Assembly (NCBI RefSeq): GCF_001421015.2
Contig: NZ_CP013023.1
Location: forward strand, 4,457,501-4,521,500
Source: Paenibacillus bovis
GTDB taxonomy: Bacteria; Bacillota; Bacilli; Paenibacillales; Paenibacillaceae
Direction of reading: 5' to 3'
DNA: 64,000 bases
The translations under genes and the position numbers were made by a program. Of the stretch, positions 1 to 64,000 are shown piece by piece; within the stretch, counting starts at the first letter, position 1, and the number at the start of each line of letters is the position of its first letter. The notes beneath the pieces were generated by a model, which worked only from the letters and a program-made list of their open reading frames with translations, was not told where the DNA came from and ran no database searches.

Positions 1-144
1 GTTCCCCGGGAAAATGTCACGCGAAGTGGCATGAACAAACTGGCTGCTTCCAAACTGTACCGGTACATGACGATACGCAATGTGAATACAACACGCCAGA
101 TTTACCGGCTGATGTTGGCAGCTGGTGAGCAGGAAGGGACTTGA
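1..144 (+). CDS. C-terminal end of an unidentified protein (5' truncated)
   Basis: An open frame enters from the window edge and ends at TGA 142-144, giving the last 47 residues of a protein. The tail is basic (KLYRYMTIRNVNTTRQIYRL) and ends GEQEGT. I do not recognise the family. It lies 206 bp upstream of the TerD/vWA gene on the same strand, so it may belong to the same tellurite/stress-type gene cluster, but that is inference from position only. A methionine at 31-33 is internal to the open frame, so a short gene starting there cannot be excluded. Confidence 0.5.
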   Translation, partial: VPRENVTRSGMNKLAASKLYRYMTIRNVNTTRQIYRLMLAAGEQEGT

Positions 145-350
145 TTGGAGCATCTTCCTAAGTATCCTTTATGCTTGCCATAGCTACTCTGATGATTCCT
201 TTGTCGGTCCTCTTTTGAGGATGTTTGTTCTAACTATTTGTATCGTACGGATCAATAGAAGGATCGTACATTTATTTCAATTGGATGAAGCGAAGTAAAA
301 AAATATGGTGAATATTACAATATCTATTGTTAATTCAGGAGGTTAAGCGC

Positions 351-1691
351 ATGGCTGGAGAACCGATATTACTGAATCAGGGGCAAAATACCAACCTACC
401 ACCCGGCAGTATGCTGGATGTAATTATTCAATGCAGTGCTGCACCTTCTGCGCTGGATATCAGCTGCTTTATGGTCAATGACGAAGGTAAGGTCCCTTCC
501 GACGAGTATTTTATTTTTTATAATCAGAATGTAGATCCTCACCAATGTGTGCAGCTGGTAGAAGCGAACGAACAGCATTCCCGCTTTCAATTGGATCTGA
601 ACAAACTGCTGCAGACTCCTGTCAGCAAATGCGTATTTACAGCTACCCTGGAGGGTACAGGTACATTCGCTCAGGTGAGCGGTTGCCAGGCAGTATTACA
701 AATAGGCGGACAGCAAATTACATATACCCTATCCGAGGTGACCGCAGAAACGGCACTGATATTGATTGAAGTCTACAAGTATAAAGACAGCTTCAAGGTA
801 CGGGCGATTGGCCGGGGATTTTTCGGTGGATTGCAGCCGCTCGCGGAGTCCTTTGGTGTAGAGATCGAGAGCAGCGATACTTCGCAACCGCAAGCCGAGG
901 CTTCGACGACTGCACCTTCCGTTGCACCGGCAGCAGCTTCCCATCCTTCTGCCGGAATCCCCTCCTCTGCCGCTGCTCCTTCGTCGGCAGCAGAGCCCCC
1001 AGCACCCAAATTAACGACATCGCTAACCAAGATCGATTTGCTTAAAAAGAAAGTCACCCTGTCTCTTCAAAAGAAAAATGTATCGCCGATCCAGGCACGG
1101 GTAGCCGTGGTATTCGATGCTTCCGGTTCCATGTACTCCCTTTACAAAAAAGGGATTGTACAGGAAGCTTTTGAGCGTGTACTGGCGATTGCAGCCGCTT
1201 TTGACGATAATGGTGAACTGGATGTGTGGTTTTTTGCCAAGGACTTTTTGCGTGCACGGAGCGTACGGGCAGAGGATTACGAGAATTATGTAGAACGTGC
1301 CTACAAGCTGGGCAGCAAAGGCGGAACCAATAACGAGCCGCCGGTCATGGAGGATGTTATACGTAAATATACCAAAGAAGAACCCAATGTACGCATCCCT
1401 ACGTATATTATCTTTTTCAGTGACGGTGGTGTCAGCAGTAAGAGCAAAATCGCCAAGCTGATCATCGATAGTTCGCGCTATAATCTGTTCTGGCAGTTTG
1501 TCGGACTGGGTAATGCCAATTATGGTGTACTCCGGGAACTGGATGATCTGAAAGGCCGCTTTGTCGATAACGCGAATTTCTTTGAGCTGGACGATATTTC
1601 CAAAGTCAGCGACGAGGAACTATATGATCGACTGCTCAGCGAATTCCCGAGCTGGATCGAGGAAGCCAGACGCAAAAGTATTCTTGCCTGA
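351..1691 (+). CDS. TerD domain - von Willebrand factor A fusion protein (TerF-like)
   Basis: Predicted cytoplasmic protein of 446 residues. The N-terminal part (about 1-170) resembles the TerD calcium-binding domain of tellurite/stress resistance proteins (opening LLNQGQNTNLPPG). A low-complexity Ala/Pro/Ser linker spans about 175-222. The C-terminal part (about 248-446) is a von Willebrand A domain with a metal-ion-dependent adhesion site: DASGS at 256-260, a GGTNNEPP threonine and an FFSDGG aspartate. The start is ATG 351, because AGGAGGT lies 7 bases upstream; an in-frame TTG at 327 has no ribosome site. TerD/vWA fusions are known from ter clusters, where they are thought to act in calcium-dependent membrane-associated stress complexes. 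The exact role here is unknown. Confidence 0.85.
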   Translation: MAGEPILLNQGQNTNLPPGSMLDVIIQCSAAPSALDISCFMVNDEGKVPSDEYFIFYNQNVDPHQCVQLVEANEQHSRFQLDLNKLLQTPVSKCVFTATLEGTGTFAQVSGCQAVLQIGGQQITYTLSEVTAETALILIEVYKYKDSFKVRAIGRGFFGGLQPLAESFGVEIESSDTSQPQAEASTTAPSVAPAAASHPSAGIPSSAAAPSSAAEPPAPKLTTSLTKIDLLKKKVTLSLQKKNVSPIQARVAVVFDASGSMYSLYKKGIVQEAFERVLAIAAAFDDNGELDVWFFAKDFLRARSVRAEDYENYVERAYKLGSKGGTNNEPPVMEDVIRKYTKEEPNVRIPTYIIFFSDGGVSSKSKIAKLIIDSSRYNLFWQFVGLGNANYGVLRELDDLKGRFVDNANFFELDDISKVSDEELYDRLLSEFPSWIEEARRKSILA

Positions 1692-1816
1692 GTCTGCGAT
1701 CGATGAAACTGGGTTTTCTTTATCAAGCAATGATACAGCCTAATGTGCGTTTATGCTGCTTTTATGGATTACTGTCATATGAGCTTTCCTATGAGACATT
1801 ACTTGGTAATTTCAAT

Positions 1817-1855
1817 AAAAAGGACTCCCGATCATACACGACGGAGTCCTTTTTT
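1817..1855 (+). terminator. Intrinsic terminator between convergent genes
   Basis: An 11-bp stem, AAAAGGACTCC with GGAGTCCTTTT, around a loop of about 14 bases, followed by T residues. The flanking A and T runs mean it can serve both the TerD/vWA gene on the plus strand and the LRR gene on the minus strand. Confidence 0.85.
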
Positions 1856-1872
1856 ACTTTATACTGTCTATT

Positions 1873-2943
1873 TTATTGAAACGGAAAGTCATCCCACCAG
1901 TTGGTTCGTCCCTGCTCGCGTTCTTCCAGCACATCTTTTTTGTCGTACTGTATTAACAGCTGATGGAACTGCTTCATCATACGCGGAGTTTTCAGTTTGG
2001 CATAGGCTCGCTTCAGCGACGGATTGCGCAGCAGCGGTTCATAGGCAGCTACCTTCATCTCCCATGCCTCGCGGTGGGTAAACTCGATCAGACCCGGAGC
2101 ATATTCCAGCGTATGGATATCCCGCAGACCTTTCATATTATCAAGAGCAATCTTGCGCAGTCGAGGCAAATCGGCAAAAGAAGGCAGCTCCCGGATATGC
2201 GGTAGCGCCTGCAGAAAAAGATACTGTAACCCAGTCAGCGAAGCGATCACCGTGATATCCTCCAGCCCCTTGATTTGGGACAGCTGCAAATAACGGATCG
2301 ATTCCTGGGCTGCCAGCGCCTTCAGATCCCGAATGCCGCCAAGGCGAATCGTCAGGTCTTGCAGATTCTGCAGCGGCTGGACAAATGCAAGATCCGGTAC
2401 CGTGATTGACTGTAAAGTGAGCTGCTGCAGCGTAGATAATTGTCGGATAATATCCAGACTTTTGTGATGGCCGTCTATATGCAGATTCTGAAGCTGACCA
2501 AATCGTGACAATACCTGTAGATCCGGCTTGCGGGACAGTGTCCGGCCGATATGCAGATCGGTAAGTGTAGATGGCACCTGTTCCAGAATATCCAATTCTG
2601 TCAGTGTGGCAAGCGACAGCTGCAGCTGATCCAGTCTGCCCAGCGAACCCAATGCATCCAGATTGCGAATTTCTCCTTCACATTCCAGCGACAATCTGCG
2701 CAGCTCCGGCAGCCATTCCAGAAAACCCAGATCGCCTACCGAATCATAAAATCCATATACACGCAGCCGCACATCCTGACGTACGGCAAATAGATGCGTA
2801 TTCAGCAGCTTCCAGCTGTCCGGTTCCAGCGCTTCTGCCAATTGAATGATACGCAGATCAGGATGATCGGCTAACTCGCGTACCTCTGCCCCGGTTAATG
2901 ATTTTTCAATCTGAATCGTATCCGGGTGGATCGTCTGATACAT
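1873..2943 (-). CDS. Leucine-rich-repeat protein, function unknown
   Basis: A 356-residue protein with no signal peptide. From about residue 75 to 300 it consists of irregular leucine-rich repeats of roughly 21-23 residues (for example LRRLSLECEGEIRNLDALGS and LQQLTLQSITVPDLAFVQPL), so it probably forms a curved protein-binding solenoid. The start ATG 2943 has GGAGG 8 bases upstream. It is the last gene of a four-gene minus-strand operon; only 35 bp separate it from the SUKH gene. LRR proteins beside SUKH proteins suggest a protein-recognition or immunity-like role, but no function can be read from the sequence. Confidence 0.8.
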   Translation of the reverse strand: MYQTIHPDTIQIEKSLTGAEVRELADHPDLRIIQLAEALEPDSWKLLNTHLFAVRQDVRLRVYGFYDSVGDLGFLEWLPELRRLSLECEGEIRNLDALGSLGRLDQLQLSLATLTELDILEQVPSTLTDLHIGRTLSRKPDLQVLSRFGQLQNLHIDGHHKSLDIIRQLSTLQQLTLQSITVPDLAFVQPLQNLQDLTIRLGGIRDLKALAAQESIRYLQLSQIKGLEDITVIASLTGLQYLFLQALPHIRELPSFADLPRLRKIALDNMKGLRDIHTLEYAPGLIEFTHREAWEMKVAAYEPLLRNPSLKRAYAKLKTPRMMKQFHQLLIQYDKKDVLEEREQGRTNWWDDFPFQ

Positions 2944-2978
2944 ATACGGCCTCCATAACTTGGAATCAAATGGGCGAT

Positions 2979-3533
2979 TTACCCATCCAGTGCTTCACGT
3001 CCGGTACACAGCTCCAGCAGGGAGTTGGCTGCATGCATACAGTCTTCGAATCCCAGATTGCCGGAGCTTGCCAGAACGATCGGATATTCCCCATTTACCC
3101 GGCCGGCACGCATATCGAACAAATAATGATTCCCGCCACCATCCATGCCAAAAGAAACAGCTCCAGCCATATAATAAGGTATTTCATAGACCAGATTCAT
3201 TTCTCGCAAATCTTCTGTACCAAAAAACGCGAAATTACGTTCACCGGTCTGAAACTCGCCGCCATTGGCATAAGCCAGCAGCTGAAGATAGCTGTCCGGC
3301 AGCGGTTGCTGCGGCAAACGCCATGTTGAAGGGTCCAGCGGCTTGTACTGACTATGCAAAGGAGAGCTCACCGGGAAAGGATTGGTCTGTCTGCTGCTGT
3401 ATTCGTAAATTTCTTCTGCGGTGAGACTGCGATTCCAGCTATCCCGGAATTCCCGGATAGTTGCAGCAGAAGCCGGTTCCTCTTTTGTAAATTGGTATTC
3501 AAATATCGAATTCCAAGCATAGCGTTCATTCAT
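2979..3533 (-). CDS. SMI1/KNR4 (SUKH) family protein
   Basis: 184 residues. The middle carries the SUKH pattern: LPDSYLQLLAYANGGEF (acidic/aromatic helix followed by a NGG turn), then GMDGGGNHYLFDMR and a YPIVLASS strand. In bacteria SUKH proteins are widely distributed and many are immunity proteins for polymorphic or contact-dependent toxins. No toxin gene is adjacent here. An AAGGAGAG ribosome site lies about 8 bases before ATG 3533. It is the third gene of the operon, 33 bp after the preceding gene. The family call is confident; the immunity role is inference. Confidence 0.8.
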   Translation of the reverse strand: MNERYAWNSIFEYQFTKEEPASAATIREFRDSWNRSLTAEEIYEYSSRQTNPFPVSSPLHSQYKPLDPSTWRLPQQPLPDSYLQLLAYANGGEFQTGERNFAFFGTEDLREMNLVYEIPYYMAGAVSFGMDGGGNHYLFDMRAGRVNGEYPIVLASSGNLGFEDCMHAANSLLELCTGREALDG

Positions 3534-3566
3534 GATGGTTCTCTCCTTTTGTAGCCCTGATTTCTT

Positions 3567-4337
3567 CTAAAAGATGACTGAATTCACTGCTGCCTGCGCC
3601 GTCTGCAGCAAAGCGGCGTACAGCTGCGCAGAAATACGTTCATACTCTTCGCTCTTGTCATGGAGATGTGCCGAATAAGGAGGCTCATCATTCCACGAGC
3701 CCATGGCTCCGAACACCCATGTCTTGTAGACCGCATTGAGCAGGCGCCGTGCTTCGTCGCTGTACACATCCGGCAGATCAAAAGCCAGTTTTGGAGCTGA
3801 GGCGCCGTCCAGAATCGCAATACCGGGATCAAAAAAATTCTGCTTCCAGAAGGACTGTTCGATATCTTCCGCCAGCGCAGCAATCTGCTCCAGCGATTGC
3901 CTGAACTGCTTGCCTACCTCACTCAAAGGCAAAAAAGCCCTTTCGGACGGCTGTCCCAACTCCTGCTCTTGCTCGGTATATGTAATATTCCAGCGCACCG
4001 AGGAACGGAACTGTCCACTCTCCCAGTGCGGAATCCAGATCCGGTTCTGCTGTGCTCCAAGAGTGATTATACCGGCTCTTGCACCACCGCCTGCGAATCC
4101 ACTCGTCTGCCACTTTTCTTCCGGTTGGCTGCCGCTGACCATCATCAGGCGCTGGCATCCATTACTGCGCAGCTGCTCCAGCCAGTCTGTCCATTGCCAG
4201 CTCTGTGATCCATCCGTAAAAGTAACATATATACTGTTGGTATGCTGCAGTTCCTTGCTCGAAGCATCGGCACCATGAATCAGATAGCCATTGCCCAGAG
4301 AAGTGATCAGCAGCAGCTGATGAATTTCTCCATTCAT
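3567..4337 (-). CDS. Uncharacterised protein, second gene of the 1.87-5.14 kb operon
   Basis: 256 residues, no signal peptide or membrane segment, and not a family I recognise. It is rich in Trp and Gln, with a glycine turn (FAGGGARAG) near residue 85 and an acidic helix in the C-terminal third. The start is ATG 4337: this codon overlaps the upstream stop as ATGA and has GGAGG 8 bases before it. An in-frame ATG at 4352 has no suitable ribosome site. The overlap implies translational coupling to the upstream gene, so the two products probably work together. An immunity or toxin-like role is only suggested by the SUKH neighbour. Confidence 0.7.
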   Translation of the reverse strand: MNGEIHQLLLITSLGNGYLIHGADASSKELQHTNSIYVTFTDGSQSWQWTDWLEQLRSNGCQRLMMVSGSQPEEKWQTSGFAGGGARAGIITLGAQQNRIWIPHWESGQFRSSVRWNITYTEQEQELGQPSERAFLPLSEVGKQFRQSLEQIAALAEDIEQSFWKQNFFDPGIAILDGASAPKLAFDLPDVYSDEARRLLNAVYKTWVFGAMGSWNDEPPYSAHLHDKSEEYERISAQLYAALLQTAQAAVNSVIF

Positions 4338-5137
4338 GAACCCAGCCTCCATTTGCCAAAATAGTGTGCGACTGCTCTGGTGTCATATCTATCCTGACCC
4401 TGCCAGACAGCCATCGCTCTGAAATCATTATCGCCGCCCCTGCCGATGCGCGGCGTATCCTGTGCCTTGAGAATCCCGGCATACCCGAGTATTTCCATAA
4501 CTGCATCCCGCTCATATTTGCTGGACGGAAAAATATCTTTCCAGCGTTTCTCCAGCTTGCGGGCGCTGTCTGCTGGATCACATTGCTTCACCTGTTCCAG
4601 CATCTGCCGGAATAGCTGTACATCCTCTGCTGTCGCAGCACCATGCTCCTCACGGCTGAACAATTCCAGATCCAGCCAGCAGTACAGCAGCCAGTTCAAT
4701 CGTACACCGCCCCATTTGATCCGTTCAAAATTAAGTACATTCAGATCTGCATCTACATAGCTGCGATCCGACATAAGCCCTTGAAAATTGCAGTCGCCAC
4801 AGCTGCTTGTATTGGTATGTACGGATTTGCGCTGTTCATACGTATGCAGCGGCAGCTCCGCCGTAAGCGCCCAGCTGGACAATGCACTGCGCAGATGTAT
4901 CCGGCGGGTAGACAAACTATGCAAAAAGGCTTCGCTCACCTGTTCCAGCGTAATCCGCTGATGAAGCTCATTCAGACGCTGTACCAGTTCATCATGCGTA
5001 ATCGTCAGCGGGTCGAACATAACACCCTGACTGCGGGCATACTCAAAATCTTCTCCCTGCAGCACTGGCGAACCTAGTTTCCAGCCACCAGTTTGCCAGA
5101 ACGTTTTGATGAGTATTTGTTTTGCTTTTTTATCCAT
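4334..5137 (-). CDS. Uncharacterised protein, first gene of the 1.87-5.14 kb operon
   Basis: 267 residues, cytoplasmic by appearance. No family recognised. Near the centre is a short Cys motif (SCGDCNF, about residues 111-117) that could bind metal but lacks a second Cys pair nearby. It is followed by a hydrophobic, Trp/Leu-rich stretch (LNWLLYCWLDLELF) too polar in its flanks to be a clear membrane helix. GGAGGAG lies just before ATG 5137. It opens the four-gene operon and shares an ATGA junction with the next gene. Its real status is supported by length, ribosome site and tight gene packing. Confidence 0.7.
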   Translation of the reverse strand: MDKKAKQILIKTFWQTGGWKLGSPVLQGEDFEYARSQGVMFDPLTITHDELVQRLNELHQRITLEQVSEAFLHSLSTRRIHLRSALSSWALTAELPLHTYEQRKSVHTNTSSCGDCNFQGLMSDRSYVDADLNVLNFERIKWGGVRLNWLLYCWLDLELFSREEHGAATAEDVQLFRQMLEQVKQCDPADSARKLEKRWKDIFPSSKYERDAVMEILGYAGILKAQDTPRIGRGGDNDFRAMAVWQGQDRYDTRAVAHYFGKWRLGS

Positions 5138-5176
5138 AAGCTCCTCCGTCCATGATCGGTTTTATGTATTGTATTT

Positions 5177-5204
5177 ATTTTACTACATTCGATCGCTTGT
5201 ACAA
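5177..5204 (-). promoter_or_regulatory. Candidate SigA promoter of the 1.87-5.14 kb operon
   Basis: On the minus strand: TTGTAC (5199-5204), 16-base spacer, TAAAAT (5177-5182), about 40 bp before the first gene. The -35 box touches the poly-A side of the neighbouring terminator. Only the motif match supports it. Confidence 0.4.
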
Positions 5205-5283
5205 AAAAAGCCCTGATCCCTTTTTTCTATAAACTGCTGCTGTATAGCACAGATAGCAGCATCCAAGGAAAAGGAGATCAGGG
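5203..5283 (-). terminator. Large hairpin terminator of the DUF1593 gene
   Basis: Reading the minus strand: arm CCCTGATC followed by TCCTTTT, pairing with AAAAAAGGGATCAGGG, then a run of T. The long loop contains a second small hairpin (GCTGCT with AGCAGC). It begins about 20 bp after the stop at 5302. Confidence 0.8.
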
Positions 5284-5301
5284 ATCATGCAGCGGCGCGG
5301 A

Positions 5302-6921
5302 CTATTTTACCGTAATAATCACCCGCTGATAATGTTTGAGGGTATGCGTACCGTTATCCTGAACTTCAGCGATCATATGGATCGTATCACCGGATTTGGC
5401 ATCTTTGGGAATCTGGAATTTGACGGTCGGGGTATTACTGTTTTTCAGCCCTATGGTATTACGCTTCTCGCCTGCCGCAAGCGGACGGTGAATACCCAGC
5501 AGCAGTCCATCTACTGCGTCCTTCTCTTCAGCAGCAGGCTTCACGCGAGAATCATTATACGTATCTGCTTCATAATAACGCCACCAGCGATAACTCAGCT
5601 GGTCGCCATCCGGATCGCTGCCTATCGCATGCAGTGTAATATACTGACCCTGCTTGGCAGTCAGATTCAATCCTTCTTTGACTTTGAGCGTGGGGTTGTG
5701 ATTGGCATCTTTGTATTGTGAAGCAATTGCCCAATCTGCACGGGCTGCAAAATCATTCTGGATATCATCAAACCAGCGCGTTAATGAATACTCCGATTCA
5801 TAGCGGCCAGTATGTACATCATAATCGAGCACATTGTTACGATACAGCTTGTCATTGACCTGACCGAAACGGCCTCCCCAACCGCCATAGCTTGGATTTT
5901 CCATACTGCGCAGTCCGTTATCGATCAAGTAAAAGAACGATGGCGAGTCCCCTTCGGAAATAAAATCATACCGATCATACTGCGGATTGTTCTGCAAATA
6001 GGATCCACTGCCGCGCTGTTCTTCAGCGAGTTCTCCATCGATCATTTTGCCGTCACCCATCAGGGCATACAGATTCAGCAGCGGACCATGATTATGCTGG
6101 ATATTCTCGTAGTTCCATGCACCATGCAGCTTGCTGTTCACAGCTTCGGTATGCATTTTCCAGGCATAAGCAAAGTGCCAGAAGTTCGATTGATCATTGA
6201 TGATACGGATATCCGGCCAATTCTTGGCGATATAATCGTTATAACTGTCGTCTTGGTCCAGGATAATGTACAATACCAGCTTGTCGCTGACTTTCTGCTG
6301 AATAGTGGACCACTGATCCGTTCCTTTATATTGTTCTTCAATCGATTTCAGTGCTCTAGCTGTTGTATTGGTACCGCCCCATGTCTGCACGTACAGATCA
6401 CGCGGGTCATTGTCCAGGAACAGCTTTTTCAGAAATTCGGAACCTTCGGTAACCTGCTCCATCTCTCCCTTGTATGAAATATTGCCAATCTTGATTACGC
6501 TGCGAATATAATCTGGCGTTGGATAACCACCGGCATGCTTGCTCAAGTTGGGATAAGCCTGTGCATAGGCATTGGTCATATCGGTCAACCACTGGGTGCC
6601 GGTCCAGCGATAAGGCTCAATTCCTTTCGCAGGATCACCTGCATAATGATAGACCGAGCTAGTCAATACAATGCCGGCCAGATCCACTTCATTGGCATAC
6701 AGGAAAAAGCGCAGCATCGAGTTCATATCATCTACTTCACCATCATTGGTAATAACCGTTCGTGCTTTCTGCTGCTGAACAGATTGTCCGGCAGCTAACG
6801 AAGCGTTCTTGTTCTCGGCAGGTACTGATGCAGCTATCGCCTGTCCGCTTATACCACTTGTGAGCAGTACACATAGATTCACTGATAATACCATGTTGAC
6901 CCACTTGCTTTTTCTCATCAT
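5302..6921 (-). CDS. Secreted DUF1593 / cellulose-binding Sde182-like protein
   Basis: 539 residues. The signal peptide begins MMRKSKW and has a hydrophobic core and a probable cut near AIAAS (residues 30-32). The body is a nucleoside-hydrolase-like domain (Sde182 type) with an acidic NDGEVDD motif at 59-65, comparable to the metal-binding DxDxxxDD of nucleoside hydrolases. A C-terminal beta-sandwich (about 420-539, with GSDPDGDQLSYRWW) matches the Sde182 C-terminal domain. Family members are linked to polysaccharide-degrading bacteria; the substrate is unknown. The start is ATG 6921 (AAGGGG 5 bases upstream). The in-frame extension to 7074 is rejected because it would run through the antiterminator, terminator and -10 box. 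Expression is probably sugar-controlled through the leader elements at 6979-7106. Confidence 0.85.
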   Translation of the reverse strand: MMRKSKWVNMVLSVNLCVLLTSGISGQAIAASVPAENKNASLAAGQSVQQQKARTVITNDGEVDDMNSMLRFFLYANEVDLAGIVLTSSVYHYAGDPAKGIEPYRWTGTQWLTDMTNAYAQAYPNLSKHAGGYPTPDYIRSVIKIGNISYKGEMEQVTEGSEFLKKLFLDNDPRDLYVQTWGGTNTTARALKSIEEQYKGTDQWSTIQQKVSDKLVLYIILDQDDSYNDYIAKNWPDIRIINDQSNFWHFAYAWKMHTEAVNSKLHGAWNYENIQHNHGPLLNLYALMGDGKMIDGELAEEQRGSGSYLQNNPQYDRYDFISEGDSPSFFYLIDNGLRSMENPSYGGWGGRFGQVNDKLYRNNVLDYDVHTGRYESEYSLTRWFDDIQNDFAARADWAIASQYKDANHNPTLKVKEGLNLTAKQGQYITLHAIGSDPDGDQLSYRWWRYYEADTYNDSRVKPAAEEKDAVDGLLLGIHRPLAAGEKRNTIGLKNSNTPTVKFQIPKDAKSGDTIHMIAEVQDNGTHTLKHYQRVIITVK

Positions 6922-6978
6922 GCTGACCCCTTTTCCCTTTATATACTGGAGGATTGTCTGCCCTTCGGCTATAAACGC

Positions 6979-7034
6979 AAAAAAACCCGGATACCACTGT
7001 GCTCCATAGCATGGAACATAGTCGTACCCAGGTT
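6979..7034 (-). terminator. Conditional terminator in the leader of the DUF1593 gene
   Basis: Minus strand: AACCTGGGTAC pairs over 11 positions (with G-U pairs) with GTATCCGGGTT. An inner CCAT/ATGG stem extends it, and seven T residues follow. Its first four bases are the last four of the antiterminator element at 7031-7059, so the two structures exclude each other. It lies between the promoter (7070-7098) and the gene start. Confidence 0.85.
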
Positions 7035-7059
7035 TTGCCCGCATTCGCAGTAACAATCC
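7031..7059 (-). promoter_or_regulatory. RAT (ribonucleic antiterminator) for a BglG/SacY/LicT-family protein
   Basis: The minus strand reads GGATTGTTACTG, then a short loop region, then GCGGGCAAAACC, 29 bases in all. This matches the RAT of the sacPA, sacB, bglPH and licS transcripts almost exactly; one change in the upper stem gives a U-G pair. In those systems a PTS-controlled antiterminator protein binds the RAT and prevents the overlapping terminator from forming when the inducing sugar is present. No antiterminator protein gene is in this window. Confidence 0.88.
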
Positions 7060-7069
7060 TTTGGCCATT

Positions 7070-7106
7070 ACCATAACATGATAATTTTCGATTGTAAACG
7101 CTTTTA
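7070..7106 (-). promoter_or_regulatory. SigA promoter with overlapping cre-like site, DUF1593 gene
   Basis: Minus strand: -35 TTTACA (7093-7098), 17-base spacer, -10 TATGGT (7070-7075). The RNA would begin just before the RAT. The plus-strand sequence TGTAAACGCTTTTA at 7093-7106 matches the catabolite-responsive element TGWAANCGNTNNCA at all but one defined position and covers the -35 box, as expected for CcpA repression. Confidence 0.7.
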
Positions 7107-7175
7107 TACTGTCTCTTTTGTCACAGATCCAACTGCCATGAACATTATCGATCCTGCATCAGTACAGGAATGCGA

Positions 7176-8360
7176 TCAGGTATCGGTTCGAACATCATCC
7201 CATTCTTGATCCAGATAGCCGGTCAGCCAGTTCAGGGCATAATGCCGCTCATGCACTACACCGGCATCCAGACCGCCCGGAATCGGTCGCTGATGTACCC
7301 GACTGTCCACACATGCCCAGTCATATCGATAAATCAGATCGGCTGCATCCAGAATTTCGGATGCTATTCGCAATTGCGCGCCATCGCGAAAAGCGGCAAA
7401 ACTGTCAAACTGCTGTACAATCGATACTGCTTCCGGTACATCGCAGATTTGTGTAGGCTTTTCCAGTGAATCGATATAGCCGAGTGCCCATAGCAGTACC
7501 CACAACGCTTCATAACGCCAGGAGAAACGCACAACATCATCCTCTCCCGGCTGCTCCTGCTCGATAAATGCTTTTTCCTCCGCGGTAAAAAAGCGATCTG
7601 CCTTGTACTGCTGGATAATCTGGCTGATTAATTCCCGGGTTGCTGCTGCAGTCTCGCCTGCACCGACACATTCTCCTTTGACAGCAGTAATGCAGACAGC
7701 GACTGCACGTTCTGCTACTTGGTCCCGTGTACGAATCCGGCTGGCCTGCTCATCTCCCAGCCGTGCCGGAAGTGTTGTATTGATCGGTATACCCTGCTTT
7801 TCCAGATATGTATTGGAGCGCTGTTTGCGACTCTCTCCAGTCGGCGTAATTTGAAACTCGTTATGCAAATGACTCGTATGCGCAGTAACGATATAATCCT
7901 CCACACCGGAATTGCCGTTTGCATCCAGCACCAGCTCTCCCTGACCATTTAGCAATTGACCGCCTCCCCAGAACAACAGCCCATCCAGCGAACGAACAAT
8001 ATGCAGTAGTTCTCCGTAAAACTCTTCCGAAATGTCTTCTTCTGTCTCGATACCGATCACCATATTGAGGGTACTCAGTTTGAGCAATACTTTTTGCTGC
8101 ACCTGCTTGTTCACAGCCGGTACCTGATAGAAAAATCCGCCCATCCCATCGATCATGGCGCTGAACTGCGCAGGCTCGGTCTGACTGGTCATGATATTGA
8201 ATCCTTTTCGGGTCTTTTTGCGGAACAGTCCACCCTGGATGACTTCGATATGGGTTCGATCGGGTTTTACTGTCATTTTTTGATCCTTATACAAAGTACG
8301 CATTATTTCTTCCAGCTGCTTCAAGTCCGGTATGGAACTGTAAATGGCTGCATTTTTCAT
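7176..8360 (-). CDS. DUF4272 domain-containing protein
   Basis: 394 residues. The C-terminal half has the DUF4272 pattern: RKQRSNTYLEKQGIPIN, then LPARLGDEQASRIRTRDQVAERA, FSWRYEALWVLLWALGYID and a later HERHYALNWLTGY. The N-terminal 180 residues are specific to this longer form and look globular and soluble. Function is unknown in the family. Of two adjacent ATG codons (8363 and 8360), the second is chosen because AGGAGG is then 7 bases upstream. The gene stands alone. Its own transcript has no separate terminator; readthrough would meet the conditional terminator at 6979-7034. Confidence 0.75.
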   Translation of the reverse strand: MKNAAIYSSIPDLKQLEEIMRTLYKDQKMTVKPDRTHIEVIQGGLFRKKTRKGFNIMTSQTEPAQFSAMIDGMGGFFYQVPAVNKQVQQKVLLKLSTLNMVIGIETEEDISEEFYGELLHIVRSLDGLLFWGGGQLLNGQGELVLDANGNSGVEDYIVTAHTSHLHNEFQITPTGESRKQRSNTYLEKQGIPINTTLPARLGDEQASRIRTRDQVAERAVAVCITAVKGECVGAGETAAATRELISQIIQQYKADRFFTAEEKAFIEQEQPGEDDVVRFSWRYEALWVLLWALGYIDSLEKPTQICDVPEAVSIVQQFDSFAAFRDGAQLRIASEILDAADLIYRYDWACVDSRVHQRPIPGGLDAGVVHERHYALNWLTGYLDQEWDDVRTDT

Positions 8361-8622
8361 CATTCAACCTCCTGTGATCATTCATGATCTTTTATCGCTG
8401 CAATTCGTCACAACTAATCATTATACCCGGTTATGTCGCAGCGATGTAGTTACAGATTGTTTTTTTGTTTGATCCACTTTTGTTGATCTCTGCTGCAGAT
8501 TTGACCTGCGCTTAACTCCACGCTAACACTGTAGGACTATACTGACCATTATACCTGCGATCGTACACGTTATCTTCTATCGCTTATTTCAAATTCACAG
8601 TACTCAAAGGATGGTTAGTCAT

Positions 8623-9252
8623 ATGGGAATTCACGCCTATTTCCGCTCACTCGATGATCTGGAACGTATTATTCGCTGCCCGGGCAAATTCAAATTTGAA
8701 CAGCACAGCGTGTCCGCCCACTCCTGGAAAGTGGTGCAATATGCCAAAACACTGGCAGATATCGAGGAAATGCACGGTGTCTCTATCGATTGGAAAAAAC
8801 TATATGAGATTACAAGCAGCCATGATTATGGCGAGATTTTTATCGGTGATATCAAAACACCGGTCAAGCACTCTTCTCTCGAGCTGCGCTCCCTGCTGCA
8901 AAAAGTAGAAGAAGGCATGATTGAGCATTTTATCGAAGAAAATATTCCGGATGATTTCAAGCCGATTTTTCGCAAACAGCTGCATGAAGGCAAGGATGAT
9001 TCGGTCGAAGGCATGATCCTGCAGGTCGCCGACAAAATGGATCAGGTCTACGAAGCTTTTTCGGAGCTGCAGCGCGGCAACACCGAAAAAGAATTTATCG
9101 CTATGTATCGTAATGCGCTGGTCAAAATCAAGCACGTCGATCTTCATTGTGTCGATTATTTTCTGGAAAATATTTTGCCGGATATGGTACATGAGGGCAC
9201 ATTTTCCACGATCGATATTAAGCGGATTACAGAGGAAGCACTGGCACTCTGA
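8623..9252 (+). CDS. HD-domain phosphohydrolase, YfbR-like (5'-deoxynucleotidase type)
   Basis: 209 residues. HD superfamily metal ligands are visible: EQHSVSAHSW (His) near residue 26, the SSHDYGE His-Asp pair near 67, and ADKMDQ near 133. The spacing and the opening AYFRSLDDLERIIR are typical of YfbR-like enzymes, which dephosphorylate deoxyribonucleoside 5'-monophosphates; activity here is inferred. The start is ATG 8623, with AAAGGATGG about 10 bases before it. The in-frame ATG at 8611 overlaps this ribosome site and is less likely. It is monocistronic. Confidence 0.8.
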   Translation: MGIHAYFRSLDDLERIIRCPGKFKFEQHSVSAHSWKVVQYAKTLADIEEMHGVSIDWKKLYEITSSHDYGEIFIGDIKTPVKHSSLELRSLLQKVEEGMIEHFIEENIPDDFKPIFRKQLHEGKDDSVEGMILQVADKMDQVYEAFSELQRGNTEKEFIAMYRNALVKIKHVDLHCVDYFLENILPDMVHEGTFSTIDIKRITEEALAL

Positions 9253-9669
9253 GCGATTATCCGTATTATATCTGCAGTCTCTATACATCTCCCTGTTGTT
9301 TCTAACCGGCCTGGGCCAATACTATGGCTATTGTCCGGATTGAATGCAGGCAGGTGTTTTTTGGCGTAGAATTTCATCCAGGATCGTAATAGATGAAAAC
9401 GCGTATTTAAAGTATCGCTCTTTATTTTGCCACGTATATTCGTAAGCGTTTCCTTTTTGGTTCATCTTTATTTTATGATTTTCATCATTTTTGTATTATT
9501 TTAGGCGAAATTGTTACAAAAGACTTAATAAATTGACGAATCATGTCGATATAAATAATAGTTCCAAATACCTGTTATTTATCAAAACCATTACTTTTAG
9601 ACTGGAAAACATCCTTTTACTTATCAATGCTGCTGATTACGTTTTTACCCAGCCAAAGGAGGAATTATC
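9253..9669 (+). other. Intergenic region, 417 bp, AT-rich
   Basis: No convincing gene. An open frame at 9491-9673 has no ribosome site and an atypical composition. The region holds a weak CCGG-flanked inverted repeat near 9304-9341 with T residues further on (possible terminator of the HD gene) and the PilZ promoter at 9533-9561. Confidence 0.5.
9533..9561 (+). promoter_or_regulatory. Candidate SigA promoter of the PilZ gene
   Basis: TTGACG (9533-9538), 17-base spacer, TAATAG (9556-9561). The leader to the start codon would be about 100 bases, AT-rich, with no structure I can identify. Confidence 0.5.
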
Positions 9670-10050
9670 ATGATAACACATAACCGCAGAAAAACCCCGT
9701 TCCGTTATGTATTAAAAGAACCTGTACCTTTTGCCCTGCATATTCTGCAAGTCAATGGCAAGAATGTTCATTCCAAGCCGATCCAGGCCCTACTGCTGGA
9801 TCTGAGCAGTGCAGGCTGCCGCCTGTCCGTCCCTGTAGATATTCAGGCAGATCATCAGGAAATCCGTGTCAGCATCCATATGCTGCTGCATGAAGAACCG
9901 CTATATCTGGAAGGCCGTCTGAAATGGAACCGTACAGAATCTGGACGCTACCATTATGGAGTAGAGATCGAATTCCCGCCGAACGGACGCGATCAGCTGC
10001 TTCGTGAACTGCGCATTCTTGCCAGCAAAAACAAAATTATTATCACCTGA
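9670..10050 (+). CDS. PilZ domain protein, putative c-di-GMP receptor
   Basis: 126 residues forming a single PilZ-like beta-barrel. The RRKTPFRY stretch near residues 6-13 corresponds to the arginine-rich binding motif. LLLDLSSAGCRLSVP (about 39-53) matches the DxSxxG motif. GRYHYGVEIEF fits the later strand. In PilZ proteins these two motifs bind cyclic di-GMP; the first is slightly divergent (R-x5-R rather than RxxxR), so binding should not be assumed. AAGGAGG lies 7 bases before ATG 9670. No flagellar or cellulose gene is adjacent. Confidence 0.78.
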   Translation: MITHNRRKTPFRYVLKEPVPFALHILQVNGKNVHSKPIQALLLDLSSAGCRLSVPVDIQADHQEIRVSIHMLLHEEPLYLEGRLKWNRTESGRYHYGVEIEFPPNGRDQLLRELRILASKNKIIIT

Positions 10051-10142
10051 TACATTCAGCTATTTTACTGTTCTGTACTTCCTTCCTTCTACTCTATTCC
10101 TGTGTATCCGGTGATCATATCCACCTGTACGTAGCGGTTTAC

Positions 10143-10171
10143 TTGAAAATACGCTGTCGCAAGCATACAAT
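10143..10171 (+). promoter_or_regulatory. Candidate SigA promoter of the first SDR gene
   Basis: TTGAAA (10143-10148), 17-base spacer, TACAAT (10166-10171); five of six positions match in each box. It lies about 50 bp before the start. Confidence 0.6.
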
Positions 10172-10219
10172 AAAGCAGCAGATTTCTGTATAATTATGCG
10201 GTAACGGAGGAGTAAAGGC

Positions 10220-10978
10220 ATGAGTGAGACGAAGAGTAAAGTAGCTGTAATCACCGGTGGTGGCAGCGGACTGGGACAGTCTGTAGCTATCAAACTGGCG
10301 GAATCAGGCATCAATATCAGTATTGTTGATATTTCGGAAAAGGCAGGTCAGGAGACGATTACGCTGCTGAAACCATACGGCATCAATGCTATTTTTATTC
10401 AGGCAGATGTCAGCCGGGCTGAAGATGTCAAAACGTATGTAGATCGTACTGTAGAACATTTTGGTACCATCGATATGTTTTTTAATAACGCAGGTATTTC
10501 CGGACCCGGTACCCTGTTTGCAGAAAATACGATTGAGCAGATCAATCAGGTAGTCGGCATTAATCTGCTGGGCGGATTGTACGGCATCAAATATGTACTG
10601 GAAGTAATGTTGAAGCAGGGCGGCGGTTCGATAGTAAATACTTCGTCGACCGCCGGACTGGTAGGTCAGGCCACTGTCGGTTCTTATTCGGCCACCAAGC
10701 ACGGTGTTATCGGAATCACGCGTACAATCGCTGTTGAATATGCCGATAAGGGTATCCATATTAATGCGATTGCTCCCGGTACTACCGAGACGCCGATGGT
10801 CCGGCAATATCGTCTGGATAACCCCGAGACCTTCCAGACTGTAGAAAATGCTATTCCGCAGCGTCGCCTGGGGCAACCCGAAGAGATCGCCGATCTGGTC
10901 GCTTTCCTGCTCAGTGACCGTGCCCGTTATATTAATGGCGCCGTCATCCCTATCGATGGCGGATTTACCGCTCAATAA
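10220..10978 (+). CDS. Short-chain dehydrogenase/reductase (SDR) family oxidoreductase
   Basis: 252 residues, the classical SDR length. Visible motifs: cofactor loop TGGGSGLG near residue 13, an Asp after the second strand (SIVDIS) suggesting NAD preference, NNAG near 91, catalytic Ser in NTSSTAG, YSATKHG (Tyr and Lys of the YxxxK motif) near 155, and the C-terminal IPIDGGF common in 3-oxoacyl-ACP reductase-like and alcohol dehydrogenase SDRs. The substrate cannot be told. GGAGGAG lies 7 bases before ATG 10220. It faces the AraC gene and ends at a shared terminator. Confidence 0.88.
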   Translation: MSETKSKVAVITGGGSGLGQSVAIKLAESGINISIVDISEKAGQETITLLKPYGINAIFIQADVSRAEDVKTYVDRTVEHFGTIDMFFNNAGISGPGTLFAENTIEQINQVVGINLLGGLYGIKYVLEVMLKQGGGSIVNTSSTAGLVGQATVGSYSATKHGVIGITRTIAVEYADKGIHINAIAPGTTETPMVRQYRLDNPETFQTVENAIPQRRLGQPEEIADLVAFLLSDRARYINGAVIPIDGGFTAQ

Positions 10979-11050
10979 TTATCAATATATCACTCGTACA
11001 TAATTAAAGGACTCCGACAGCAAATCCGGTATCCGCCTGTACATTTGCGA

Positions 11051-11083
11051 AATGCACCGTCTCTAATGACGGTGCATTTTTAT
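11051..11083 (+). terminator. Intrinsic terminator after the first SDR gene
   Basis: An 11-bp stem, AATGCACCGTC with GACGGTGCATT, and a short loop, followed by TTTT. On the minus strand it also lies just past the AraC stop, but with only a short T stretch. Confidence 0.85.
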
Positions 11084-11085
11084 TT

Positions 11086-12006
11086 CTATATGACTACCGG
11101 ACATTCACGCAACCGCTTGATATCGCTTATTGGCGGAAGACCGAATAACCGGGCATATTCGCGGCTGAACTGAGATGGGCTCTCATACCCGACCCGGTAG
11201 CCTACTTCCGCTGCATCTGCGGCTTCTGACAGCAGCAGGCGACGCGCTTCCTGAAGCCGTACCTGCTTTTGGTATTGCAGTGGACTCATACCTGTGACTT
11301 CCTTGAAATAACGATGTAGTGAAGAACTGCTCATGCTGGCTGCTGCTGCCAACTCCTCGATACGCAGCGGCTGATCGTAGTGCTGCTTGATCTGCTTGAT
11401 GACTCCGGCAACCCGGGACGTATTGCTGCCGGTCACTGCCAACTGACGTAATATATCTCCCTGTTGATCCTGCCAGATACGATACAGAATCTCGCGAATC
11501 AGCAGCGGTGCCAGTACATCGATATGATCCGGCGTTTCCAGCAGTCTGACCAGCCGTAGCATTGCATCGGTCAATCCCAAATCTGTCCGGCTCACACACA
11601 GCGCACGTTTTGCCGGGGATGCTGCAGCCTGCAGTTCAGTCTCCTGCACCATCTGCAGAATCTGCGCCGGATCAAGATCCAGCCGGACTGCCAGATAAGG
11701 ATGTTCATGATCCGCATCGATAACCTGACCGGAAATAGGCAGATCGACCGAGACGAGAAAATAATCCAGCGGGCCATATTCGTAACTCTCCTGTCCCAGC
11801 AGCACCTGCTTACGCCCCTGAGCTACCAGACAAATCGCCGGTTCGTAGATCATATGCACCGCATTGGTCACTTCACTATTGCGAATCAGAGTCAGGGATG
11901 GAATCTTTGTCGGCTGAATTCCTTCCTGATCCGTCCATCGTTCAATCTCACCTGCCAACTCCTGCAGGCGATCACGGATTCTCTGATCGGTATCTATCGT
12001 AGTCAT
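11086..12006 (-). CDS. AraC-family transcriptional regulator (AraC_N type)
   Basis: 306 residues. The N-terminal half is an AraC_N cupin-like sensor domain (ICLVAQGRKQVLLGQESYEY and DYFLVSVDLPISGQV). The C-terminal 100 residues carry two helix-turn-helix motifs (IEELAAAASMSSSSLHRYFK and the EVGYRVGYESPSQFSREY stretch). Regulators of this type (for example YqhC) often activate neighbouring oxidoreductase genes under aldehyde stress. The start is ATG 12006 with GGAGG 7 bases upstream; an in-frame extension to 12078 has no ribosome site. It is transcribed away from the Atu4866-like gene and lies between two SDR genes, its likely targets. Confidence 0.88.
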   Translation of the reverse strand: MTTIDTDQRIRDRLQELAGEIERWTDQEGIQPTKIPSLTLIRNSEVTNAVHMIYEPAICLVAQGRKQVLLGQESYEYGPLDYFLVSVDLPISGQVIDADHEHPYLAVRLDLDPAQILQMVQETELQAAASPAKRALCVSRTDLGLTDAMLRLVRLLETPDHIDVLAPLLIREILYRIWQDQQGDILRQLAVTGSNTSRVAGVIKQIKQHYDQPLRIEELAAAASMSSSSLHRYFKEVTGMSPLQYQKQVRLQEARRLLLSEAADAAEVGYRVGYESPSQFSREYARLFGLPPISDIKRLRECPVVI

Positions 12007-12296
12007 CTTGCTTCCTCCTGTCTGGACAGAATATATGGAATAAACATTTCTTAATAAGCCATTCTGACTAGAATCCATCTGTTCAATTTGATTCCTACTT
12101 TAACCAATTTGCGAGTTTCAGGCAAGAATCCGGGCTGATCTTGCTACCGTCTCCTACAGGACCTGGTTCATAATAAAGACATCAGCAAGCGGCAGTATTC
12201 ACGAGCTTCATATCCTGTTTGTCTCCTGCAAGCATCCTGTACTGCTGTCTATCACGTCGCTGCAATTTTAGTATAACCAGCAAAGGAGAGATTACC

Positions 12297-12551
12297 ATGT
12301 CCCAACCACCTGTATCCACTCATCCGTATATCGGCCTATGGGTAACCGAAGATGGGAATATCCGTCACGAATTATTACCAAATGGACGCTATGATGAAGC
12401 CAGAGGATCGATTACTAGTGCTTATACAGGCAGTTATACGATAACCGGTGATCATATTGACTATATCGATGATACCGGTTTTACCGCTGACGGCGATTTT
12501 CGCGAAGATGTACTTTATCATGCCGGGATGATTCTTTACCGTCAACAGTAG
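12297..12551 (+). CDS. Atu4866-like small protein
   Basis: 84 residues. The sequence YIGLWVTEDGNIRHELLPNG, followed by RYDEARG and DDTGFTADGDF, is characteristic of the Agrobacterium Atu4866 family, a small beta-barrel of unknown function. Family members are frequently found next to AraC_N regulators and SDR or aldo-keto reductases, as here. AAAGGAGAG lies about 6 bases before ATG 12297. An upstream in-frame start at 12219 has no ribosome site and adds an unrelated tail. Confidence 0.82.
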   Translation: MSQPPVSTHPYIGLWVTEDGNIRHELLPNGRYDEARGSITSAYTGSYTITGDHIDYIDDTGFTADGDFREDVLYHAGMILYRQQ

Positions 12552-12675
12552 TACTCATCGAATCATAAAAGATAGATTCGATGATAGATACACGTCTATA
12601 CGGTCCAATTAATTACACTGTCTGGGATATGTACCGTACACAGGTCCACATATGGAATTTTTCAAGTGATCCTTA

Positions 12676-12730
12676 TCAATATCAATCCCTTTGACACCTT
12701 CTCAATATCCTTTCGATAATTTTCAATATC
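12676..12730 (+). promoter_or_regulatory. SigA promoter and TCAATATC direct repeats before the second SDR gene
   Basis: TTGACA (12691-12696), 18-base spacer, GATAAT (12715-12720). The octamer TCAATATC occurs at 12676-12683, 12702-12709 and 12723-12730. The last two are 21 bp apart, two helical turns, and lie in the spacer and just after the -10 box. This suggests a regulator binding site; the AraC protein encoded nearby is a candidate. Confidence 0.55.
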
Positions 12731-12803
12731 CTATCAGGGATATTAACGACTCTTGTTATCTTCAAATGACACTTTAAAAATATATTTTACAGGAGGAATA
12801 ATT

Positions 12804-13541
12804 ATGTCTAATTTGAATAGAAAAGTGGTAGTTATTACAGGGGCGAGCAGTGGAATCGGAGAAGCAACTGCTCGTCTGCTCGCTGCCAAAGGAGCACATG
12901 TTGTTCTGGGAGCTCGTCGTACCGAACGTCTGGAAGTGATCACTTCCGAGATTGAGGCTACCGGTGGATCAGCAGCTTATATGCAACTGGATGTCACCCG
13001 GCTGGAGGAAATGGAACAGTTTATCCAGTTTGCTGTCCATACTTTCGGACAGGTGGATGTACTGCTGAATAATGCAGGAGTCATGCCGCTCTCTACTCTT
13101 GAAGAGATCAAGGTCGAAGAATGGAATCGTATGATTGATGTGAATATACGTGGAGTACTGCATGGTATAGCAGCAGGATTGCCACTGATGAAAAAGCAGG
13201 TCAACGGCCATTTTATCAATATCGCATCTATCGGCGCCTACAGTGTTACGCCTACAGCAGCAGTCTACTGTGCGACCAAATATGCTGTCAAAGCGATTAC
13301 AGATGGACTGCGCATGGAGACAGATTCCAGCATACGAGTCACGCTGATATCTCCGGGAGTCACCGAGTCGGAGCTGGCAGATACCATTTCCGATGAACAT
13401 GCCCGTCAGGCAATGAAAGAGTATCGCCGGGTTTCGATTCCGGCATCGGCTATTGCCAACGCTATTCTGTATGCAATCGAGCAGCCTGCAGAAGTGGACG
13501 TAAGCGAGATGATCATCCGTCCGGCTGCCAGCATTCACTAA
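12804..13541 (+). CDS. SDR family oxidoreductase (YdfG/YjgI-like group)
   Basis: 245 residues. Motifs: TGASSGIG near residue 11, an Arg after the second strand (GARRTERL), which usually favours NADP, NNAGV near 88, the Ser in INIASIGAY, and the YCATKYAVKAITDGLRME region that supplies Tyr and Lys and is typical of this SDR subgroup. It probably reduces a carbonyl substrate with NADPH. AGGAGG lies 7 bases before ATG 12804; the longer frame from 12753 is rejected. It has its own promoter with direct repeats. Confidence 0.88.
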   Translation: MSNLNRKVVVITGASSGIGEATARLLAAKGAHVVLGARRTERLEVITSEIEATGGSAAYMQLDVTRLEEMEQFIQFAVHTFGQVDVLLNNAGVMPLSTLEEIKVEEWNRMIDVNIRGVLHGIAAGLPLMKKQVNGHFINIASIGAYSVTPTAAVYCATKYAVKAITDGLRMETDSSIRVTLISPGVTESELADTISDEHARQAMKEYRRVSIPASAIANAILYAIEQPAEVDVSEMIIRPAASIH

Positions 13542-13690
13542 ATGTACCCACAGTACAAATGCATTAGCAATGCAAACTGTGCTAATCCCAGTAGCATTGG
13601 AGATATACAATAATTATAATCATGCGCCGATTATGATAATCTGTTGATGTATGTATTTATTTTTATGCATGAATGATCTATAGCATATAA

Positions 13691-13725
13691 AAAAGCCCCT
13701 GATCCAGGATCGGGGCTTCTTTTTC
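13691..13725. terminator. Bidirectional intrinsic terminator
   Basis: An AAAAGCCCC arm with GGGGCTT and an inner GATCC/GGATC stem, with A and T runs on both sides. It can serve the SDR gene on the plus strand and the small gene at 13789 on the minus strand. Confidence 0.85.
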
Positions 13726-13788
13726 ATATTAACGCTGTATGATATCAGCATAGCATCTTAATATACGGTTGTGATATTGCTTCCGGTC

Positions 13789-14100
13789 TTAGTACCGATA
13801 AGTCCCGGTTTGCTGACGCTTGGGCCCGTTTTCTTTAAAGGCACGGATAAAGCGTGTCGGGTCTTTGCGAATAGTGTACGAAAATACTCCTTTGCTCGTA
13901 TGCAGGTAAAACAATCCTTCGCCTGCCCCGAGTTTGCGATAGGACATATCGAATATATCACATAATGGAAATTCCCTGCGATGGGTAATCAGGCGATCTT
14001 CATACAGCACCATTTCCCGTTCATCGGTCAGGTATTTCTGCTCGCGGCCTGTAATCTCACGCTCGATTTTGTAATAAGGCTGTACGGCGATCTGCTTCAC
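13789..14100 (-). CDS. Small conserved-looking protein of unknown function
   Basis: 103 residues, basic C-terminus, no signal peptide or membrane span. The pattern of short strands (REMVLYEDRLITHRREFPLC, then GLFYLHTSKGVFSYTIR and a last helix DPTRFIRAFKEN) resembles a PH-like fold, such as bacterial proteins that place a substrate-binding strand around YLHT and end in a capping helix. This is shape-based inference. AGGGG lies about 9 bases before ATG 14100, and a shared terminator follows the stop. No operon partner. Confidence 0.6.
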   Translation of the reverse strand: MKQIAVQPYYKIEREITGREQKYLTDEREMVLYEDRLITHRREFPLCDIFDMSYRKLGAGEGLFYLHTSKGVFSYTIRKDPTRFIRAFKENGPKRQQTGTYRY

Positions 14101-14364
14101 TGCAACCCCTGCCTTCCCTTCGAGTATTCAGCGCAAGTGGAGCACACAACATGATGACTACGCTGACAGATCATTAGTATTTCGGCTTCCTAAAATGAAA
14201 CGTGATCCTATCTCTAATTTATATCGTCTTATTACCCAATTATTCGGCGGCGCCGTCAGTATACATAAGCCTTTTTGGAATAAAATCCGGAAATGAGCTA
14301 TTTTTTACATAACTCTTGATTTGGTAAGATTTTATTTTACATAGAGTTTACGAAAAAAGCCCTC

Positions 14365-15345
14365 TCAGGTGGTCTGACGGGCAATCAGCTTGTATTTCAG
14401 TGGTTCCGGCTGCAGCAGCGATTCCATCTGCTGCTTGTTCAGTACCGCCCATAACCGGCAAAAAGCATGGGTAGCCTGCTCGGCTATCGGATTATGGATA
14501 GTCGTAATTCCGAGGGTATCCGCCAGCTCCGTATTATCAAAACCAACAATCGCCAGCTGATCCGGGATAGAGATCCCCTGCTTGTTCGCTTCGGATTGGA
14601 TACCAATCGCTACATAATCATTGGCACACAGCACCGCCTGAGGAAGCTCTGCATCTGCAGCCAGCTGACGCAGTGCCTGTTCTCCGTCGGTTGGGGTAAA
14701 TACCGAATACCGGTACCAGTCTGTCCGTACCGGCAGATGGTGCTCCTGCATAAACTGCTCATAGGCTTCACGCCGACTCTGGGTATTCAGGCTCTCCACC
14801 CGGCCAAACAGATTGGCGATCCGCGTATAGCCCCTGGATATCAGATGTTCCAGAGCAAGCCGGTACCCTTCCGCCTGATCCATGGCAACAGAAGGAATCT
14901 CATCGCTGCCCATCCGCTGCCATGAGACGATCGGTCCATACTCGCAGTAGGCTTTGAGCAGTCGGGGTTCATTGACACAGGTAACGATTACCAGTCCATC
15001 GACTCTTTTGCTGCGCAGGTCTTCGAAAGCACGCAGTTCATTTTCCTTATCCCCGCGTGTCGTATATATAATTGTCTGAAAGCCGTAATCCATGGCGATA
15101 TCTACAAATTGATTCAAAAATGACAGTACAATCTCGCTTGTACTGGCCATCACAATACCGATCTGATGCGTCTGCCCGGTCGACAGGGAGACCGCATTCC
15201 GATTGGGCACATAGTTAAGCTGGTTCATAATATCCGTGATTTTCTCTCTCGCTTCCGGGCTCACATGGCGCGAATGATTGATTACCCGGGATACCGTTGC
15301 TCTGGAATAACCGGACAATCGAATAATCTCATCGAACTTGGACAT
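14365..15345 (-). CDS. LacI-family transcriptional repressor
   Basis: 326 residues. The N-terminal helix-turn-helix (SGYSRATVSRVINHSRHVSP, about residues 11-30) is followed by the hinge NAVSLSTGQ and a periplasmic-binding-protein-like sugar domain (IGIVMAS, VDGLVIV, SRGYTRIANL, VLCANDYVAIG, AIVGFDN). The start is ATG 15345 with AGGGG 7 bases upstream. The gene is divergent from the GH1 gene, and a palindrome typical of LacI operators lies between them, so it very likely represses 6-phospho-beta-glucosidase expression. The effector is unknown. Confidence 0.9.
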   Translation of the reverse strand: MSKFDEIIRLSGYSRATVSRVINHSRHVSPEAREKITDIMNQLNYVPNRNAVSLSTGQTHQIGIVMASTSEIVLSFLNQFVDIAMDYGFQTIIYTTRGDKENELRAFEDLRSKRVDGLVIVTCVNEPRLLKAYCEYGPIVSWQRMGSDEIPSVAMDQAEGYRLALEHLISRGYTRIANLFGRVESLNTQSRREAYEQFMQEHHLPVRTDWYRYSVFTPTDGEQALRQLAADAELPQAVLCANDYVAIGIQSEANKQGISIPDQLAIVGFDNTELADTLGITTIHNPIAEQATHAFCRLWAVLNKQQMESLLQPEPLKYKLIARQTT

Positions 15346-15372
15346 CGGACTTCCCCTTTTGTTTCTGAATAA

Positions 15373-16995
<1,623 letters not shown>

Positions 16996-17115
16996 GCTGC
17001 GTCAAACCAGCAGAATCAAACAGAACAGCTCTTATGATCCTGTTGAATATCAAGCAGAAAGATAATGAATGCTTGGTATAATGGGAAAGTATTCAGAAGA
17101 AATTGTATGTATACA

Positions 17116-17157
17116 AAGCTGGACACGGTGTTCATTATCACAGTGTCCAGCTTTTTT
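17116..17157 (+). terminator. Intrinsic terminator after the GH1 gene
   Basis: AAGCTGGACAC pairs with GTGTCCAGCTT around a short loop, then a T run. It lies about 120 bp past the stop. Confidence 0.85.
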
Positions 17158-17269
17158 ATATCCTTTCTTTATATCTTTTCAATATTATAGTTGGATAGGG
17201 AGGAACTTTGCGTGATTGCATGGTTTGTATCTACTATTCGTAGCGTAATTCTGTTTGTTTATTCACATC

Positions 17270-17321
17270 AAAAACCCCTATCCACAGAGTACCCTTTACA
17301 ACCTGCGGATAGGGGTTTTAC
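17270..17321 (-). terminator. Intrinsic terminator of the cell-wall hydrolase gene
   Basis: A 13-bp stem, AAAACCCCTATCC with GGATAGGGGTTTT, around a loop of about 25 bases. The T run is on the minus strand. Confidence 0.8.
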
Positions 17322-17342
17322 TATTAAAGATTGATTTAGTGA

Positions 17343-18050
17343 TTAGTTGGTAAAGATATGTTGGCCCACGGTAATGACAGCCGGACGTCTCATGCTCCAC
17401 TGCGAAGTCGCTATACGTGGATTGTAATAGTACAAAGATCCATTGGTTGGATCAACACCACGAAGTGCCTGACGCGCTGCGTTATATGCACTTTGATTTG
17501 GTTTGAGGTAATATTGGCCGTCTGCTACTGCCGTAAATTGCCCCGGCTGCATAACCACTTCCCAGATCGTATTAGGGAATTGGCCGGATTGAACACGATT
17601 CAGTACTACTGCACCAACAGCTACCTGTCCACGGAAAGATTCACCGCGAGCTTCACCATAAATGACATGAGCCAGGATATCTACTGCTTCCTTATCATTC
17701 GCATGATAACTTGCCACCCGGTTGCTGCTGGAACTGCTCACTCTTGCACTAGCAGTTACAATTCCGCTTCGTTTACCACCCAGCTTGGACAGTGTGGCCG
17801 GACCAGCGACGCCGTCTGCACTCAGTCCGTGCGCACGTTGAAATTGTTTTACTGCCGAAGTAGTGATACTTCCATAATATCCTGTTGTATTCGCGTGAAA
17901 GAACCCATGCTGGGCAAGCTGCCGTTGCAATTGAACAACATCTCCACTTCTCATGCCCTGAGTCAGGACAGCAGCGTCCGCGGGTGACGCCATCAGTGTA
18001 ATGCCTACAGCACAGGCACAGGATGCTATAAAAGCGGGTAGTTTTTTCAT
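17343..18050 (-). CDS. Secreted cell wall hydrolase, SleB/CwlJ type with peptidoglycan-binding domain
   Basis: 235 residues. Signal peptide to about ASPADA (residue 26). A PG_binding_1 domain follows (GDVVQLQRQLAQHGFF to DGVAGPATLSKLG, about 36-92), then a Ser-rich linker and a Hydrolase_2 catalytic domain (VIYGEARGESFRGQVAVGAV, with the conserved Glu, to the C-terminus). SleB-type enzymes are lytic transglycosylases that degrade cortex during germination; vegetative homologues also exist, so the role may be spore or general wall turnover. GGAGGT lies about 12 bases before ATG 18050, somewhat far. It is monocistronic. Confidence 0.88.
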   Translation of the reverse strand: MKKLPAFIASCACAVGITLMASPADAAVLTQGMRSGDVVQLQRQLAQHGFFHANTTGYYGSITTSAVKQFQRAHGLSADGVAGPATLSKLGGKRSGIVTASARVSSSSSNRVASYHANDKEAVDILAHVIYGEARGESFRGQVAVGAVVLNRVQSGQFPNTIWEVVMQPGQFTAVADGQYYLKPNQSAYNAARQALRGVDPTNGSLYYYNPRIATSQWSMRRPAVITVGQHIFTN

Positions 18051-18881
18051 AGTTCGTTATTACCTCCATTTTTTTGAATAGTCGGATCAGACAATGATGC
18101 TTGCTTGCTGCATGTCATCCTACTGTCGTTCCGGTTATGCGGGTACTCTGGTATGGAACTATATTATTAGGTATCGGCATTTGGCCTGGTATAAATAAAT
18201 AGCTCCTTTGAGTCGCGTTGCTCCGTTCGGTATTGCCCTGCTTCAAACAAGGAAATAAATAACGCATTACAAAAATGTAACCAGGTAAGCACATAAACAA
18301 TAAACATATTGGTAGCAGTATAGCATACCTTTTGGCTGACATCACCATGCCACGGACCCATAATATATGATTAAAACAAGCTTCTTAGGGTATTTTCCAG
18401 ATTTACGAAATTTAAACTGGGTCATATGTTTTAAGTTTGTGTGACTTTTGGTAACCAGCTGCATCATTAATATATTTCATTTTTGTCACCAAATCAAGTT
18501 AGATATGTATGATATGCCAAATATGACATAGTCTTAAAGACGTGTTTTTTTGTCGCTTTTATAATCAGATGTTCGTGTGTATTGCTACTATGAATAACTG
18601 GTTACCGGGAATTGCAATTGTTCAAAATACAGCGTTTTGATCTGGAACCGAGGTATGTCTATGATTGAATAAATACCATCATAAGCAGACTTACACCAGT
18701 CTATAGACAACTGTTTTTGAAAAAAAATTCCCAGTATACCATTCTTGCTTGCCACCTGTAAAATGACTGATCGATTGTATTGCCAACTACCCGTATATAA
18801 TTATCTATTTATAATTCCTGTTCACAGCTATTCATTACCGAAAAACCCCGACCTTTACTGCGGTTTGACTGCTTTGCCTTT
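18051..18881. other. Long AT-rich intergenic region, 831 bp
   Basis: No gene is supported. A hydrophobic open frame on the minus strand (18115-18348) lacks a ribosome site and is overlapped by another frame. A weak hairpin at about 18841-18868 on the minus strand (AAACC with GGTTT, then T residues) may end the M20 peptidase transcript. The rest (18360-18840) shows no clear promoter or repeat. Its length, compared with the 30-300 bp gaps elsewhere, leaves room for a small RNA or a lost gene. Confidence 0.5.
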
Positions 18882-20144
18882 TTATCCTTTTGAAGTAAGC
18901 AAAGGCTGTGTTACGCCTTCTACTCCAAGCAGTCCCAGCATAACAAGAAACACATATTGTGCTCCACGATAGGCTCCAGCAGGATCAAAGTATTCTTCCA
19001 GTGTATGCATTCCTCCATACTCTCCACCGCCACCCAGCGTAACAGCGGGAATACCAAGACTAATCGCTACATTGGAATCCGTGCTGCTCGCATCTTCCAG
19101 TTCGGGCTCCAGCCCCATGGAACGATTGGCAGCTGCTGCCGCCTGTACAATGGCAGCATCGGCAGACTGTTCTCCTGCAGGTCGGTCACCAACCAGTTCC
19201 AATTGAACTGTCAGTTCATTGTCACGGTTCCAGCGGGAATTTTCCGCTTCAGCAGCCTGGTGGATAATACTCAACGCCTGCTGTTCCAGTTCTGCCAACG
19301 CCTCTGCGGAATTGGAACGCATATCGAGCAGCAGTGAAGCGTTCTCTGCAATCGTATTGACGGATGTACCCCCTTCTACTACTCCTACACTAAAAGTAGT
19401 CTTGGGTTCGGTAGGTGTACGGATCTCCGAAATACCGGCAATAGCTCGTCCCAGAGCATGAACTGGATTAGGAATCCCAAAATCAGCAAAGCTGTGTCCG
19501 CCGGTTCCATGGAAAGTCACTCTGTATCTTTTGCTTCCGGCAGCCAGATAAGTAATCTTCTCCGGCTCTCCCGGTTCTACCGAGATAAATCCATCAATAT
19601 CGCTACGTCCTGCAAATAGGGCTTTGACTCCGCGCAGATCACCCAGGCCTTCTTCGCCAACCGTTGCTCCAATAATCAGGTTGCCTACCGTATGAATACC
19701 AGTATGTTGGAGTGCTCTGGCGATCGTCAGCACAGCAGCAAGACCACGTCCATCATCTGCAATACCCGGTGCATAAATGCGTCCGTCCCTGTGCTTGGCC
19801 TTAACATCGGTGCCGGCAGGGAAAACGGTATCCAGGTGCGCGCAGACAACAAGATTAGGACCACTGCCGCTGCCGGGACGAACACCGAATACATTGCCTG
19901 TTTGATCTACCGTGACATTCTGGATGCCATACTCCTCCAGCTTACGTCGGTAGGCTTCTCCTTTTACCGCTTCCGCAAATGTCGGTGCTTCGATCTCTGT
20001 AAGCTGAATCTGTTCCTCGATCGTCCGATCATGATCCTGCTTCAGAAACTCCAGTCCAGCCTGTACCTGTCCATCTGTCATCAGCTGTTCATATATCTGT
20101 TCCACCTGTCTGGATATAACAGGACGATTGGTTTGTCCGCTCAT
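18882..20144 (-). CDS. M20-family metallopeptidase (PepT/ArgE-like)
   Basis: 420 residues. Zinc-ligand motifs of the M20 family are in order: VVCAHLDTVFP (His, Asp), APGIADDGRG (bridging Asp), GATVGEEGLGDLRG (catalytic Glu and Glu ligand), ISVEPGE and the C-terminal GGMHTLEEYF (His). The lid/dimerisation domain is present (TGGHSFADFG to ENASLLLDMRSN). It probably cleaves small peptides or acylated amino acids in the cytoplasm. AAGGAG lies 9 bases before ATG 20144. The neighbouring S9 peptidase is on the same strand upstream, so peptide catabolism is a shared theme. Confidence 0.88.
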   Translation of the reverse strand: MSGQTNRPVISRQVEQIYEQLMTDGQVQAGLEFLKQDHDRTIEEQIQLTEIEAPTFAEAVKGEAYRRKLEEYGIQNVTVDQTGNVFGVRPGSGSGPNLVVCAHLDTVFPAGTDVKAKHRDGRIYAPGIADDGRGLAAVLTIARALQHTGIHTVGNLIIGATVGEEGLGDLRGVKALFAGRSDIDGFISVEPGEPEKITYLAAGSKRYRVTFHGTGGHSFADFGIPNPVHALGRAIAGISEIRTPTEPKTTFSVGVVEGGTSVNTIAENASLLLDMRSNSAEALAELEQQALSIIHQAAEAENSRWNRDNELTVQLELVGDRPAGEQSADAAIVQAAAAANRSMGLEPELEDASSTDSNVAISLGIPAVTLGGGGEYGGMHTLEEYFDPAGAYRGAQYVFLVMLGLLGVEGVTQPLLTSKG

Positions 20145-20225
20145 CTATTCCATCTCCTTTTACTTTTAAAGTTATTTTATTCGCATAATTGTGTATTCTT
20201 GTGTCTTTATGTCTTTGTGTTTTTT

Positions 20226-20260
20226 GTCTGTTGCGTCTGTTGCGTCTGTTGCGTCTGTTG
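20226..20260 (+). repeat. Tandem 9-bp repeat (GTCTGTTGC, 3.9 copies)
   Basis: GTCTGTTGC is repeated at 20226, 20235 and 20244, with a partial fourth copy to 20260. Related TGTCTT/TGTCTC words continue on both sides. It lies in the 168-bp gap between the S9 and M20 genes, in the leader or spacer of the M20 gene. Confidence 0.9.
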
Positions 20261-20312
20261 TCTCTCTTATGTCTCTTATCTGCAGTCTCATCTACAAAAA
20301 GTACCGGTGTAT

Positions 20313-22130
20313 TTAGCGCAAATGATTATTAAAAAACTCAACTGTTTTCCGGTGCATAGTAATATGATTCTCCAATCGTTCTGTCTGATGCCCCTCATCT
20401 TCGAAAACAATCAGCTCTACCTGCTGCTGGCGCTTCTTCATATCATCTACCAGCTGCTCGGCTTCACTGACCGGTACGCGGGTGTCATTACGTCCATGAA
20501 ATACGAGCAGCGGTGCTGTAATATTGGCCGTATGATGCAGCGGAGCAATCTCATCAAAAAAGTCGCTGTGTTCCGCCAGCGAACCATATTCATATTCGCG
20601 TAGCCGGCGCCGCCAGGCACCTGTATTTTGCAGTAGTGTTTTAAGATTGGAAATGCCGACAATATCCACGCCGGCTGCCCAGAGCTTGGGATAATGGGTG
20701 ATTGCAGCCAGTACCATAAATCCGCCATAGCTGCGTCCCATAATGCCAATCTTCCGGGGATGAACACCATGATCACGAATAAGTGCTTTTACAAGCCAGG
20801 CCAGATCTTGCACCGAATCCATCCGTTTGCGGGCATCATCCAGCTGAATATAAGTTCTTCCATAGCCGCTGCTACCGCGTACATTGGGAGCGGCTACTAC
20901 GAATCCCTGGTGTACCAGATACTGCATAACCGGATGATATTCGGCTTTGGTCTGTCCCTCCGGTCCGCCATGTACATAGATAACTGCCGACTTCTCTCCA
21001 TCCGGTACAGATTGCTGATCGTACAGAAAATAAGGCACTGACAGCTCATCAAATGAATCATACCGGTGCAGCTGTGGCTGCTTCCAGTACGAACCTACCG
21101 TATCGGAATGGCCTATTCGGGTGAGCCGTACCAGTTCTTTATTTAAGCGGTTATACTGCCAGATATCGCCAGGCATTACCGGAGAACGCAGTGCAAAAAT
21201 CAACTCGTAGTCATTCAGCCAGGAAAGCGAATCGACTACGCCTTCAGGCAGTACTTCGATCATTTCGCGTTCGCCTGTATCCGGACGCAGTAGCCCCAAT
21301 TTGGATATTCCATCCTGATTAACGGTAAAAGCCAGCGTCGTCTGATCGGCTGTCAAAGCAATCTCTTCTATATCCCAACCGGGTATAGCCAGCAGCTTGT
21401 GCAGATGCTGCGGCTGATCCCAGTCAAATTTGGCAATATACAATGCCTCTTCACCTGCATCTGTCAGCACATACCCACTTCGTCCCTGATCTGCCGTAAG
21501 TATAGATTCATAGCGTGCCAGACTCGAATCCGATCCCAGACGAATCTGTTGATCCGAATGGATATCCAGCAAATAGATACCATTGTCCAGATTCGTCTCC
21601 TGAATACGAATCAATAAATGATCCTGATCCACCCAGCTGAGCGGTACGCAGTTACCATCATACTGAAAAAGAGTGCGAGTCTCCCTACTATCTACATCGA
21701 TAATATCAATATCAAAAAAAGCCGGGTTCCGTCGATTGCTTGAATAAGACAACAGTCTGCCATCGGGCGACCAGCCGCCAATATGATGAAAATGTTCCAG
21801 AGACTGTACAAGCGGTACCAGTGAACCGGTTCTTACTTCCAAAGAGGTGGATGGATTCACCAGATGCATAATATACAACTGCTGCTTCTCATTACCGTGA
21901 TGATCCATCCCTATGACAGCGCGATTTCCCTGAGGCGCATATTTCACATTCAAAATCCGGTCTTCTGTCTCCATTACGAGCCGGGGGTCGCCAGACTCAT
22001 CCAGTGTCCACAATTGCGGAATACCGGTCAATTTGGAAAAGCAGGTCCACCGGTTGTGTCCGGGTATCACAACCGGATGATACGCAGATTGAACCGTCAG
22101 ATAATCCATCAGCATGGTGTCAGTACTCAT
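20313..22130 (-). CDS. S9-family peptidase (prolyl oligopeptidase superfamily)
   Basis: 605 residues. The first 350 residues are a beta-propeller of WD40-like segments (for example GGWSPDGRLLSYSSNRR). The C-terminal alpha/beta hydrolase has the oxyanion motif YVHGGPEGQ and a catalytic triad Ser467 (GRSYGG), Asp549 (GRNDTRVP) and His581 (DEGH). The layout is closest to acylaminoacyl-peptidase-like S9C enzymes. No signal peptide, so it is cytoplasmic and acts on short peptides. The start is ATG 22130, with AGGAGG 9 bases upstream; the frame from 22166 is rejected. Confidence 0.9.
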   Translation of the reverse strand: MSTDTMLMDYLTVQSAYHPVVIPGHNRWTCFSKLTGIPQLWTLDESGDPRLVMETEDRILNVKYAPQGNRAVIGMDHHGNEKQQLYIMHLVNPSTSLEVRTGSLVPLVQSLEHFHHIGGWSPDGRLLSYSSNRRNPAFFDIDIIDVDSRETRTLFQYDGNCVPLSWVDQDHLLIRIQETNLDNGIYLLDIHSDQQIRLGSDSSLARYESILTADQGRSGYVLTDAGEEALYIAKFDWDQPQHLHKLLAIPGWDIEEIALTADQTTLAFTVNQDGISKLGLLRPDTGEREMIEVLPEGVVDSLSWLNDYELIFALRSPVMPGDIWQYNRLNKELVRLTRIGHSDTVGSYWKQPQLHRYDSFDELSVPYFLYDQQSVPDGEKSAVIYVHGGPEGQTKAEYHPVMQYLVHQGFVVAAPNVRGSSGYGRTYIQLDDARKRMDSVQDLAWLVKALIRDHGVHPRKIGIMGRSYGGFMVLAAITHYPKLWAAGVDIVGISNLKTLLQNTGAWRRRLREYEYGSLAEHSDFFDEIAPLHHTANITAPLLVFHGRNDTRVPVSEAEQLVDDMKKRQQQVELIVFEDEGHQTERLENHITMHRKTVEFFNNHLR

Positions 22131-22164
22131 TTTGGGTAACCTCCTGAATATGTACATTAGCATC

Positions 22165-22193
22165 ATCTTACCCCTGACAACTAGCGGTTACAA
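22165..22193 (-). promoter_or_regulatory. Candidate promoter of the S9 peptidase gene
   Basis: Minus strand: TTGTAA (22188-22193), 17-base spacer, TAAGAT (22165-22170), about 35 bp before the start codon. Confidence 0.5.
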
Positions 22194-22359
22194 CTATACG
22201 TGTCTATTGGCAGCTTTTGTACACATACTTCTTACCGGTACAGGCCATGTCTGGGTAGATGGATTCCGCTTCGAAGAAGTTGATCATAGCATTCCGGTTA
22301 CCAATTTGGAGCCGGAGAGAGAGCTGCCGAATGAGCCGCTGAATCTGGCTTTTGAAGAG

Positions 22360-23208
22360 CTATAATCGGGATTCTGCCGCTTTGATAATCGTCGTAATCT
22401 GTTGTTCATAGCCGTATATTTTCTGCTGGGACGCATGGATCGCTCCAAGCTTGTTATAGACAACAGTCAGATAGGCAGCTGCGCTAATCGCATCACCTTT
22501 TTTGACAGCTGCATGATAGCTTTTGCGGGCAGAAGAGCGGCTTTTTTTATACGTGGAAATCGTTTTATTTTCGGCAGTAATCTGCTTTTTAACCGTCTGT
22601 ACAGGAGCCAATGCTTCTTTGACGTTTTTTTTGCGTGCTGCTGTTTCTTTTCTCGCCTGGGTGAGAGCTGCTTTTTTTTGTTTGATTTCGGTGCGGGCAG
22701 CAGTAACTTCCGCTTTCATTTTGTTGCGTTTAAGGCTTATAACTTCAGCTTTTTTGGTGTTTTTCTGCTTGCGGGCTGTCGCAGCCTGTTTGCCCAGTTC
22801 CGCATAATCTGTAAATAAGGATGCATACTTCTGCTCCGTCTGTGTGACAGTTGTTTTGAGAGAGGCTAATTTGGCTTTGTCCATATCCTTGATTTTGGTA
22901 TTAACGGTTTGAAGACGGTTGTTATTTTGTTTACGCAGCGTCTGGGTCTGCTGATTCTCCAGCTGAATAATAGACTCCAGTGAAGCCACTCCATCATATA
23001 CCGCTTCGATGCCGTTCACAGCCGCAGTCCAGTTATCTGCATAGGCATGATTGGCAGGCAGGAGCGACGTCAGAGGAGTCAGCAAAGCCAGAATTAATCC
23101 TGAAGATAACAGCCTGGTACTCCAATTGCGAAACGACTTTTTCAAGCTGGACATAACTTTCGGGCTTTGGGGATTGACTATTTTCTTACTTGAGTTGGTA
23201 CTGTTCAT
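22360..23208 (-). CDS. Secreted Lys/Ala-rich coiled-coil protein, function unknown
   Basis: 282 residues. A signal peptide with a long basic N-region (Lys/Arg around residues 17-32) and hydrophobic core, cut after HAYA near residue 58. The mature protein is almost entirely helical, with heptad-like Lys/Ala/Glu/Gln patterns (about 85-265), so a long extracellular or wall-associated coiled coil is likely. No enzyme motif seen. The start is ATG 23208 with AGGAGG 8 bases upstream; the 61-residue upstream extension covers the leader hairpin and is rejected. Expression is probably set by the leader at 23248-23305. Confidence 0.75.
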   Translation of the reverse strand: MNSTNSSKKIVNPQSPKVMSSLKKSFRNWSTRLLSSGLILALLTPLTSLLPANHAYADNWTAAVNGIEAVYDGVASLESIIQLENQQTQTLRKQNNNRLQTVNTKIKDMDKAKLASLKTTVTQTEQKYASLFTDYAELGKQAATARKQKNTKKAEVISLKRNKMKAEVTAARTEIKQKKAALTQARKETAARKKNVKEALAPVQTVKKQITAENKTISTYKKSRSSARKSYHAAVKKGDAISAAAYLTVVYNKLGAIHASQQKIYGYEQQITTIIKAAESRL

Positions 23209-23247
23209 TATGTATTCCTCCTGTGATATGTCGGGCAGGCAGACAAC

Positions 23248-23305
23248 AAAAAAAGCACCTCCAGAAACGGCATACAGCCTGTTTCTGCGAGGTGCTTCAC
23301 CCGCA
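23248..23305 (-). promoter_or_regulatory. Attenuator-like leader with mutually exclusive hairpins
   Basis: Minus strand: a terminator of 16-17 bp (AAGCACCTC and CAGAAAC with GTTTCTG and AGGTGCTT) followed by seven T residues (23248-23297). An alternative hairpin, TGCGGGTG with CACCTCGCA around AAG (23286-23305), uses the left arm of the terminator. Both lie between the promoter at 23327-23355 and the start of the secreted coiled-coil gene. It fits no riboswitch class I recognise. Confidence 0.65.
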
Positions 23306-23326
23306 CAACATATTGAATTTGTTTTT

Positions 23327-23355
23327 AATATAGCTGATGTGATACGGTCTGTCAA
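23327..23355 (-). promoter_or_regulatory. Strong SigA promoter of the secreted coiled-coil gene
   Basis: Minus strand: perfect TTGACA (23350-23355), 17-base spacer, TATATT (23327-23332). RNA would start about 20 bases before the leader hairpins. Confidence 0.75.
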
Positions 23356-23443
23356 TCCATTTATACGAACTGACGTTTCTATTTTTACCAAATGCTCTGT
23401 ATGCCGCCTACTTCTTGCAGTACCTTAACCCGCTTATTATTTG

Positions 23444-24133
23444 TCATAATCGTTGTACAGGGTTGGTATGTCGACAGATCCACTGATATACTTCCTCGAA
23501 CCATGCAGACGGGTCTTTGCAGTGACAGACCAGATGCCCACTATCTGCAATAACCAGCAAGCATTTGTTATCTTCTTCGATCTGTAATTGATTATACAAA
23601 TATGTACCACTGTGCGGTTTGACCAGATGATCCTGTCCAGCCTGAACAATAAATGAAGGTGTGTCCACTTGATGGTATATCTCATGGGAGGCACGGACTA
23701 TTTTATAAAATTCGCGCGTTGCCTGTGGAGGGACCTGCCACATATTATGCCAATATGCACGAATCATCTGCGGCTGTATAAGCGTCCGCATAATCTGCCG
23801 CGGATTCAGTGGAAAAACCGGTGCCGACAACAGCGTAAGTGTCAGAATCTGTTCAGGATAACGCACACTGAGATGGGCTGCAATAAGTGCTCCTGTTGAA
23901 AAGCCGATCAGATGGACAGATTCATGCTGTTCCAGCAGCTTCTGAAGCTCGCTGTCTGCTCCGGCTATCCAGTCCTGATAGCTCACATTCAGCATATCTT
24001 TTCGTGTGCCGCCATGTCCTGCGAGTACAAATGTTTTGGTTATGCAGTCTTTTTCTGCCAGATACGCGCGTAATGGTTCGATCTCGTATGGTCCTCCGGT
24101 AAATCCGTGGATCAGCAGGCATATGTGACTCAT
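23444..24133 (-). CDS. Alpha/beta hydrolase, carboxylesterase Est30-like
   Basis: 229 residues. Oxyanion motif LLIHGFTGGP near residue 6, nucleophile Ser in GFSTG near 76, acid AGQDHLV near 180 and His in DSGHLV near 203. The HGFTGGP opening and size match the Geobacillus Est30 carboxylesterase group, which hydrolyses short-chain esters. Cytoplasmic. The start is ATG 24133 with AAGGAG 6 bases upstream; a 17-residue longer frame lacks a ribosome site. It is divergent from the exonuclease III gene. Confidence 0.85.
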   Translation of the reverse strand: MSHICLLIHGFTGGPYEIEPLRAYLAEKDCITKTFVLAGHGGTRKDMLNVSYQDWIAGADSELQKLLEQHESVHLIGFSTGALIAAHLSVRYPEQILTLTLLSAPVFPLNPRQIMRTLIQPQMIRAYWHNMWQVPPQATREFYKIVRASHEIYHQVDTPSFIVQAGQDHLVKPHSGTYLYNQLQIEEDNKCLLVIADSGHLVCHCKDPSAWFEEVYQWICRHTNPVQRL

Positions 24134-24297
24134 CTGGTTCTCCTTTTCCCAGCCATGGTACACTGGTAGTATGTTATTCAGCAAACAAGAGAGCTATTGG
24201 CTGTTCTTGTGCAGACTGTTCTTCATGGCTGATCTGCTCTATTTTGCATTGTTCAATATTGATTATTTTATTACGACCCCAAGGAGATTATACACCA

Positions 24298-25068
24298 ATG
24301 AAGCTTGTATCATGGAACGTCAATGGCCTGAGAGCCGCTGTCAAAAAAGGATTCAACGATTATTTCGACCGTGTGGATGCCGATATTTTCTGCATTCAGG
24401 AAACCAAACTGCAAGCCGGTCAGATCGAACTTGATCATAGCGGAGAGTATGAGCAGTACTGGAATTATGCACAGAAAAAGGGCTATTCCGGTACAGCCGT
24501 ATTTACCCGCATCAAACCGTTATCTGTCCATTATGGACTGGAGGAAAATTATGAAGAGGAAGGCCGCATGATTACGCTGGAGTACGAGGGCTTTTATCTG
24601 GTCAATGTCTATACCCCTAATGCAAAGCGCGACCTGCTGAGACTACCCTACCGACTAGAGTGGGAAGACCGATTCCGCCTCTATGTACTGGAGCTGGACA
24701 AGCACAAGCCCGTCATTATTTGCGGAGATCTGAATGTCGCCCATCAGGAGATCGATCTCAAAAATGCCCGTTCCAATATCGGCAATTCGGGATTCACCCA
24801 TGAAGAACGCGGCAAAATGACCCTGCTGCTGGAATCGGGATTTATCGATACTTTCCGGCACTTCTATCCCAATCGTGAAGATATGTACAGTTGGTGGTCT
24901 TATATGGCAAAAGTACGCGAACGCAATATTGGCTGGCGGATTGACTACTTCCTCGCGTCCTCCCGGCTGGCTCCGCTGCTGACCGATGCGCAGATTGACT
25001 GCCAGATTATGGGCAGTGATCATTGTCCGGTAATTCTGGAAATGAAGGATCCGGCACTACTTTCCTGA
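24298..25068 (+). CDS. exoA: Exodeoxyribonuclease III (AP endonuclease)
   Basis: 256 residues, standard for ExoA/Xth. Motifs: SWNVNGLRA, QETKL (metal-binding Glu), GTAVFTR, GDLNVAHQEID (catalytic Asp and Asn), and the C-terminal GSDHCPV (His). It removes 3' blocks and cleaves at abasic sites in base excision repair. AAGGAG is about 11 bases before ATG 24298. The PstS-like gene follows 16 bp later and may be co-transcribed, with no obvious functional link. Confidence 0.93.
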   Translation: MKLVSWNVNGLRAAVKKGFNDYFDRVDADIFCIQETKLQAGQIELDHSGEYEQYWNYAQKKGYSGTAVFTRIKPLSVHYGLEENYEEEGRMITLEYEGFYLVNVYTPNAKRDLLRLPYRLEWEDRFRLYVLELDKHKPVIICGDLNVAHQEIDLKNARSNIGNSGFTHEERGKMTLLLESGFIDTFRHFYPNREDMYSWWSYMAKVRERNIGWRIDYFLASSRLAPLLTDAQIDCQIMGSDHCPVILEMKDPALLS

Positions 25069-25084
25069 CAAAGGAGAACTATTC

Positions 25085-26326
25085 ATGGAACGCGTAATGA
25101 CGACGATTGGAGTCGCCCTATTGGGTTTGGCAGGTTGTTTTTTTGCAGGGATAATCGGAACTTTCGTGATCTTGTTTACGAGTGATCATCCTCTTTTCTA
25201 CACTGTTATTTTCTATATTGTGCTGCTCATTCTGGAGATTGCTTTTATTCTTTCTTCTTTTGAGAACATATTGCATCATCCCCTGTTCAACAAGCTGCTG
25301 ATTGGCTGTCTGGCCGGATGTATCGTAGCTGCTGCCGGTTACAAAGCGTATACTTTGTATGACCAGAATATGGTCGCTATCAGTGTGCAGGATATCGATC
25401 TGCAAAAATACGAGCCTTTTCGGACCGAACAGCCGAGCATGATCGCTTCATTGGGACGCTCCCCTTCCTATCATCTGGACAAAGGCGATGCAGTGCCTCG
25501 ACTGGATGGAGCAACAGCTCTGTATCCGGTCTACTCTGCCTTTGTTCAGACCGTATATCCCAAAGAAGCAGCCTCCTACGATCCGCATGATCAGAAAAGC
25601 GTCGTACGCGGCAGCGGTACAGGGTCAGCCTACGAGCGGCTGATCGCCGGTAATACAGATATAATTTTCGCTGCCGCCCCTTCCAGCGGACAGGAGCAGC
25701 TGGCCGAGCGCAATAATCTTGAACTTCATTTGACACCTATCGGTTATGAAGCATTTGTGTTTTTCGTTAATAAAGATAATCCTGTAAGCAACCTGACCTC
25801 TGACCAGATCAAAGAAATCTATACTGGACATATCACCAATTGGAAACAGGTCGGTGGTAAAAATGAATCTATTCAAGCTTTTCAGCGGCCGGAGGACAGT
25901 GGAAGCCAGGCTATGCTGCGTAAATGGATGGGCAGCGAACAGCCGATGACGCCGCCTGTTGACAGTGTGGCTTCGGGAATGGGCGGCATTATGGATAAAG
26001 TCGCAGATTACCACAACTATACCAATGCGATCGGCTACTCTTTTCACTTTTTTGCCACTACCATGAATCCCAACACAGAGATCAAACTGCTGTCCGTGGA
26101 CGGAGTATATCCGGACTCCAAAAGTATAGCAAGCGGTACATATACGCTGATTACGCCTTTCTATGCGGTTACTAAGCATAAACTGTCCAAAGACTCCAAG
26201 GATTCAGCCAGTACAACAGCGGTATCCAGCAATCCCCATATTCAACCTTTCCTGACCTGGATAGTTTCGCCGGAAGGTCAGGAATTAATAAAAAAGACCG
26301 GTTATTTCCCACTACAGGCTCAATAA
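25085..26326 (+). CDS. Membrane-anchored PstS-like phosphate-binding-domain protein
   Basis: 413 residues. Three hydrophobic segments at the N-terminus (about 6-30, 36-58 and 69-88) replace the usual lipoprotein signal. From about residue 135 a PBP-like domain follows, with DGATALYPVYSAF, RGSGTGSAYERLIAGNTDI and EDSGSQAMLRKWM, which match the phosphate-contacting loops of PstS proteins, and a C-terminal FLTWIVSPEGQELI. It may bind phosphate or another anion at the outer membrane face and act as sensor rather than ABC component, since no pst permease is near. AAGGAG is 8 bases before ATG 25085. Confidence 0.75.
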   Translation: MERVMTTIGVALLGLAGCFFAGIIGTFVILFTSDHPLFYTVIFYIVLLILEIAFILSSFENILHHPLFNKLLIGCLAGCIVAAAGYKAYTLYDQNMVAISVQDIDLQKYEPFRTEQPSMIASLGRSPSYHLDKGDAVPRLDGATALYPVYSAFVQTVYPKEAASYDPHDQKSVVRGSGTGSAYERLIAGNTDIIFAAAPSSGQEQLAERNNLELHLTPIGYEAFVFFVNKDNPVSNLTSDQIKEIYTGHITNWKQVGGKNESIQAFQRPEDSGSQAMLRKWMGSEQPMTPPVDSVASGMGGIMDKVADYHNYTNAIGYSFHFFATTMNPNTEIKLLSVDGVYPDSKSIASGTYTLITPFYAVTKHKLSKDSKDSASTTAVSSNPHIQPFLTWIVSPEGQELIKKTGYFPLQAQ

Positions 26327-26354
26327 AAGCCATAATTTCGTAGTATTCTTTATA

Positions 26355-26393
26355 TGATAATTATTCTCATTTACTCCGGGAATGATGTATACT
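26355..26393 (+). promoter_or_regulatory. Fur box and promoter of the siderophore-binding lipoprotein gene
   Basis: TGATAATTATTCTCA (26355-26369) matches the 7-1-7 Fur box TGATAATnATTATCA except for one base. It covers the weak -35 (TTCTCA) of a promoter whose -10 is TATACT (26388-26393, 18-base spacer). Iron-dependent repression is expected. Confidence 0.75.
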
Positions 26394-26461
26394 GTACCTA
26401 TGCTTGAATTGGATATGAACGGGCCAACATGAGCAAACATCAGACCTGGAGGGAATTACAT

Positions 26462-27448
26462 ATGTATCGTTTTAACAAATCATTCGGAGCAGCTGCCTTG
26501 CTCCTGTCTGCAGCGCTTGTTACAAGTGCCTGCTCTTCGGCAGTACCTGCGAACACTCCATCTTCAGCGGGCAGTGAAACTGCTGCTCCTGCAGACACGG
26601 CTGCAACAGAGCGTACACTCAAGGACAGTATGGGACATGAAGTGAAGATTCCTGCCAACCCCCAGCGTATTATCGCTTCTTATCTTGAAGATCCACTCGT
26701 TGCACTCGGAGTCACTCCTGTTGCACAGTGGTCGATCGGCAAAGGCAATGTACAGGATTACCTGCAGGATAAGCTCAAGGGAGTCCCTACTATCTCCTCT
26801 GAATTACCGTATGAAGCCGTTATTAACTTTACTCCCGATCTGCTGCTGATGGACAGCGCAGAAATGGTTGCAGGCGAAAAATACAATCAATACGCCCAGA
26901 TTGCTCCTACCTATGTTGTCGGCAATGCACAGAACAACGACTGGCGCGAGGAATTAAAAAGTGTCGGTAACGTGCTCGGCAAAAGCGACCAGGCCGAACA
27001 AGTACTTGCTGATTACGAAACCAAAGCCAAAAATGCCAAGCAGCAACTGCAGCAGACGATCGGAAATAAATCCGCTGCAGCAATCTGGATCAGCGGCAAA
27101 AATGTCTTTATTGTCAATCAGAATCTGTCCAGCGGCGATGTCATGTATAAAGATTTGGGCATGAGCGTACCGGAAGTGGTCAAAAAAGCTTCTGCCAGCA
27201 GCCAAGCCAACTGGAGTGCCTTGTCTCTGGAAGGTCTGTCCGAGCTGGATGCCGATTATCTGTTTGTTATTATCAAGGATGGCGAATCTCAGGAAAATAA
27301 TATCAGTCCAGCCGTATGGAACAGTATCCCGGCTGTTAAATCCGGTCATGCCTATACGATGAGTCTGAATTCCAGCTGGTTGTATACCGGCCCGATCGCC
27401 AATTCCATGATTATTGATGATATTATGAAAAACGTGACAGCCAGCTAA
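26462..27448 (+). CDS. Iron(III)-siderophore ABC transporter substrate-binding lipoprotein
   Basis: 328 residues. Lipoprotein signal with lipobox LVTSAC (Cys at about 24) and an Ala/Ser/Pro linker. The TroA/FhuD-like fold is shown by RTLKDSMGHEVKIPANPQRI, VALGVTPVAQW, INFTPDLLLMD and a long central helix, ending in a second lobe (WSALSLEGLSELDADYLFV). It would deliver ferric siderophores to a permease, but no permease or ATPase gene is adjacent, so it must share one encoded elsewhere. GGAGG is 8 bases before ATG 26462. A Fur box precedes it and a long hairpin terminator follows. Confidence 0.88.
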   Translation: MYRFNKSFGAAALLLSAALVTSACSSAVPANTPSSAGSETAAPADTAATERTLKDSMGHEVKIPANPQRIIASYLEDPLVALGVTPVAQWSIGKGNVQDYLQDKLKGVPTISSELPYEAVINFTPDLLLMDSAEMVAGEKYNQYAQIAPTYVVGNAQNNDWREELKSVGNVLGKSDQAEQVLADYETKAKNAKQQLQQTIGNKSAAAIWISGKNVFIVNQNLSSGDVMYKDLGMSVPEVVKKASASSQANWSALSLEGLSELDADYLFVIIKDGESQENNISPAVWNSIPAVKSGHAYTMSLNSSWLYTGPIANSMIIDDIMKNVTAS

Positions 27449-27468
27449 TCTACAGCATTTATTCATTC

Positions 27469-27562
27469 AGCCGCCTCGACCGGCATTTCCGATAAATCAC
27501 AGTACAGCATAGACTGTGTTCTTTATCGGATCATGCTACGGTCGAGGTGGCTTTTATTTATT
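27469..27562 (+). terminator. Long composite hairpin terminator
   Basis: Outer stem AGCCGCCTCGACCG with CGGTCGAGGTGGCT, inner stems CCGATAAA/TTTATCGG and CACAGT/ACTGTG, then T-rich sequence. The whole 80-base structure is nearly continuous. It ends the lipoprotein transcript. Confidence 0.8.
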
Positions 27563-27734
27563 TCCGTCGTCATTCCGGTCTATTCTGTCGTTCTACCTCC
27601 TGCCCAAATAATAGCTAACTAAAAAAGATATTTAGCTAGCATTGAATTTCATATCGAAAATGCCGATTATAAGTTAGTATAGATAAATACACTGGAGTGG
27701 TTTAAAGCAGTATCACACTGAGGAGGACTTACGC

Positions 27735-29081
27735 TTGAAAGCAAATGAAGAAGCATCATTACAGAAAAAGCTCCGTCCACGGCATATTACATTTATGGCT
27801 ATGGGCGGTGTTATCGGAACGGGAATCTTCAAAGGCAGTTCCGACACAATCAATCTTGCAGGACCCGGCGTCATTCTCTCTTACGTATTTGCAGGTCTGC
27901 TCCTGCTGGTCGTAATGAGCGCAATCGCGGAGATGGCTACCGTCTATCCCAACAAAAATATGAAAGATTTCATTTCTCTGGCTTATGGTCAGCGGCTTGC
28001 TTTTATTGTCGGATGGTTATACTGCTTTATGTGGCTGGCCGTATGTGTAATTGAAGTCATTGCTGCCGGCAGCTTTTTGCAGTTCTGGTTCCCGGATGTA
28101 CCGCTATGGGTACTCAGTCTGGCCAGTGCCGCCTTTATTCTGCTAGTTAATACGATGAGTGTCGGACGACTGGGAGAATTGGAATTCTGGCTCGCCGGGA
28201 TCAAAATTGCGATGATTATTATCTTTATCGTGCTGGGCGGCTGTCTGCTGTTCGGTATTATCCCCGGCAGCAATCCTGCTCCTTATCTGAGCAACTTTAC
28301 AGCCCACGGCGGATTCCTGCCAAATGGCTGGATGGCGATTCTATCGGCACTGCTTGTCGTTACCTTTTCCTACGGCGGCTCGGAATTGATCGGTCTCACA
28401 CTGACCGAGACACCGAATGCGGATAAAGTACTGCCAAAGATCGTAAAAAGCTTTATCTTGCGGGTCATACTGTTCTATACCTTGCCGATCCTGATCATCT
28501 GCGGACTGATTCCATGGAATCAGCTGAGTGACCAGACCAGTCCGTTTGTGCAGGTGCTAACAGCAACCGGACTGCAGGGCGCTGCCCATATCATGAACTT
28601 TATTCTCGTGACAGCGGTCTTGTCTGCCGCCAACTCCGGTATTTACGGAGCTACCCGGATGCTTCATTCCATGGCGATCAATAACGAAGCTCCTGCCATG
28701 CTGGCCAAAACATCCAGTCGCGGCGTGCCGGTCAACAGTCTGATTCTGTGTGCTGTTGTTCTGCTGCTAGGCTCATGGCTCGCCTATGTGGCTCAGGATC
28801 AGGTATTCGGCATTCTGATTGCTGTGCCTGGATTTGTCGTGCTGCTCGTCTGGATCAGTATCTGTCTGTCCCAGCTTAAGCTGCGCAAAAACTATCCGGT
28901 CCAGCCTTCATTCCGTATCTGGGGATATCCGTATATCTCTGGACTGACAGCAATCTGTCTGGGTGTGATTGCTGTGCTGTTCCTGTTTGATGCGAGCAAC
29001 CGGATCAGTATTGGTGCATGTGTGATTTTCCTGATTATTCTGTTCATTAGCTCGCTGTTCAAGTTCCGTCGTACTACCTGA
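27735..29081 (+). CDS. Amino acid permease, APC superfamily
   Basis: 448 residues with about 12 membrane helices. The opening KLRPRHITFMAMGGVIGTGIF is the conserved first helix of amino acid transporters (AAT family), with GxG substrate-backbone motif, and EMATVYPNKN follows. Substrate is not predictable; relatives carry alanine, arginine, proline or aromatic amino acids. The start is TTG 27735: AGGAGG lies 8 bases upstream and no ATG is placed as well. An inverted repeat TAGCTAA/TTAGCTA at 27612-27638 in the leader may be an operator. Confidence 0.87.
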   Translation: MKANEEASLQKKLRPRHITFMAMGGVIGTGIFKGSSDTINLAGPGVILSYVFAGLLLLVVMSAIAEMATVYPNKNMKDFISLAYGQRLAFIVGWLYCFMWLAVCVIEVIAAGSFLQFWFPDVPLWVLSLASAAFILLVNTMSVGRLGELEFWLAGIKIAMIIIFIVLGGCLLFGIIPGSNPAPYLSNFTAHGGFLPNGWMAILSALLVVTFSYGGSELIGLTLTETPNADKVLPKIVKSFILRVILFYTLPILIICGLIPWNQLSDQTSPFVQVLTATGLQGAAHIMNFILVTAVLSAANSGIYGATRMLHSMAINNEAPAMLAKTSSRGVPVNSLILCAVVLLLGSWLAYVAQDQVFGILIAVPGFVVLLVWISICLSQLKLRKNYPVQPSFRIWGYPYISGLTAICLGVIAVLFLFDASNRISIGACVIFLIILFISSLFKFRRTT

Positions 29082-29118
29082 TCACAAGAAATAGTTATAT
29101 TGCTTCATCCACTCAGAA

Positions 29119-29158
29119 TAGCCTGTCCTCTTTTATCGAGAGAACAGGCTGTTTTTTT
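29119..29158 (+). terminator. Intrinsic terminator after the permease gene
   Basis: An AGCCTGT arm with ACAGGCT, extended by CTC/GAG pairing, then seven T residues. Confidence 0.85.
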
Positions 29159-29237
29159 GATGTTCGGGAATCCAACAGGATTTTGAGAATCATGCTGATT
29201 TTTAACAGAACGATCTCTTTATTCAATATGGCTGTAA

Positions 29238-29969
29238 CTATACGATATCTCTGCGCCGGAAACCCAGCATGCCTATTAGGAAAACCAACAGTGTCAGAAC
29301 AACAATAATGATATTCATAATGACTGACTGCCCATCATCCATATCCAGACGCGAACCAAGCAGCAGTACGATTGGATAGGTCCATGGATCAAACAACCAG
29401 AATTGTTTGGAATTGGCTACCAGAATAGAAGGTACACTCATAATAATACTTGCAGCCAGCGGCACACCAATATGACTAAAGCGCATACTGAGCTCGTATT
29501 GAATCATGATCACAGGAAGTGACGCGAGAAAGCATCCTGCCATTTTCCAGGCTATTTCTCCCCATGGGATACTGCCGCCTGCTCCTGCAATTAATCCACC
29601 CATTACTACACTGATTCCAAAAGCCGCCATACTGATCAGAATATATAATATACCTGCTGCCAGCTTGGCCATATATATACCCGATCGGGATACCGGATGA
29701 GCCAGCATATACTTCCAGCCTCCCTGTACATGATCAACACGTGCCACCATAGCCATAATCACAGCGATCAACAAGGGATAGAGAAAAGAAGGATAAAATA
29801 TAAAGGTCTGTTCCATAATGACTTCCCATGCTTCTCTGGTCCATATTTGCCTGTAACGAACAAAATTCTGTACTCCCTGAAATACCATAAATAGCGGAGC
29901 AATGGCTACAAGCCAGAGAAGACGTGTCCGTCTCAGCTTGTAAAGCTCATATCGAAATAAGCGAATCAT
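29238..29969 (-). CDS. ABC-2 type permease, second permease of a self-protection-type exporter
   Basis: 243 residues, six predicted membrane helices, opening MIRLFRYELYKLRRTRLLWL and closing with the basic tail GFRRRDIV that its neighbour shares (EFRRRDIH). The pair of similar permeases plus one ATPase resembles LanFEG lantibiotic immunity and Bcr bacitracin exporters. The start is ATG 29969, as the ATG at 29978 lies directly against the Shine-Dalgarno GAGAGG. It is last in the operon, 13 bp after the first permease gene. Confidence 0.8.
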   Translation of the reverse strand: MIRLFRYELYKLRRTRLLWLVAIAPLFMVFQGVQNFVRYRQIWTREAWEVIMEQTFIFYPSFLYPLLIAVIMAMVARVDHVQGGWKYMLAHPVSRSGIYMAKLAAGILYILISMAAFGISVVMGGLIAGAGGSIPWGEIAWKMAGCFLASLPVIMIQYELSMRFSHIGVPLAASIIMSVPSILVANSKQFWLFDPWTYPIVLLLGSRLDMDDGQSVIMNIIIVVLTLLVFLIGMLGFRRRDIV

Positions 29970-29982
29970 AATCCTCATCCTC

Positions 29983-30714
29983 TCAATGAATATCCCGCCG
30001 CCTGAATTCCGTCAGTCCGGCGATCAGCAACAGCGGTCCGGCAATCAACCCTGTTACGATAGCGAGCCATTGATCTTCGTTCTCCACAGTTACAGTAAAC
30101 AAAGCCGATGCATAAGGAACAAATCGCATAATCTTGGATTGGGCAAAAAATAAAGCGCCCATACTGCCCGAAAAACCGATAGCCATCCCATACAGTGGAT
30201 TGGATAATCGTGAACTCAGCCAGTGCTGCAGGCTGACCACTCCGAGCGCTGCAATACACAAATTGATACCGTAACGTAAATATACAACTGCAGGAAATGG
30301 CTCTGGAAAATGCAAAATCCTGCCAGTTACATATAAGAAAAGCAGCAGCAATCCTGCCGCAGCACAGGACAACAGCCAGATCAGAAGCCACTTGGCTGCA
30401 TAAACAGATAAACGAGGCACCGGCAGTGCCAGCAGATGCTTCCATCCATGATCTGTGTATTCCCGATAATGGATCAGCGCCGCAATCAGCGTAATTCCTA
30501 TCGGATAAAATATTGCCCATATCATAAATCCTTCCTGCATCAGCAACTCCCATGAATCAAGCTCCGGATGTCTGCCGTTCAGATAGTTATACCTCAAATA
30601 TAGATCCACCCACATCATCACGGCAAAGATCAAAGGTCCACCTACCACGAGCCAGGGCAATATTCCACGCCGCTGCTTGATCCATTCTGTCTGCAGCAGT
30701 CTTATCAAATTCAT
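29983..30714 (-). CDS. ABC-2 type permease, first permease of the exporter
   Basis: 243 residues, six predicted membrane helices, starting MNLIRLLQTEWIKQRRGIL (amphipathic pre-helix common to LanE/LanG and BcrB permeases). It shares topology and its EFRRRDIH tail with the downstream permease, suggesting an ancient duplication and a heterodimeric channel. Its ATG overlaps the ATPase stop as ATGA, so translation is coupled to the ATPase. Confidence 0.82.
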   Translation of the reverse strand: MNLIRLLQTEWIKQRRGILPWLVVGGPLIFAVMMWVDLYLRYNYLNGRHPELDSWELLMQEGFMIWAIFYPIGITLIAALIHYREYTDHGWKHLLALPVPRLSVYAAKWLLIWLLSCAAAGLLLLFLYVTGRILHFPEPFPAVVYLRYGINLCIAALGVVSLQHWLSSRLSNPLYGMAIGFSGSMGALFFAQSKIMRFVPYASALFTVTVENEDQWLAIVTGLIAGPLLLIAGLTEFRRRDIH

Positions 30715-31622
30715 AGACTGTCCGCTCCTTTCGTCATCTCCAGAAAGATATCTTCCAGCGACTGACCTCCTATGCTCAGATGCGAGACTTCAATATTACG
30801 ATTCACCAACCTGCGATTAATTACCGACGCTTCTGCAGGGTCGGACATAATATTCATCCCATGATCCTCCTGCACCACCGGGTACCCCCATTCCCGCAGG
30901 TAATCCAGCGTCTGCTGTGCAGGCTCGGCATGCAACTGTACAAAAGGAGTGCCCTGCCTGTGCAGCTCGGACATTTCTCCTTCAAAAAGCAAACGCCCGG
31001 TATGAATAATACCGACCCGGTTGGCGACGCGTTCAATCTCCCGTAGAATATGACTGGAGACAAATACAGTGATTCTATATTGCCGGGGTAACTGTACAAT
31101 CAGTTCTCTAATCTCCTGAATACCAGCCGGATCCAGTCCATTGGTCGGTTCATCCAGTATGAGCAGTCTTGGATTGCCAAGCAGTGCCTGCGCAATTCCC
31201 AGACGCTGCTTCATACCCAGCGAATAGGTACGTGCCAGCTTGTGCTGGGCTTGACGAAGTCGTACAATATCCAGCACACGATCCACTTCAGTCTCCGGAA
31301 TCTGCAGCAGTGTGCAGGTCAGCTTCAGATTTTCCTTTCCTGTCAAATGTCCATAATAGGAAGGCGACTCTACCATAGAACCGACCTGTCGCAAAATAAA
31401 GGATCGGTGCCGGGGCAATTCCCGGCCAAATATGCGGATACTGCCAGTGCTAGGACGTATCAATCCCAGCAGCATACGAATAGTTGTTGTTTTGCCTGCT
31501 CCATTGGGACCGAGAAATCCATATACCTCTCCTTCCCGCACATGCAGCTGAAGCTGATCGACAGGTGTGAATTTCCTGTAGGTTTTGGTAAGTCCCTCTG
31601 TCTCCATAATCCATTCACTCAT
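30711..31622 (-). CDS. ABC transporter ATP-binding protein (BcrA/LanF-like)
   Basis: 303 residues. Walker A GPNGAGKTT near residue 38, Q-loop QVGSMVESPSYY, signature YSLGMKQRLG, Walker B LLILDEPTNGLDP, and switch His in VSSHIL. The C-terminal extension of about 80 residues is typical of BcrA/LanF ATPases. With the two permeases it forms an exporter likely to remove a cell-envelope-active peptide antibiotic. AAGGAG is 8 bases before ATG 31622. Its promoter region carries response-regulator-type repeats from the two-component system just upstream. No antibiotic biosynthesis gene is seen. Confidence 0.87.
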   Translation of the reverse strand: MSEWIMETEGLTKTYRKFTPVDQLQLHVREGEVYGFLGPNGAGKTTTIRMLLGLIRPSTGSIRIFGRELPRHRSFILRQVGSMVESPSYYGHLTGKENLKLTCTLLQIPETEVDRVLDIVRLRQAQHKLARTYSLGMKQRLGIAQALLGNPRLLILDEPTNGLDPAGIQEIRELIVQLPRQYRITVFVSSHILREIERVANRVGIIHTGRLLFEGEMSELHRQGTPFVQLHAEPAQQTLDYLREWGYPVVQEDHGMNIMSDPAEASVINRRLVNRNIEVSHLSIGGQSLEDIFLEMTKGADSL

Positions 31623-31666
31623 TATTGCTGCTCCTTTATATCTGATATGTTATTGGTGCTTTATCC

Positions 31667-31722
31667 AGTATACGGACCCAAGTTTAAGTGGAATGCTGCA
31701 ATTACCTTAAGTTTGGCTTAAG
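31667..31722 (-). promoter_or_regulatory. ABC exporter promoter with CTTAAG direct repeats
   Basis: Minus strand: -10 TATACT (31667-31672), 17-base spacer and a very poor -35 (CATTCC at 31690-31695). Two CTTAAG hexamers at 31706-31711 and 31717-31722 are 11 bp apart, the spacing of OmpR-family direct repeats. A related CTTAAA lies at 31683-31688. This is the layout of an activator-dependent promoter. Confidence 0.65.
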
Positions 31723-31723
31723 C

Positions 31724-31761
31724 AAAAAGACAGATACCCGTTGTATCGGTATCTGCCTTTT
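31724..31761 (-). terminator. Terminator between the sensor kinase and ABC genes
   Basis: Minus strand: AAAGGCAGATACC with GGTATCTGTCTTT, loop of 9 bases, T run. It separates the two-component transcript from the ABC transcript and abuts the CTTAAG repeats. Confidence 0.85.
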
Positions 31762-31771
31762 GAGAAATTTA

Positions 31772-33181
31772 TTATACCTTTTGATTCTGTTTATTCACGC
31801 AGGAAAAAGAATCGGGAAAGACGAGTGTAACTACTGTTCCTCGATCAGGTTCACTCTCCAGCGTAATACTTCCCTGATGAGCCTCTACGATTTGCTTGGC
31901 AATTGTCAGACCCAGACCGGAACCGACTGTAGGCTGCCTGGCATCGGCTACCCGGTAATGACGTTCGAACAGACGCTGTTGCTCGTCAATCGGAATTCCT
32001 TTACCGTTATCCATAACCCGGACTACAACTTCCGGTTGGCGGTATTGCACTTGAATACGAGTTCGGGTAGCAGCCGGATTATGTATCAATGCGTTCAGAA
32101 TCAGATTATTCAGGGCGCGCTGCATCCATTGATGATCCAGCGACATAAGGATCGTCTCCTGATCGGATTCCAGATCAATCTCACGCTCCTGGTAAGCCGG
32201 GCTGTTCAGTATCTGAATAACCGTCTCTCTGATCACCTCTATTAGATCCTCGCTGCGCATAGTCAGAGGGAGGATATTATTTTTGAGACGGTAGGTGATT
32301 TTTAGATCATTCAGCAGTGCTTCCAGTTGGTTCGTATTTTTGGCAATGATTCGGCTGTAGCGGGAAATATCTTCTGTATGGATTCTTTCTACAGGATCGC
32401 TCATCAATTCGGCATATCCCTGAATCAAGGACAAAGGTGTCTTCAGATCATGGTACAGATTGGCGATCCATTCCTCCCGCATCTGCTCCATTCGCCGCTG
32501 CTCACTCTCATGCTCCTGCAGCTTATCTGCCAAGGTGTTCAGACTCTGATATACATTGCCATACACTCCCTGTGCCTTATACCGGATGCTGTAATCACGT
32601 AGGGATAGCCGGGTAATTCCCTGAATTATCTTCCATGTTGGACGGCTCAGTATACTGCCAAACAAGTAACCGATCAGCAGTATGCACACAATCAGTATTC
32701 CTAGAATATAGAACAGACTGTTAAACATGTAGTGCGGTTCATAATGCACCGGATATTTGCTGATCTGAGTCTCCGGAAAAGCAATAAGATAGCTCCACTC
32801 CCTGTTTTTCCATTCTTTTATCCCGGTGAAAATTGTAGATCCATTGACCGAAAATTTGTTGATAAAAACCAGCCGACTGGGCGTATAATGCTTCGGTGTA
32901 TGATCCGGTGTGTTCCAGGCCGTAATTTCTGTACCATTTTCATCAAGCACCTGAATCCAGGCATTATTTTGCTGAAGCAGACTTTTGCCAGCAGCTGTGA
33001 TAATCGGTTGACCTTCGCTATCTCCGGTAATATACTGCTGAAAATCCAGTGTCATCTCCACCGGACTGACTTTGCTGCCCTTATCAATAAAGTAAAACAC
33101 AGCTGCAGTATAGATGATCAAAAATAATCCAAGCAGCACAATATAGGAACCTACATACAGCGAGGTGATTTTCCACTTCAT
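31772..33181 (-). CDS. Membrane sensor histidine kinase
   Basis: 469 residues. First membrane helix about 11-33, extracellular domain of about 130 residues, second helix about 158-180, then HAMP, HisKA (His in NLYHDLKTPLSLIQGY) and HATPase with N box LNNLILNALIHNP, G1 VMDNGKGIP and G2 GSGLGLTIAKQIV. The large extracellular domain shows it senses an external signal itself, unlike BceS-type kinases. Its ATG overlaps the response regulator stop (ATGA). It most likely responds to the compound exported by the adjacent ABC system. Confidence 0.9.
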   Translation of the reverse strand: MKWKITSLYVGSYIVLLGLFLIIYTAAVFYFIDKGSKVSPVEMTLDFQQYITGDSEGQPIITAAGKSLLQQNNAWIQVLDENGTEITAWNTPDHTPKHYTPSRLVFINKFSVNGSTIFTGIKEWKNREWSYLIAFPETQISKYPVHYEPHYMFNSLFYILGILIVCILLIGYLFGSILSRPTWKIIQGITRLSLRDYSIRYKAQGVYGNVYQSLNTLADKLQEHESEQRRMEQMREEWIANLYHDLKTPLSLIQGYAELMSDPVERIHTEDISRYSRIIAKNTNQLEALLNDLKITYRLKNNILPLTMRSEDLIEVIRETVIQILNSPAYQEREIDLESDQETILMSLDHQWMQRALNNLILNALIHNPAATRTRIQVQYRQPEVVVRVMDNGKGIPIDEQQRLFERHYRVADARQPTVGSGLGLTIAKQIVEAHQGSITLESEPDRGTVVTLVFPDSFSCVNKQNQKV

Positions 33182-33912
33182 GATTTCATGCTCCGTGAAG
33201 TCCATTTGTAACCAAGACCGCGTACTGTTAGCAGTCGCTGCGGATTGGACGGATCCTCTTCCAGCTTTTCTCGCAGATGCCGGATATGCACCATGATGGC
33301 ATTATCGCTGCCTCTGTCATCTTCTTCCCATACATTGCGGTACAGCTGCTGCTTGCTGAATATCTGATCGGGATGAGAGGCCAGTAACAGTAACAATTTG
33401 TACTCTTTGGCTGTCAAACCTATAGGCTCGGTATTACGGATCACTTCGCCTTTGTTTTCATCAATACGGATATTGCCATACTCATATATAGGACGCTGCT
33501 CTCTAATCATGCCGGATAGCATCAGATCCCGGCGAAAACGCGCCTTGATTCGGTAAGCCAGCTCTTTCGGGCTGAATGGCTTGGTAATATAGTCATCTCC
33601 GCCGATGCCAAGACCGATAATCTTGTCCATATCTTCATTTTTGGCAGACAGAAAAAAGATTGGTACATGGGTAAACTGACGCAGCTGTTGACAGACAGCA
33701 AATCCGTCCAGATCCGGCAGCATAATATCCAGTATGATAATATCCGGCTGCTGTTCCCGGCATAAGCGAATACCTGCTGTTCCTGTAGCCGCTGTACAAA
33801 TATATCGAAAGCCTTCTCTATGTAACACGGTAGTCAACAAATCTGTAATATCCGGTTCATCATCAATAATCATAATCTTACGCGCAGACAAGGCTGGACT
33901 GCTTTCATTCAT
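33178..33912 (-). CDS. OmpR/PhoB-family response regulator
   Basis: 244 residues. The receiver domain has IIDDEPD (acidic pocket), the phosphoacceptor Asp in IIILDIMLPDLDG and the Lys in DDYITKPFSPKELAYR. The winged-helix DNA-binding domain includes EYKLLLLLASHPDQIFSKQQL, VHIRHLREKLEEDP and TVRGLGYKW. AAGGAGG is 8 bases before ATG 33912. It is first in the two-gene operon with the kinase. The direct repeats at 31706-31722 are its probable target. Confidence 0.92.
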   Translation of the reverse strand: MNESSPALSARKIMIIDDEPDITDLLTTVLHREGFRYICTAATGTAGIRLCREQQPDIIILDIMLPDLDGFAVCQQLRQFTHVPIFFLSAKNEDMDKIIGLGIGGDDYITKPFSPKELAYRIKARFRRDLMLSGMIREQRPIYEYGNIRIDENKGEVIRNTEPIGLTAKEYKLLLLLASHPDQIFSKQQLYRNVWEEDDRGSDNAIMVHIRHLREKLEEDPSNPQRLLTVRGLGYKWTSRSMKS

Positions 33913-33996
33913 AAGGCGTTCCTCCTTATAATAATCTACATATCATTTACTTATTTCTGCGTGGCAGAGTCAGGTTAATCTGGAGGCATGATATCT

Positions 33997-35241
33997 ATGT
34001 ACGACGCATATTTATTACCTGTTTTATATGCTTTCCTCGCTTTTCCACTGGCGGCAGCAGTATTTACTTTTCCTTTCCTGGTGTATCAGTACCGGAAGTA
34101 TGGATATATTAATATGGTGCGGGCTATTACGCTCTATGCCCTGCTGCTGTATCTGATGAATGCCTACTTCCTTGTTATTTTACCATTTCCGGCGTCCCCG
34201 CATAATCTGCCGCTGGCGCATGGTGATTTACAGTTGGTCCCTTTCCAATTTGTCAGTGATTTTTTGAAAGAAACCTCGGTTTCGTTGCATGACCCTAAGA
34301 CGTATATGCATATATTCAAAGAGCGCGCTTTTTTGCAGGTTCTGTTCAATATCCTGCTGACTGTACCATTCGGCATGTTTCTGCGTTATTATTTCCGGCA
34401 AGGCTGGTGGTCTGCGCTGATCTGGTCTTTTTTGCTGTCTTTGTCTTTTGAAACCATTCAGCTGACCGGTATTTTTGGTATTTATGATCATGCTTACCGG
34501 ATTTTTGATGTCGATGATCTGATCTGTAATACGTTTGGCGGCATGGTCGGCTTGCTTATAGCATCCTGGATCTCCGAAAGGTTGCCGGATGCGCAGCAGA
34601 TGGATAGACAGCTGGACCGGTCACAACGGAGGGTTACGTATACCCGCCGAGGAATTGCTTTTATCATCGATATGATGGCCTGGATGCTATTATCTGCTAT
34701 CCTGATGGGAATGCAGGTTCCACTTGTATTCTGGTTGTCCAGTGGCCTTTATTTTATACTGCTGCCTTATATCACCCGAGGACGTACACTGGGTAAATGG
34801 ATGGTGCGCATTCATCTGGTGCTTACGGAGCAGCCAGAACGCAGAATTCCTGTTATGGCGCTGCTTGTTCGTTATGGATTGTTGTATTGGGGATTTTTCG
34901 GACTGAACCGGCTGCTGAATACTCCTTTTGTAATTAGTATGCCTGCCCGACTGGAAGCTATTCTGTATCTGTCGATATTGTTTGTAATGAATGCCGGATT
35001 TTTCATCCATCTGATTACCCGCTTTTTCAAAAAAGGATCGTTATTGTTCTATGAGCAAATCAGTCATACCTCTCATCAAATCACCTGGCCGGATCAGCCC
35101 GGCAGCTCAAGAGAGAGCTCAGAAGAACATCCGTCAGATCATCAAGCCGGTTCTACAGAAGATACAGGAGATACTGCTCTGTCGCCTGCAGTACATGATA
35201 GACATAACCTGAAGGCCGATGATATAACCTCCCGATCATGA
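33997..35241 (+). CDS. VanZ-like and RDD domain membrane protein
   Basis: 414 residues. The N-terminal 200 residues are VanZ-like: membrane helices with LPFGMF-type loop (VPFGMFLRYYF), ETIQLTGIFGIYDHAYRIFD and DDLICNTFGGMVG. The C-terminal 180 residues form an RDD domain (RRGIAFIIDMMAWML, the RGRTLGKWMVRIHLV motif) with further helices and a Ser/Glu-rich polar tail. VanZ proteins give low-level teicoplanin resistance in enterococci. Fusion to RDD is known in Bacilli; function unknown. The start at 33997 has GGAGG 10 bases upstream; ATG 33988 touches the ribosome site. It is divergent from the two-component operon. Confidence 0.83.
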   Translation: MYDAYLLPVLYAFLAFPLAAAVFTFPFLVYQYRKYGYINMVRAITLYALLLYLMNAYFLVILPFPASPHNLPLAHGDLQLVPFQFVSDFLKETSVSLHDPKTYMHIFKERAFLQVLFNILLTVPFGMFLRYYFRQGWWSALIWSFLLSLSFETIQLTGIFGIYDHAYRIFDVDDLICNTFGGMVGLLIASWISERLPDAQQMDRQLDRSQRRVTYTRRGIAFIIDMMAWMLLSAILMGMQVPLVFWLSSGLYFILLPYITRGRTLGKWMVRIHLVLTEQPERRIPVMALLVRYGLLYWGFFGLNRLLNTPFVISMPARLEAILYLSILFVMNAGFFIHLITRFFKKGSLLFYEQISHTSHQITWPDQPGSSRESSEEHPSDHQAGSTEDTGDTALSPAVHDRHNLKADDITSRS

Positions 35242-35332
35242 TACAATACAGCAAGTTGTATATGTATAGGATATGAACGGTATCACCCTTTTTCAGTCAT
35301 TCATTTACTTTTGTCAAAGGCGGTAGATTTCC

Positions 35333-36085
35333 TTGCTATATGTAATCAAGTTTTTGTACAGCTTTGTACTTCCACCCGGATTGTTTATTATTTTGCTGCT
35401 GGCGATGTCTGTCTGGTTATGGCGGCGGCAGCTCAAACCGGCAATTGTACTGCTGATGCTGACTATTGTACTGTACTTGTCTACAACAGGTCTTGTCAGT
35501 GATGCTCTGGTTGGCAGCCTGGAGCAGCGCTATACACCGCCAACTTCTGTGCAGGGCGATGTGATCGTTGTGCTGGGTGGCGGAGCTACGCAGGGTACAC
35601 CGGATATCGACGGTCAGGGCAATCTGTCAGGAGCCGCTGGTAATCGGTTGATTACCGCTGTTCGTCTGTACCGTCAGACTGGTCTGCCGATTGTTTTCTC
35701 AGGTGGTCAGGTATTCGCTGACAGCGGCAATGAAGCCGATATTGCACGTCGGCAGCTCATTGGCATGGGTATACCATCCAAAGACGTTTTTGCCGAGAAC
35801 CGTTCCCTCAACACCGAACAAAATGCAGTGAATACAGCTGCCCTGCTGAAGCAAAAAAAATGGAGTCATCCGGTATTGGTCACTTCCGCTTTTCATATGC
35901 CCCGTTCGGTCGTCGAATTCCAGCGAGCCGGTCTGGCTGTACAGCCGTATCCTACCGATTACTGGGTTAGCCAGCCGGAAGCGATATATGCAGGCAAATT
36001 TTCGCCTTCTGGTGGAGCAGTAAGTTCTACCAGTACAGCACTTAAAGAATATCTGGGACTGCTGGTAGCTACAATCAAGTCATAA
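35333..36085 (+). CDS. YdcF/ElyC family membrane protein (DUF218)
   Basis: 250 residues. Two N-terminal membrane helices (about 5-25 and 34-55) then a DUF218 domain: GDVIVVLGGGATQGTP, RLYRQTGLPIVFSGGQ, ENRSLNTEQNAVNTAALL and VLVTSAFHMPRS, where acidic and His/Arg residues line a putative nucleotide-like site. ElyC relatives affect peptidoglycan precursor metabolism in E. coli. The start is TTG 35333 with AAAGGCGG 9 bases upstream. It follows the VanZ-RDD gene by 91 bp and may be co-transcribed, giving a cell-envelope pair. Confidence 0.83.
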   Translation: MLYVIKFLYSFVLPPGLFIILLLAMSVWLWRRQLKPAIVLLMLTIVLYLSTTGLVSDALVGSLEQRYTPPTSVQGDVIVVLGGGATQGTPDIDGQGNLSGAAGNRLITAVRLYRQTGLPIVFSGGQVFADSGNEADIARRQLIGMGIPSKDVFAENRSLNTEQNAVNTAALLKQKKWSHPVLVTSAFHMPRSVVEFQRAGLAVQPYPTDYWVSQPEAIYAGKFSPSGGAVSSTSTALKEYLGLLVATIKS

Positions 36086-36221
36086 CTATTTATAAACGAG
36101 CAGGTCAGGCAGAATTGATAGGTAGAGTTGAGGGATAGAGGGTATTACTGCTTCTCCTGTTGCGGCTTTATCTGGTACTGCAACAACTATCACTGCAGTA
36201 GCTGCTATAGTGCAGCATACG

Positions 36222-36257
36222 AAAAAGAGAGACAAGCCTGCAGGCTGTCTCTCTTTT
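36222..36257. terminator. Bidirectional terminator
   Basis: AAAAAGAGAGACA with TGTCTCTCTTTTT plus an inner AGCCTG/CAGGCT stem: 18 bp with almost no loop. It serves the YdcF gene and the convergent nitroreductase gene. Confidence 0.85.
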
Positions 36258-36333
36258 TATCTATAGCAGGCTTTGTATTTGTATCGCCTGTTTATCCACT
36301 TTATCCATGTGTTTCGTTAATTCGTGTTCGTTC

Positions 36334-36981
36334 TTATTTCCACTCTGCTACGCTGTTGATTGGCAGACGCATCGAAGGGTAGCCTTCATTAGCCGCTTTA
36401 CCGATTGTCAGCAGCATAACAGGAACGTAGCGTTTGGTATCCATGCCGAATACTTCAGCCATTTTTTCTTTCTCGTAGCCACCGATCGGGTTGGTGTCAT
36501 AACCGTGTGCACGGGCTACCAGCATCAGCTGCATCGATACCAGACCGCTGTCGATCAGAGCAATATCTTTACGTGCCTGTTCAGACAGGTTTTCATAATA
36601 AGCCATAGCAAATGGAAGCTGTCTTTCTTTGACTTCTGCAGGCATATAGCCCAGTTCTACAGCGGTATTGAAGATTTCCTCTGCATTCAGTTCGTGCTGC
36701 AGATCGCCAAAGATCGCGATAACAGCAGCAGACGTTTCTACTTGATGGCTGTTAAATTTCGCCAGTGGCAGCAGTTGTGCTTTGGCTTCTTCACTCTCGA
36801 TAACGAGGAAGCGCCAAGGCTGCAGGTTGATCGAAGATGGAGCGCGAGTCGCTTCATCCAGAATCTCGGTCATTTCTTCACGGCTGATTTTAATGGATGG
36901 ATCATAACTTTTAATGGAGCGGCGCTCCAGGGCAATTTTACGGAAATCGTTGGTTTGGGTTACAGCATTGGTTGTTGTCAT
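36334..36981 (-). CDS. Nitroreductase-family protein (FMN-dependent)
   Basis: 215 residues. The FMN phosphate-binding N-terminal motif ERRSIKSYDPS, RAPSSINLQPWRFLVIE and C-terminal GYDTNPIGGYEKEKMAEVFG match the oxygen-insensitive NAD(P)H nitroreductases of Bacilli. It probably reduces quinones or nitro compounds with NAD(P)H. AAGGAG is 10 bases before ATG 36981. A MarR gene lies immediately upstream (47 bp) on the same strand, so the pair is likely a redox or electrophile-induced operon. Confidence 0.88.
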   Translation of the reverse strand: MTTTNAVTQTNDFRKIALERRSIKSYDPSIKISREEMTEILDEATRAPSSINLQPWRFLVIESEEAKAQLLPLAKFNSHQVETSAAVIAIFGDLQHELNAEEIFNTAVELGYMPAEVKERQLPFAMAYYENLSEQARKDIALIDSGLVSMQLMLVARAHGYDTNPIGGYEKEKMAEVFGMDTKRYVPVMLLTIGKAANEGYPSMRLPINSVAEWK

Positions 36982-37028
36982 ACAGTAAACTCTCCTTTTA
37001 TATAGGTGTAAATAATAACGAATACAGC

Positions 37029-37451
37029 CTAGAGCTGGCTGATATTCTGATTAATCCGCTGCAGCATATCGGATAATTGTTTCTGATCGCTGCTGCTGAA
37101 GCCATCGAGCATACGGTTCAGGAAAGTTTCACGTTCCTGCCGAAAAGCAATAATCTTCTCGCGTCCATGCTCGGTGAGCTGTACGAGTGTGAAGCGGTTA
37201 TCTTCGGGACTGATACGACGAATAACCATATTCTCCGCTTCCAGCTGCTTCACATGACGGGTGATGGCTGCATGATCGATACCAACCAGCTTTTGTAAGG
37301 AAGATTGGCTAATCTCATCAGACTGATACAACTGACATAACAGCTGCAAGCGGGAAGCACTGATTCCTGCACACCGCTCAAATGTACTGGTCAGCTGACG
37401 GTGAAGACCGTGAATTTGGTTGAATATTTCCTGAGATGATAATTCTGGCAT
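37029..37451 (-). CDS. MarR-family transcriptional regulator
   Basis: 140 residues. Winged helix-turn-helix: ISQSSLQKLVGIDHAAITRHVKQLE, then the wing RRISPEDNRFTLVQLTEHGRE. A Cys at about residue 28 (FERCAGIS) lies in the N-terminal helix region where some MarR-type redox sensors place a reactive Cys. That is suggestive only. The start is ATG 37451 with GGAG 10 bases upstream. It most likely represses itself and the nitroreductase through the palindrome at 37515-37543. Confidence 0.87.
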   Translation of the reverse strand: MPELSSQEIFNQIHGLHRQLTSTFERCAGISASRLQLLCQLYQSDEISQSSLQKLVGIDHAAITRHVKQLEAENMVIRRISPEDNRFTLVQLTEHGREKIIAFRQERETFLNRMLDGFSSSDQKQLSDMLQRINQNISQL

Positions 37452-37514
37452 CGGACTTCTCTCCTCTCTGACCGTACTACGGTTATTCATGAAATAGCGC
37501 AGAATATCTATTCG

Positions 37515-37571
37515 TTTGACTGATCAATCATTGACATATCAAATAATAACATATCCTATTTGAATTTGCAA
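37515..37571 (-). promoter_or_regulatory. Promoter and candidate operator of the marR-nitroreductase operon
   Basis: Minus strand: TTGCAA (37566-37571), 17-base spacer, TATTAT (37543-37548). Just downstream, 37515-37543 holds an imperfect inverted repeat with TTTGA/TCAAA ends and an internal TGATCA, placed over the transcription start. Confidence 0.6.
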
Positions 37572-37682
37572 TTGTATTACACAAAATTAAATTTATGAAA
37601 ATATTTATTGTTACTTTTGTGAGCGGTTTTGTTGTTCTCTTTTTTGTAAGTGAGCTATCCTTTGATGGTTCATCATAGTTCA

Positions 37683-37711
37683 TAGACTTTAAAAGAATAA
37701 TACGTTATAGT
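37683..37711 (+). promoter_or_regulatory. Candidate promoter of the FUSC-type exporter gene
   Basis: TAGACT (37683-37688), 17-base spacer, TATAGT (37706-37711), 50 bp before the start codon. The remaining 310-bp gap from 37452 holds the marR promoter and AT-rich sequence only. Confidence 0.45.
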
Positions 37712-37761
37712 ACATAGTCCAATGTTAACTTGTATGATTCAGGAAGGAACCGATTGAACTT

Positions 37762-38706
37762 ATGAAATTTGCTATTGGAATGCGTAACCTCAAAACAGCG
37801 CTTGCTGTGCTGATCTGTCTGATCATCTCGCAGCTGCTGCATCTGGAGTATCCGTTTTATGCTGTTATCGCTACTATTATTGCAATGGAAAACTCGGTCA
37901 CCAATTCGTATACGGTTGGTAAAAACCGGATGATGGGCACAATTGTCGGTGCTTTTTGCGGATTTATTTTCGCTTTGATCGATCCGCATAATGCCATTCT
38001 GGCGGCGCTCGGTATTATTATGGTCATCTATATTTGCAATCTACTGGGCTGGAACAAATCCGTCTCTATTGCCAGCATCGTATTTCTGGCAATCATGCTG
38101 AATCTGCGTCCGGGTGAAAGTCCCCTTCTCTACGGTACTCACCGCGTAATGGATACGCTGATCGGTATCGGGGTTGCCGTACTGGTTAACTATCTCGTCT
38201 ATCCACCCAACCATGAGCGTGGACTGGAACAGAAGCGCATGGTTCTGCGTCGCAATATGACGCGTCTCGCCCATGAACTGCTTCGCGAAGGCGGCGGTGT
38301 ACATATCAGTTCTCTGCGCGATGATATGACAGCGATGGAAGAAGCGTACAAAACGTATACTTCCGAATTCCGGCTGAATCTCAGCAAGCAGCTGTTTATC
38401 GATCATATTGAGCAGGAGATCGATATTTACCACAACACGTATTCCCATATGCGTATGCTGCGACTGCTCACCGATGAGCCGGAGACTGAGCTGGCTCCTG
38501 GAGTCATTCAGCGACTTCGATCTCTGGTCGCTGCTCCGATTACTGTACATCCGGAATATCTGCCGCTGATTTACCGGTATCATGTACAATGTATTCTCCA
38601 GGAAATGCAAATACTCGGTCTGATCATCCCAACCGATATTGCTTCTCCCAAAAAGCTTCAGCCTACCCGCGCAGAACTTGCCATAAGCGATGATCCGGTA
38701 CAATAA
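37762..38706 (+). CDS. Aromatic acid exporter / FUSC family protein
   Basis: 314 residues. The N-terminal 145 residues contain about six membrane helices, with the ArAE signature (GMRNLKTALAVLICLIISQ, NRMMGTIVGAFCGF, HRVMDTLIGIGVAVLVNYLV). The C-terminal half is soluble and helical. Related half-size proteins are thought to export aromatic acids or other anions. GGAAGG is about 14 bases before ATG 37762, a long spacing but with no better start. It stands alone, divergent from the marR operon. Confidence 0.82.
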   Translation: MKFAIGMRNLKTALAVLICLIISQLLHLEYPFYAVIATIIAMENSVTNSYTVGKNRMMGTIVGAFCGFIFALIDPHNAILAALGIIMVIYICNLLGWNKSVSIASIVFLAIMLNLRPGESPLLYGTHRVMDTLIGIGVAVLVNYLVYPPNHERGLEQKRMVLRRNMTRLAHELLREGGGVHISSLRDDMTAMEEAYKTYTSEFRLNLSKQLFIDHIEQEIDIYHNTYSHMRMLRLLTDEPETELAPGVIQRLRSLVAAPITVHPEYLPLIYRYHVQCILQEMQILGLIIPTDIASPKKLQPTRAELAISDDPVQ

Positions 38707-38772
38707 CAAGGCTGCTGTGATCCTGTTGTCCAATCAGACAATAACACTACCTTGATATCTTCACATAACTAA

Positions 38773-38812
38773 AGAACCCTGTCTCCGCACAAAAGGGAGA
38801 CAGGGTTTGTTT
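38773..38812 (+). terminator. Intrinsic terminator after the FUSC gene
   Basis: A perfect 12-bp stem AACCCTGTCTCC with GGAGACAGGGTT around a 9-base loop, then T-rich sequence. Confidence 0.85.
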
Positions 38813-38890
38813 GGTTATATTCAGCTATTTATCTTCATCTTGTATCCTTAAATACTTATCCATAGACAAACGACATGTCACAACGATCTG

Positions 38891-40156
38891 TTATTGGGGC
38901 AAATCAGCTGCTTTGATGCGCAGGATTTTACCGGCAGATTCCGAGATCGGATCAGTGTCTGTTCCGAGCCCAAAGTAGAAATCTCCATGATACTCTTCCA
39001 GCGATTTAGCATACGTATCCTGTTTGAATTTCAATACTTCGGTCCACTTGTTCAGATTGCGCGTTTTGTATACCCGGCTGATATAGCTACCATCCGACTG
39101 CTTCGTATAAGTGAGCAGATACAGCATTTTACCGCGTACAATCATATCGGTTGGACGGGCATTTGGATCAGGCAGCTGGATCGATCTTGCTTTGTCCAGA
39201 GTTTTGGCTGCAATGAGCGATTCGGGCATGATCTGGGAATCATTGTACAACTCTCCGGCAATATAGACGAGCTGATTATTCAGCACAACCGTTTTACTGA
39301 TTTTTTTGTACGGACTGGAGCCGGCTTTGGCGACAAAGCTCATACCTGGCAGCAGTGTTTTGCCGGTTACTTTTTGCTGATGGATATTCAGGTTTTTGTC
39401 TATAGCGAGCAGGTTGGTCTCGTCATCCCAGGTTTTGTTATCCGGGATAATGATCGCGGATGCATATAGCATTCCTTTAAACTGGAAAAACTTGTACGTA
39501 CGGCTTCCGAGTCCATCGATCTTGGCAAACTCTTTCCAGGTTTTGCCGTTATCTCCGGATATCAGTACAACCGGTGCATCTTCTGTACCAATCGCTGCGA
39601 ACAGGTTGCCCTGATAGTAGGCCATGTCATAGACATGAATACCGCCCGGCAGATTCTGATACTCATTCCAGTGATCACCGTTCAGCTCGTAGTAGTTGCC
39701 ATACTCCCAGCCTGGTACGACCGAATCATTACCCGGTATGTACAGTTTATTGCGGAAGATTTTGAATGTATCGATCTGTTCATCATCGGTAACCTCGCGC
39801 GTCTCCTGTTTGCCGGTTTTGGCATTGTTCACCACTACTTTTTGCGTAATAAATTTCCCGGTCTGGGGATCATAATAAATAATCGGCACAGGGCCTGCAT
39901 TGGGAGATGGCTTGGAGTTGCTGCTGTTGCCATGACCCAGATAGATTTTGCCGTCAAATACCTGCATATCCCACACATTGCGGGCATAAGGCTCATTATT
40001 AAAAGGCTGTCCGAGCAGCTGTAATCGGGAAGTCACATCCACATTGGCAGTCTGGGATGCCTTAGCGGTATAGCCATTTACAGGAAAAGCCGAACTTCCG
40101 GTTATCATAATACATCCTGCCAGTAGAGCCGGAGCAATCATTTTTCTGATTTTCAT
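38891..40156 (-). CDS. Secreted beta-propeller-like protein, function unknown
   Basis: 421 residues. Signal peptide with core ALLAGCIMITGSSAF and probable cut near residue 30-34. The mature part consists of repeated four-strand units with short motifs such as FDGKIYLGHG, FRNKLYIPG, YQGNLFAAIG, an Asp-box-like SGDNGKTWKEF and FKGMLYASA, so a six- or seven-bladed propeller is likely. No catalytic motif seen. AAAGGATG lies 7 bases before ATG 40156. Monocistronic. Confidence 0.72.
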   Translation of the reverse strand: MKIRKMIAPALLAGCIMITGSSAFPVNGYTAKASQTANVDVTSRLQLLGQPFNNEPYARNVWDMQVFDGKIYLGHGNSSNSKPSPNAGPVPIIYYDPQTGKFITQKVVVNNAKTGKQETREVTDDEQIDTFKIFRNKLYIPGNDSVVPGWEYGNYYELNGDHWNEYQNLPGGIHVYDMAYYQGNLFAAIGTEDAPVVLISGDNGKTWKEFAKIDGLGSRTYKFFQFKGMLYASAIIIPDNKTWDDETNLLAIDKNLNIHQQKVTGKTLLPGMSFVAKAGSSPYKKISKTVVLNNQLVYIAGELYNDSQIMPESLIAAKTLDKARSIQLPDPNARPTDMIVRGKMLYLLTYTKQSDGSYISRVYKTRNLNKWTEVLKFKQDTYAKSLEEYHGDFYFGLGTDTDPISESAGKILRIKAADLPQ

Positions 40157-40361
40157 ATGAATTCATCCTTTCGGTGTATAGAATGAGTAGTTATTTTAAC
40201 AGCTTGTTTGATCCCTCCTATAGGTGAGTCATCAGTATCCACTTCCTGGTATTAATATAGCACATACGGATACTGGAATCTAAAGCAGGTAATGACACCT
40301 GAATCAACGTGCTTGTTTCGTTCTATATCCTATAGATGATTACACCGTATATTTTGTATAC

Positions 40362-40403
40362 AAAAACAGACCGGTCAGATGAAATATCCATCTACCGGTC
40401 CGT
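40362..40403 (-). terminator. Intrinsic terminator of aspA
   Basis: Minus strand: GACCGGT and GATG with CATC and ACCGGTC, ending in GTTTTTG. It lies about 30 bp after the aspA stop. Confidence 0.8.
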
Positions 40404-40430
40404 TTCCGATCTATTCGTTATCGTTTCGTC

Positions 40431-41840
40431 TTAATCCTTGTGCAGCAGTTCTTCGCCGGCGATTCCTGGTTCAGTCATCTGATAAGGATCGAGAATAATA
40501 TTCAATTCTTCCTCAGTCAGCACATTATACAGCAGACAGAGCTCGCGCACCGATTTGCCCGTCTGAATCGCTTCGCGGGCGATCCGGGATACGACTTCAT
40601 AGCCCAGATGCGGATTCAGTGCCGTAATCATGCCGACGCTGCGCTCCACATATTGACGGCAGTTGTCTACATTTGCCTGGATACCGTCTACACAATGCAG
40701 ACGGAATACGGTGAAGCCCTGTTTCATAATCTCCAGCGATTGCAGCAGATTATAGACCAGTACCGGCTCCATTACGTTCAGCTCCAGCTGACCTGCTTCG
40801 GAAGCCAGACAGATCGTATTATCATTACCGATTACCTGGAAAGCAATCTGATTGATCACTTCGCACATCACCGGATTGACTTTGCCCGGCATAATAGAAG
40901 ATCCCGGCTGACGTGCAGGCAGGCTCAATTCATTAAGACCGGCATACGGTCCGGAAGCCATCAGACGAATATCATTGGCTACTTTAGACATATTCATCAT
41001 ACAGATTTTCAGCGCTGCCGATACTTCGGTGTACGCATCCGTATTTTGAGTCGCATCTACCAGATGATCCGAAGCGGTTACTTCAAATCCGCTGATCTCT
41101 GCCAGAATCTCGGCAACACGGGTAATATAGCGGCGATCCGCATTCAGACCGGTGCCGACAGCCGTCGCACCCATATTGATATGCAGCAGATTCTCGCGGG
41201 TCGCTTCTACGCGGCGGATATCGCGGCTCAATACACGTGCATAAGCCTGGAATTCCTGTCCCAGTCGAATCGGCACAGCATCCTGTAGATGCGTACGTCC
41301 CATTTTGATCACTGTATCGAATTCATCCGCCTTGGTCTGGAAAGACTGCTGCAGCTCGCGCATAGCGATCAGCAGCTTCTCGATCATGGACAGTGTAGCC
41401 AGATGAATCGCTGTTGGGAAAGCATCGTTGGTAGACTGTGCCATATTAACATGGTTATTCGGACTGATGTCCACATAAGCGCCTTTTTCCTTGCCCATGA
41501 TTTCCAGGGCACGGTTTGCAATAACTTCATTGGTGTTCATATTGATCGACGTACCTGCGCCGCCCTGAATAGGATCGACGATAAATTGATCCAGCCACTG
41601 GCCTGCCAGAATCTCATCTGCTGCCTGTACGATAGCTTCCCCTTTGGGACCATACAGACGCGACAGCTCCATATTGGCGAGCGCAGCTCCTTTTTTGACC
41701 ATGGCCATCGCCCGGATCAATTCGGGATGCAGACGCTGACCGGTGATCGGAAAGTTCTCTACTGCACGCAGTGTTTGAATACCGTAATACGCCTCGTCCG
41801 GAACTTCTTTGGTGCCCAGAAAATCCTTTTCTACTCTCAC
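40431..41840 (-). CDS. aspA: Aspartate ammonia-lyase
   Basis: 469 residues, full length. The opening EKDFLGTKEVPDEAYYGIQT, the HVNMAQSTNDAFPTA helix, GRTHLQDAVPIRLGQEF, and the superfamily signature GSSIMPGKVNP (near residue 317, containing the catalytic Ser) mark a class II aspartase/fumarase. Details such as TSINMNTNEVIANRA favour aspartase over fumarase. It converts aspartate to fumarate and ammonia. The start is GTG 41840 with GGAGG 8 bases upstream; an ATG between them is out of frame. It stands alone, without the ansA or transporter neighbour common in Bacillus. Confidence 0.92.
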   Translation of the reverse strand: MRVEKDFLGTKEVPDEAYYGIQTLRAVENFPITGQRLHPELIRAMAMVKKGAALANMELSRLYGPKGEAIVQAADEILAGQWLDQFIVDPIQGGAGTSINMNTNEVIANRALEIMGKEKGAYVDISPNNHVNMAQSTNDAFPTAIHLATLSMIEKLLIAMRELQQSFQTKADEFDTVIKMGRTHLQDAVPIRLGQEFQAYARVLSRDIRRVEATRENLLHINMGATAVGTGLNADRRYITRVAEILAEISGFEVTASDHLVDATQNTDAYTEVSAALKICMMNMSKVANDIRLMASGPYAGLNELSLPARQPGSSIMPGKVNPVMCEVINQIAFQVIGNDNTICLASEAGQLELNVMEPVLVYNLLQSLEIMKQGFTVFRLHCVDGIQANVDNCRQYVERSVGMITALNPHLGYEVVSRIAREAIQTGKSVRELCLLYNVLTEEELNIILDPYQMTEPGIAGEELLHKD

Positions 41841-41946
41841 GATTCATTCCTCCGGCTAGCTAGACTATTGATTTTATGGTTATGGATTACAACAGTCCTA
41901 TTATACGTTTACTGTACGTCAGGTTCCAGTAGTATCCCAAATTAAT

Positions 41947-43281
41947 TTAACAGGTATTGCTCTCGTTCCACTGTAGATCTGCCAGTGCCAGCAGCGCACC
42001 GCCAACCATGTTTTTTTCTTTTTTGGTTACTGCGCGTTCCAGCTCATCATTCAGCAGCAACCTGGCCTGCTGCACCTGCTCCCGGTTTACAAAAATATCT
42101 GCCGGATTGGCAAACTGGGCCAATGCGGTAATGACCACCTGCCGCTGTACGCCATTCCCATTGAGCCAGCGGATAACATCTTCGGCTGCGGGATTGGAGA
42201 TGGCAAACAGCTGATCCCAGCCATCATAGGGATAACTCACCCGTTTGCGCTCACTCATCCATTCAATAACGCGCCGGCTGCGAAATGGCTTCAGCCAGCA
42301 GTTGGCAGTATATCCATTCAGCCGTTTATCCTGTTCAGCCTGCTCCAGTCTGGTCCAGACCCTGTTTAATCCTTCGTCTTCCGGCAAACAGGATGCTGTC
42401 AGATTCGCCAGTACAGCAGAATTGATACGATCTTCCTCCGGCAGCTCCCATAGGCTTCTCACCCAATCAGCAGCATACTGCCCGCTAATGGTTCCTGCAT
42501 ATTCCATCAGACTGTTACGTATATCCTTGTCCTTTTCCTGCTTGATTCGCTGCATCCAGCTCTGAAATACCTGTTCCGGATCATGCGCTTCAAAAGCAGC
42601 TTGCAGCTGCTGATCCGCTTTGCCATTCACTTCCACGTAACGAATTAGCAGCTGCAGGTCGTTTCTTGCTTCTTCCAGTGTTAGATGCAGAAAATCATTT
42701 ATCCAATTCGTCCACCGTTTGGCATTGGCACTGTTGACGTCAATACCGAGATGACCGATAAACGGTTCGTACTGCCAAGATTCTGCCCCTATACCGTACA
42801 AAACAGTTACCTTGTCCAGAAAATCAGTTAATGAGCTGGCCAGCAGCTGAATTTCATTCGTCTCATGATACCAGTGAACAACAGCCGGGTACTTCGGATG
42901 GCTCTCCAGATCAAGCATCAACATATCTCCGTTACCGGCAATATGGAAAGCTAGAAACCGCTTTTCCTCGTATAAGGATTCTTCTCGGAAATCCGGAAAA
43001 TCCAGCACGTCCAAAGACCAGCCCAGATCGCCAGCAGCACCAAATGGTACCCGTACATCTTCCATAATCGACCAGACTACAAAACCTTCTGCACCGCATC
43101 CCAGCAGTTCTTTGAGCTCTCCCGGCAGTGTTATTCCCAGACGCTGCTCTAGTTTGCCAATCTGCTCTGCTGTTGCAGGCGGTTTTATAACCATCGCAGT
43201 ATCAGCACCTTTGGCCTGCAGCGATTCAACCATATTTCTCCATTTCTTATGCCAGCCTTTCCATCGTTCATATAATGTCAT
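41947..43281 (-). CDS. SMI1/KNR4 (SUKH) family protein with long C-terminal helical region
   Basis: 444 residues. The N-terminal SUKH domain (about 30-190) shows PPATAEQIGKLEQRLGITLP, ELKELLGCGAEGF, GDMLMLDLESHPKYPAVVHW and a Phe/Leu helix. From about residue 200 the protein is helical and resembles short HEAT-like repeats (ISNPAAEDVIRWLNGNGVQR, ALAQFANPADI). This size is well above ordinary SUKH immunity proteins. The start is ATG 43281 with AGAGG 9 bases upstream; ATG 43290 sits too close to the ribosome site. It is monocistronic, 100 bp upstream of aspA on the same strand. Confidence 0.72.
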   Translation of the reverse strand: MTLYERWKGWHKKWRNMVESLQAKGADTAMVIKPPATAEQIGKLEQRLGITLPGELKELLGCGAEGFVVWSIMEDVRVPFGAAGDLGWSLDVLDFPDFREESLYEEKRFLAFHIAGNGDMLMLDLESHPKYPAVVHWYHETNEIQLLASSLTDFLDKVTVLYGIGAESWQYEPFIGHLGIDVNSANAKRWTNWINDFLHLTLEEARNDLQLLIRYVEVNGKADQQLQAAFEAHDPEQVFQSWMQRIKQEKDKDIRNSLMEYAGTISGQYAADWVRSLWELPEEDRINSAVLANLTASCLPEDEGLNRVWTRLEQAEQDKRLNGYTANCWLKPFRSRRVIEWMSERKRVSYPYDGWDQLFAISNPAAEDVIRWLNGNGVQRQVVITALAQFANPADIFVNREQVQQARLLLNDELERAVTKKEKNMVGGALLALADLQWNESNTC

Positions 43282-43686
43282 CCTGTTCATCCTCTCCTTG
43301 CTCCAATATCCCTATTCTTCTATATTCGCTCGTTAAGACAGCCGGATTCCTTTCAATTAACAGGAACTACCCAGCTGCCCGATGGTATGAAATAAAAAGT
43401 AATGGCTGTATCAGCCATATGGTTGGCTGATTGTTCAATCAGGCCATACTCTCTATTATAATACGTTCCCGCAGTAAAGTGATTACGATTTCGTACTGTT
43501 CTTACTACCGTATTGTTACATTCATCAACTTTACATGTATCCAGTCCTGTTTTGCAGCCTCTATTATGCTGCTATCAACGGAGCATGTATAGTTACAAGT
43601 TACGCATAATTCATAAAACCAAAAAGCCGCAGCATGAATCGCTGCGGCCTCACTTTGTATCATTTCAGTTACTGCCCTTTTGTGAA
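43282..43686. other. Intergenic region, 405 bp
   Basis: Holds the thrC terminator (43619-43651) and a palindrome, ATGGCTG-TAT-CAGCCAT at 43402-43418, followed by another TGGCTGA at 43424-43430. The palindrome lies upstream of the SUKH gene and may be an operator. A TATAAT-like box near 43457 on the minus strand has no good -35. No gene seen. Confidence 0.4.
43619..43651 (-). terminator. Intrinsic terminator of thrC
   Basis: Minus strand: GCCGCAGC with GCTGCGGC around a 7-base loop, then TTTTTGG. Confidence 0.85.
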
Positions 43687-45081
43687 TTAGCGTGTATAAA
43701 AGGCTTCCAACTGGCGAACCACTTCATTCAGATCATGATCAATAATCGTCTGATGCTGCGGCATAGAGAACAATGCCTGAATCGGCGCCGGGAATTCCTG
43801 TTCGATTTCACACAGGACAATAGATTCGTCAAACTTGGCCGGATGGGCTGTTGCCAGCGTAATGCATACTTCCTCCGGTCCGCTGCATTGTTCATAAGCA
43901 GCAATACCGCAAGCTGTATGAGGGTCGAGCAAATAGTCATACTCATTTTTGTATTTGATAATGGACTGCAGACAATCCTGATTCGAAGCTCCATAGGCTG
44001 CAAAGTCACGTTGTACATGCTCCAGATCTTCCTGACTCAGCACAATTTTACCTTCTGTTTGAAGCTTGTTCATATAATCGGACACTTTAGCCGCATCTTC
44101 TTTGAGGAAATAATACAGATAACGTTCAAAGTTGCTCGCCACCTGAATATCCATGGATGGACTATGTGTACTACGGAATTCACCTGGCTGGTATTCTCCT
44201 GTTCTCACAAAGCGCTCCAGAATATTATTCTCGTTGGTAGCAATAATCAGCTTGTTAATCGGCAGTCCCATCTGACGGGCCAGAAAACCGGAGAAAATAT
44301 TGCCAAAGTTGCCGGAAGGCACGCTGATATTAACCTTGCGTTCGCCGCTTTCGTCCTGCGCCCGGAAATAGGCATAAAAGTAATACACCGTCTGCGCCAG
44401 AATGCGCACGAAATTAATAGAATTGATCGCCCGTAGATGATACTTCTTTTTGAATGTCAGATCGGCGAACAGATCCTTGATCATTTTCTGGCAATCATCA
44501 AAGTTTCCTTTGACCGACAGATTCAGTACGTTACTGTCATCTACCGTCGTCATCTGCAGCTCCTGCACCTTGCTGACCTTGCCATGCGGATGCAGAATAC
44601 AGATTTTGATACCTTCCTTGCCGCGTACGCCCTGGATGGCAGCTGCTCCCGTATCGCCGGAAGTTGCGCCCAGAATATGAATGATATCTCCATTTTTGCG
44701 GGACATATAGGAATACAGTTCTCCCATGAATTGCAGAGCCACATCTTTAAAAGCAAAGGTCGGTCCATGGAACAGCTCCATAATATAGAGCGAATCGCTG
44801 ATCTTCTTCACCGGTGTCACTTCCGGATGACGGAAGTTGCCGTAGCTGCGTTCTGCCAGTTCGCGCAGATCCGCTGCCGGAATCTCATCATTCACATATC
44901 GCGCAAATATCTGCAAAAATAGATCTACATAGCTCAGCGTACTCCACTCGCGAAGTTCCTCCGGTGAGATCACCGGTATCTGTTCGGGTATCATCAGACC
45001 ACCATCATCAGCCAATCCCATTAATACCGTATCGATAAATCCTTTTGGCTCAACCTGTCCCCTGGTACTGATATATTTCAT
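43687..45081 (-). CDS. thrC: Threonine synthase
   Basis: 464 residues, the long form of threonine synthase (about 430 or more), not the roughly 350-residue Bacillus form. The N-terminus MKYISTRGQVEPKGFIDTVL is typical. The PLP-binding Lys is in GPTFAFKDVALQ near residue 113. ATSGDTGAAAI and SVPSGNFGNIFSGFLARQMG bind the phosphate. It converts O-phosphohomoserine to threonine. GGGGG lies 6 bases before ATG 45081. It is isolated from hom and thrB. No T-box leader was found upstream. Confidence 0.93.
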   Translation of the reverse strand: MKYISTRGQVEPKGFIDTVLMGLADDGGLMIPEQIPVISPEELREWSTLSYVDLFLQIFARYVNDEIPAADLRELAERSYGNFRHPEVTPVKKISDSLYIMELFHGPTFAFKDVALQFMGELYSYMSRKNGDIIHILGATSGDTGAAAIQGVRGKEGIKICILHPHGKVSKVQELQMTTVDDSNVLNLSVKGNFDDCQKMIKDLFADLTFKKKYHLRAINSINFVRILAQTVYYFYAYFRAQDESGERKVNISVPSGNFGNIFSGFLARQMGLPINKLIIATNENNILERFVRTGEYQPGEFRSTHSPSMDIQVASNFERYLYYFLKEDAAKVSDYMNKLQTEGKIVLSQEDLEHVQRDFAAYGASNQDCLQSIIKYKNEYDYLLDPHTACGIAAYEQCSGPEEVCITLATAHPAKFDESIVLCEIEQEFPAPIQALFSMPQHQTIIDHDLNEVVRQLEAFYTR

Positions 45082-45176
45082 ACATATCCCCCAATTGATT
45101 AATATTCAAGCCTGGATTCTGCAGAATGCATACTTCTACAGACCTGCGCTGTTCGTCGTTAAACACGTTACTTCCT

Positions 45177-45205
45177 ATCATACCCTGTCACAGAGCTGCA
45201 TCCAA
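45177..45205 (-). promoter_or_regulatory. Candidate promoter of thrC
   Basis: Minus strand: TTGGAT (45200-45205), 17-base spacer, TATGAT (45177-45182). It is in the 371-bp gap between thrC and the BMP gene, which otherwise holds the SigD-like site at 45403 and AT-rich sequence. Confidence 0.5.
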
Positions 45206-45402
45206 GCATTAATTTACTAAAGTTATGCCGGTTTGCCCTTTTTTATTTGTTCAACATATTATCATAAATCACATCTTTTGTGATCTCTGAAATTTCTAGT
45301 ATTCATTTCAGCCTATTTTTCACCATTTGTTTCAGCATCTCTAAGTTATTTAGCAAATTTGTGTTTCACCCTTCTCTCACTCTTCACTAACAAATCCTCA
45401 CA

Positions 45403-45410
45403 GCCGATAT
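45403..45410 (+). promoter_or_regulatory. SigD-type -10 element upstream of the BMP-chemoreceptor pair
   Basis: GCCGATAT, a perfect match to the motility sigma factor -10 box, lies 42 bp before the BMP start. The -35 is weak: no TAAA at the 15-base spacing. The downstream chemoreceptor makes motility-type control plausible. Confidence 0.4.
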
Positions 45411-45452
45411 AAGGTAGGTAAATTCCGATTAAACATAGAGAGGATAACAGCA

Positions 45453-46466
45453 GTGAAGAAACATAAAACGTGGAGTTATCTAGGATGTATGATTCTGGTT
45501 ACCGCCCTTCTCCTGAGTGCATGCTCCGGACAAAAGACAGCGGATACATCTGCCAGCAAGCAAAGACTAAAAGTGGGAATCGTTCTGTCGGATATTGGCC
45601 TGGGCGATCAGTCATTCAGTGACGGTGCATTCAAGGGACTGATCAAAGCACGTGACGAAGGCGACATTCTGTTTGACTACAAGGAAATTGCCGATACCGG
45701 TACGTATGATGAAGGCTTCGAACAGCTCGTTAAAGAAGGCAATGATATCATTATCGGCCTGGGCTATTCTGTCAAAGACAGCCTGGAAGCCACTGCCAAA
45801 AAACATCCGGACCGTCAATTTCTGCTGATTGATGAAAAATCGGAATTGGCCAATGTTGCATCTATTACATTCAAAGAAGAAGAAGGCAGCTTTCTCGCCG
45901 GTGCTCTTGCCGCGATGGCCAGCAAATCAGGCCACCTGGGCTTTATCGGCGGTGTCGAATCTTCTCTACTTCATAAATTCCAAATTGGCTACGAACAGGG
46001 CGCACGCGCCATTAATCCAAATACCAGCTTCTCGGTCAATTACACCGGTGATTTTGGTAAAGCCGAATTGGGTGCAAAGGCAGCCAAAGAGATGATCACT
46101 CGTGACAATGCAGATGTTATTTATACTGTAGCGGGACTCACCGGCGTCGGCGGACTGCAGGAAGCGCAAAAAGAAGGCAAATACTCGATCGGTGTCGATA
46201 GCGACCAGTTTTTCCTCGCCGAAAAATCCGTTATTGCATCCATGGTCAAAAATATTGATGTAGCCATCTATAATGCGCTGCAGACCTATATGAAAAGCAA
46301 TGCTTCCTTCCCGGAAAAGGATATGGTGTTCGGATTACAGGATGGCGGCGTGGGTCTGACCCAGATTCATCTGCTTGAACTGACCAAGGAACAACAGGCC
46401 AAGCTGGAGGAGCTGCAGCAAAAACTGATCTCGGGCGAAATCAAAATCAATATTCCAAGCTCATAA
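45453..46466 (+). CDS. BMP-family substrate-binding lipoprotein (Med/PnrA-like)
   Basis: 337 residues. Lipoprotein signal with lipobox LLLSAC (Cys near 24). The BMP fold follows: LKVGIVLSDIGLGDQSFSDG, YDEGFEQLVKEGNDIIIGLGYS, SITFKEEEGSFLAGALAA, LGFIGGVES and the hinge regions up to VFGLQDGGVGLT. Such proteins bind nucleosides (PnrA) or act as competence regulator Med. No ABC permease is adjacent. The start is GTG 45453 with GAGAGGA upstream. The chemoreceptor gene follows after 80 bp without a terminator, so this lipoprotein may present its ligand to the receptor. Confidence 0.85.
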   Translation: MKKHKTWSYLGCMILVTALLLSACSGQKTADTSASKQRLKVGIVLSDIGLGDQSFSDGAFKGLIKARDEGDILFDYKEIADTGTYDEGFEQLVKEGNDIIIGLGYSVKDSLEATAKKHPDRQFLLIDEKSELANVASITFKEEEGSFLAGALAAMASKSGHLGFIGGVESSLLHKFQIGYEQGARAINPNTSFSVNYTGDFGKAELGAKAAKEMITRDNADVIYTVAGLTGVGGLQEAQKEGKYSIGVDSDQFFLAEKSVIASMVKNIDVAIYNALQTYMKSNASFPEKDMVFGLQDGGVGLTQIHLLELTKEQQAKLEELQQKLISGEIKINIPSS

Positions 46467-46546
46467 TCCCGGATCGACTTGCGCATCATGATTATTATTG
46501 ACTGAACCACGCGTTTGATAATCAGACGCTGTAAATGGAGGCTAAC

Positions 46547-48286
46547 ATGAAACTACAAGGCAAATTGGTGCTGAATGCAATGATATCGCTGGTCGCCTCA
46601 CTGGTGCTGGTAGGTTATATCATTTTCCAGCTGCTGAGCATTAATTCCCAAAATAATAATCTGGTTCCCGCCATGCTGGATGTTCAGCAGCTGGATGGAG
46701 ACCTCGTCCAAACCGGACAGGCATTGAGCAATTTTTCTTTTTCCATGTCTGCGAGTAATAAGGCACTGGTAACCGGCCAGCTGCAAAAAATCCAGACTAC
46801 GCTCGATACACTGTCCAATGGCATGCTGCAGGATGCCGAAGAACAAAAGCTGCTCGCAGCAGCCAAAACCAAATTCAAAAAGTTAAACGAAGAATCGGCT
46901 ACTGCCATGAATAATATGGACAGCGCAGAAGCCAAACGTCAAAGTATCCGTGTCGAAGGTATTCAAAATGACGTCTACATGCTGGATCAGCTTACCAAAG
47001 CCGGATACAGCGAATACACCAAAGATCTGACCAACAGTATTGATCTGACCTGGCAAATTGCTCTGGCAGGCGCGATTCTGCTGCTGATTGCTGTAGGCTG
47101 GTTTAATACCCATACTGCGCGTCAGCTCGCCAAACGTGCTCATACCCTGAATCATGCTGCACAGCGGATCGCTGATGGAGACCTCACTGTAGAACTTGCT
47201 CCTACCAAGGGCAAGGACGAGCTGGATGAACTGAATGTGTCGTTCCGCCAAATGATTGGCAATCTGCGCAGTATTGTTGGCTCGATCGGACATGCCGGTA
47301 ATCGTGTCGATGATATGGCACAGGATATTGATCGCAGCAATGATCGTATGCAGGAAATGGTAAACCAGGTCGCTATCTCGGTAGAGGAGCTGGCCATCGG
47401 CAGTCAAAAAGTAGCCGAAGACCTCAGTGTAACAGTCTCTGTTGTCGACGAGATGCAGCACAAATTCCAGGCCAATCTGGAAACGACTGCAGAATCGGCT
47501 ATTTACAGCGAAGGTGCTATTCAATCGATAGAACACGGAAGCAGCCAGATGAAAGAACAGCTGCAGCTCGTCTCCAGCAACCGTGCTGCCATGGCTGAAG
47601 TGGCCCAGACCGTACGTGCGCTGGAAACCAATGCAGCCGAGATCGCCAGCATGACTATGCTTGTATCCGAGATCGCTTCGCAAACCAACCTGCTGTCACT
47701 GAATGCCTCGATTGAAGCAGCCCGTGCCGGTGAAGCCGGTCAGGGATTTGCCGTAGTAGCCGGCGAAGTGAAAAAGCTGGCCGATCAATCGGTAACTGCA
47801 GCCAGCCAGATTTTCAAAGCGGTGGATTCCATCACATCCGCAGTTAGTCAGGTACAGGCTTCGGTCTCCCAGAGTCTCACCTTATTCCAGCAGCAAGAGC
47901 AGGCGACGGCGTCGACCGACGCTTCCTTTGCCGAGATTAGCGACCAGGTGAAGCAGATTGCCAGCCAGGTGAACAAACTCGCTCAGGATATGCAATCTTC
48001 GCATGAACTGAGCAATCAGGTGCAACAGGCGATTGAAAATATCAGCGCCATCACCGAACAATCCGCTGCCGGCAGCCAGGAGATTACCGCTTCAACCGTA
48101 GAACAGCAAAATGCGTTCCGCCAATCCGGCGAAAAAGTCAAAATGCTGCGTCAGATTCGCCAGGAAATGCAGCATGAGCTGGATCGCTTCCACATGGATG
48201 CCTCTACAGTATCTGCCGCTTCAAATAGTGAAAAAGCCAATCATGCTTCTGCAGTTGTCTCCACTTCACCTGCATTGCAGGACTGA
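46547..48286 (+). CDS. Methyl-accepting chemotaxis protein
   Basis: 579 residues. Membrane helix 1 (about 8-28), an extracellular four-helix-bundle sensor of about 140 residues, membrane helix 2 (about 172-192), HAMP, and a cytoplasmic signalling domain with the hairpin tip [21 protein letters not shown] and following [16 protein letters not shown]. It signals to CheA/CheW. GGAGG is 5 bases before ATG 46547; ATG 46535 has no ribosome site. Probably co-transcribed with the BMP lipoprotein gene. Confidence 0.93.
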
Positions 48287-48309
48287 TCCCCTATTATCCG
48301 TATCTTGAG

Positions 48310-48347
48310 AAAAAAAGCCGCTCCGGCATATACCGGGCGGCTTTTTT
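48310..48347 (+). terminator. Intrinsic terminator after the chemoreceptor gene
   Basis: AAAAAGCCGC and CCGG with CCGG and GCGGCTTTTTT. It can act in both directions between the convergent chemoreceptor and moaA genes. Confidence 0.85.
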
Positions 48348-48497
48348 GATATTCTTTATCATTCAGCAAAGGGTTTATACTCAACCAATAATTTATAACA
48401 GAAATTCATAACAGATAATACTTACTTTGTATGAGCTTCATCCGCAGCCCCGCCCAATAGAAACAGATCTGGTCATATCAGGGGAGCAAAATCATGC

Positions 48498-49511
48498 TCA
48501 ACCTCCAATATGAGACATTTCAACCCGTGGTCCATCCTGCTTATGAACTGCCGAGTTGCTTCCACGCTCTACTGAATACTGGTCATGCCGGTTACTCCAG
48601 ATACCGGATACAGCACGGGCAACCTCTTCGTCTGATTGACCGGAGCGCAGCAGCGCGCGCAGATCATGTCCTTTAGTCGCAAACAGACATGTATACAGCT
48701 TGCCTTCCGCAGATAGGCGAGCCCTTGTACATGTGGAGCAAAAGGCTTCTGTTACCGAAGAGATAAATCCGACTTCTCCTTTGCCATCGACGAACCGATA
48801 GCGTGTAGCCACTTCGCCTTCATAATTCGGAGCAATCGGCTCCAAGGGCCAGTGTGCACCGATTTTGTCCAGCAATTCCTGCTTGCTGACCACATGCTGG
48901 CGATTCCAGCCATTGGTATTGCCTACATCCATATATTCAACCATCCGCAGAATATGACCGCGTTCACGGAAATAGTCTACCATGGGTACGACTGCTTCTT
49001 CGTTAAATCCTTTTTGTACCACCATATTGACCTTGACCTGCAGTCCTGCCGCTGCTGCAGCATCAATCCCATTCAGTACAGGCTGTACCCGGCTGCGTCC
49101 GCCATTCATTTTCAGGAACAGATCATCTTCCAGACTATCCAGACTGACGGTTATCCGGTGCAGACCCGCTTCGCGCAAAGCAGCAGCCTTGCGGGCGAGC
49201 AGACTGCCATTGGTCGTCAGGGAAAGATCCTCGATATCCAGTGCAGACAGACGCCGGATAATATGGACCAAATCTTTGCGAAGCAGAGGTTCCCCTCCGG
49301 TGATACGCAGCTTTCGGGTCCCCATCCCTACAAAAATAGCTGCGATGCGGCCGATCTCCTGCTCACTCAGCATATGTTCATCAGGCAAAAAGGCATAATC
49401 TTTGCCGAATATTTCTTCCGGCATACAATACCGGCAGCGGAAATTGCAGCGATCTGTGACAGAGATCCGTAAGTCTCTTAATATACGGTTATGCTGGTCA
49501 TAGGCTGTCAT
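48498..49511 (-). CDS. moaA: GTP 3',8-cyclase, molybdenum cofactor biosynthesis
   Basis: 337 residues. The radical SAM motif CNFRCRYC places Cys22, Cys26 and Cys29 near the N-terminus. A second cluster is formed by FCSTCTRARLSAEGKLYTC in the C-terminal part. The protein ends in the conserved Gly-Gly (HIGG). It makes the first intermediate of molybdopterin from GTP. GGAGG is 7-8 bases before ATG 49511; the 87-residue upstream extension is rejected. It follows fdhD by 91 bp on the same strand, likely one operon. Other moa genes are outside the window. Confidence 0.93.
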   Translation of the reverse strand: MTAYDQHNRILRDLRISVTDRCNFRCRYCMPEEIFGKDYAFLPDEHMLSEQEIGRIAAIFVGMGTRKLRITGGEPLLRKDLVHIIRRLSALDIEDLSLTTNGSLLARKAAALREAGLHRITVSLDSLEDDLFLKMNGGRSRVQPVLNGIDAAAAAGLQVKVNMVVQKGFNEEAVVPMVDYFRERGHILRMVEYMDVGNTNGWNRQHVVSKQELLDKIGAHWPLEPIAPNYEGEVATRYRFVDGKGEVGFISSVTEAFCSTCTRARLSAEGKLYTCLFATKGHDLRALLRSGQSDEEVARAVSGIWSNRHDQYSVERGSNSAVHKQDGPRVEMSHIGG

Positions 49512-49602
49512 CGTATCTCCTCCAATCATCGCTTGCTTAACCTGCTTGCTCCAATCCTCCTCCCGCTGCTTAATACAGCGCAGAAAGATAAAGTTGTTCC
49601 TT

Positions 49603-50430
49603 TTAGAATAGCATAGAATTTTGCGCTTTGTCCGCATATTCCCGGATTCTTTGTGGGTGTGTATAGATATTGCAGCTATCGTCCCGCACAAAACCAACTG
49701 TAGTAATCCCCAGATGATCAGCCAGGTCCAGAGCCAGCGCAGTAGGCGCAGATTTGGACAAAATGACTTCACAGCCGATTTTGGATACCTTGGTCAGAAT
49801 CTCCGAAGAAATCCGGCCGCTGAACACCATAATTTTCCCCTGCATATTAATCTGATGTCGAAGACACCAGCCATAGATTTTATCCAGTGCATTATGGCGT
49901 CCGATATCACTGCGACCCAGCAAAATATGATCCGGTTCGCAAAGCGCTGCCGTATGCACACCGCCTGTCCGCTGAAATAGCTCCGCAGACTGCTGGACGT
50001 TATCCATCAGTTGAAAACATTGTTCGAAAGATACACGTACATGGATATCTTCCATTTTTTTCGCTGTACGGGCATCATTAAAAAAAACAAATCCCTGCCG
50101 GCTTGTGCCACAGCAGGAAGTAATATAACGCTTGGTAAACAGCTGGCGATGCTGTGGATTCCAGCGATCGGTACGCACATGCACATAACCCTGCTGCTCC
50201 TGTACCCATAATTCCTGAATATCGCTGTACCGCTGAATTACTCCTTCGGAAGCCAGAAAACCTATCGTCATGTCTTCAATATATTCCGGCGTACAGACAA
50301 GAGTTACAAATTCTTCGCCGTTGACTTTGATAGTCACCGGTTGTTCAGATACAACAGTATCCGGCTCTTCGGTAAACTGCCCCCGTTTATAGCGGACAAT
50401 ACTGCGCTGCTGCTGTACGTTATAGTCCAT
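49603..50430 (-). CDS. fdhD: Formate dehydrogenase accessory sulfurtransferase FdhD
   Basis: 275 residues. Typical FdhD blocks: EEFVTLVCTPEYIEDMTIGF, RTGGVHTAALCE, GRSDIGRHNALDKIYG, FSGRISSEILTKVSKIGC and SKSAPTALALDLA. It transfers sulfur to the molybdenum cofactor so that formate dehydrogenase can use it. The E. coli CxxC loop is replaced by SCCGTSRQ, with two adjacent cysteines, a form I believe occurs in other Bacilli. The start ATG 50430 has AGGGATGAG upstream; a GTG at 50484 is an alternative. No formate dehydrogenase gene is in the window. Confidence 0.88.
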   Translation of the reverse strand: MDYNVQQQRSIVRYKRGQFTEEPDTVVSEQPVTIKVNGEEFVTLVCTPEYIEDMTIGFLASEGVIQRYSDIQELWVQEQQGYVHVRTDRWNPQHRQLFTKRYITSCCGTSRQGFVFFNDARTAKKMEDIHVRVSFEQCFQLMDNVQQSAELFQRTGGVHTAALCEPDHILLGRSDIGRHNALDKIYGWCLRHQINMQGKIMVFSGRISSEILTKVSKIGCEVILSKSAPTALALDLADHLGITTVGFVRDDSCNIYTHPQRIREYADKAQNSMLF

Positions 50431-50558
50431 AATCTCATCCCTGTTCGCTGTTTTTTGAGGAGGTCTGACAGAGCCATCCTGCACCGCCTACTGTAATATC
50501 GGTAAACCAAACCGATGATTTCGAACCTTACCACCGATGATTATATGCAGGAAACAGC

Positions 50559-50596
50559 AAAAAAAGCTGACGCTCAGGGGAGGGCGTCAGCTTTTT
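50559..50596 (-). terminator. Intrinsic terminator of the LysM gene
   Basis: Minus strand: AAAAGCTGACGC with GCGTCAGCTTTT, loop about 10 bases, T run of seven. Confidence 0.85.
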
Positions 50597-50604
50597 ATAT
50601 CAAC

Positions 50605-50639
50605 TGTTCAACCGGTATTTGGCAGATACCGGTTGAACA
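50605..50639. repeat. Perfect 14-bp inverted repeat between the LysM gene and its terminator
   Basis: TGTTCAACCGGTAT and ATACCGGTTGAACA around a 7-base centre. No T run follows on either strand, so it is not a standard terminator. It may stabilise the 3' end of the LysM transcript or be an independent palindromic element. Confidence 0.85.
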
Positions 50640-50684
50640 AGGGATTGTTGGCCGATCTGAAAGGGGGTACTTCCGGTCAGCTTC

Positions 50685-51110
50685 TTACTTTTGTGGAACA
50701 GTCAGTTGATATCCAGCAGGCAGCAGGTTGTTGGCAGCAACCAGTTCGTCTACAGTGATACCGTATTGAGCAGCGATTTCAGTCAGGCTGGCACCTTGTG
50801 GAACAACAACAGTGATTGGAGATTTAGTATCTTTGTTTTCTGTAGCTGGTGCAGTTGTTGCTGGTTGTTCAGGAGTAGTGCTTTCTTCGTTTTGGCTACC
50901 GAACAATTTGTTGAATTGTGCTTCCTGTGCTGCTACGAATGCAGCATTGTTAGCGCGGTTCTCTTCTCTGTCTTTACGTTTATCGTGGCTGGATTGGCTA
51001 TCTGTTGCGGCAAAAGCGTGGCTGCCTCCGATTGGTGCGACAACGGCAACGGCTCCCAGACTGGCTGCTAAAGCGGTGGACAACATTACTTTTTGAAATT
51101 TACTGTTCAT
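50685..51110 (-). CDS. Secreted LysM-domain protein
   Basis: 141 residues. Signal peptide cut near AFAA (residues 32-35), an Asn/Glu/Arg-rich helical stretch (about 40-75), a Thr/Pro/Glu linker and a C-terminal LysM-like domain: VPQGASLTEIAAQYGITVDELVAANNLLPAGYQLTVPQK spans about 102-141. LysM binds peptidoglycan or chitin. No enzymatic domain is present, so it is a wall-binding protein of unknown purpose. AGGAG is 9 bases before ATG 51110. It has a strong promoter with an unusual split inverted repeat. Confidence 0.82.
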   Translation of the reverse strand: MNSKFQKVMLSTALAASLGAVAVVAPIGGSHAFAATDSQSSHDKRKDREENRANNAAFVAAQEAQFNKLFGSQNEESTTPEQPATTAPATENKDTKSPITVVVPQGASLTEIAAQYGITVDELVAANNLLPAGYQLTVPQK

Positions 51111-51148
51111 TTTGAATTGCTCCTCTTTTTAATTTAATAAAATATAAT

Positions 51149-51227
51149 AATCTTCTTTAATAAAGTGATAAACATTTATTTCGTAACCTTATAAATTAAA
51201 TATACCACCAATTAAAGAAGATTGCAA
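51149..51227 (-). promoter_or_regulatory. LysM gene promoter with a split 13-bp inverted repeat
   Basis: Minus strand: TTGCAA (51222-51227), 17-base spacer, TATATT (51199-51204). One arm, ATTAAAGAAGATT, occupies the spacer (51211-51223). The matching arm AATCTTCTTTAAT lies at 51149-51161, in the leader. This could be two repressor sites or a long RNA hairpin only if transcription starts further upstream. Confidence 0.6.
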
Positions 51228-51325
51228 CCCTATTTAAATATAATTTTATTATATTGGACAAAATTATTTATTATACTATATTGGTAACCAACCTATCTAT
51301 ATTTTAAACATCCATATCAATAATT

Positions 51326-51363
51326 ACAACTATAGTTAGTAATTGATCAATAACTATAGTTGT
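51326..51363. repeat. Palindrome containing a divergent copy of the TetR-type operator
   Basis: Outer arms ACAACTATAGTTA and TAACTATAGTTGT (13 bp, perfect) around a 12-base centre. The sequence TTAGTAATTGATCAATAACT at 51336-51355 differs at two positions from the 20-bp palindrome found at 52507 and 53208. It lies after the epimerase stop and 226 bp before the LysM start. Confidence 0.7.
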
Positions 51364-51389
51364 GATTTATACTTTTTGTAACCTGGCGC

Positions 51390-52484
51390 TTACGGGTTAA
51401 TCTGTAGAACCTGATTCTGACTTTTATTTTGCAAATATTGAATCGTATGCTCGATACCTGTTTGATAAGGAGTGGCCTGTATGGGTCCAATATAACGTTC
51501 ATATTTGGCTCCACTAAGTATTAGAGGCTGACGGGTCAGATAGAGCATCTCTACCACTTCTTTGAGTACAGGCTGGAAAGTACCGATAAGTGACAATGTA
51601 ACTCTACCCATTGCGATTACCGGTCTGGATATTCCGGCGGCTTGCTGCGCCATACGAATAAACTCCCTGCCATTAATGGCTCCGGCGCTTGGGATATGCC
51701 AGTTCTGGCCATAGGCCCGCTCCCTGCACGCCAGCTCGACAATCATAACAGCCGCATCCGGCAAATATACATACTCGCGAGGTACCTTCCGGTTCCCGAT
51801 AAAAAAGGCAATCTGACCAGCAGCGATACTTTGGAGTGTAGATCCCAGATAGGAAGCATCATTGGCTGTAGGACCATAATAATCCGGTAGCCGTACAATC
51901 ATTGCCTTCATAACAGACCAGCGGGAATCAAAAACCAATTGTTCAAACTGCAGCTTGGTTTTTCCTTTTCTAGTAATAGGCTGTTTGGGATAATTCTCCT
52001 CCACTGGCTGCCGATCACGGCTCGGACTGTACGGGTAGATACCGTCGACAGCGACCACCCGGATACCGAGGCGTTCAGCTGCCGACAATACGGATAGGCC
52101 CATAGGCAGCAGTCTGCTCTCCATCTCATGATAAGGAACCGAAGCGCAATGGAAGATGACTTCTGCTCCCTCTGCTGCCTGGTACACATCTTCTGTCCGG
52201 AATACATCGCCTGTATACAAATGCAGGTGAACCGGATGGTGCAGCTCTGCCGACAGCTGCTCCAGCTTGCTTTGAGATCGGCCAAACGCTATAACTGTTG
52301 TTCCTCGTTTGAGCAGCTCCATCACAATCGCTTTGCCTGTACCTCCTGTAGCACCCAGAACGACAGCCTGATGAATTGGAGCAGCCGGATACAATGCCGC
52401 AGTTCCGCTTTGTTGTTCGTTGGACAAGTTCTGATCTGACGAGACGAAGGATACCGGATTCATTTCTTTCTGATTTGAATACAT
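51390..52484 (-). CDS. NAD(P)-dependent epimerase/dehydratase family protein
   Basis: 364 residues. After a polar 35-residue N-terminal extension, an extended-SDR Rossmann fold begins with VVLGATGGTGKAIV (GxxGxxG) near residue 41. FGRSQSKL suggests NADP preference. The active-site Tyr region is altered: no clear YxxxK is visible around GIYPYSPS/ITRKGKTKLQ. It is related to atypical SDR or NmrA-like nucleotide-sugar epimerase homologues. AAGGGAG is 9 bases before ATG 52484. A TetR-type palindrome lies 23 bp upstream of the start, so it is probably repressed by the neighbouring TetR protein. Confidence 0.8.
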   Translation of the reverse strand: MYSNQKEMNPVSFVSSDQNLSNEQQSGTAALYPAAPIHQAVVLGATGGTGKAIVMELLKRGTTVIAFGRSQSKLEQLSAELHHPVHLHLYTGDVFRTEDVYQAAEGAEVIFHCASVPYHEMESRLLPMGLSVLSAAERLGIRVVAVDGIYPYSPSRDRQPVEENYPKQPITRKGKTKLQFEQLVFDSRWSVMKAMIVRLPDYYGPTANDASYLGSTLQSIAAGQIAFFIGNRKVPREYVYLPDAAVMIVELACRERAYGQNWHIPSAGAINGREFIRMAQQAAGISRPVIAMGRVTLSLIGTFQPVLKEVVEMLYLTRQPLILSGAKYERYIGPIQATPYQTGIEHTIQYLQNKSQNQVLQINP

Positions 52485-52506
52485 AATAATCTCTCCCTTC
52501 TTTTTG

Positions 52507-52526
52507 TTAGTGATTGATCAATTACT
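52507..52526. promoter_or_regulatory. TetR-type operator upstream of the epimerase gene
   Basis: TTAGTGATTGATCAATTACT, nearly palindromic around TGATCA, identical to 53208-53227. It lies about 10 bp downstream of a TATTAT box on the minus strand, over the likely transcription start. Confidence 0.75.
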
Positions 52527-52624
52527 GTTGGTTAGAATAATATTTATATAATGATGAAGATAGACGGTTTTATCTGTTCAGCTGCAGTGTACAGCTATTT
52601 GGAATAAAACCATCCGGATTATTT

Positions 52625-53152
52625 CTAATCTTCCGTCTTCATCAATTCCGGCAGATTCAGTGACATCGAGATATTGCAGAGCATTCCTCGTGCCAGAAAC
52701 AGCAGCGTGCGCTCCAGGGGACGCTCTATTCCTGCCTTTTCAAAAGCCTGATAAACCATCTCGTGAATTTCGTGAAAACGTCGCTGCATTACTTCGACGA
52801 TTGCTGGTTCCTGAATCGTCTGTGCCTGCATTTGCAAAATAATCTCGTTGCGATGGGCATTCATAATATCCGCGTAGACTGTGATTAACTGCTGTTCCAG
52901 TTCATTACCAGGCGCCGAAGCAACAATCTTCTGAAAAGCTTCGATAATACGAATCCAGGAAGCTTCCAGCGCTTCAACCAGCAGTTTCTCCTTGGTCGAG
53001 AAAAAACGGAATACATACGGCTGGGAAATCTCGGCCCGTTCGGCGACCTGTGCAGTGGTAGCGCGATAATAGCCCTGCTCTGCAAACACCTCGATCGCTG
53101 CGGCTATAATGTCGTTTTTGCGATTCACGGATGTAGCACTGCTCTTTTTCAT
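52625..53152 (-). CDS. TetR-family transcriptional regulator
   Basis: 175 residues. The N-terminal helix-turn-helix is clear: DIIAAAIEVFAEQGYYRAT, then AQVAERAEISQPYVFRFFST (about residues 32-51) and KEKLLVEALEASW. The C-terminal ligand domain is variable. The start is ATG 53152 with GGAGG 6 bases upstream; a 9-residue longer frame is less likely. It has palindromes at its own promoter and at the epimerase promoter, so it is probably autoregulated. It is divergent from fabV, which may be its main target. Confidence 0.9.
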   Translation of the reverse strand: MKKSSATSVNRKNDIIAAAIEVFAEQGYYRATTAQVAERAEISQPYVFRFFSTKEKLLVEALEASWIRIIEAFQKIVASAPGNELEQQLITVYADIMNAHRNEIILQMQAQTIQEPAIVEVMQRRFHEIHEMVYQAFEKAGIERPLERTLLFLARGMLCNISMSLNLPELMKTED

Positions 53153-53207
53153 ATAATCCTCCATCAATAGCCTATTCATTGTGAAGCAGCTAATTCATTG
53201 TTTTTAA

Positions 53208-53259
53208 TTAGTGATTGATCAATTACTAAAAATATAAATGATCTTTTCTGTATATGCAA
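53208..53259 (-). promoter_or_regulatory. tetR promoter with operator over the start site
   Basis: Minus strand: TTGCAT (53254-53259), 17-base spacer, TATATT (53231-53236). Directly downstream is the 22-bp palindrome 53208-53229, with the same 20-bp core as at 52507. A protein bound here would block tetR transcription. It is 207 bp from the fabV start on the other side, where no clear promoter could be fixed. Confidence 0.75.
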
Positions 53260-53435
53260 GTGTTAATTCAGCTTTTGTTTTATTTTTCTTTTTATACATC
53301 TGCATCAGCAGTGTCACCAGGTGTACGGATTTGCAAAAAATGCTACAATACGTAAGGTATGTTATTGGAAATACAACATCAGCAGATACGATGATCACTG
53401 ATATGTATATGATGGAAAGCGAGGAATTTAATTCT

Positions 53436-54626
53436 ATGATTATCAAACCAAGAACCCGAGGATTTATTTGTACGACTGCTCATCCGGACGGCTGTGCCCG
53501 TCAGGTTCAGGAACAGATTGAATATGTACAATCCCAACCAAAAATTCAGGGACCACGCAATGTGCTGGTTATCGGTGCTTCCACCGGATATGGACTGTCT
53601 GCACGCGTTGTCGCTGCTTTTGGTGCAGGAGCAAATACGATTGGCGTCTATCGTGATGGTGGCTCTGTCAAAGGTCGTACAGCTTCAGCAGGCTGGTATA
53701 ACTCTGCCGCTTTTGAAAAAGCTGCACAGGAAGCAGGCCTGAAGTCTCTGAGTGTTATTGGCGATGCTTTTACGAATGAATTAAAAGCCAGCACCATCGA
53801 AGCTATTCGTCAGGAATTCGGCAAAGTCGATATGGTTATCTACAGTGTAGCTGCTCCACGTCGTACAGACCCAAATACCGGTGAGACGTATACGTCCACA
53901 CTGAAGCCTATCGGCGAGACCTATACAAACAAAACGGTTAATTTCCATACCGGAGAAGTGACCGATATCAGTATCGAGCCTGCTTCCGAGGAAGAAATCG
54001 AAGCAACGGTACGTGTTATGGGCGGCGATGACTGGCAGTCCTGGATGGATCAGCTGAGTGCTGCAGACGTTCTGACTGACGATGTGGTTACGGTAGCCTT
54101 TTCCTATATCGGTTCGGATATTACCCAGGCGATCTATCGTCAGGGCTCTATCGGCCGTGCCAAGGATCATCTGGAAGCGACTGCACGCCATATGAACGAG
54201 CAGCTCGGTGCAAATGGCGGACGTGCCTATGTCGCTGTGTGCAAAGCACTGGTAACCCAGTCCAGCTCTGCGATTCCGGTTGTTCCGCTGTATATGTCCG
54301 CCCTTTACAAAGTAATGAAAGAAAAAGAACTACATGAAGGCTGTATTGAGCAAATGTACCGGATGTATGCAGATCGTCTGTATACCGAAGGCGCAACACC
54401 TGTGGATGAGAAGCAGCGTCTGCGTCTGGATGACTGGGAGATGCGCGAAGATGTACAGGCTGAGGTTACCCGGATCTGGAACGAGATCAGCACGGAAAAT
54501 GTGTATGAGCTGACGGATCTGAAAGGCTATCGCAGCGAATTCTTCCAGCTATTCGGCTTTGAGACTGACGGGGTCGATTACGATGCAGATGTAGAACCGG
54601 ATGTGAAAGTGCCTAACGCACGCTAA
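53436..54626 (+). CDS. fabV: Trans-2-enoyl-ACP/CoA reductase
   Basis: 396 residues, the length of FabV enzymes. The NADH-binding region reads GPRNVLVIGASTGYGLSARV, and the active-site Y-x8-K motif is Tyr234 and Lys243 (IYRQGSIGRAK), matching Tyr235/Lys244 of the Yersinia enzyme. IPVVPLYMSALYKVMKEKEL lines the substrate site. It reduces the enoyl intermediate in fatty acid synthesis. FabV enzymes are insensitive or poorly sensitive to triclosan. GAGGA is 10 bases before ATG 53436; the 66-residue N-terminal extension is rejected. It is divergent from tetR. Confidence 0.92.
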   Translation: MIIKPRTRGFICTTAHPDGCARQVQEQIEYVQSQPKIQGPRNVLVIGASTGYGLSARVVAAFGAGANTIGVYRDGGSVKGRTASAGWYNSAAFEKAAQEAGLKSLSVIGDAFTNELKASTIEAIRQEFGKVDMVIYSVAAPRRTDPNTGETYTSTLKPIGETYTNKTVNFHTGEVTDISIEPASEEEIEATVRVMGGDDWQSWMDQLSAADVLTDDVVTVAFSYIGSDITQAIYRQGSIGRAKDHLEATARHMNEQLGANGGRAYVAVCKALVTQSSSAIPVVPLYMSALYKVMKEKELHEGCIEQMYRMYADRLYTEGATPVDEKQRLRLDDWEMREDVQAEVTRIWNEISTENVYELTDLKGYRSEFFQLFGFETDGVDYDADVEPDVKVPNAR

Positions 54627-54674
54627 TTGTCCTTTGGGCTATCAAGCGTGTAATTCAGCAATAATTCAGTTTAT

Positions 54675-54716
54675 AAAAAAAGCACGTTCCCTGTTGCAGG
54701 AGAACGTGCTTTTTGC
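54675..54716 (+). terminator. Intrinsic terminator of fabV
   Basis: AAAAAGCACGTTC with GAACGTGCTTTTT around a loop of about 12 bases. About 60 bp further, an inverted repeat CTTGGCC/GGCCAAG with GTATAA/TTATAC (54776-54819) may end the convergent chemoreceptor transcript, though it lacks a T run. Confidence 0.85.
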
Positions 54717-54871
54717 TTTATGGCGAGATATCGGCCTGATTCGCTGCTGTCGTATGCTACGACTGCCAGCTATGCCTTGGCCCTGCTGCGGTATAAGACC
54801 TATATTATACAAGGCCAAGTAGCAGATACTGATTGTATAACCACGTAGAGTGTAGGCTGTATAATCGGGAA

Positions 54872-56557
54872 TTATACTTTGAAACGGTGTACAAGAACTT
54901 GCAGTTCTTCGGCCAGATCGGTCAGGGAAGCGGCAGAATACATAATCTCTTCACTCGATGCCAGCTGCTCTTCGGTAGCTGCAGCAATTTCCTGCGTACT
55001 GCCGGAGATATCACGCGTGCCCTGGTTCACTTGATTCATCGCATGGGAAGATTCGGTAAAGTCATGATTCATCTGGACGGTATGCTGGGCAATCTCGCTG
55101 GTTTTGCCAGAGATATCCTCAACCGCCTGCAAAATGCGGGTAAACTGCTCGACTGTCGAACGGGTTACTTCACTACCTGCTGCTACGTCTGCTTTGACTG
55201 TCTGAATCGCACCCAGCGTGGATTGGGTCTCTGTCTGGATACGTGTAACCAGATCCTTGATCTGCTGGGTAGCAGCAGCTGACTGTTCAGCCAGCTTGCG
55301 CACTTCATCAGCAACTACAGCAAATCCTTTGCCGTGTTCACCGGCACGGGCAGCCTCGATAGCCGCATTCAATGCCAGCAAATTGGTCTGTGCAGACACT
55401 TCATTGATCAATGTGGTCATCGCATCAATCTGACTCGCATGAGCAGCCAGTACCGTTACGCTCTGATCGGCCTGATCGACAGACTGATGAATAGAGTTCA
55501 TCTGGTCACCAACCTGACGAATAGAATGGGAACCCTCTTCTGCCTGCTGGCGCATCGTATTGGAGAAATCCGCCATATCAGTCGCATTGACAGAAATCGT
55601 CGACAATTTATCGAGCGAATTCTGCAAAGTCTCGCTGGTACGATCCAGCTCGCGTGTCTGACGTCCTGCCTGATCGGCAATGACCTGCATCGATTCGGCA
55701 ACCTGTTGGGAAGTTGCTTTGGACTGTCCTGCACTGGCGGAGAATTCCTCTGCCGACGCAGCGACCATTTCGGAAGAAGCACCGATCTGGCTGACAATAT
55801 CCCGCAGGGAAGCGACAAACTTGTTGAAGCTTGCGGCCAGCATGCCAAACTCGTCTTTTTGCTTGATATCAATCTGCTGCGTGAGGTCTGCTTCGCCTTC
55901 AGCAATATCTGTCATTTGTTTGTTCAGCAGATTCAGCGGCTTCAGGATCGAACGCAGCAAAATAATACCGAGTATAATGCCCACTACAGAAGCTGCAATC
56001 GTTACAATAAGCAGAATCAGATTGCTAAGCTTGGCTTTTTGATCATTGCTGGCTTTTAATTGAACCACATCATCAGCAAGTGTATTCACCAGTTCATCTA
56101 CTGCCGGTGTAAGCACTTCCTTACGCAGTGTGCGCTCTTCTCCAAAATGCAGTGAAGTTGCCGCCTGCTCATCCTGTGCACGAAGGGCAACCATTTTCTC
56201 GTTCATGGCGATAGCTTGAGTCAAAATGTCGTTCAATTTCTGTGCGGAAGAGAGATAGTCCTGACCATAGGGTGACTGCTGGATCGTTGTCAGCGTCTGC
56301 TGAATACCCTGGATTTTCGTTTTCATTCCATCTACATAATCCGGCTTGCCTGTCAACAAATAACCGCGTTCATCATTGGAGAGTCCTGACAAAAGGAATT
56401 CCAAATGTTTGGTATGCTCCTGCAGCTCCATTTTCCCCTGCAGCGTGCTACTCTGTTCAATCGACTGTGCAATAGTGGTAACCGACAGTGTGCCACTGCC
56501 CAGAATAGAAATAATCAGTATAGATAAAATCAGTATAAGCCTTGTTTTAACCTTCAT
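54872..56557 (-). CDS. Methyl-accepting chemotaxis protein with CHASE3-type sensor
   Basis: 561 residues. Membrane helix 1 (about 7-30), an extracellular helical domain with [20 protein letters not shown], typical of CHASE3, membrane helix 2 (about 180-205), HAMP, and the signalling domain with [20 protein letters not shown] and [20 protein letters not shown]. It feeds the chemotaxis kinase. GGGGG is 8 bases before ATG 56557. A SigD-type promoter lies just upstream. Confidence 0.93.
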
Positions 56558-56974
56558 TTTGCGTTCCCCCGAATTGTTGTTCTGTAACTAACTTTATTAT
56601 CGGGTTTTTTGCAATATAATTTAGACAAATATTTTGGTGTAATACGACTAATTAACCATTTTCAACCATATTATTCATTATGCTTGTATGTAGACCAATG
56701 AACTATGTATTAGGAACAAGGAACTATTAGCTAATATACTTAATTATATTAATCCTTTAAATTATTTGCACGTTGTTATATGCAGTATAAGAGCCATATG
56801 TATAAATATAAATATTCACAATCATTTGTATCGAATTTCAATAATTCGTAACTTTATAAGCAGATTTTTATTATTTTATACGCTATATTTAAATTATTAA
56901 AATTCTTATTATTTCATGCCGGAGGATTTGCTTTATCTCTTTGGATGAGATAATGAACAGGAGGAACTGCAACA
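56558..56974. other. AT-rich intergenic region, 417 bp
   Basis: Divergent gap. It contains the SigD-type promoter at 56597-56623 for the chemoreceptor. No clear promoter for the DUF3817 gene, no gene and no long repeat were seen in 56640-56950. Confidence 0.5.
56597..56623 (-). promoter_or_regulatory. SigD (motility sigma factor) promoter of the chemoreceptor gene
   Basis: Minus strand: TAAA (56620-56623), 15-base spacer, CCCGATAA (56597-56604). The consensus is TAAA-N15-GCCGATAA; one base differs. Distance to the start codon is about 40 bp. Confidence 0.8.
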
Positions 56975-57301
56975 ATGTTCAAAAATGCAATGTCTCTGCT
57001 GCGGATCGTCGGTAATGTGGAAGCGTTATCTTATCTGCTGTTGGTACTGGTCGCCATGCCGCTTAAATATTGGGCTGATCAGCCGCTGATGGTTACGTAT
57101 GTAGGCATGATTCATGGTGTGCTGTTTGTCAGCTATGCCGCTGTTATCGCTCTGACGCTGGTCATCCGCAAATTGACTTTCAAGCAGGCGGTGCTCGCCA
57201 TGATCGCTTCCATGCTGCCTTTTGGTCCTTTTGTTTTCGATCGCTACCTCAAGCGTCAGGAGCCAACCCTCGTGCCGGAAGCGCGTGTCCAAAAAGGATA
57301 A
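56975..57301 (+). CDS. DUF3817 domain-containing membrane protein
   Basis: 108 residues with three predicted membrane helices. The motif LRIVGNVEALSYLLLVLVAMPLKY, in which the Glu sits inside the first helix, followed by VGMIHGVLFVSYA and a C-terminal PFGPFVFDRYLKR, is characteristic of DUF3817. The family's function is unknown. AGGAGG is 9 bases before ATG 56975. It is upstream of the MFS gene but separated by a hairpin. Confidence 0.85.
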   Translation: MFKNAMSLLRIVGNVEALSYLLLVLVAMPLKYWADQPLMVTYVGMIHGVLFVSYAAVIALTLVIRKLTFKQAVLAMIASMLPFGPFVFDRYLKRQEPTLVPEARVQKG

Positions 57302-57330
57302 TCAAGGGACAGGTACATATTTATTCACTC

Positions 57331-57357
57331 CACGGCTATGGATACATAGCCGTTTTG
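57331..57357 (+). terminator. Hairpin terminator after the DUF3817 gene
   Basis: A perfect 9-bp stem ACGGCTATG with CATAGCCGT and a 4-base loop, followed by only four T in GTTTTGG, so termination may be partial. Confidence 0.55.
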
Positions 57358-57419
57358 GCATGTTCTGTGTACAATAAGGAAACGAGAACTATACATAATA
57401 GAATCACCAGGAGGCCAGG

Positions 57420-58754
57420 ATGCACACTCATATCAAAACGCAGTCTCAGCCTGCTGAAGAACCTTTGTCCATGATCGCCCGCCTGCTCTCTCCGGTTCGG
57501 CAGTCACGGGCTTTTACTTATTTATGGATCGGACAGCTGATTGCCATGCTGGGCAGTTCTGTGACTATGATCATTTTGCCGATTGTAGTCTACAATCTGA
57601 CCGGATCATCCACAATTATGGGATTGGCGATGACCATTTACATTTTACCGAATGTACTGGTGCTTCCCATATCTGGATGGATTGTAGATCATACGGACAG
57701 GGTACGTCTTATTCTGTTTACCAATACGGTACGATTTGCAGTGATGCTGACAGGAGCCATCCTCATTTTTACCGATCAGCTGACGCTGCCCCGTTTGTAC
57801 GTTGGACTAACTTTGTATGGGCTGATGGATGGCATTTTCAATCCGGCTTATGCAGCGCTTCGTGCAGAGATATTCACGCCGGACATTCGTAACGCTGCCA
57901 ATGCGCTGACACAGATGAGCATACAGGGAGTGCGGCTGCTTGGTCCTTCCCTGGGAGGATTGCTGGTTACATTCACTTCTCCGGGAAGCGGATTTGCTCT
58001 GGATTCGCTCACGTATCTGATTTCATTGTTCTGCTTTATGATGCTGGGCCGTCATTTTGTATCCAGCCGGCGTTCTGCCGCAGCGAAGCAGCAGCCTGCT
58101 GCCGGGGAAGAAAGTGGCATCAAGTATACCAAGCCAGACTCTGCCCGGGCTGCGATCTGGCTTGATCTGCTGGAAGGTATCTGGATTCTAAAAAAGATCC
58201 CCTGGCTATGGATTACTATCGTTATTTTCTCCCTGCTGAATATCTGTTATCAGGGAATTATTGCTGTTATGGTTCCCTGGTTATTCAAAGTTCATTACCA
58301 GCTGACACCGCTGCTTTACGGACTGGCTATGGCAGCTACCGGGGTCGGAGCTATTATCGGTGCATTGATTTTTGGTTCAAGGGTGCACTGGCGTCGGCGT
58401 GGATGGATCGGCTATGGCGGTGCACTGCTGAGCGGAATCGCATTATTCCTGTTATCCGTGATTACGTGGACGCCAGGTCTGATTATGGTTATGATGCTGG
58501 AAGGATTCGGGCTGATGATGTTTGCACTTGTCTGGGAGACAAGTCTGCAGGAGCTGGTACCGACCGAGAGCTTTGGACGGGTAGTCAGTCTGGATATGCT
58601 GGGTTCTTTTGCCCTGCTGCCTGTCGGTTATCTGATGGTCGGGTGGCTGGCAGATCAGGTTGGAGGCCTCTTTACGATCGGGCTGTTTGCAGCCTCCGGC
58701 ATGGTGCTTGTTATCATTGGGCTATGTATACCGGCGATTCGGCGATTTGATTAA
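57420..58754 (+). CDS. MFS transporter (MFS_3 / EntS-MefA-like)
   Basis: 444 residues, about 12 membrane helices. FTYLWIGQLIAMLGSSVTMI, the loop WIVDHTDRVRLILFTN (motif A) and RNAANALTQMSIQGVRLLGP are typical of the DHA3/MFS_3 group, which includes enterobactin exporter EntS and macrolide efflux MefA. Substrate unknown. AGGAGG is 5 bases before ATG 57420. Its last 41 bases overlap the reading frame of the convergent small gene at 58714. Confidence 0.87.
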   Translation: MHTHIKTQSQPAEEPLSMIARLLSPVRQSRAFTYLWIGQLIAMLGSSVTMIILPIVVYNLTGSSTIMGLAMTIYILPNVLVLPISGWIVDHTDRVRLILFTNTVRFAVMLTGAILIFTDQLTLPRLYVGLTLYGLMDGIFNPAYAALRAEIFTPDIRNAANALTQMSIQGVRLLGPSLGGLLVTFTSPGSGFALDSLTYLISLFCFMMLGRHFVSSRRSAAAKQQPAAGEESGIKYTKPDSARAAIWLDLLEGIWILKKIPWLWITIVIFSLLNICYQGIIAVMVPWLFKVHYQLTPLLYGLAMAATGVGAIIGALIFGSRVHWRRRGWIGYGGALLSGIALFLLSVITWTPGLIMVMMLEGFGLMMFALVWETSLQELVPTESFGRVVSLDMLGSFALLPVGYLMVGWLADQVGGLFTIGLFAASGMVLVIIGLCIPAIRRFD

Positions 58755-58989
58755 CAGGGATACTGCCGTATGTACTACTCGGAATAAACGGCATAAAAAA
58801 AGAAGCATCATCCCGTAGAATCTGCTTCTTGTGTTTGATTTTTTGCATCCGTTCCTGCTTGCTCGGTGTAATCCGTGTATGCTGTGAGATTGCTGCATAT
58901 TCCTGATTGGATCTGCGTTCCAGGGTTGGTGCTATACTGCCGCTTCGCAGTGCTTTGCGAATAGCCTTTTGTGTTTGTGTACGTGCCAT
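58714..58989 (-). CDS. Small basic protein of unknown function, with abnormal 3' end
   Basis: 91 residues. The first 56 residues (MARTQTQKAIRKALRSGS to KIKHKKQ) are strongly basic and look like a small nucleic-acid- or ribosome-binding protein of the kind common in Paenibacillus. After that the frame continues for 35 residues of different composition, passes through a terminator-like hairpin (58794-58831) and overlaps the end of the MFS gene. A GGGAGTG ribosome site lies about 9 bases before ATG 58989. I suspect the original stop lay near the hairpin and was lost. The true C-terminus is uncertain. Confidence 0.6.
   Translation of the reverse strand: MARTQTQKAIRKALRSGSIAPTLERRSNQEYAAISQHTRITPSKQERMQKIKHKKQILRDDASFFMPFIPSSTYGSIPVNQIAESPVYIAQ
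58794..58831 (-). terminator. Terminator-like hairpin inside the small basic gene
   Basis: Minus strand: AGAAGCA with TGCTTCT around a 15-base loop, then seven T residues. It lies about 80 bp before the stop of the small gene and 40 bp after the MFS stop, whose transcript could also use the hairpin, though with poorer T content. Confidence 0.65.
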
Positions 58990-59081
58990 TTTGATTCACT
59001 CCCAGAATAATAATTAAAGAACACTTTTATTTTACCACTTTTATCCCTAAAAACCCAGCATTTGATTATCACATTTTAGTC

Positions 59082-59131
59082 AATAACGAATAATATGTAA
59101 TTTATACTTACATATTATTCGTTATTTTTTG
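59082..59131 (+). repeat. Perfect 19-bp inverted repeat with T tail
   Basis: AATAACGAATAATATGTAA and TTACATATTATTCGTTATT around a 7-base loop, followed by TTTTG. It sits between divergent genes, 127 bp before the dctA-type start. It has terminator form but no gene ends there. Confidence 0.85.
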
Positions 59132-59258
59132 TTTTTATATTCAAATTACAATAAAAACATTGTGCAATCTGTTAAATAAGCTTGATACAACTATTCTGCT
59201 GCTGCACGCTATGTTATAAAAAGCTACATGGAATAATGTGAAGCCAAGGAGGTTGTTT

Positions 59259-60635
59259 ATGTCCTTTTTCAAATCCCTGTTTTTTCAGATTATTGTAGCT
59301 GTTGTGATTGGTATTGGTGCAGGCATATTGTGGCCCGACTTCGGTGCTATGCTGCAGCCGCTCGGTACTGGTTTTATCAAACTGATCAAAATGCTGATTG
59401 CTCCACTTATTTTCTTTGTAGTCGTAGCAGGAATCGCCAAAGCCGGTGATCTCAAAGCGGTAGGCCGAATCGGTCTGAAAGCGATTATCTGGTTCGAAAT
59501 TGCTACTACTGTTGCTCTGGTACTCGGCCTCGCAGCTGCCAAATGGTTGCGTCCGGGAGCTGGCATGAATATTGATGTTAGTACGCTTGACCCGAACGCA
59601 GTAGCGGCCAAAACGGGTGGAGCGGAGCTGCCTCATACTGTTGATTTTATTCTGAATATGATTCCGACCAGTGCAGTCGATGCTTTTGCACAGAATGCGC
59701 TTTTGCAGGTGCTGCTGCTTGCTTGCCTGTTTGGGACGGCGCTTGCCGCCAGTGATCATGCTTTGAAGCATAATGTACTGACACTGGTTGATCAGATCAT
59801 GGAGCTTATTTTCCGGGTAGTCGGTTATATTATGAAGCTGGCACCGATTGGAGCATTTGGCGCTATCGCCTATACAGTAGGTGCATATGGTACATCTACA
59901 CTTGCTTCTTATGGAATGTTGATTATCGCTTGCTATGTATCGGCACTTTTGTTTTTGCTTTCTCTTGGGCTGGCAGCATGGTGGATTACCGGGATGAATA
60001 TGATACAGTTTATCCGTTATACACGTTCGGAGATTATGCTGGCGATTGGTACAGCCTCGTCCGAGGTAGTTATGCCGCGAATGATGGACAAGCTGACACG
60101 GGCAGGATGCAACCGAGCAGTCGTAGGACTCGTTGTACCTACAGGCTATTCTTTTAATCTGGATGGAGCTTCGATTTATCTGTCGCTGGCAACGGTATTC
60201 CTGGCTCAAGCTGTAGGGATTGATCTGACTCTTACCCAGGAGATTACCATTCTGGCCGTTCTGATGCTAAGTTCCAAAGGAATGGCTGGCGTGCCGGGAT
60301 CTGCTTTTCTCGCTTTGTCTGCTACGGCAGCGGCACTGAATGCATTCCCAGTAGCCGTAGTGGCATTGCTGCTTGGGGCTGATCGATTTATGGATACGAT
60401 GCGCGTATTTACGAATCTGATGGGTAACTGTGTGGCAGCCTTTGTGGTCGCTCGCTGGGAAGGTATGCTGGATACCGAACGTATGAAAACTGTGTTGTCC
60501 GGGCAGATTTCGGATACAGACTTGATCGATCCTGCTCAACCAACTGCTTCCTCCAATCCTCTGTCTCCTGCAGATGAGATTGCCGCTGCTTATGCCAGAA
60601 CACCTTTGCCTGAACCACGCCCCGGTTCGATTTAA
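59259..60635 (+). CDS. Dicarboxylate/amino acid:cation symporter (DctA-like)
   Basis: 458 residues with the eight helices and two hairpin loops of the DAACS family. KMLIAPLIFFVVVAGIAKAGD, the Ser-rich loop AIGTASSEVVMPRM (reentrant hairpin 1), VVGLVVPTGYSFNLDG (the Asn/Asp substrate and cation site) and the SSKGMAGVPGSAF hairpin 2 are all visible. The pattern fits C4-dicarboxylate uptake (succinate, fumarate, malate) with protons or sodium. AAGGAGG is 6 bases before ATG 59259; the upstream in-frame ATG at 59238 lacks a ribosome site. Monocistronic. Confidence 0.9.
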   Translation: MSFFKSLFFQIIVAVVIGIGAGILWPDFGAMLQPLGTGFIKLIKMLIAPLIFFVVVAGIAKAGDLKAVGRIGLKAIIWFEIATTVALVLGLAAAKWLRPGAGMNIDVSTLDPNAVAAKTGGAELPHTVDFILNMIPTSAVDAFAQNALLQVLLLACLFGTALAASDHALKHNVLTLVDQIMELIFRVVGYIMKLAPIGAFGAIAYTVGAYGTSTLASYGMLIIACYVSALLFLLSLGLAAWWITGMNMIQFIRYTRSEIMLAIGTASSEVVMPRMMDKLTRAGCNRAVVGLVVPTGYSFNLDGASIYLSLATVFLAQAVGIDLTLTQEITILAVLMLSSKGMAGVPGSAFLALSATAAALNAFPVAVVALLLGADRFMDTMRVFTNLMGNCVAAFVVARWEGMLDTERMKTVLSGQISDTDLIDPAQPTASSNPLSPADEIAAAYARTPLPEPRPGSI

Positions 60636-60672
60636 GCAGCTCATGGCTGCTCGATCTTAATGAATATGCTAT

Positions 60673-60708
60673 CAAAAAGAGCTGCTGCCCGATCGGACAG
60701 CAGCTCTT
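60673..60708. terminator. Terminator between dctA-like and oxidoreductase genes
   Basis: AAGAGCTGCTG with CAGCAGCTCTT plus inner CCGATCGG. The T run is better on the minus strand, so it mainly ends the oxidoreductase transcript. Confidence 0.82.
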
Positions 60709-60738
60709 GCTTATTTATTCAAAAAAGGAATTCAGCAA

Positions 60739-61764
60739 TTAAGCATTCAGTGTAATTGTTTTGCCTTCGGCCTGGGACTGGAATGCAGCCAGAATAACAT
60801 TCAGTGAACGACGGCCTTCTTCACCGGAGATAATCGGTGCTGTGCCTGTCTGAATACAGCTGATGAATTCGTCCATTACGCCGCTCGCTACCTGTTTCTC
60901 GTTGGTAGCAATCTCGCCGATCTGGTAACGTTCGATTGTACCGTTACGCAGTTCCACGATAACCTGATCCACCGGATCGGTACCGATCTTCATCACGCCA
61001 TTCTCGCACCAGAGTACTGTACCGTTATCTTCGCCACGATAGGATGTCCAGCTCGCTACGAGAGAACCAATAGCTCCGCTGGCCATGCGCAGCAGACAGA
61101 TGGCATTATCATCCACATCCGTATCTGTTTTATCAAGAGTTCCAATAAATGCGCTTACGTTAACAACTTCATCATCCAGCAGCCAGCGGATCATATCCGA
61201 CTTATGTACGCCCAGATCGCCCATTGCGCCCATTACAGCTTCGCCTTTACGGAAGAACCAGCTGTTCTTGCCATCAATACTCCATCCTTCGGGACCAGCA
61301 TGACCAAACGCTGTACGGAAAGTAAGAACGCGGCCCAGGTGACCCTGCTTCAGGATTTCCTTGGCTTTGAGATGCGGAGGCATGAGACGCTGATTATGGG
61401 CAACCATCAGAAATACATTATTCTGCTCCGCTGCCGCGATCATCTCCAGTGCTTCTTCGTCTGATACAGCCATAGGTTTCTCGACGAGTACATGTGCACC
61501 TGCTTTGGATGCGGCAATCGCTACTTCGGCATGCAGTGCATTCGGCGTGCATACGCTTACAGCATCGAACCCACCAGCCGCCAACAATTCTTTATAATCG
61601 GTATAGGCTTTGGCATTATACAAATCTGCATAGCCCTGTGCTCTCTCCAGTACCGGATCAGCAAAAGCAACCAGCTCTACATTCGGGTTTGCTGCGTATT
61701 CTGGAATATGACGACGTTCCGAGATGCTTCCGCATCCGACTACTGCTACTCTGACTTTATCCAT
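60739..61764 (-). CDS. Gfo/Idh/MocA family oxidoreductase
   Basis: 341 residues. The Rossmann motif VRVAVVGCGSISERRHIPEY, CTPNALHAEVAIAASKAGAHVLVEKPMA (the catalytic EKP) near residue 95, and LGVHKSDMIRWLL with the His used for catalysis identify an NAD(P)-dependent sugar or inositol dehydrogenase. The substrate is unknown, and no sugar transporter is adjacent. AGGAGG is 9 bases before ATG 61764. The amino acid ABC genes upstream on the same strand end at their own terminator. Confidence 0.9.
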   Translation of the reverse strand: MDKVRVAVVGCGSISERRHIPEYAANPNVELVAFADPVLERAQGYADLYNAKAYTDYKELLAAGGFDAVSVCTPNALHAEVAIAASKAGAHVLVEKPMAVSDEEALEMIAAAEQNNVFLMVAHNQRLMPPHLKAKEILKQGHLGRVLTFRTAFGHAGPEGWSIDGKNSWFFRKGEAVMGAMGDLGVHKSDMIRWLLDDEVVNVSAFIGTLDKTDTDVDDNAICLLRMASGAIGSLVASWTSYRGEDNGTVLWCENGVMKIGTDPVDQVIVELRNGTIERYQIGEIATNEKQVASGVMDEFISCIQTGTAPIISGEEGRRSLNVILAAFQSQAEGKTITLNA

Positions 61765-61935
61765 GAATCCTATTCCTCCTAGAATTGAAGTAAAGTGCTC
61801 AACAGTTATCTTATCGAATTCCTGGCTATTAATCCAGCACCTGGGGAATAATTACCCAAATTTAGATAAACCGGACGATAATTTGCGATAAAAATATATC
61901 AACAAGCAAAGATTCTAGGCACCCTGAATATAACA

Positions 61936-61981
61936 AAAGAGCAACCCTTTCCGGTCAGTATCGGCAAGGATTGCTCTTTAT
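61936..61981 (-). terminator. Terminator of the amino acid ABC operon
   Basis: Minus strand: AAAGAGCAATCC with GGGTTGCTCTTT, then TTGTT. It lies about 100 bp after the ATPase stop. The rest of the 320-bp gap (61765-62084) is AT-rich with no gene. Confidence 0.75.
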
Positions 61982-62084
61982 CTTTCCTGTATCATTCACT
62001 TTATCCTGTTAAAAAAGCAGCAGATGGTGCAGCAGTGGCGCAGCATCTATATTCGTCCATATAACGCCTGCATGGGTCTTTGAC

Positions 62085-62840
62085 TTAAATATCTTCTCCA
62101 CTGATCCGGTTCATAAACTGCTGTGCACGGGCACTCTGCGGATGATTAATCACCTGATCTGGCGGTCCCTGTTCGATGATATGACCACCATCCATCAGAA
62201 TAACATGATCTGCTACATCCGCAGCAAACTTCATCTCGTGGGTAACAATGACCATTGTGCGTCCTTCCAGAGCCAGCTGCTTGATTACACGCAGCACTTC
62301 ACCCACCAGTTCGGGGTCCAGTGCCGAGGTAGGTTCATCGAACAACAGCACATCCGGCTCCATCGCCATCGCGCGGGCGATCCCCACACGCTGCTGCTGA
62401 CCACCAGACAGCTGATGAGGATAATAATGCCCGCGATCTCCGAGTCCTACTTTTTCCAGCAGGCCCTGTGCTGTTTTGAATGCCTGTGCTTTGTCTTTTT
62501 TCTGCACGACAACAGGGCCTTCCATAATGTTATCCATCACATTTTTGTGCGGGAACAGATTATAGGATTGAAATACCATCCCGGTACGCTTACGTAGCTC
62601 AGTGACTTCACGACTGGCAATTTTGCGTCCCGGTTGAAAATTCAGTTCACGGTCACTCAGCTTCATCGTGCCTTGATCCGGCATTTCCAGCAGATTAATA
62701 CAGCGAAGCAGAGTCGTCTTCCCCGAACCGGAAGGTCCAATAATCGCGAGTACTTTTCCTTTTTCCAGATTCACATCAATTCCCTTGAGCACTTCCAGGG
62801 AACCGAACGCTTTGTGCAAATTGCGAATCTCCAGCATCAT
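62085..62840 (-). CDS. Polar amino acid ABC transporter, ATP-binding protein
   Basis: 251 residues. Walker A GPSGSGKTTL, signature LSGGQQQRVGIARA, Walker B LLFDEPTSALDPE and switch His in VTHEM. It is closest in pattern to GlnQ/TcyN-type importers. It energises uptake through the permease encoded upstream. The start is ATG 62840 (the first of two ATGs), with AAGGAG about 10 bases upstream. It is the last gene of the operon, 71 bp after the permease gene. Confidence 0.9.
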   Translation of the reverse strand: MMLEIRNLHKAFGSLEVLKGIDVNLEKGKVLAIIGPSGSGKTTLLRCINLLEMPDQGTMKLSDRELNFQPGRKIASREVTELRKRTGMVFQSYNLFPHKNVMDNIMEGPVVVQKKDKAQAFKTAQGLLEKVGLGDRGHYYPHQLSGGQQQRVGIARAMAMEPDVLLFDEPTSALDPELVGEVLRVIKQLALEGRTMVIVTHEMKFAADVADHVILMDGGHIIEQGPPDQVINHPQSARAQQFMNRISGEDI

Positions 62841-62911
62841 CGTTGAATCACTCCTTTGCCTCAAAATAAAAGGATATCTTGTTTATTCATTATGATTGGA
62901 ATCGAATGTAA

Positions 62912-63580
62912 TCAGCTGGAAAGTGAACGACCCAGCCGTTTCTCCAGATAGCTCTGCAGTACAAACAGTACCGAGGTGAAAATTAGATAAATGACAGCCG
63001 CTTCCGCATACAGAATCAATGCCTCATACGTACGCGCTACGACCTGCTGTGATTTGTAGAACAATTCGATGTACGTAATACTAGAAGCCAGCGAAGTATC
63101 CTTGACCAGCCCGATAAAAGAGTTCGCCAGCGGCGGTACCGATACACGGGCTGCCTGTGGCAAAATAACCCGGCGCAGTGCCTGACCGCGCGTCATACCG
63201 ATCGAATAAGCGGCTTCCCATTGTCCTTTGGGTACCGACTGGATAGCAGATCGTACAATCTCCGAACCATAAGCCCCTACACTCAACGAGAAACCGATCA
63301 AGGCTGCAACAAACGCAGGCAGTATGATACCGATCGTCGGCAGACCGTAAAAGATAATAAAGAGTTGCACCAGCAATGGCGTTCCCCGAATAATCCATAC
63401 ATATACACGGGCAATAAATTTCAAAATACGCACGCCGGAGATTTGCGCCAGCGCTGTCAGCACAGCCAATACCAATCCGATAGCAAAAGAACTAATCGCC
63501 AGCGGAAGTGTGTACTTTAGTGCGGCTTCAAATAAAGGCCAGAAGGAGTCGAGTACAATTTGGATCTGGCGGTCATTCAT
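62912..63580 (-). CDS. Polar amino acid ABC transporter, permease
   Basis: 222 residues, about five membrane helices. VWIIRGTPLLVQLFIIFYGLP and the EAA loop EAAYSIGMTRGQALRRVILPQA are diagnostic of HisM/GlnP-type permeases. The detailed sequence is similar to cystine permeases of the TcyL/TcyM group; substrate remains an inference. GAGGAGG is 8 bases before ATG 63580. A hairpin separates it from the binding-protein gene upstream. Confidence 0.9.
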   Translation of the reverse strand: MNDRQIQIVLDSFWPLFEAALKYTLPLAISSFAIGLVLAVLTALAQISGVRILKFIARVYVWIIRGTPLLVQLFIIFYGLPTIGIILPAFVAALIGFSLSVGAYGSEIVRSAIQSVPKGQWEAAYSIGMTRGQALRRVILPQAARVSVPPLANSFIGLVKDTSLASSITYIELFYKSQQVVARTYEALILYAEAAVIYLIFTSVLFVLQSYLEKRLGRSLSS

Positions 63581-63644
63581 CGCTATTCCTCCTCAGGGTA
63601 AAGTATAATTTCGGATATTCCTATCGGTTTACAGGAGTTCTCAT

Positions 63645-63690
63645 AAAAACACAATATCTTGACGTCCCTTGGGAGCGTCAAGATATTGTG
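63645..63690 (-). terminator. Intercistronic hairpin between binding-protein and permease genes
   Basis: A perfect 15-bp stem CACAATATCTTGACG with CGTCAAGATATTGTG, an inner CCC/GGG pairing, and a TTTTT tail on the minus strand. It probably stops most transcripts after the binding-protein gene. Confidence 0.85.
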
Positions 63691-63737
63691 CTGCAACAGG
63701 TGAAACGGCAATCTACCGTTTACTGTTCATTATCCAA

Positions 63738-64000
63738 TTATTTGGATACATCTTCACCAAAGTACTTTTTGGAGATTTCCAGATAAGTACCGTCTGCTTT
63801 CATATCTTTCAGCGCTTTGTTTACAGCGTCTACCAGATCCTGACTGCTCTTATTGAAAATCGCTGCACTCTGGGAAGCATCATCCTGCTCGGCTACCACT
63901 TTGATTGGGGAATCCGGCTGTTGTTTTTTCATATCCAGGTAGGACAGGTTGTCATTAACCGTTGCATCTGCGCGTCCGGAAGCCAGCAATTGTACAGCCT
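63738..64000 (-). CDS. Amino acid ABC transporter substrate-binding protein, C-terminal part
   Basis: The last 87 residues of a polar amino acid binding protein, continuing past the window edge. AVQLLASGRADATVNDNLSY matches the conserved hinge of the SBP_bac_3 family (GRxDA.. plus D), and the C-terminus DMKADGTYLEISKKYFGEDVSK is typical of cystine/glutamine-binding lipoproteins. It is the first of the three genes seen here and supplies the ligand to the permease and ATPase downstream. Confidence 0.88.
   Translation of the reverse strand, partial: AVQLLASGRADATVNDNLSYLDMKKQQPDSPIKVVAEQDDASQSAAIFNKSSQDLVDAVNKALKDMKADGTYLEISKKYFGEDVSK

Follow-up and report, generated by a model that had tools for sequence, protein, structure and literature searches.

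Why should the gene for a secreted protein of the DUF1593/Sde182 family stand behind a leader of the type that governs beta-glucoside operons? This is the question posed by the stretch of Paenibacillus bovis DNA analysed here, 64 kb in length and referred to throughout as the window. Our reading, to which we give a probability of about 0.8, is that transcription through the leader is controlled by antitermination of the LicT class and that one of the three LicT/BglP systems of this genome acts on the DUF1593 gene from a distance, the product of the gene serving to trim the decorations of plant beta-glucosides. The regulatory switch is of a known kind; what is new is that DUF1593 acquires a testable role from this switch together with its partners and the gene neighbourhoods.

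The leader and the protein that follows it

The first-pass annotation had described a promoter, a cre-like site over the -35 hexamer, a near-canonical ribonucleic antiterminator (RAT) at the 5' end of the RNA, an overlapping terminator and a secreted protein, and all of these were located (Table 1).

Table 1. Elements of the DUF1593 gene and its leader, in window coordinates
Feature	Position	Strand	Description	Basis
cre (CcpA) site	7106-7093	minus	TAAAAGCGTTTACA, one mismatch to TGWAANCGNTNWCA; covers the -35	
Promoter	7098-7070	minus	-35 TTTACA 7098-7093; 17-nt spacer; -10 TATGGT 7075-7070	
RAT	7060-7030	minus	31 nt, AGGATTGTTACTGCGAATGCGGGCAAAACCT	held-out covariance model
Intrinsic terminator	7036-6979	minus	T-run ends at 6979; overlaps the 3' side of the RAT	folding
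Ribosome-binding site	6934-6927	minus	AAAAGGGG	sequence
Secreted Sde182/DUF1593 protein	5302..6918	minus	nucleoside-hydrolase-like domain and C-terminal domain; other in-frame ATG at 6921	

In the promoter scan the -10 hexamer, which is preceded by TG, forms an extended -10, and since the same scan returned only five sites in the region against 6.9 in shuffled sequences, the promoter call rests on position and not on rarity. The long terminator is absent from that scan's own output; its hairpin folded alone reaches -33.5 kcal/mol, and the fold of the whole leader has a z score of -5.1, with equally good folds in none of 200 shuffles. The RAT and the terminator are mutually exclusive because the motif AAAACCT belongs to both, and with the RAT fold at about -6.9 to -8 kcal/mol against -37.9 kcal/mol for the terminated leader, read-through should require a protein that holds the RAT. 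The window RAT is a hairpin with two internal loops; all ten of its pairs are standard, two of them U-G, and one of these two is U-G in every RAT of the alignment described below. The cre site was scored against what we take to be the consensus, TGWAANCGNTNWCA; the pattern alone is not rare (seven matches in the window against 4.2 expected, with 15 of 100 shuffles reaching as many), and the site is credible because it recurs at a similar place in relatives. The available text of PMC1489936 places the mapped start of Streptococcus mutans bglP 7 bases downstream of the -10, with a 29-nt RAT following 4 bases further on. The window has the same promoter-to-RAT spacing, from which a start at 7063 is predicted, within the range of 7060-7064 that had been anticipated.

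Translation probably begins at 6918 and not at 6921, because an ortholog that is 95% identical (L025) has ATA in place of the first ATG. The protein, whose signal peptide was judged by eye, lies well above the Pfam cut-offs for Sde182_NH-like (239.1 bits, cut-off 26.8) and Sde0182_C (75.6 bits, cut-off 27), and its fold is predicted to be nucleoside-hydrolase-like with the site aspartates conserved. Residues D60, D64, D65, T184, N185 and D325 are invariant in all 19 aligned sequences; by analogy with nucleoside hydrolases, these are presumably the calcium and sugar ligands.

It is possible, if somewhat doubtful, that DUF1593 is no enzyme and is instead a carbohydrate-binding or inactive nucleoside-hydrolase-like module that is co-expressed with beta-glucoside genes. 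Sde_0182 of Saccharophagus degradans (PDB 2YHG), which carries Cys at the position of window T184 and has its nucleoside-hydrolase domain after carbohydrate-binding domains, has, according to the accessible parts of a review, no activity on nucleosides, whether purine or pyrimidine; the binding of a furanose is proposed there, and no activity is assigned (PMC8910321). Against a binding module stands the invariance of the six residues in 19 of 19 sequences, and nucleosides may simply be the wrong substrate. A search of the freely accessible literature returned no publication on DUF1593 by name. Two observations on other proteins may be added: in a Gracilibacillus locus (L115, 1961-3812) the DUF1593 ortholog has as neighbours a tandem pair of nucleoside-hydrolase-like genes and another DUF1593 gene (35%), and a protein encoded on the plus strand of the window (327-1691) combines a TerD domain with a TerF-type vWA domain.

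Antiterminators of the genome and the favoured inducer

The P. bovis genome (5.5 Mb in two contigs) encodes six antiterminators with a CAT_RBD domain. Four of these were scanned, of which three score over the cut-off of the LicT equivalog (NCBIfam) and one, which is SacT-like, scores below it. Each of the three LicT-type genes adjoins a beta-glucoside PTS IIABC gene that is over its own cut-off, in keeping with the bgl/lic/sac type of architecture first suggested for this leader, and the SacT-like gene is grouped with a sucrose-type PTS, levansucrase and GH32. Judged from the list of open reading frames, one of the remaining two is of GlcT type and adjoins a ptsG-like gene, and the other adjoins a different PTS gene. 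The genome has at least ten RATs at E<=0.01, this being a lower bound from the 150 of 1544 first-pass candidates that were scored. Each LicT operon has two and levansucrase has one, and the three that have no antiterminator nearby precede the window gene, a GH1 gene (L019) and the gene of a carboxylesterase whose N-terminus is hydrophobic (L018). The motif GGNNTGTNACTNNNNNNGCNRGCNNNACC occurs nine times in the 5.5-Mb genome at no more than two mismatches, against four for the pattern read backwards, and its six exact matches precede levansucrase, two bgl PTS genes, the carboxylesterase, the GH1 gene and the window gene.

A beta-glucan or sucrose-type inducer had been predicted for this gene. 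Of that prediction the beta-glucoside part is favoured, because the one RAT that adjoins the sucrose genes differs and orthologs of DUF1593 are found close to bglP, licT and GH1 genes; sucrose is disfavoured, and a polymeric beta-glucan gained no specific support. That the window RAT is instead served by the SacT-like antiterminator with sucrose as inducer, DUF1593 then having its place in fructan/sucrose metabolism, appears improbable. The SacT-like gene, the sucrose-type PTS, levansucrase and GH32 are all present in the genome, and one system of Clostridium acetobutylicum answers both cellobiose and sucrose, the available text naming bglT and giving GAGACC in its bgl RAT (PMC12628678). The levansucrase RAT, however, differs in its lower stem, starting GGTGTG and ending AAGACC, whereas the window RAT and five others of the own-genome set end AAACC; moreover, the neighbours in the 80 best DUF1593 loci (see below) match bgl PTS, LicT and GH1, and none has a sucrose PTS as its best match. 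Base differences between RATs had been considered as a rule for telling sucrose from beta-glucoside control, and were reduced to a within-genome hint because the C. acetobutylicum operon with GAGACC responds to both sugars. In the freely accessible literature no publication on antitermination and beta-glucoside in Paenibacillus was found, and those that pair Paenibacillus, antiterminator and LicT looked irrelevant.

Recurrence of the proposed switch in relatives

Since a scan of the whole window with Rfam at gathering thresholds gave no match, and the window RAT scored 27.6 bits with RF03530 (bglG-cis-reg) against a gathering score of 80 and so would not be filed as a member, we built a covariance model (R1) on six RATs from elsewhere in this genome and withheld that of the window. 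Searched with R1, the 64 kb of the window give the withheld RAT a score of 37.3 bits, with an E value of 2.3e-9, and a single further match, of 12.1 bits. Weak matches to miRNA, isrF and rli52 in the window were set aside.

An intact DUF1593 gene is present in seven of the 16 genomes of the genus, among them that of the window, and a RAT of 37-43 bits lies upstream of it in all seven; one further genome, G005 (L031/L032), has a broken gene and a damaged RAT of 17 bits, as if the two were decaying together. A match to PF07632 at E<=0.001 is present in 79 of the 295 genomes sampled from the family, many of these matches being weak and partial. The 30 best-scoring loci were scanned, and 28 bear a RAT, a number that includes five repeats of genus genomes and one RAT (L085) of only 22.8 bits; the two RAT-less loci, L063 and L064, belong to a shorter, divergent DUF1593 class. 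From a scan of GTDB with a 19-member alignment the best 80 of 179 relatives were kept, and RATs were found at 40 of these 80 loci. Of the 40, 34 lie directly before the gene and six (L125, L126, L153, L144, L156 and L171) at the head of a gene row, taken as a single operon from spacing only. Direct RATs occur in all 28 Paenibacillaceae loci among the best 80 and in six further loci, from Clostridium zeae, Bacillus, Neobacillus, Niallia, Salipaludibacillus and Ignavigranum; six of the 34 are weak, with scores of 22-24 bits and E values of 5e-4 to 2e-3, but each of these has its own overlapping terminator. The other 40 loci have no RAT at the gene or at the row head, some contigs ending there. 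A covariance search for RATs before other DUF1593 genes had been put forward as a check on the first-pass annotation, and these counts bear the annotation out.

The RAT alignment (28 sequences, 27 of them distinct, 22 from DUF1593 loci and six from the P. bovis genome) has 97.0% of its stem cells paired and four pairs changed on both sides, which three of 500 shuffles reach, and its covariation score is reached by none of 500 shuffles. In the RAT of Bacillus type the U-A pair at columns 5 and 27 has become A-U. The terminator sequences diverge among relatives, yet pairing is restored in those that were folded. The architecture recurs together with cre: a site with no more than two mismatches is present in 29 of 30 leaders against 8.6% of shuffles, one with no more than one mismatch in 15 of 30 against 0.6%, and the best site lies 38-50 nt upstream of the RAT in 26 of 30. 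These shuffle statistics, like the Fisher statistics, take leaders and genomes as independent though they are related, and the family samples differ in size (295 versus 290 genomes). That RAT, terminator and cre resemble a switch by chance or are a relic, for which the score below threshold with RF03530 is the one point we count, is scarcely credible in view of the held-out RAT score, the recurrence in relatives, the stem covariation and the damaged RAT before the broken gene of G005, which is expected if gene and RAT serve each other.

A second type of RAT, AGGAATGTTACC...GGGCATAACCT, was seen in Bacillus-type leaders (L099, 3893-3919; L101, 2228-2254; L121, 3878-3904; L130, 3774-3800). It has a compensatory pair swap and resembles the consensus of Listeria rli52 in the Rfam output, and rli52 itself may be a RAT.

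Gene neighbours, a tentative substrate and known systems

Neighbouring genes were typed against reference proteins and then clustered, and the counts are lower bounds because antisense open reading frames hid DUF1593 in L139, L149 and L155. Among the 52 loci outside the Paenibacillaceae, GH1 genes are neighbours in at least ten, bgl PTS in at least eight, FGGY kinase and LacI in at least six each, the N and C halves of a split transketolase in at least five each, and carboxylesterase and LicT in at least three each; other neighbour families are limited to three loci each. Carboxylesterase also lies beside DUF1593 in at least five Paenibacillaceae loci. The gene row is licT-bglP-DUF1593-esterase-GH1-GH1 in L125 and L153 and bglP-esterase-DUF1593 in L156, and the neighbouring esterase is 33-43% identical to the L018 protein of P. 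bovis. This carboxylesterase (COest), at E<=1e-100, is present in 26 of 34 family genomes with DUF1593 (one with a broken gene, and divergent classes left out) against 23 of about 256 others. In 20 of the 26 the pair is 2-10 kb apart; none of these 20 is in the window's genus, in which the two genes are 1.5 Mb apart in three genomes and on separate contigs in two. Within the genus, COest at 64% identity or more occurs in five of the seven DUF1593 genomes and in none of the nine others, and all five orthologs have a RAT of their own. A perfect link within the genus was rejected, as six further genomes have homologs of 36% identity, and three of these six lack a DUF1593 gene altogether. The neighbouring genes and the co-occurrence of COest, with its own RATs, link DUF1593 to the beta-glucoside pathway with two accessory enzymes.

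The window itself has a GH1 gene (15373-16995, plus strand, start at about 15562), about 8.5 kb from DUF1593, whose product is 70-74% identical to those of GH1 genes near DUF1593 in L126, L128 and L160. Between it and a divergent LacI gene lies a near-palindrome, TGTAACCCGTTACA (15478-15491), perhaps a LacI operator. In L160 (467-8487, Selenomonadaceae) the row is GH78 rhamnosidase, DUF1593, a metallo-beta-lactamase-fold protein and bgl PTS, GH78 being another sugar-trimming enzyme beside DUF1593.

As to the substrate, beta-D-apiofuranose is a furanose with a cis-2,3-diol, as ribose is, and would suit a nucleoside-hydrolase-like fold. We tentatively suggest that DUF1593/Sde182 might be an unrecognised family of calcium-dependent glycosidases with a nucleoside hydrolase fold that remove beta-D-apiofuranose from apiosylated plant beta-glucosides outside the cell, the carboxylesterase deacylating them and the LicT-RAT switch coupling both steps to import of the freed glucoside through the bgl PTS. 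Apiosidase activity of DUF1593 is plausible. As a lead, apiose is strong in some lineages; for the window it is a guess, and there the gain would come from freeing the beta-glucoside rather than from consuming the apiose. The reference is the D-apiose cluster of Escherichia coli SE15 (aplK, aptA, aptB), for which the available text of PMC13001218 gives gene tags and reports growth on apiose for other Escherichia strains with an SE15-type cluster. Apiose-type genes adjoin DUF1593 in six Bacillota loci, all with an FGGY kinase (34-38% identical to that of SE15) and five with a complete split transketolase, in which AptA is 48-52% and AptB 36-41% identical to SE15. Orthology of the six kinases with AplK was not borne out, since all match GlpK better than AplK. 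In Kluyvera georgiana, AplK, AptB, AptA and the regulator encoded on the DUF1593 contig are 75, 74, 80 and 74% identical to SE15, and aptA lies about 8 kb from DUF1593; the contig also has an isomerase-family open reading frame, a 347-aa PTS-like open reading frame and, adjoining DUF1593, an SE15-like ABC transporter. The same region (L193, 4173-18998) holds, with the D-apiose-type cluster and DUF1593, two proteins of the Apiosidase family (PF13204).

Around AptA in six other DUF1593 genomes, at whatever distance from DUF1593, AptA, AptB and the kinase occur together in all six, an isomerase-family open reading frame in five (the sixth stretch ends there), and a PTS gene with a PF13204 gene in two. 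AptA at 48% identity or more is present in nine of 20 DUF1593 genomes, a count that is biased because the genomes were hand-picked, three of them (L145, L115 and L165) for their neighbours; without these it is six of 17, and three more reach only about 40%. Among 398 Bacilli genomes there is no association, apiose genes being present in two of 16 with DUF1593 (15 of the 16 are Paenibacillaceae) and in 46 of 382 without it (p 1.0). An AptAB-type apiose pathway was rejected for P. bovis, as neither AptA nor AptB nor a split transketolase of AptAB type was found in its genome. The best AptB match there is a 651-aa open frame (31%), followed by weaker ones; this is, we take it, the length of a full-length transketolase. 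Within the genus a clear AptB is present in a single genome, G004, which lacks DUF1593. The P. bovis genome encodes one Pfam Apiosidase-family protein, 29% identical to that of Kluyvera, and in the 12 kb around its gene no PTS, LicT or apiose-type gene was recognised, the exception being a short-chain dehydrogenase that shares 38% identity with one from the SE15 cluster. A search of titles and the beginnings of abstracts in the freely accessible literature gave no bacterial apiosidase of nucleoside-hydrolase-like fold.

The LicT-class switch that we prefer would work as follows, given the mechanism of phosphorylation of LicT and BglP (available text of PMC7430163). Without beta-glucoside, the bgl PTS permease would phosphorylate LicT and the RAT would be left unbound, so that the terminator hairpin would form and transcription would stop near 6979. 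With beta-glucoside and little glucose, active LicT dimers would clamp the RAT and RNA polymerase would read into the DUF1593 gene; with glucose present, CcpA on the cre site would block the promoter. DUF1593, the L018 carboxylesterase and the L019 GH1, each with a RAT and no adjacent antiterminator, would be distant targets together. The secreted DUF1593 protein and the esterase would act outside the cell to strip plant beta-glucosides of furanosyl and acyl groups, and the stripped core glucoside would enter through the PTS and be cut by GH1. Sde182/DUF1593, for which a structure (2YHG) but seemingly no assigned function exists, thereby gains a context, the use of plant beta-glucosides governed by LicT and CcpA, as well as a specific partner in the carboxylesterase and a specific guess at its substrate. 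Targets of LicT in Bacillus subtilis include bglPH and bglS; the LicT regulon would here come to cover, beyond permease and glucosidase, enzymes that do their trimming outside the cell.

Set against the D-apiose cluster of SE15, the DUF1593 gene of Kluyvera shares its contig with homologs that are 74-80% identical, and the kinases nearest DUF1593 in Bacillota are closer to GlpK than to AplK. Set against the LicT-RAT control of bglP in B. subtilis and S. mutans, the window differs in that its target is a DUF1593 protein whose gene has no adjoining antiterminator or PTS gene, but it shares with those systems the promoter, the RAT at the 5' end and the overlapping terminator, and its genome, like theirs, encodes both LicT and the bgl PTS.
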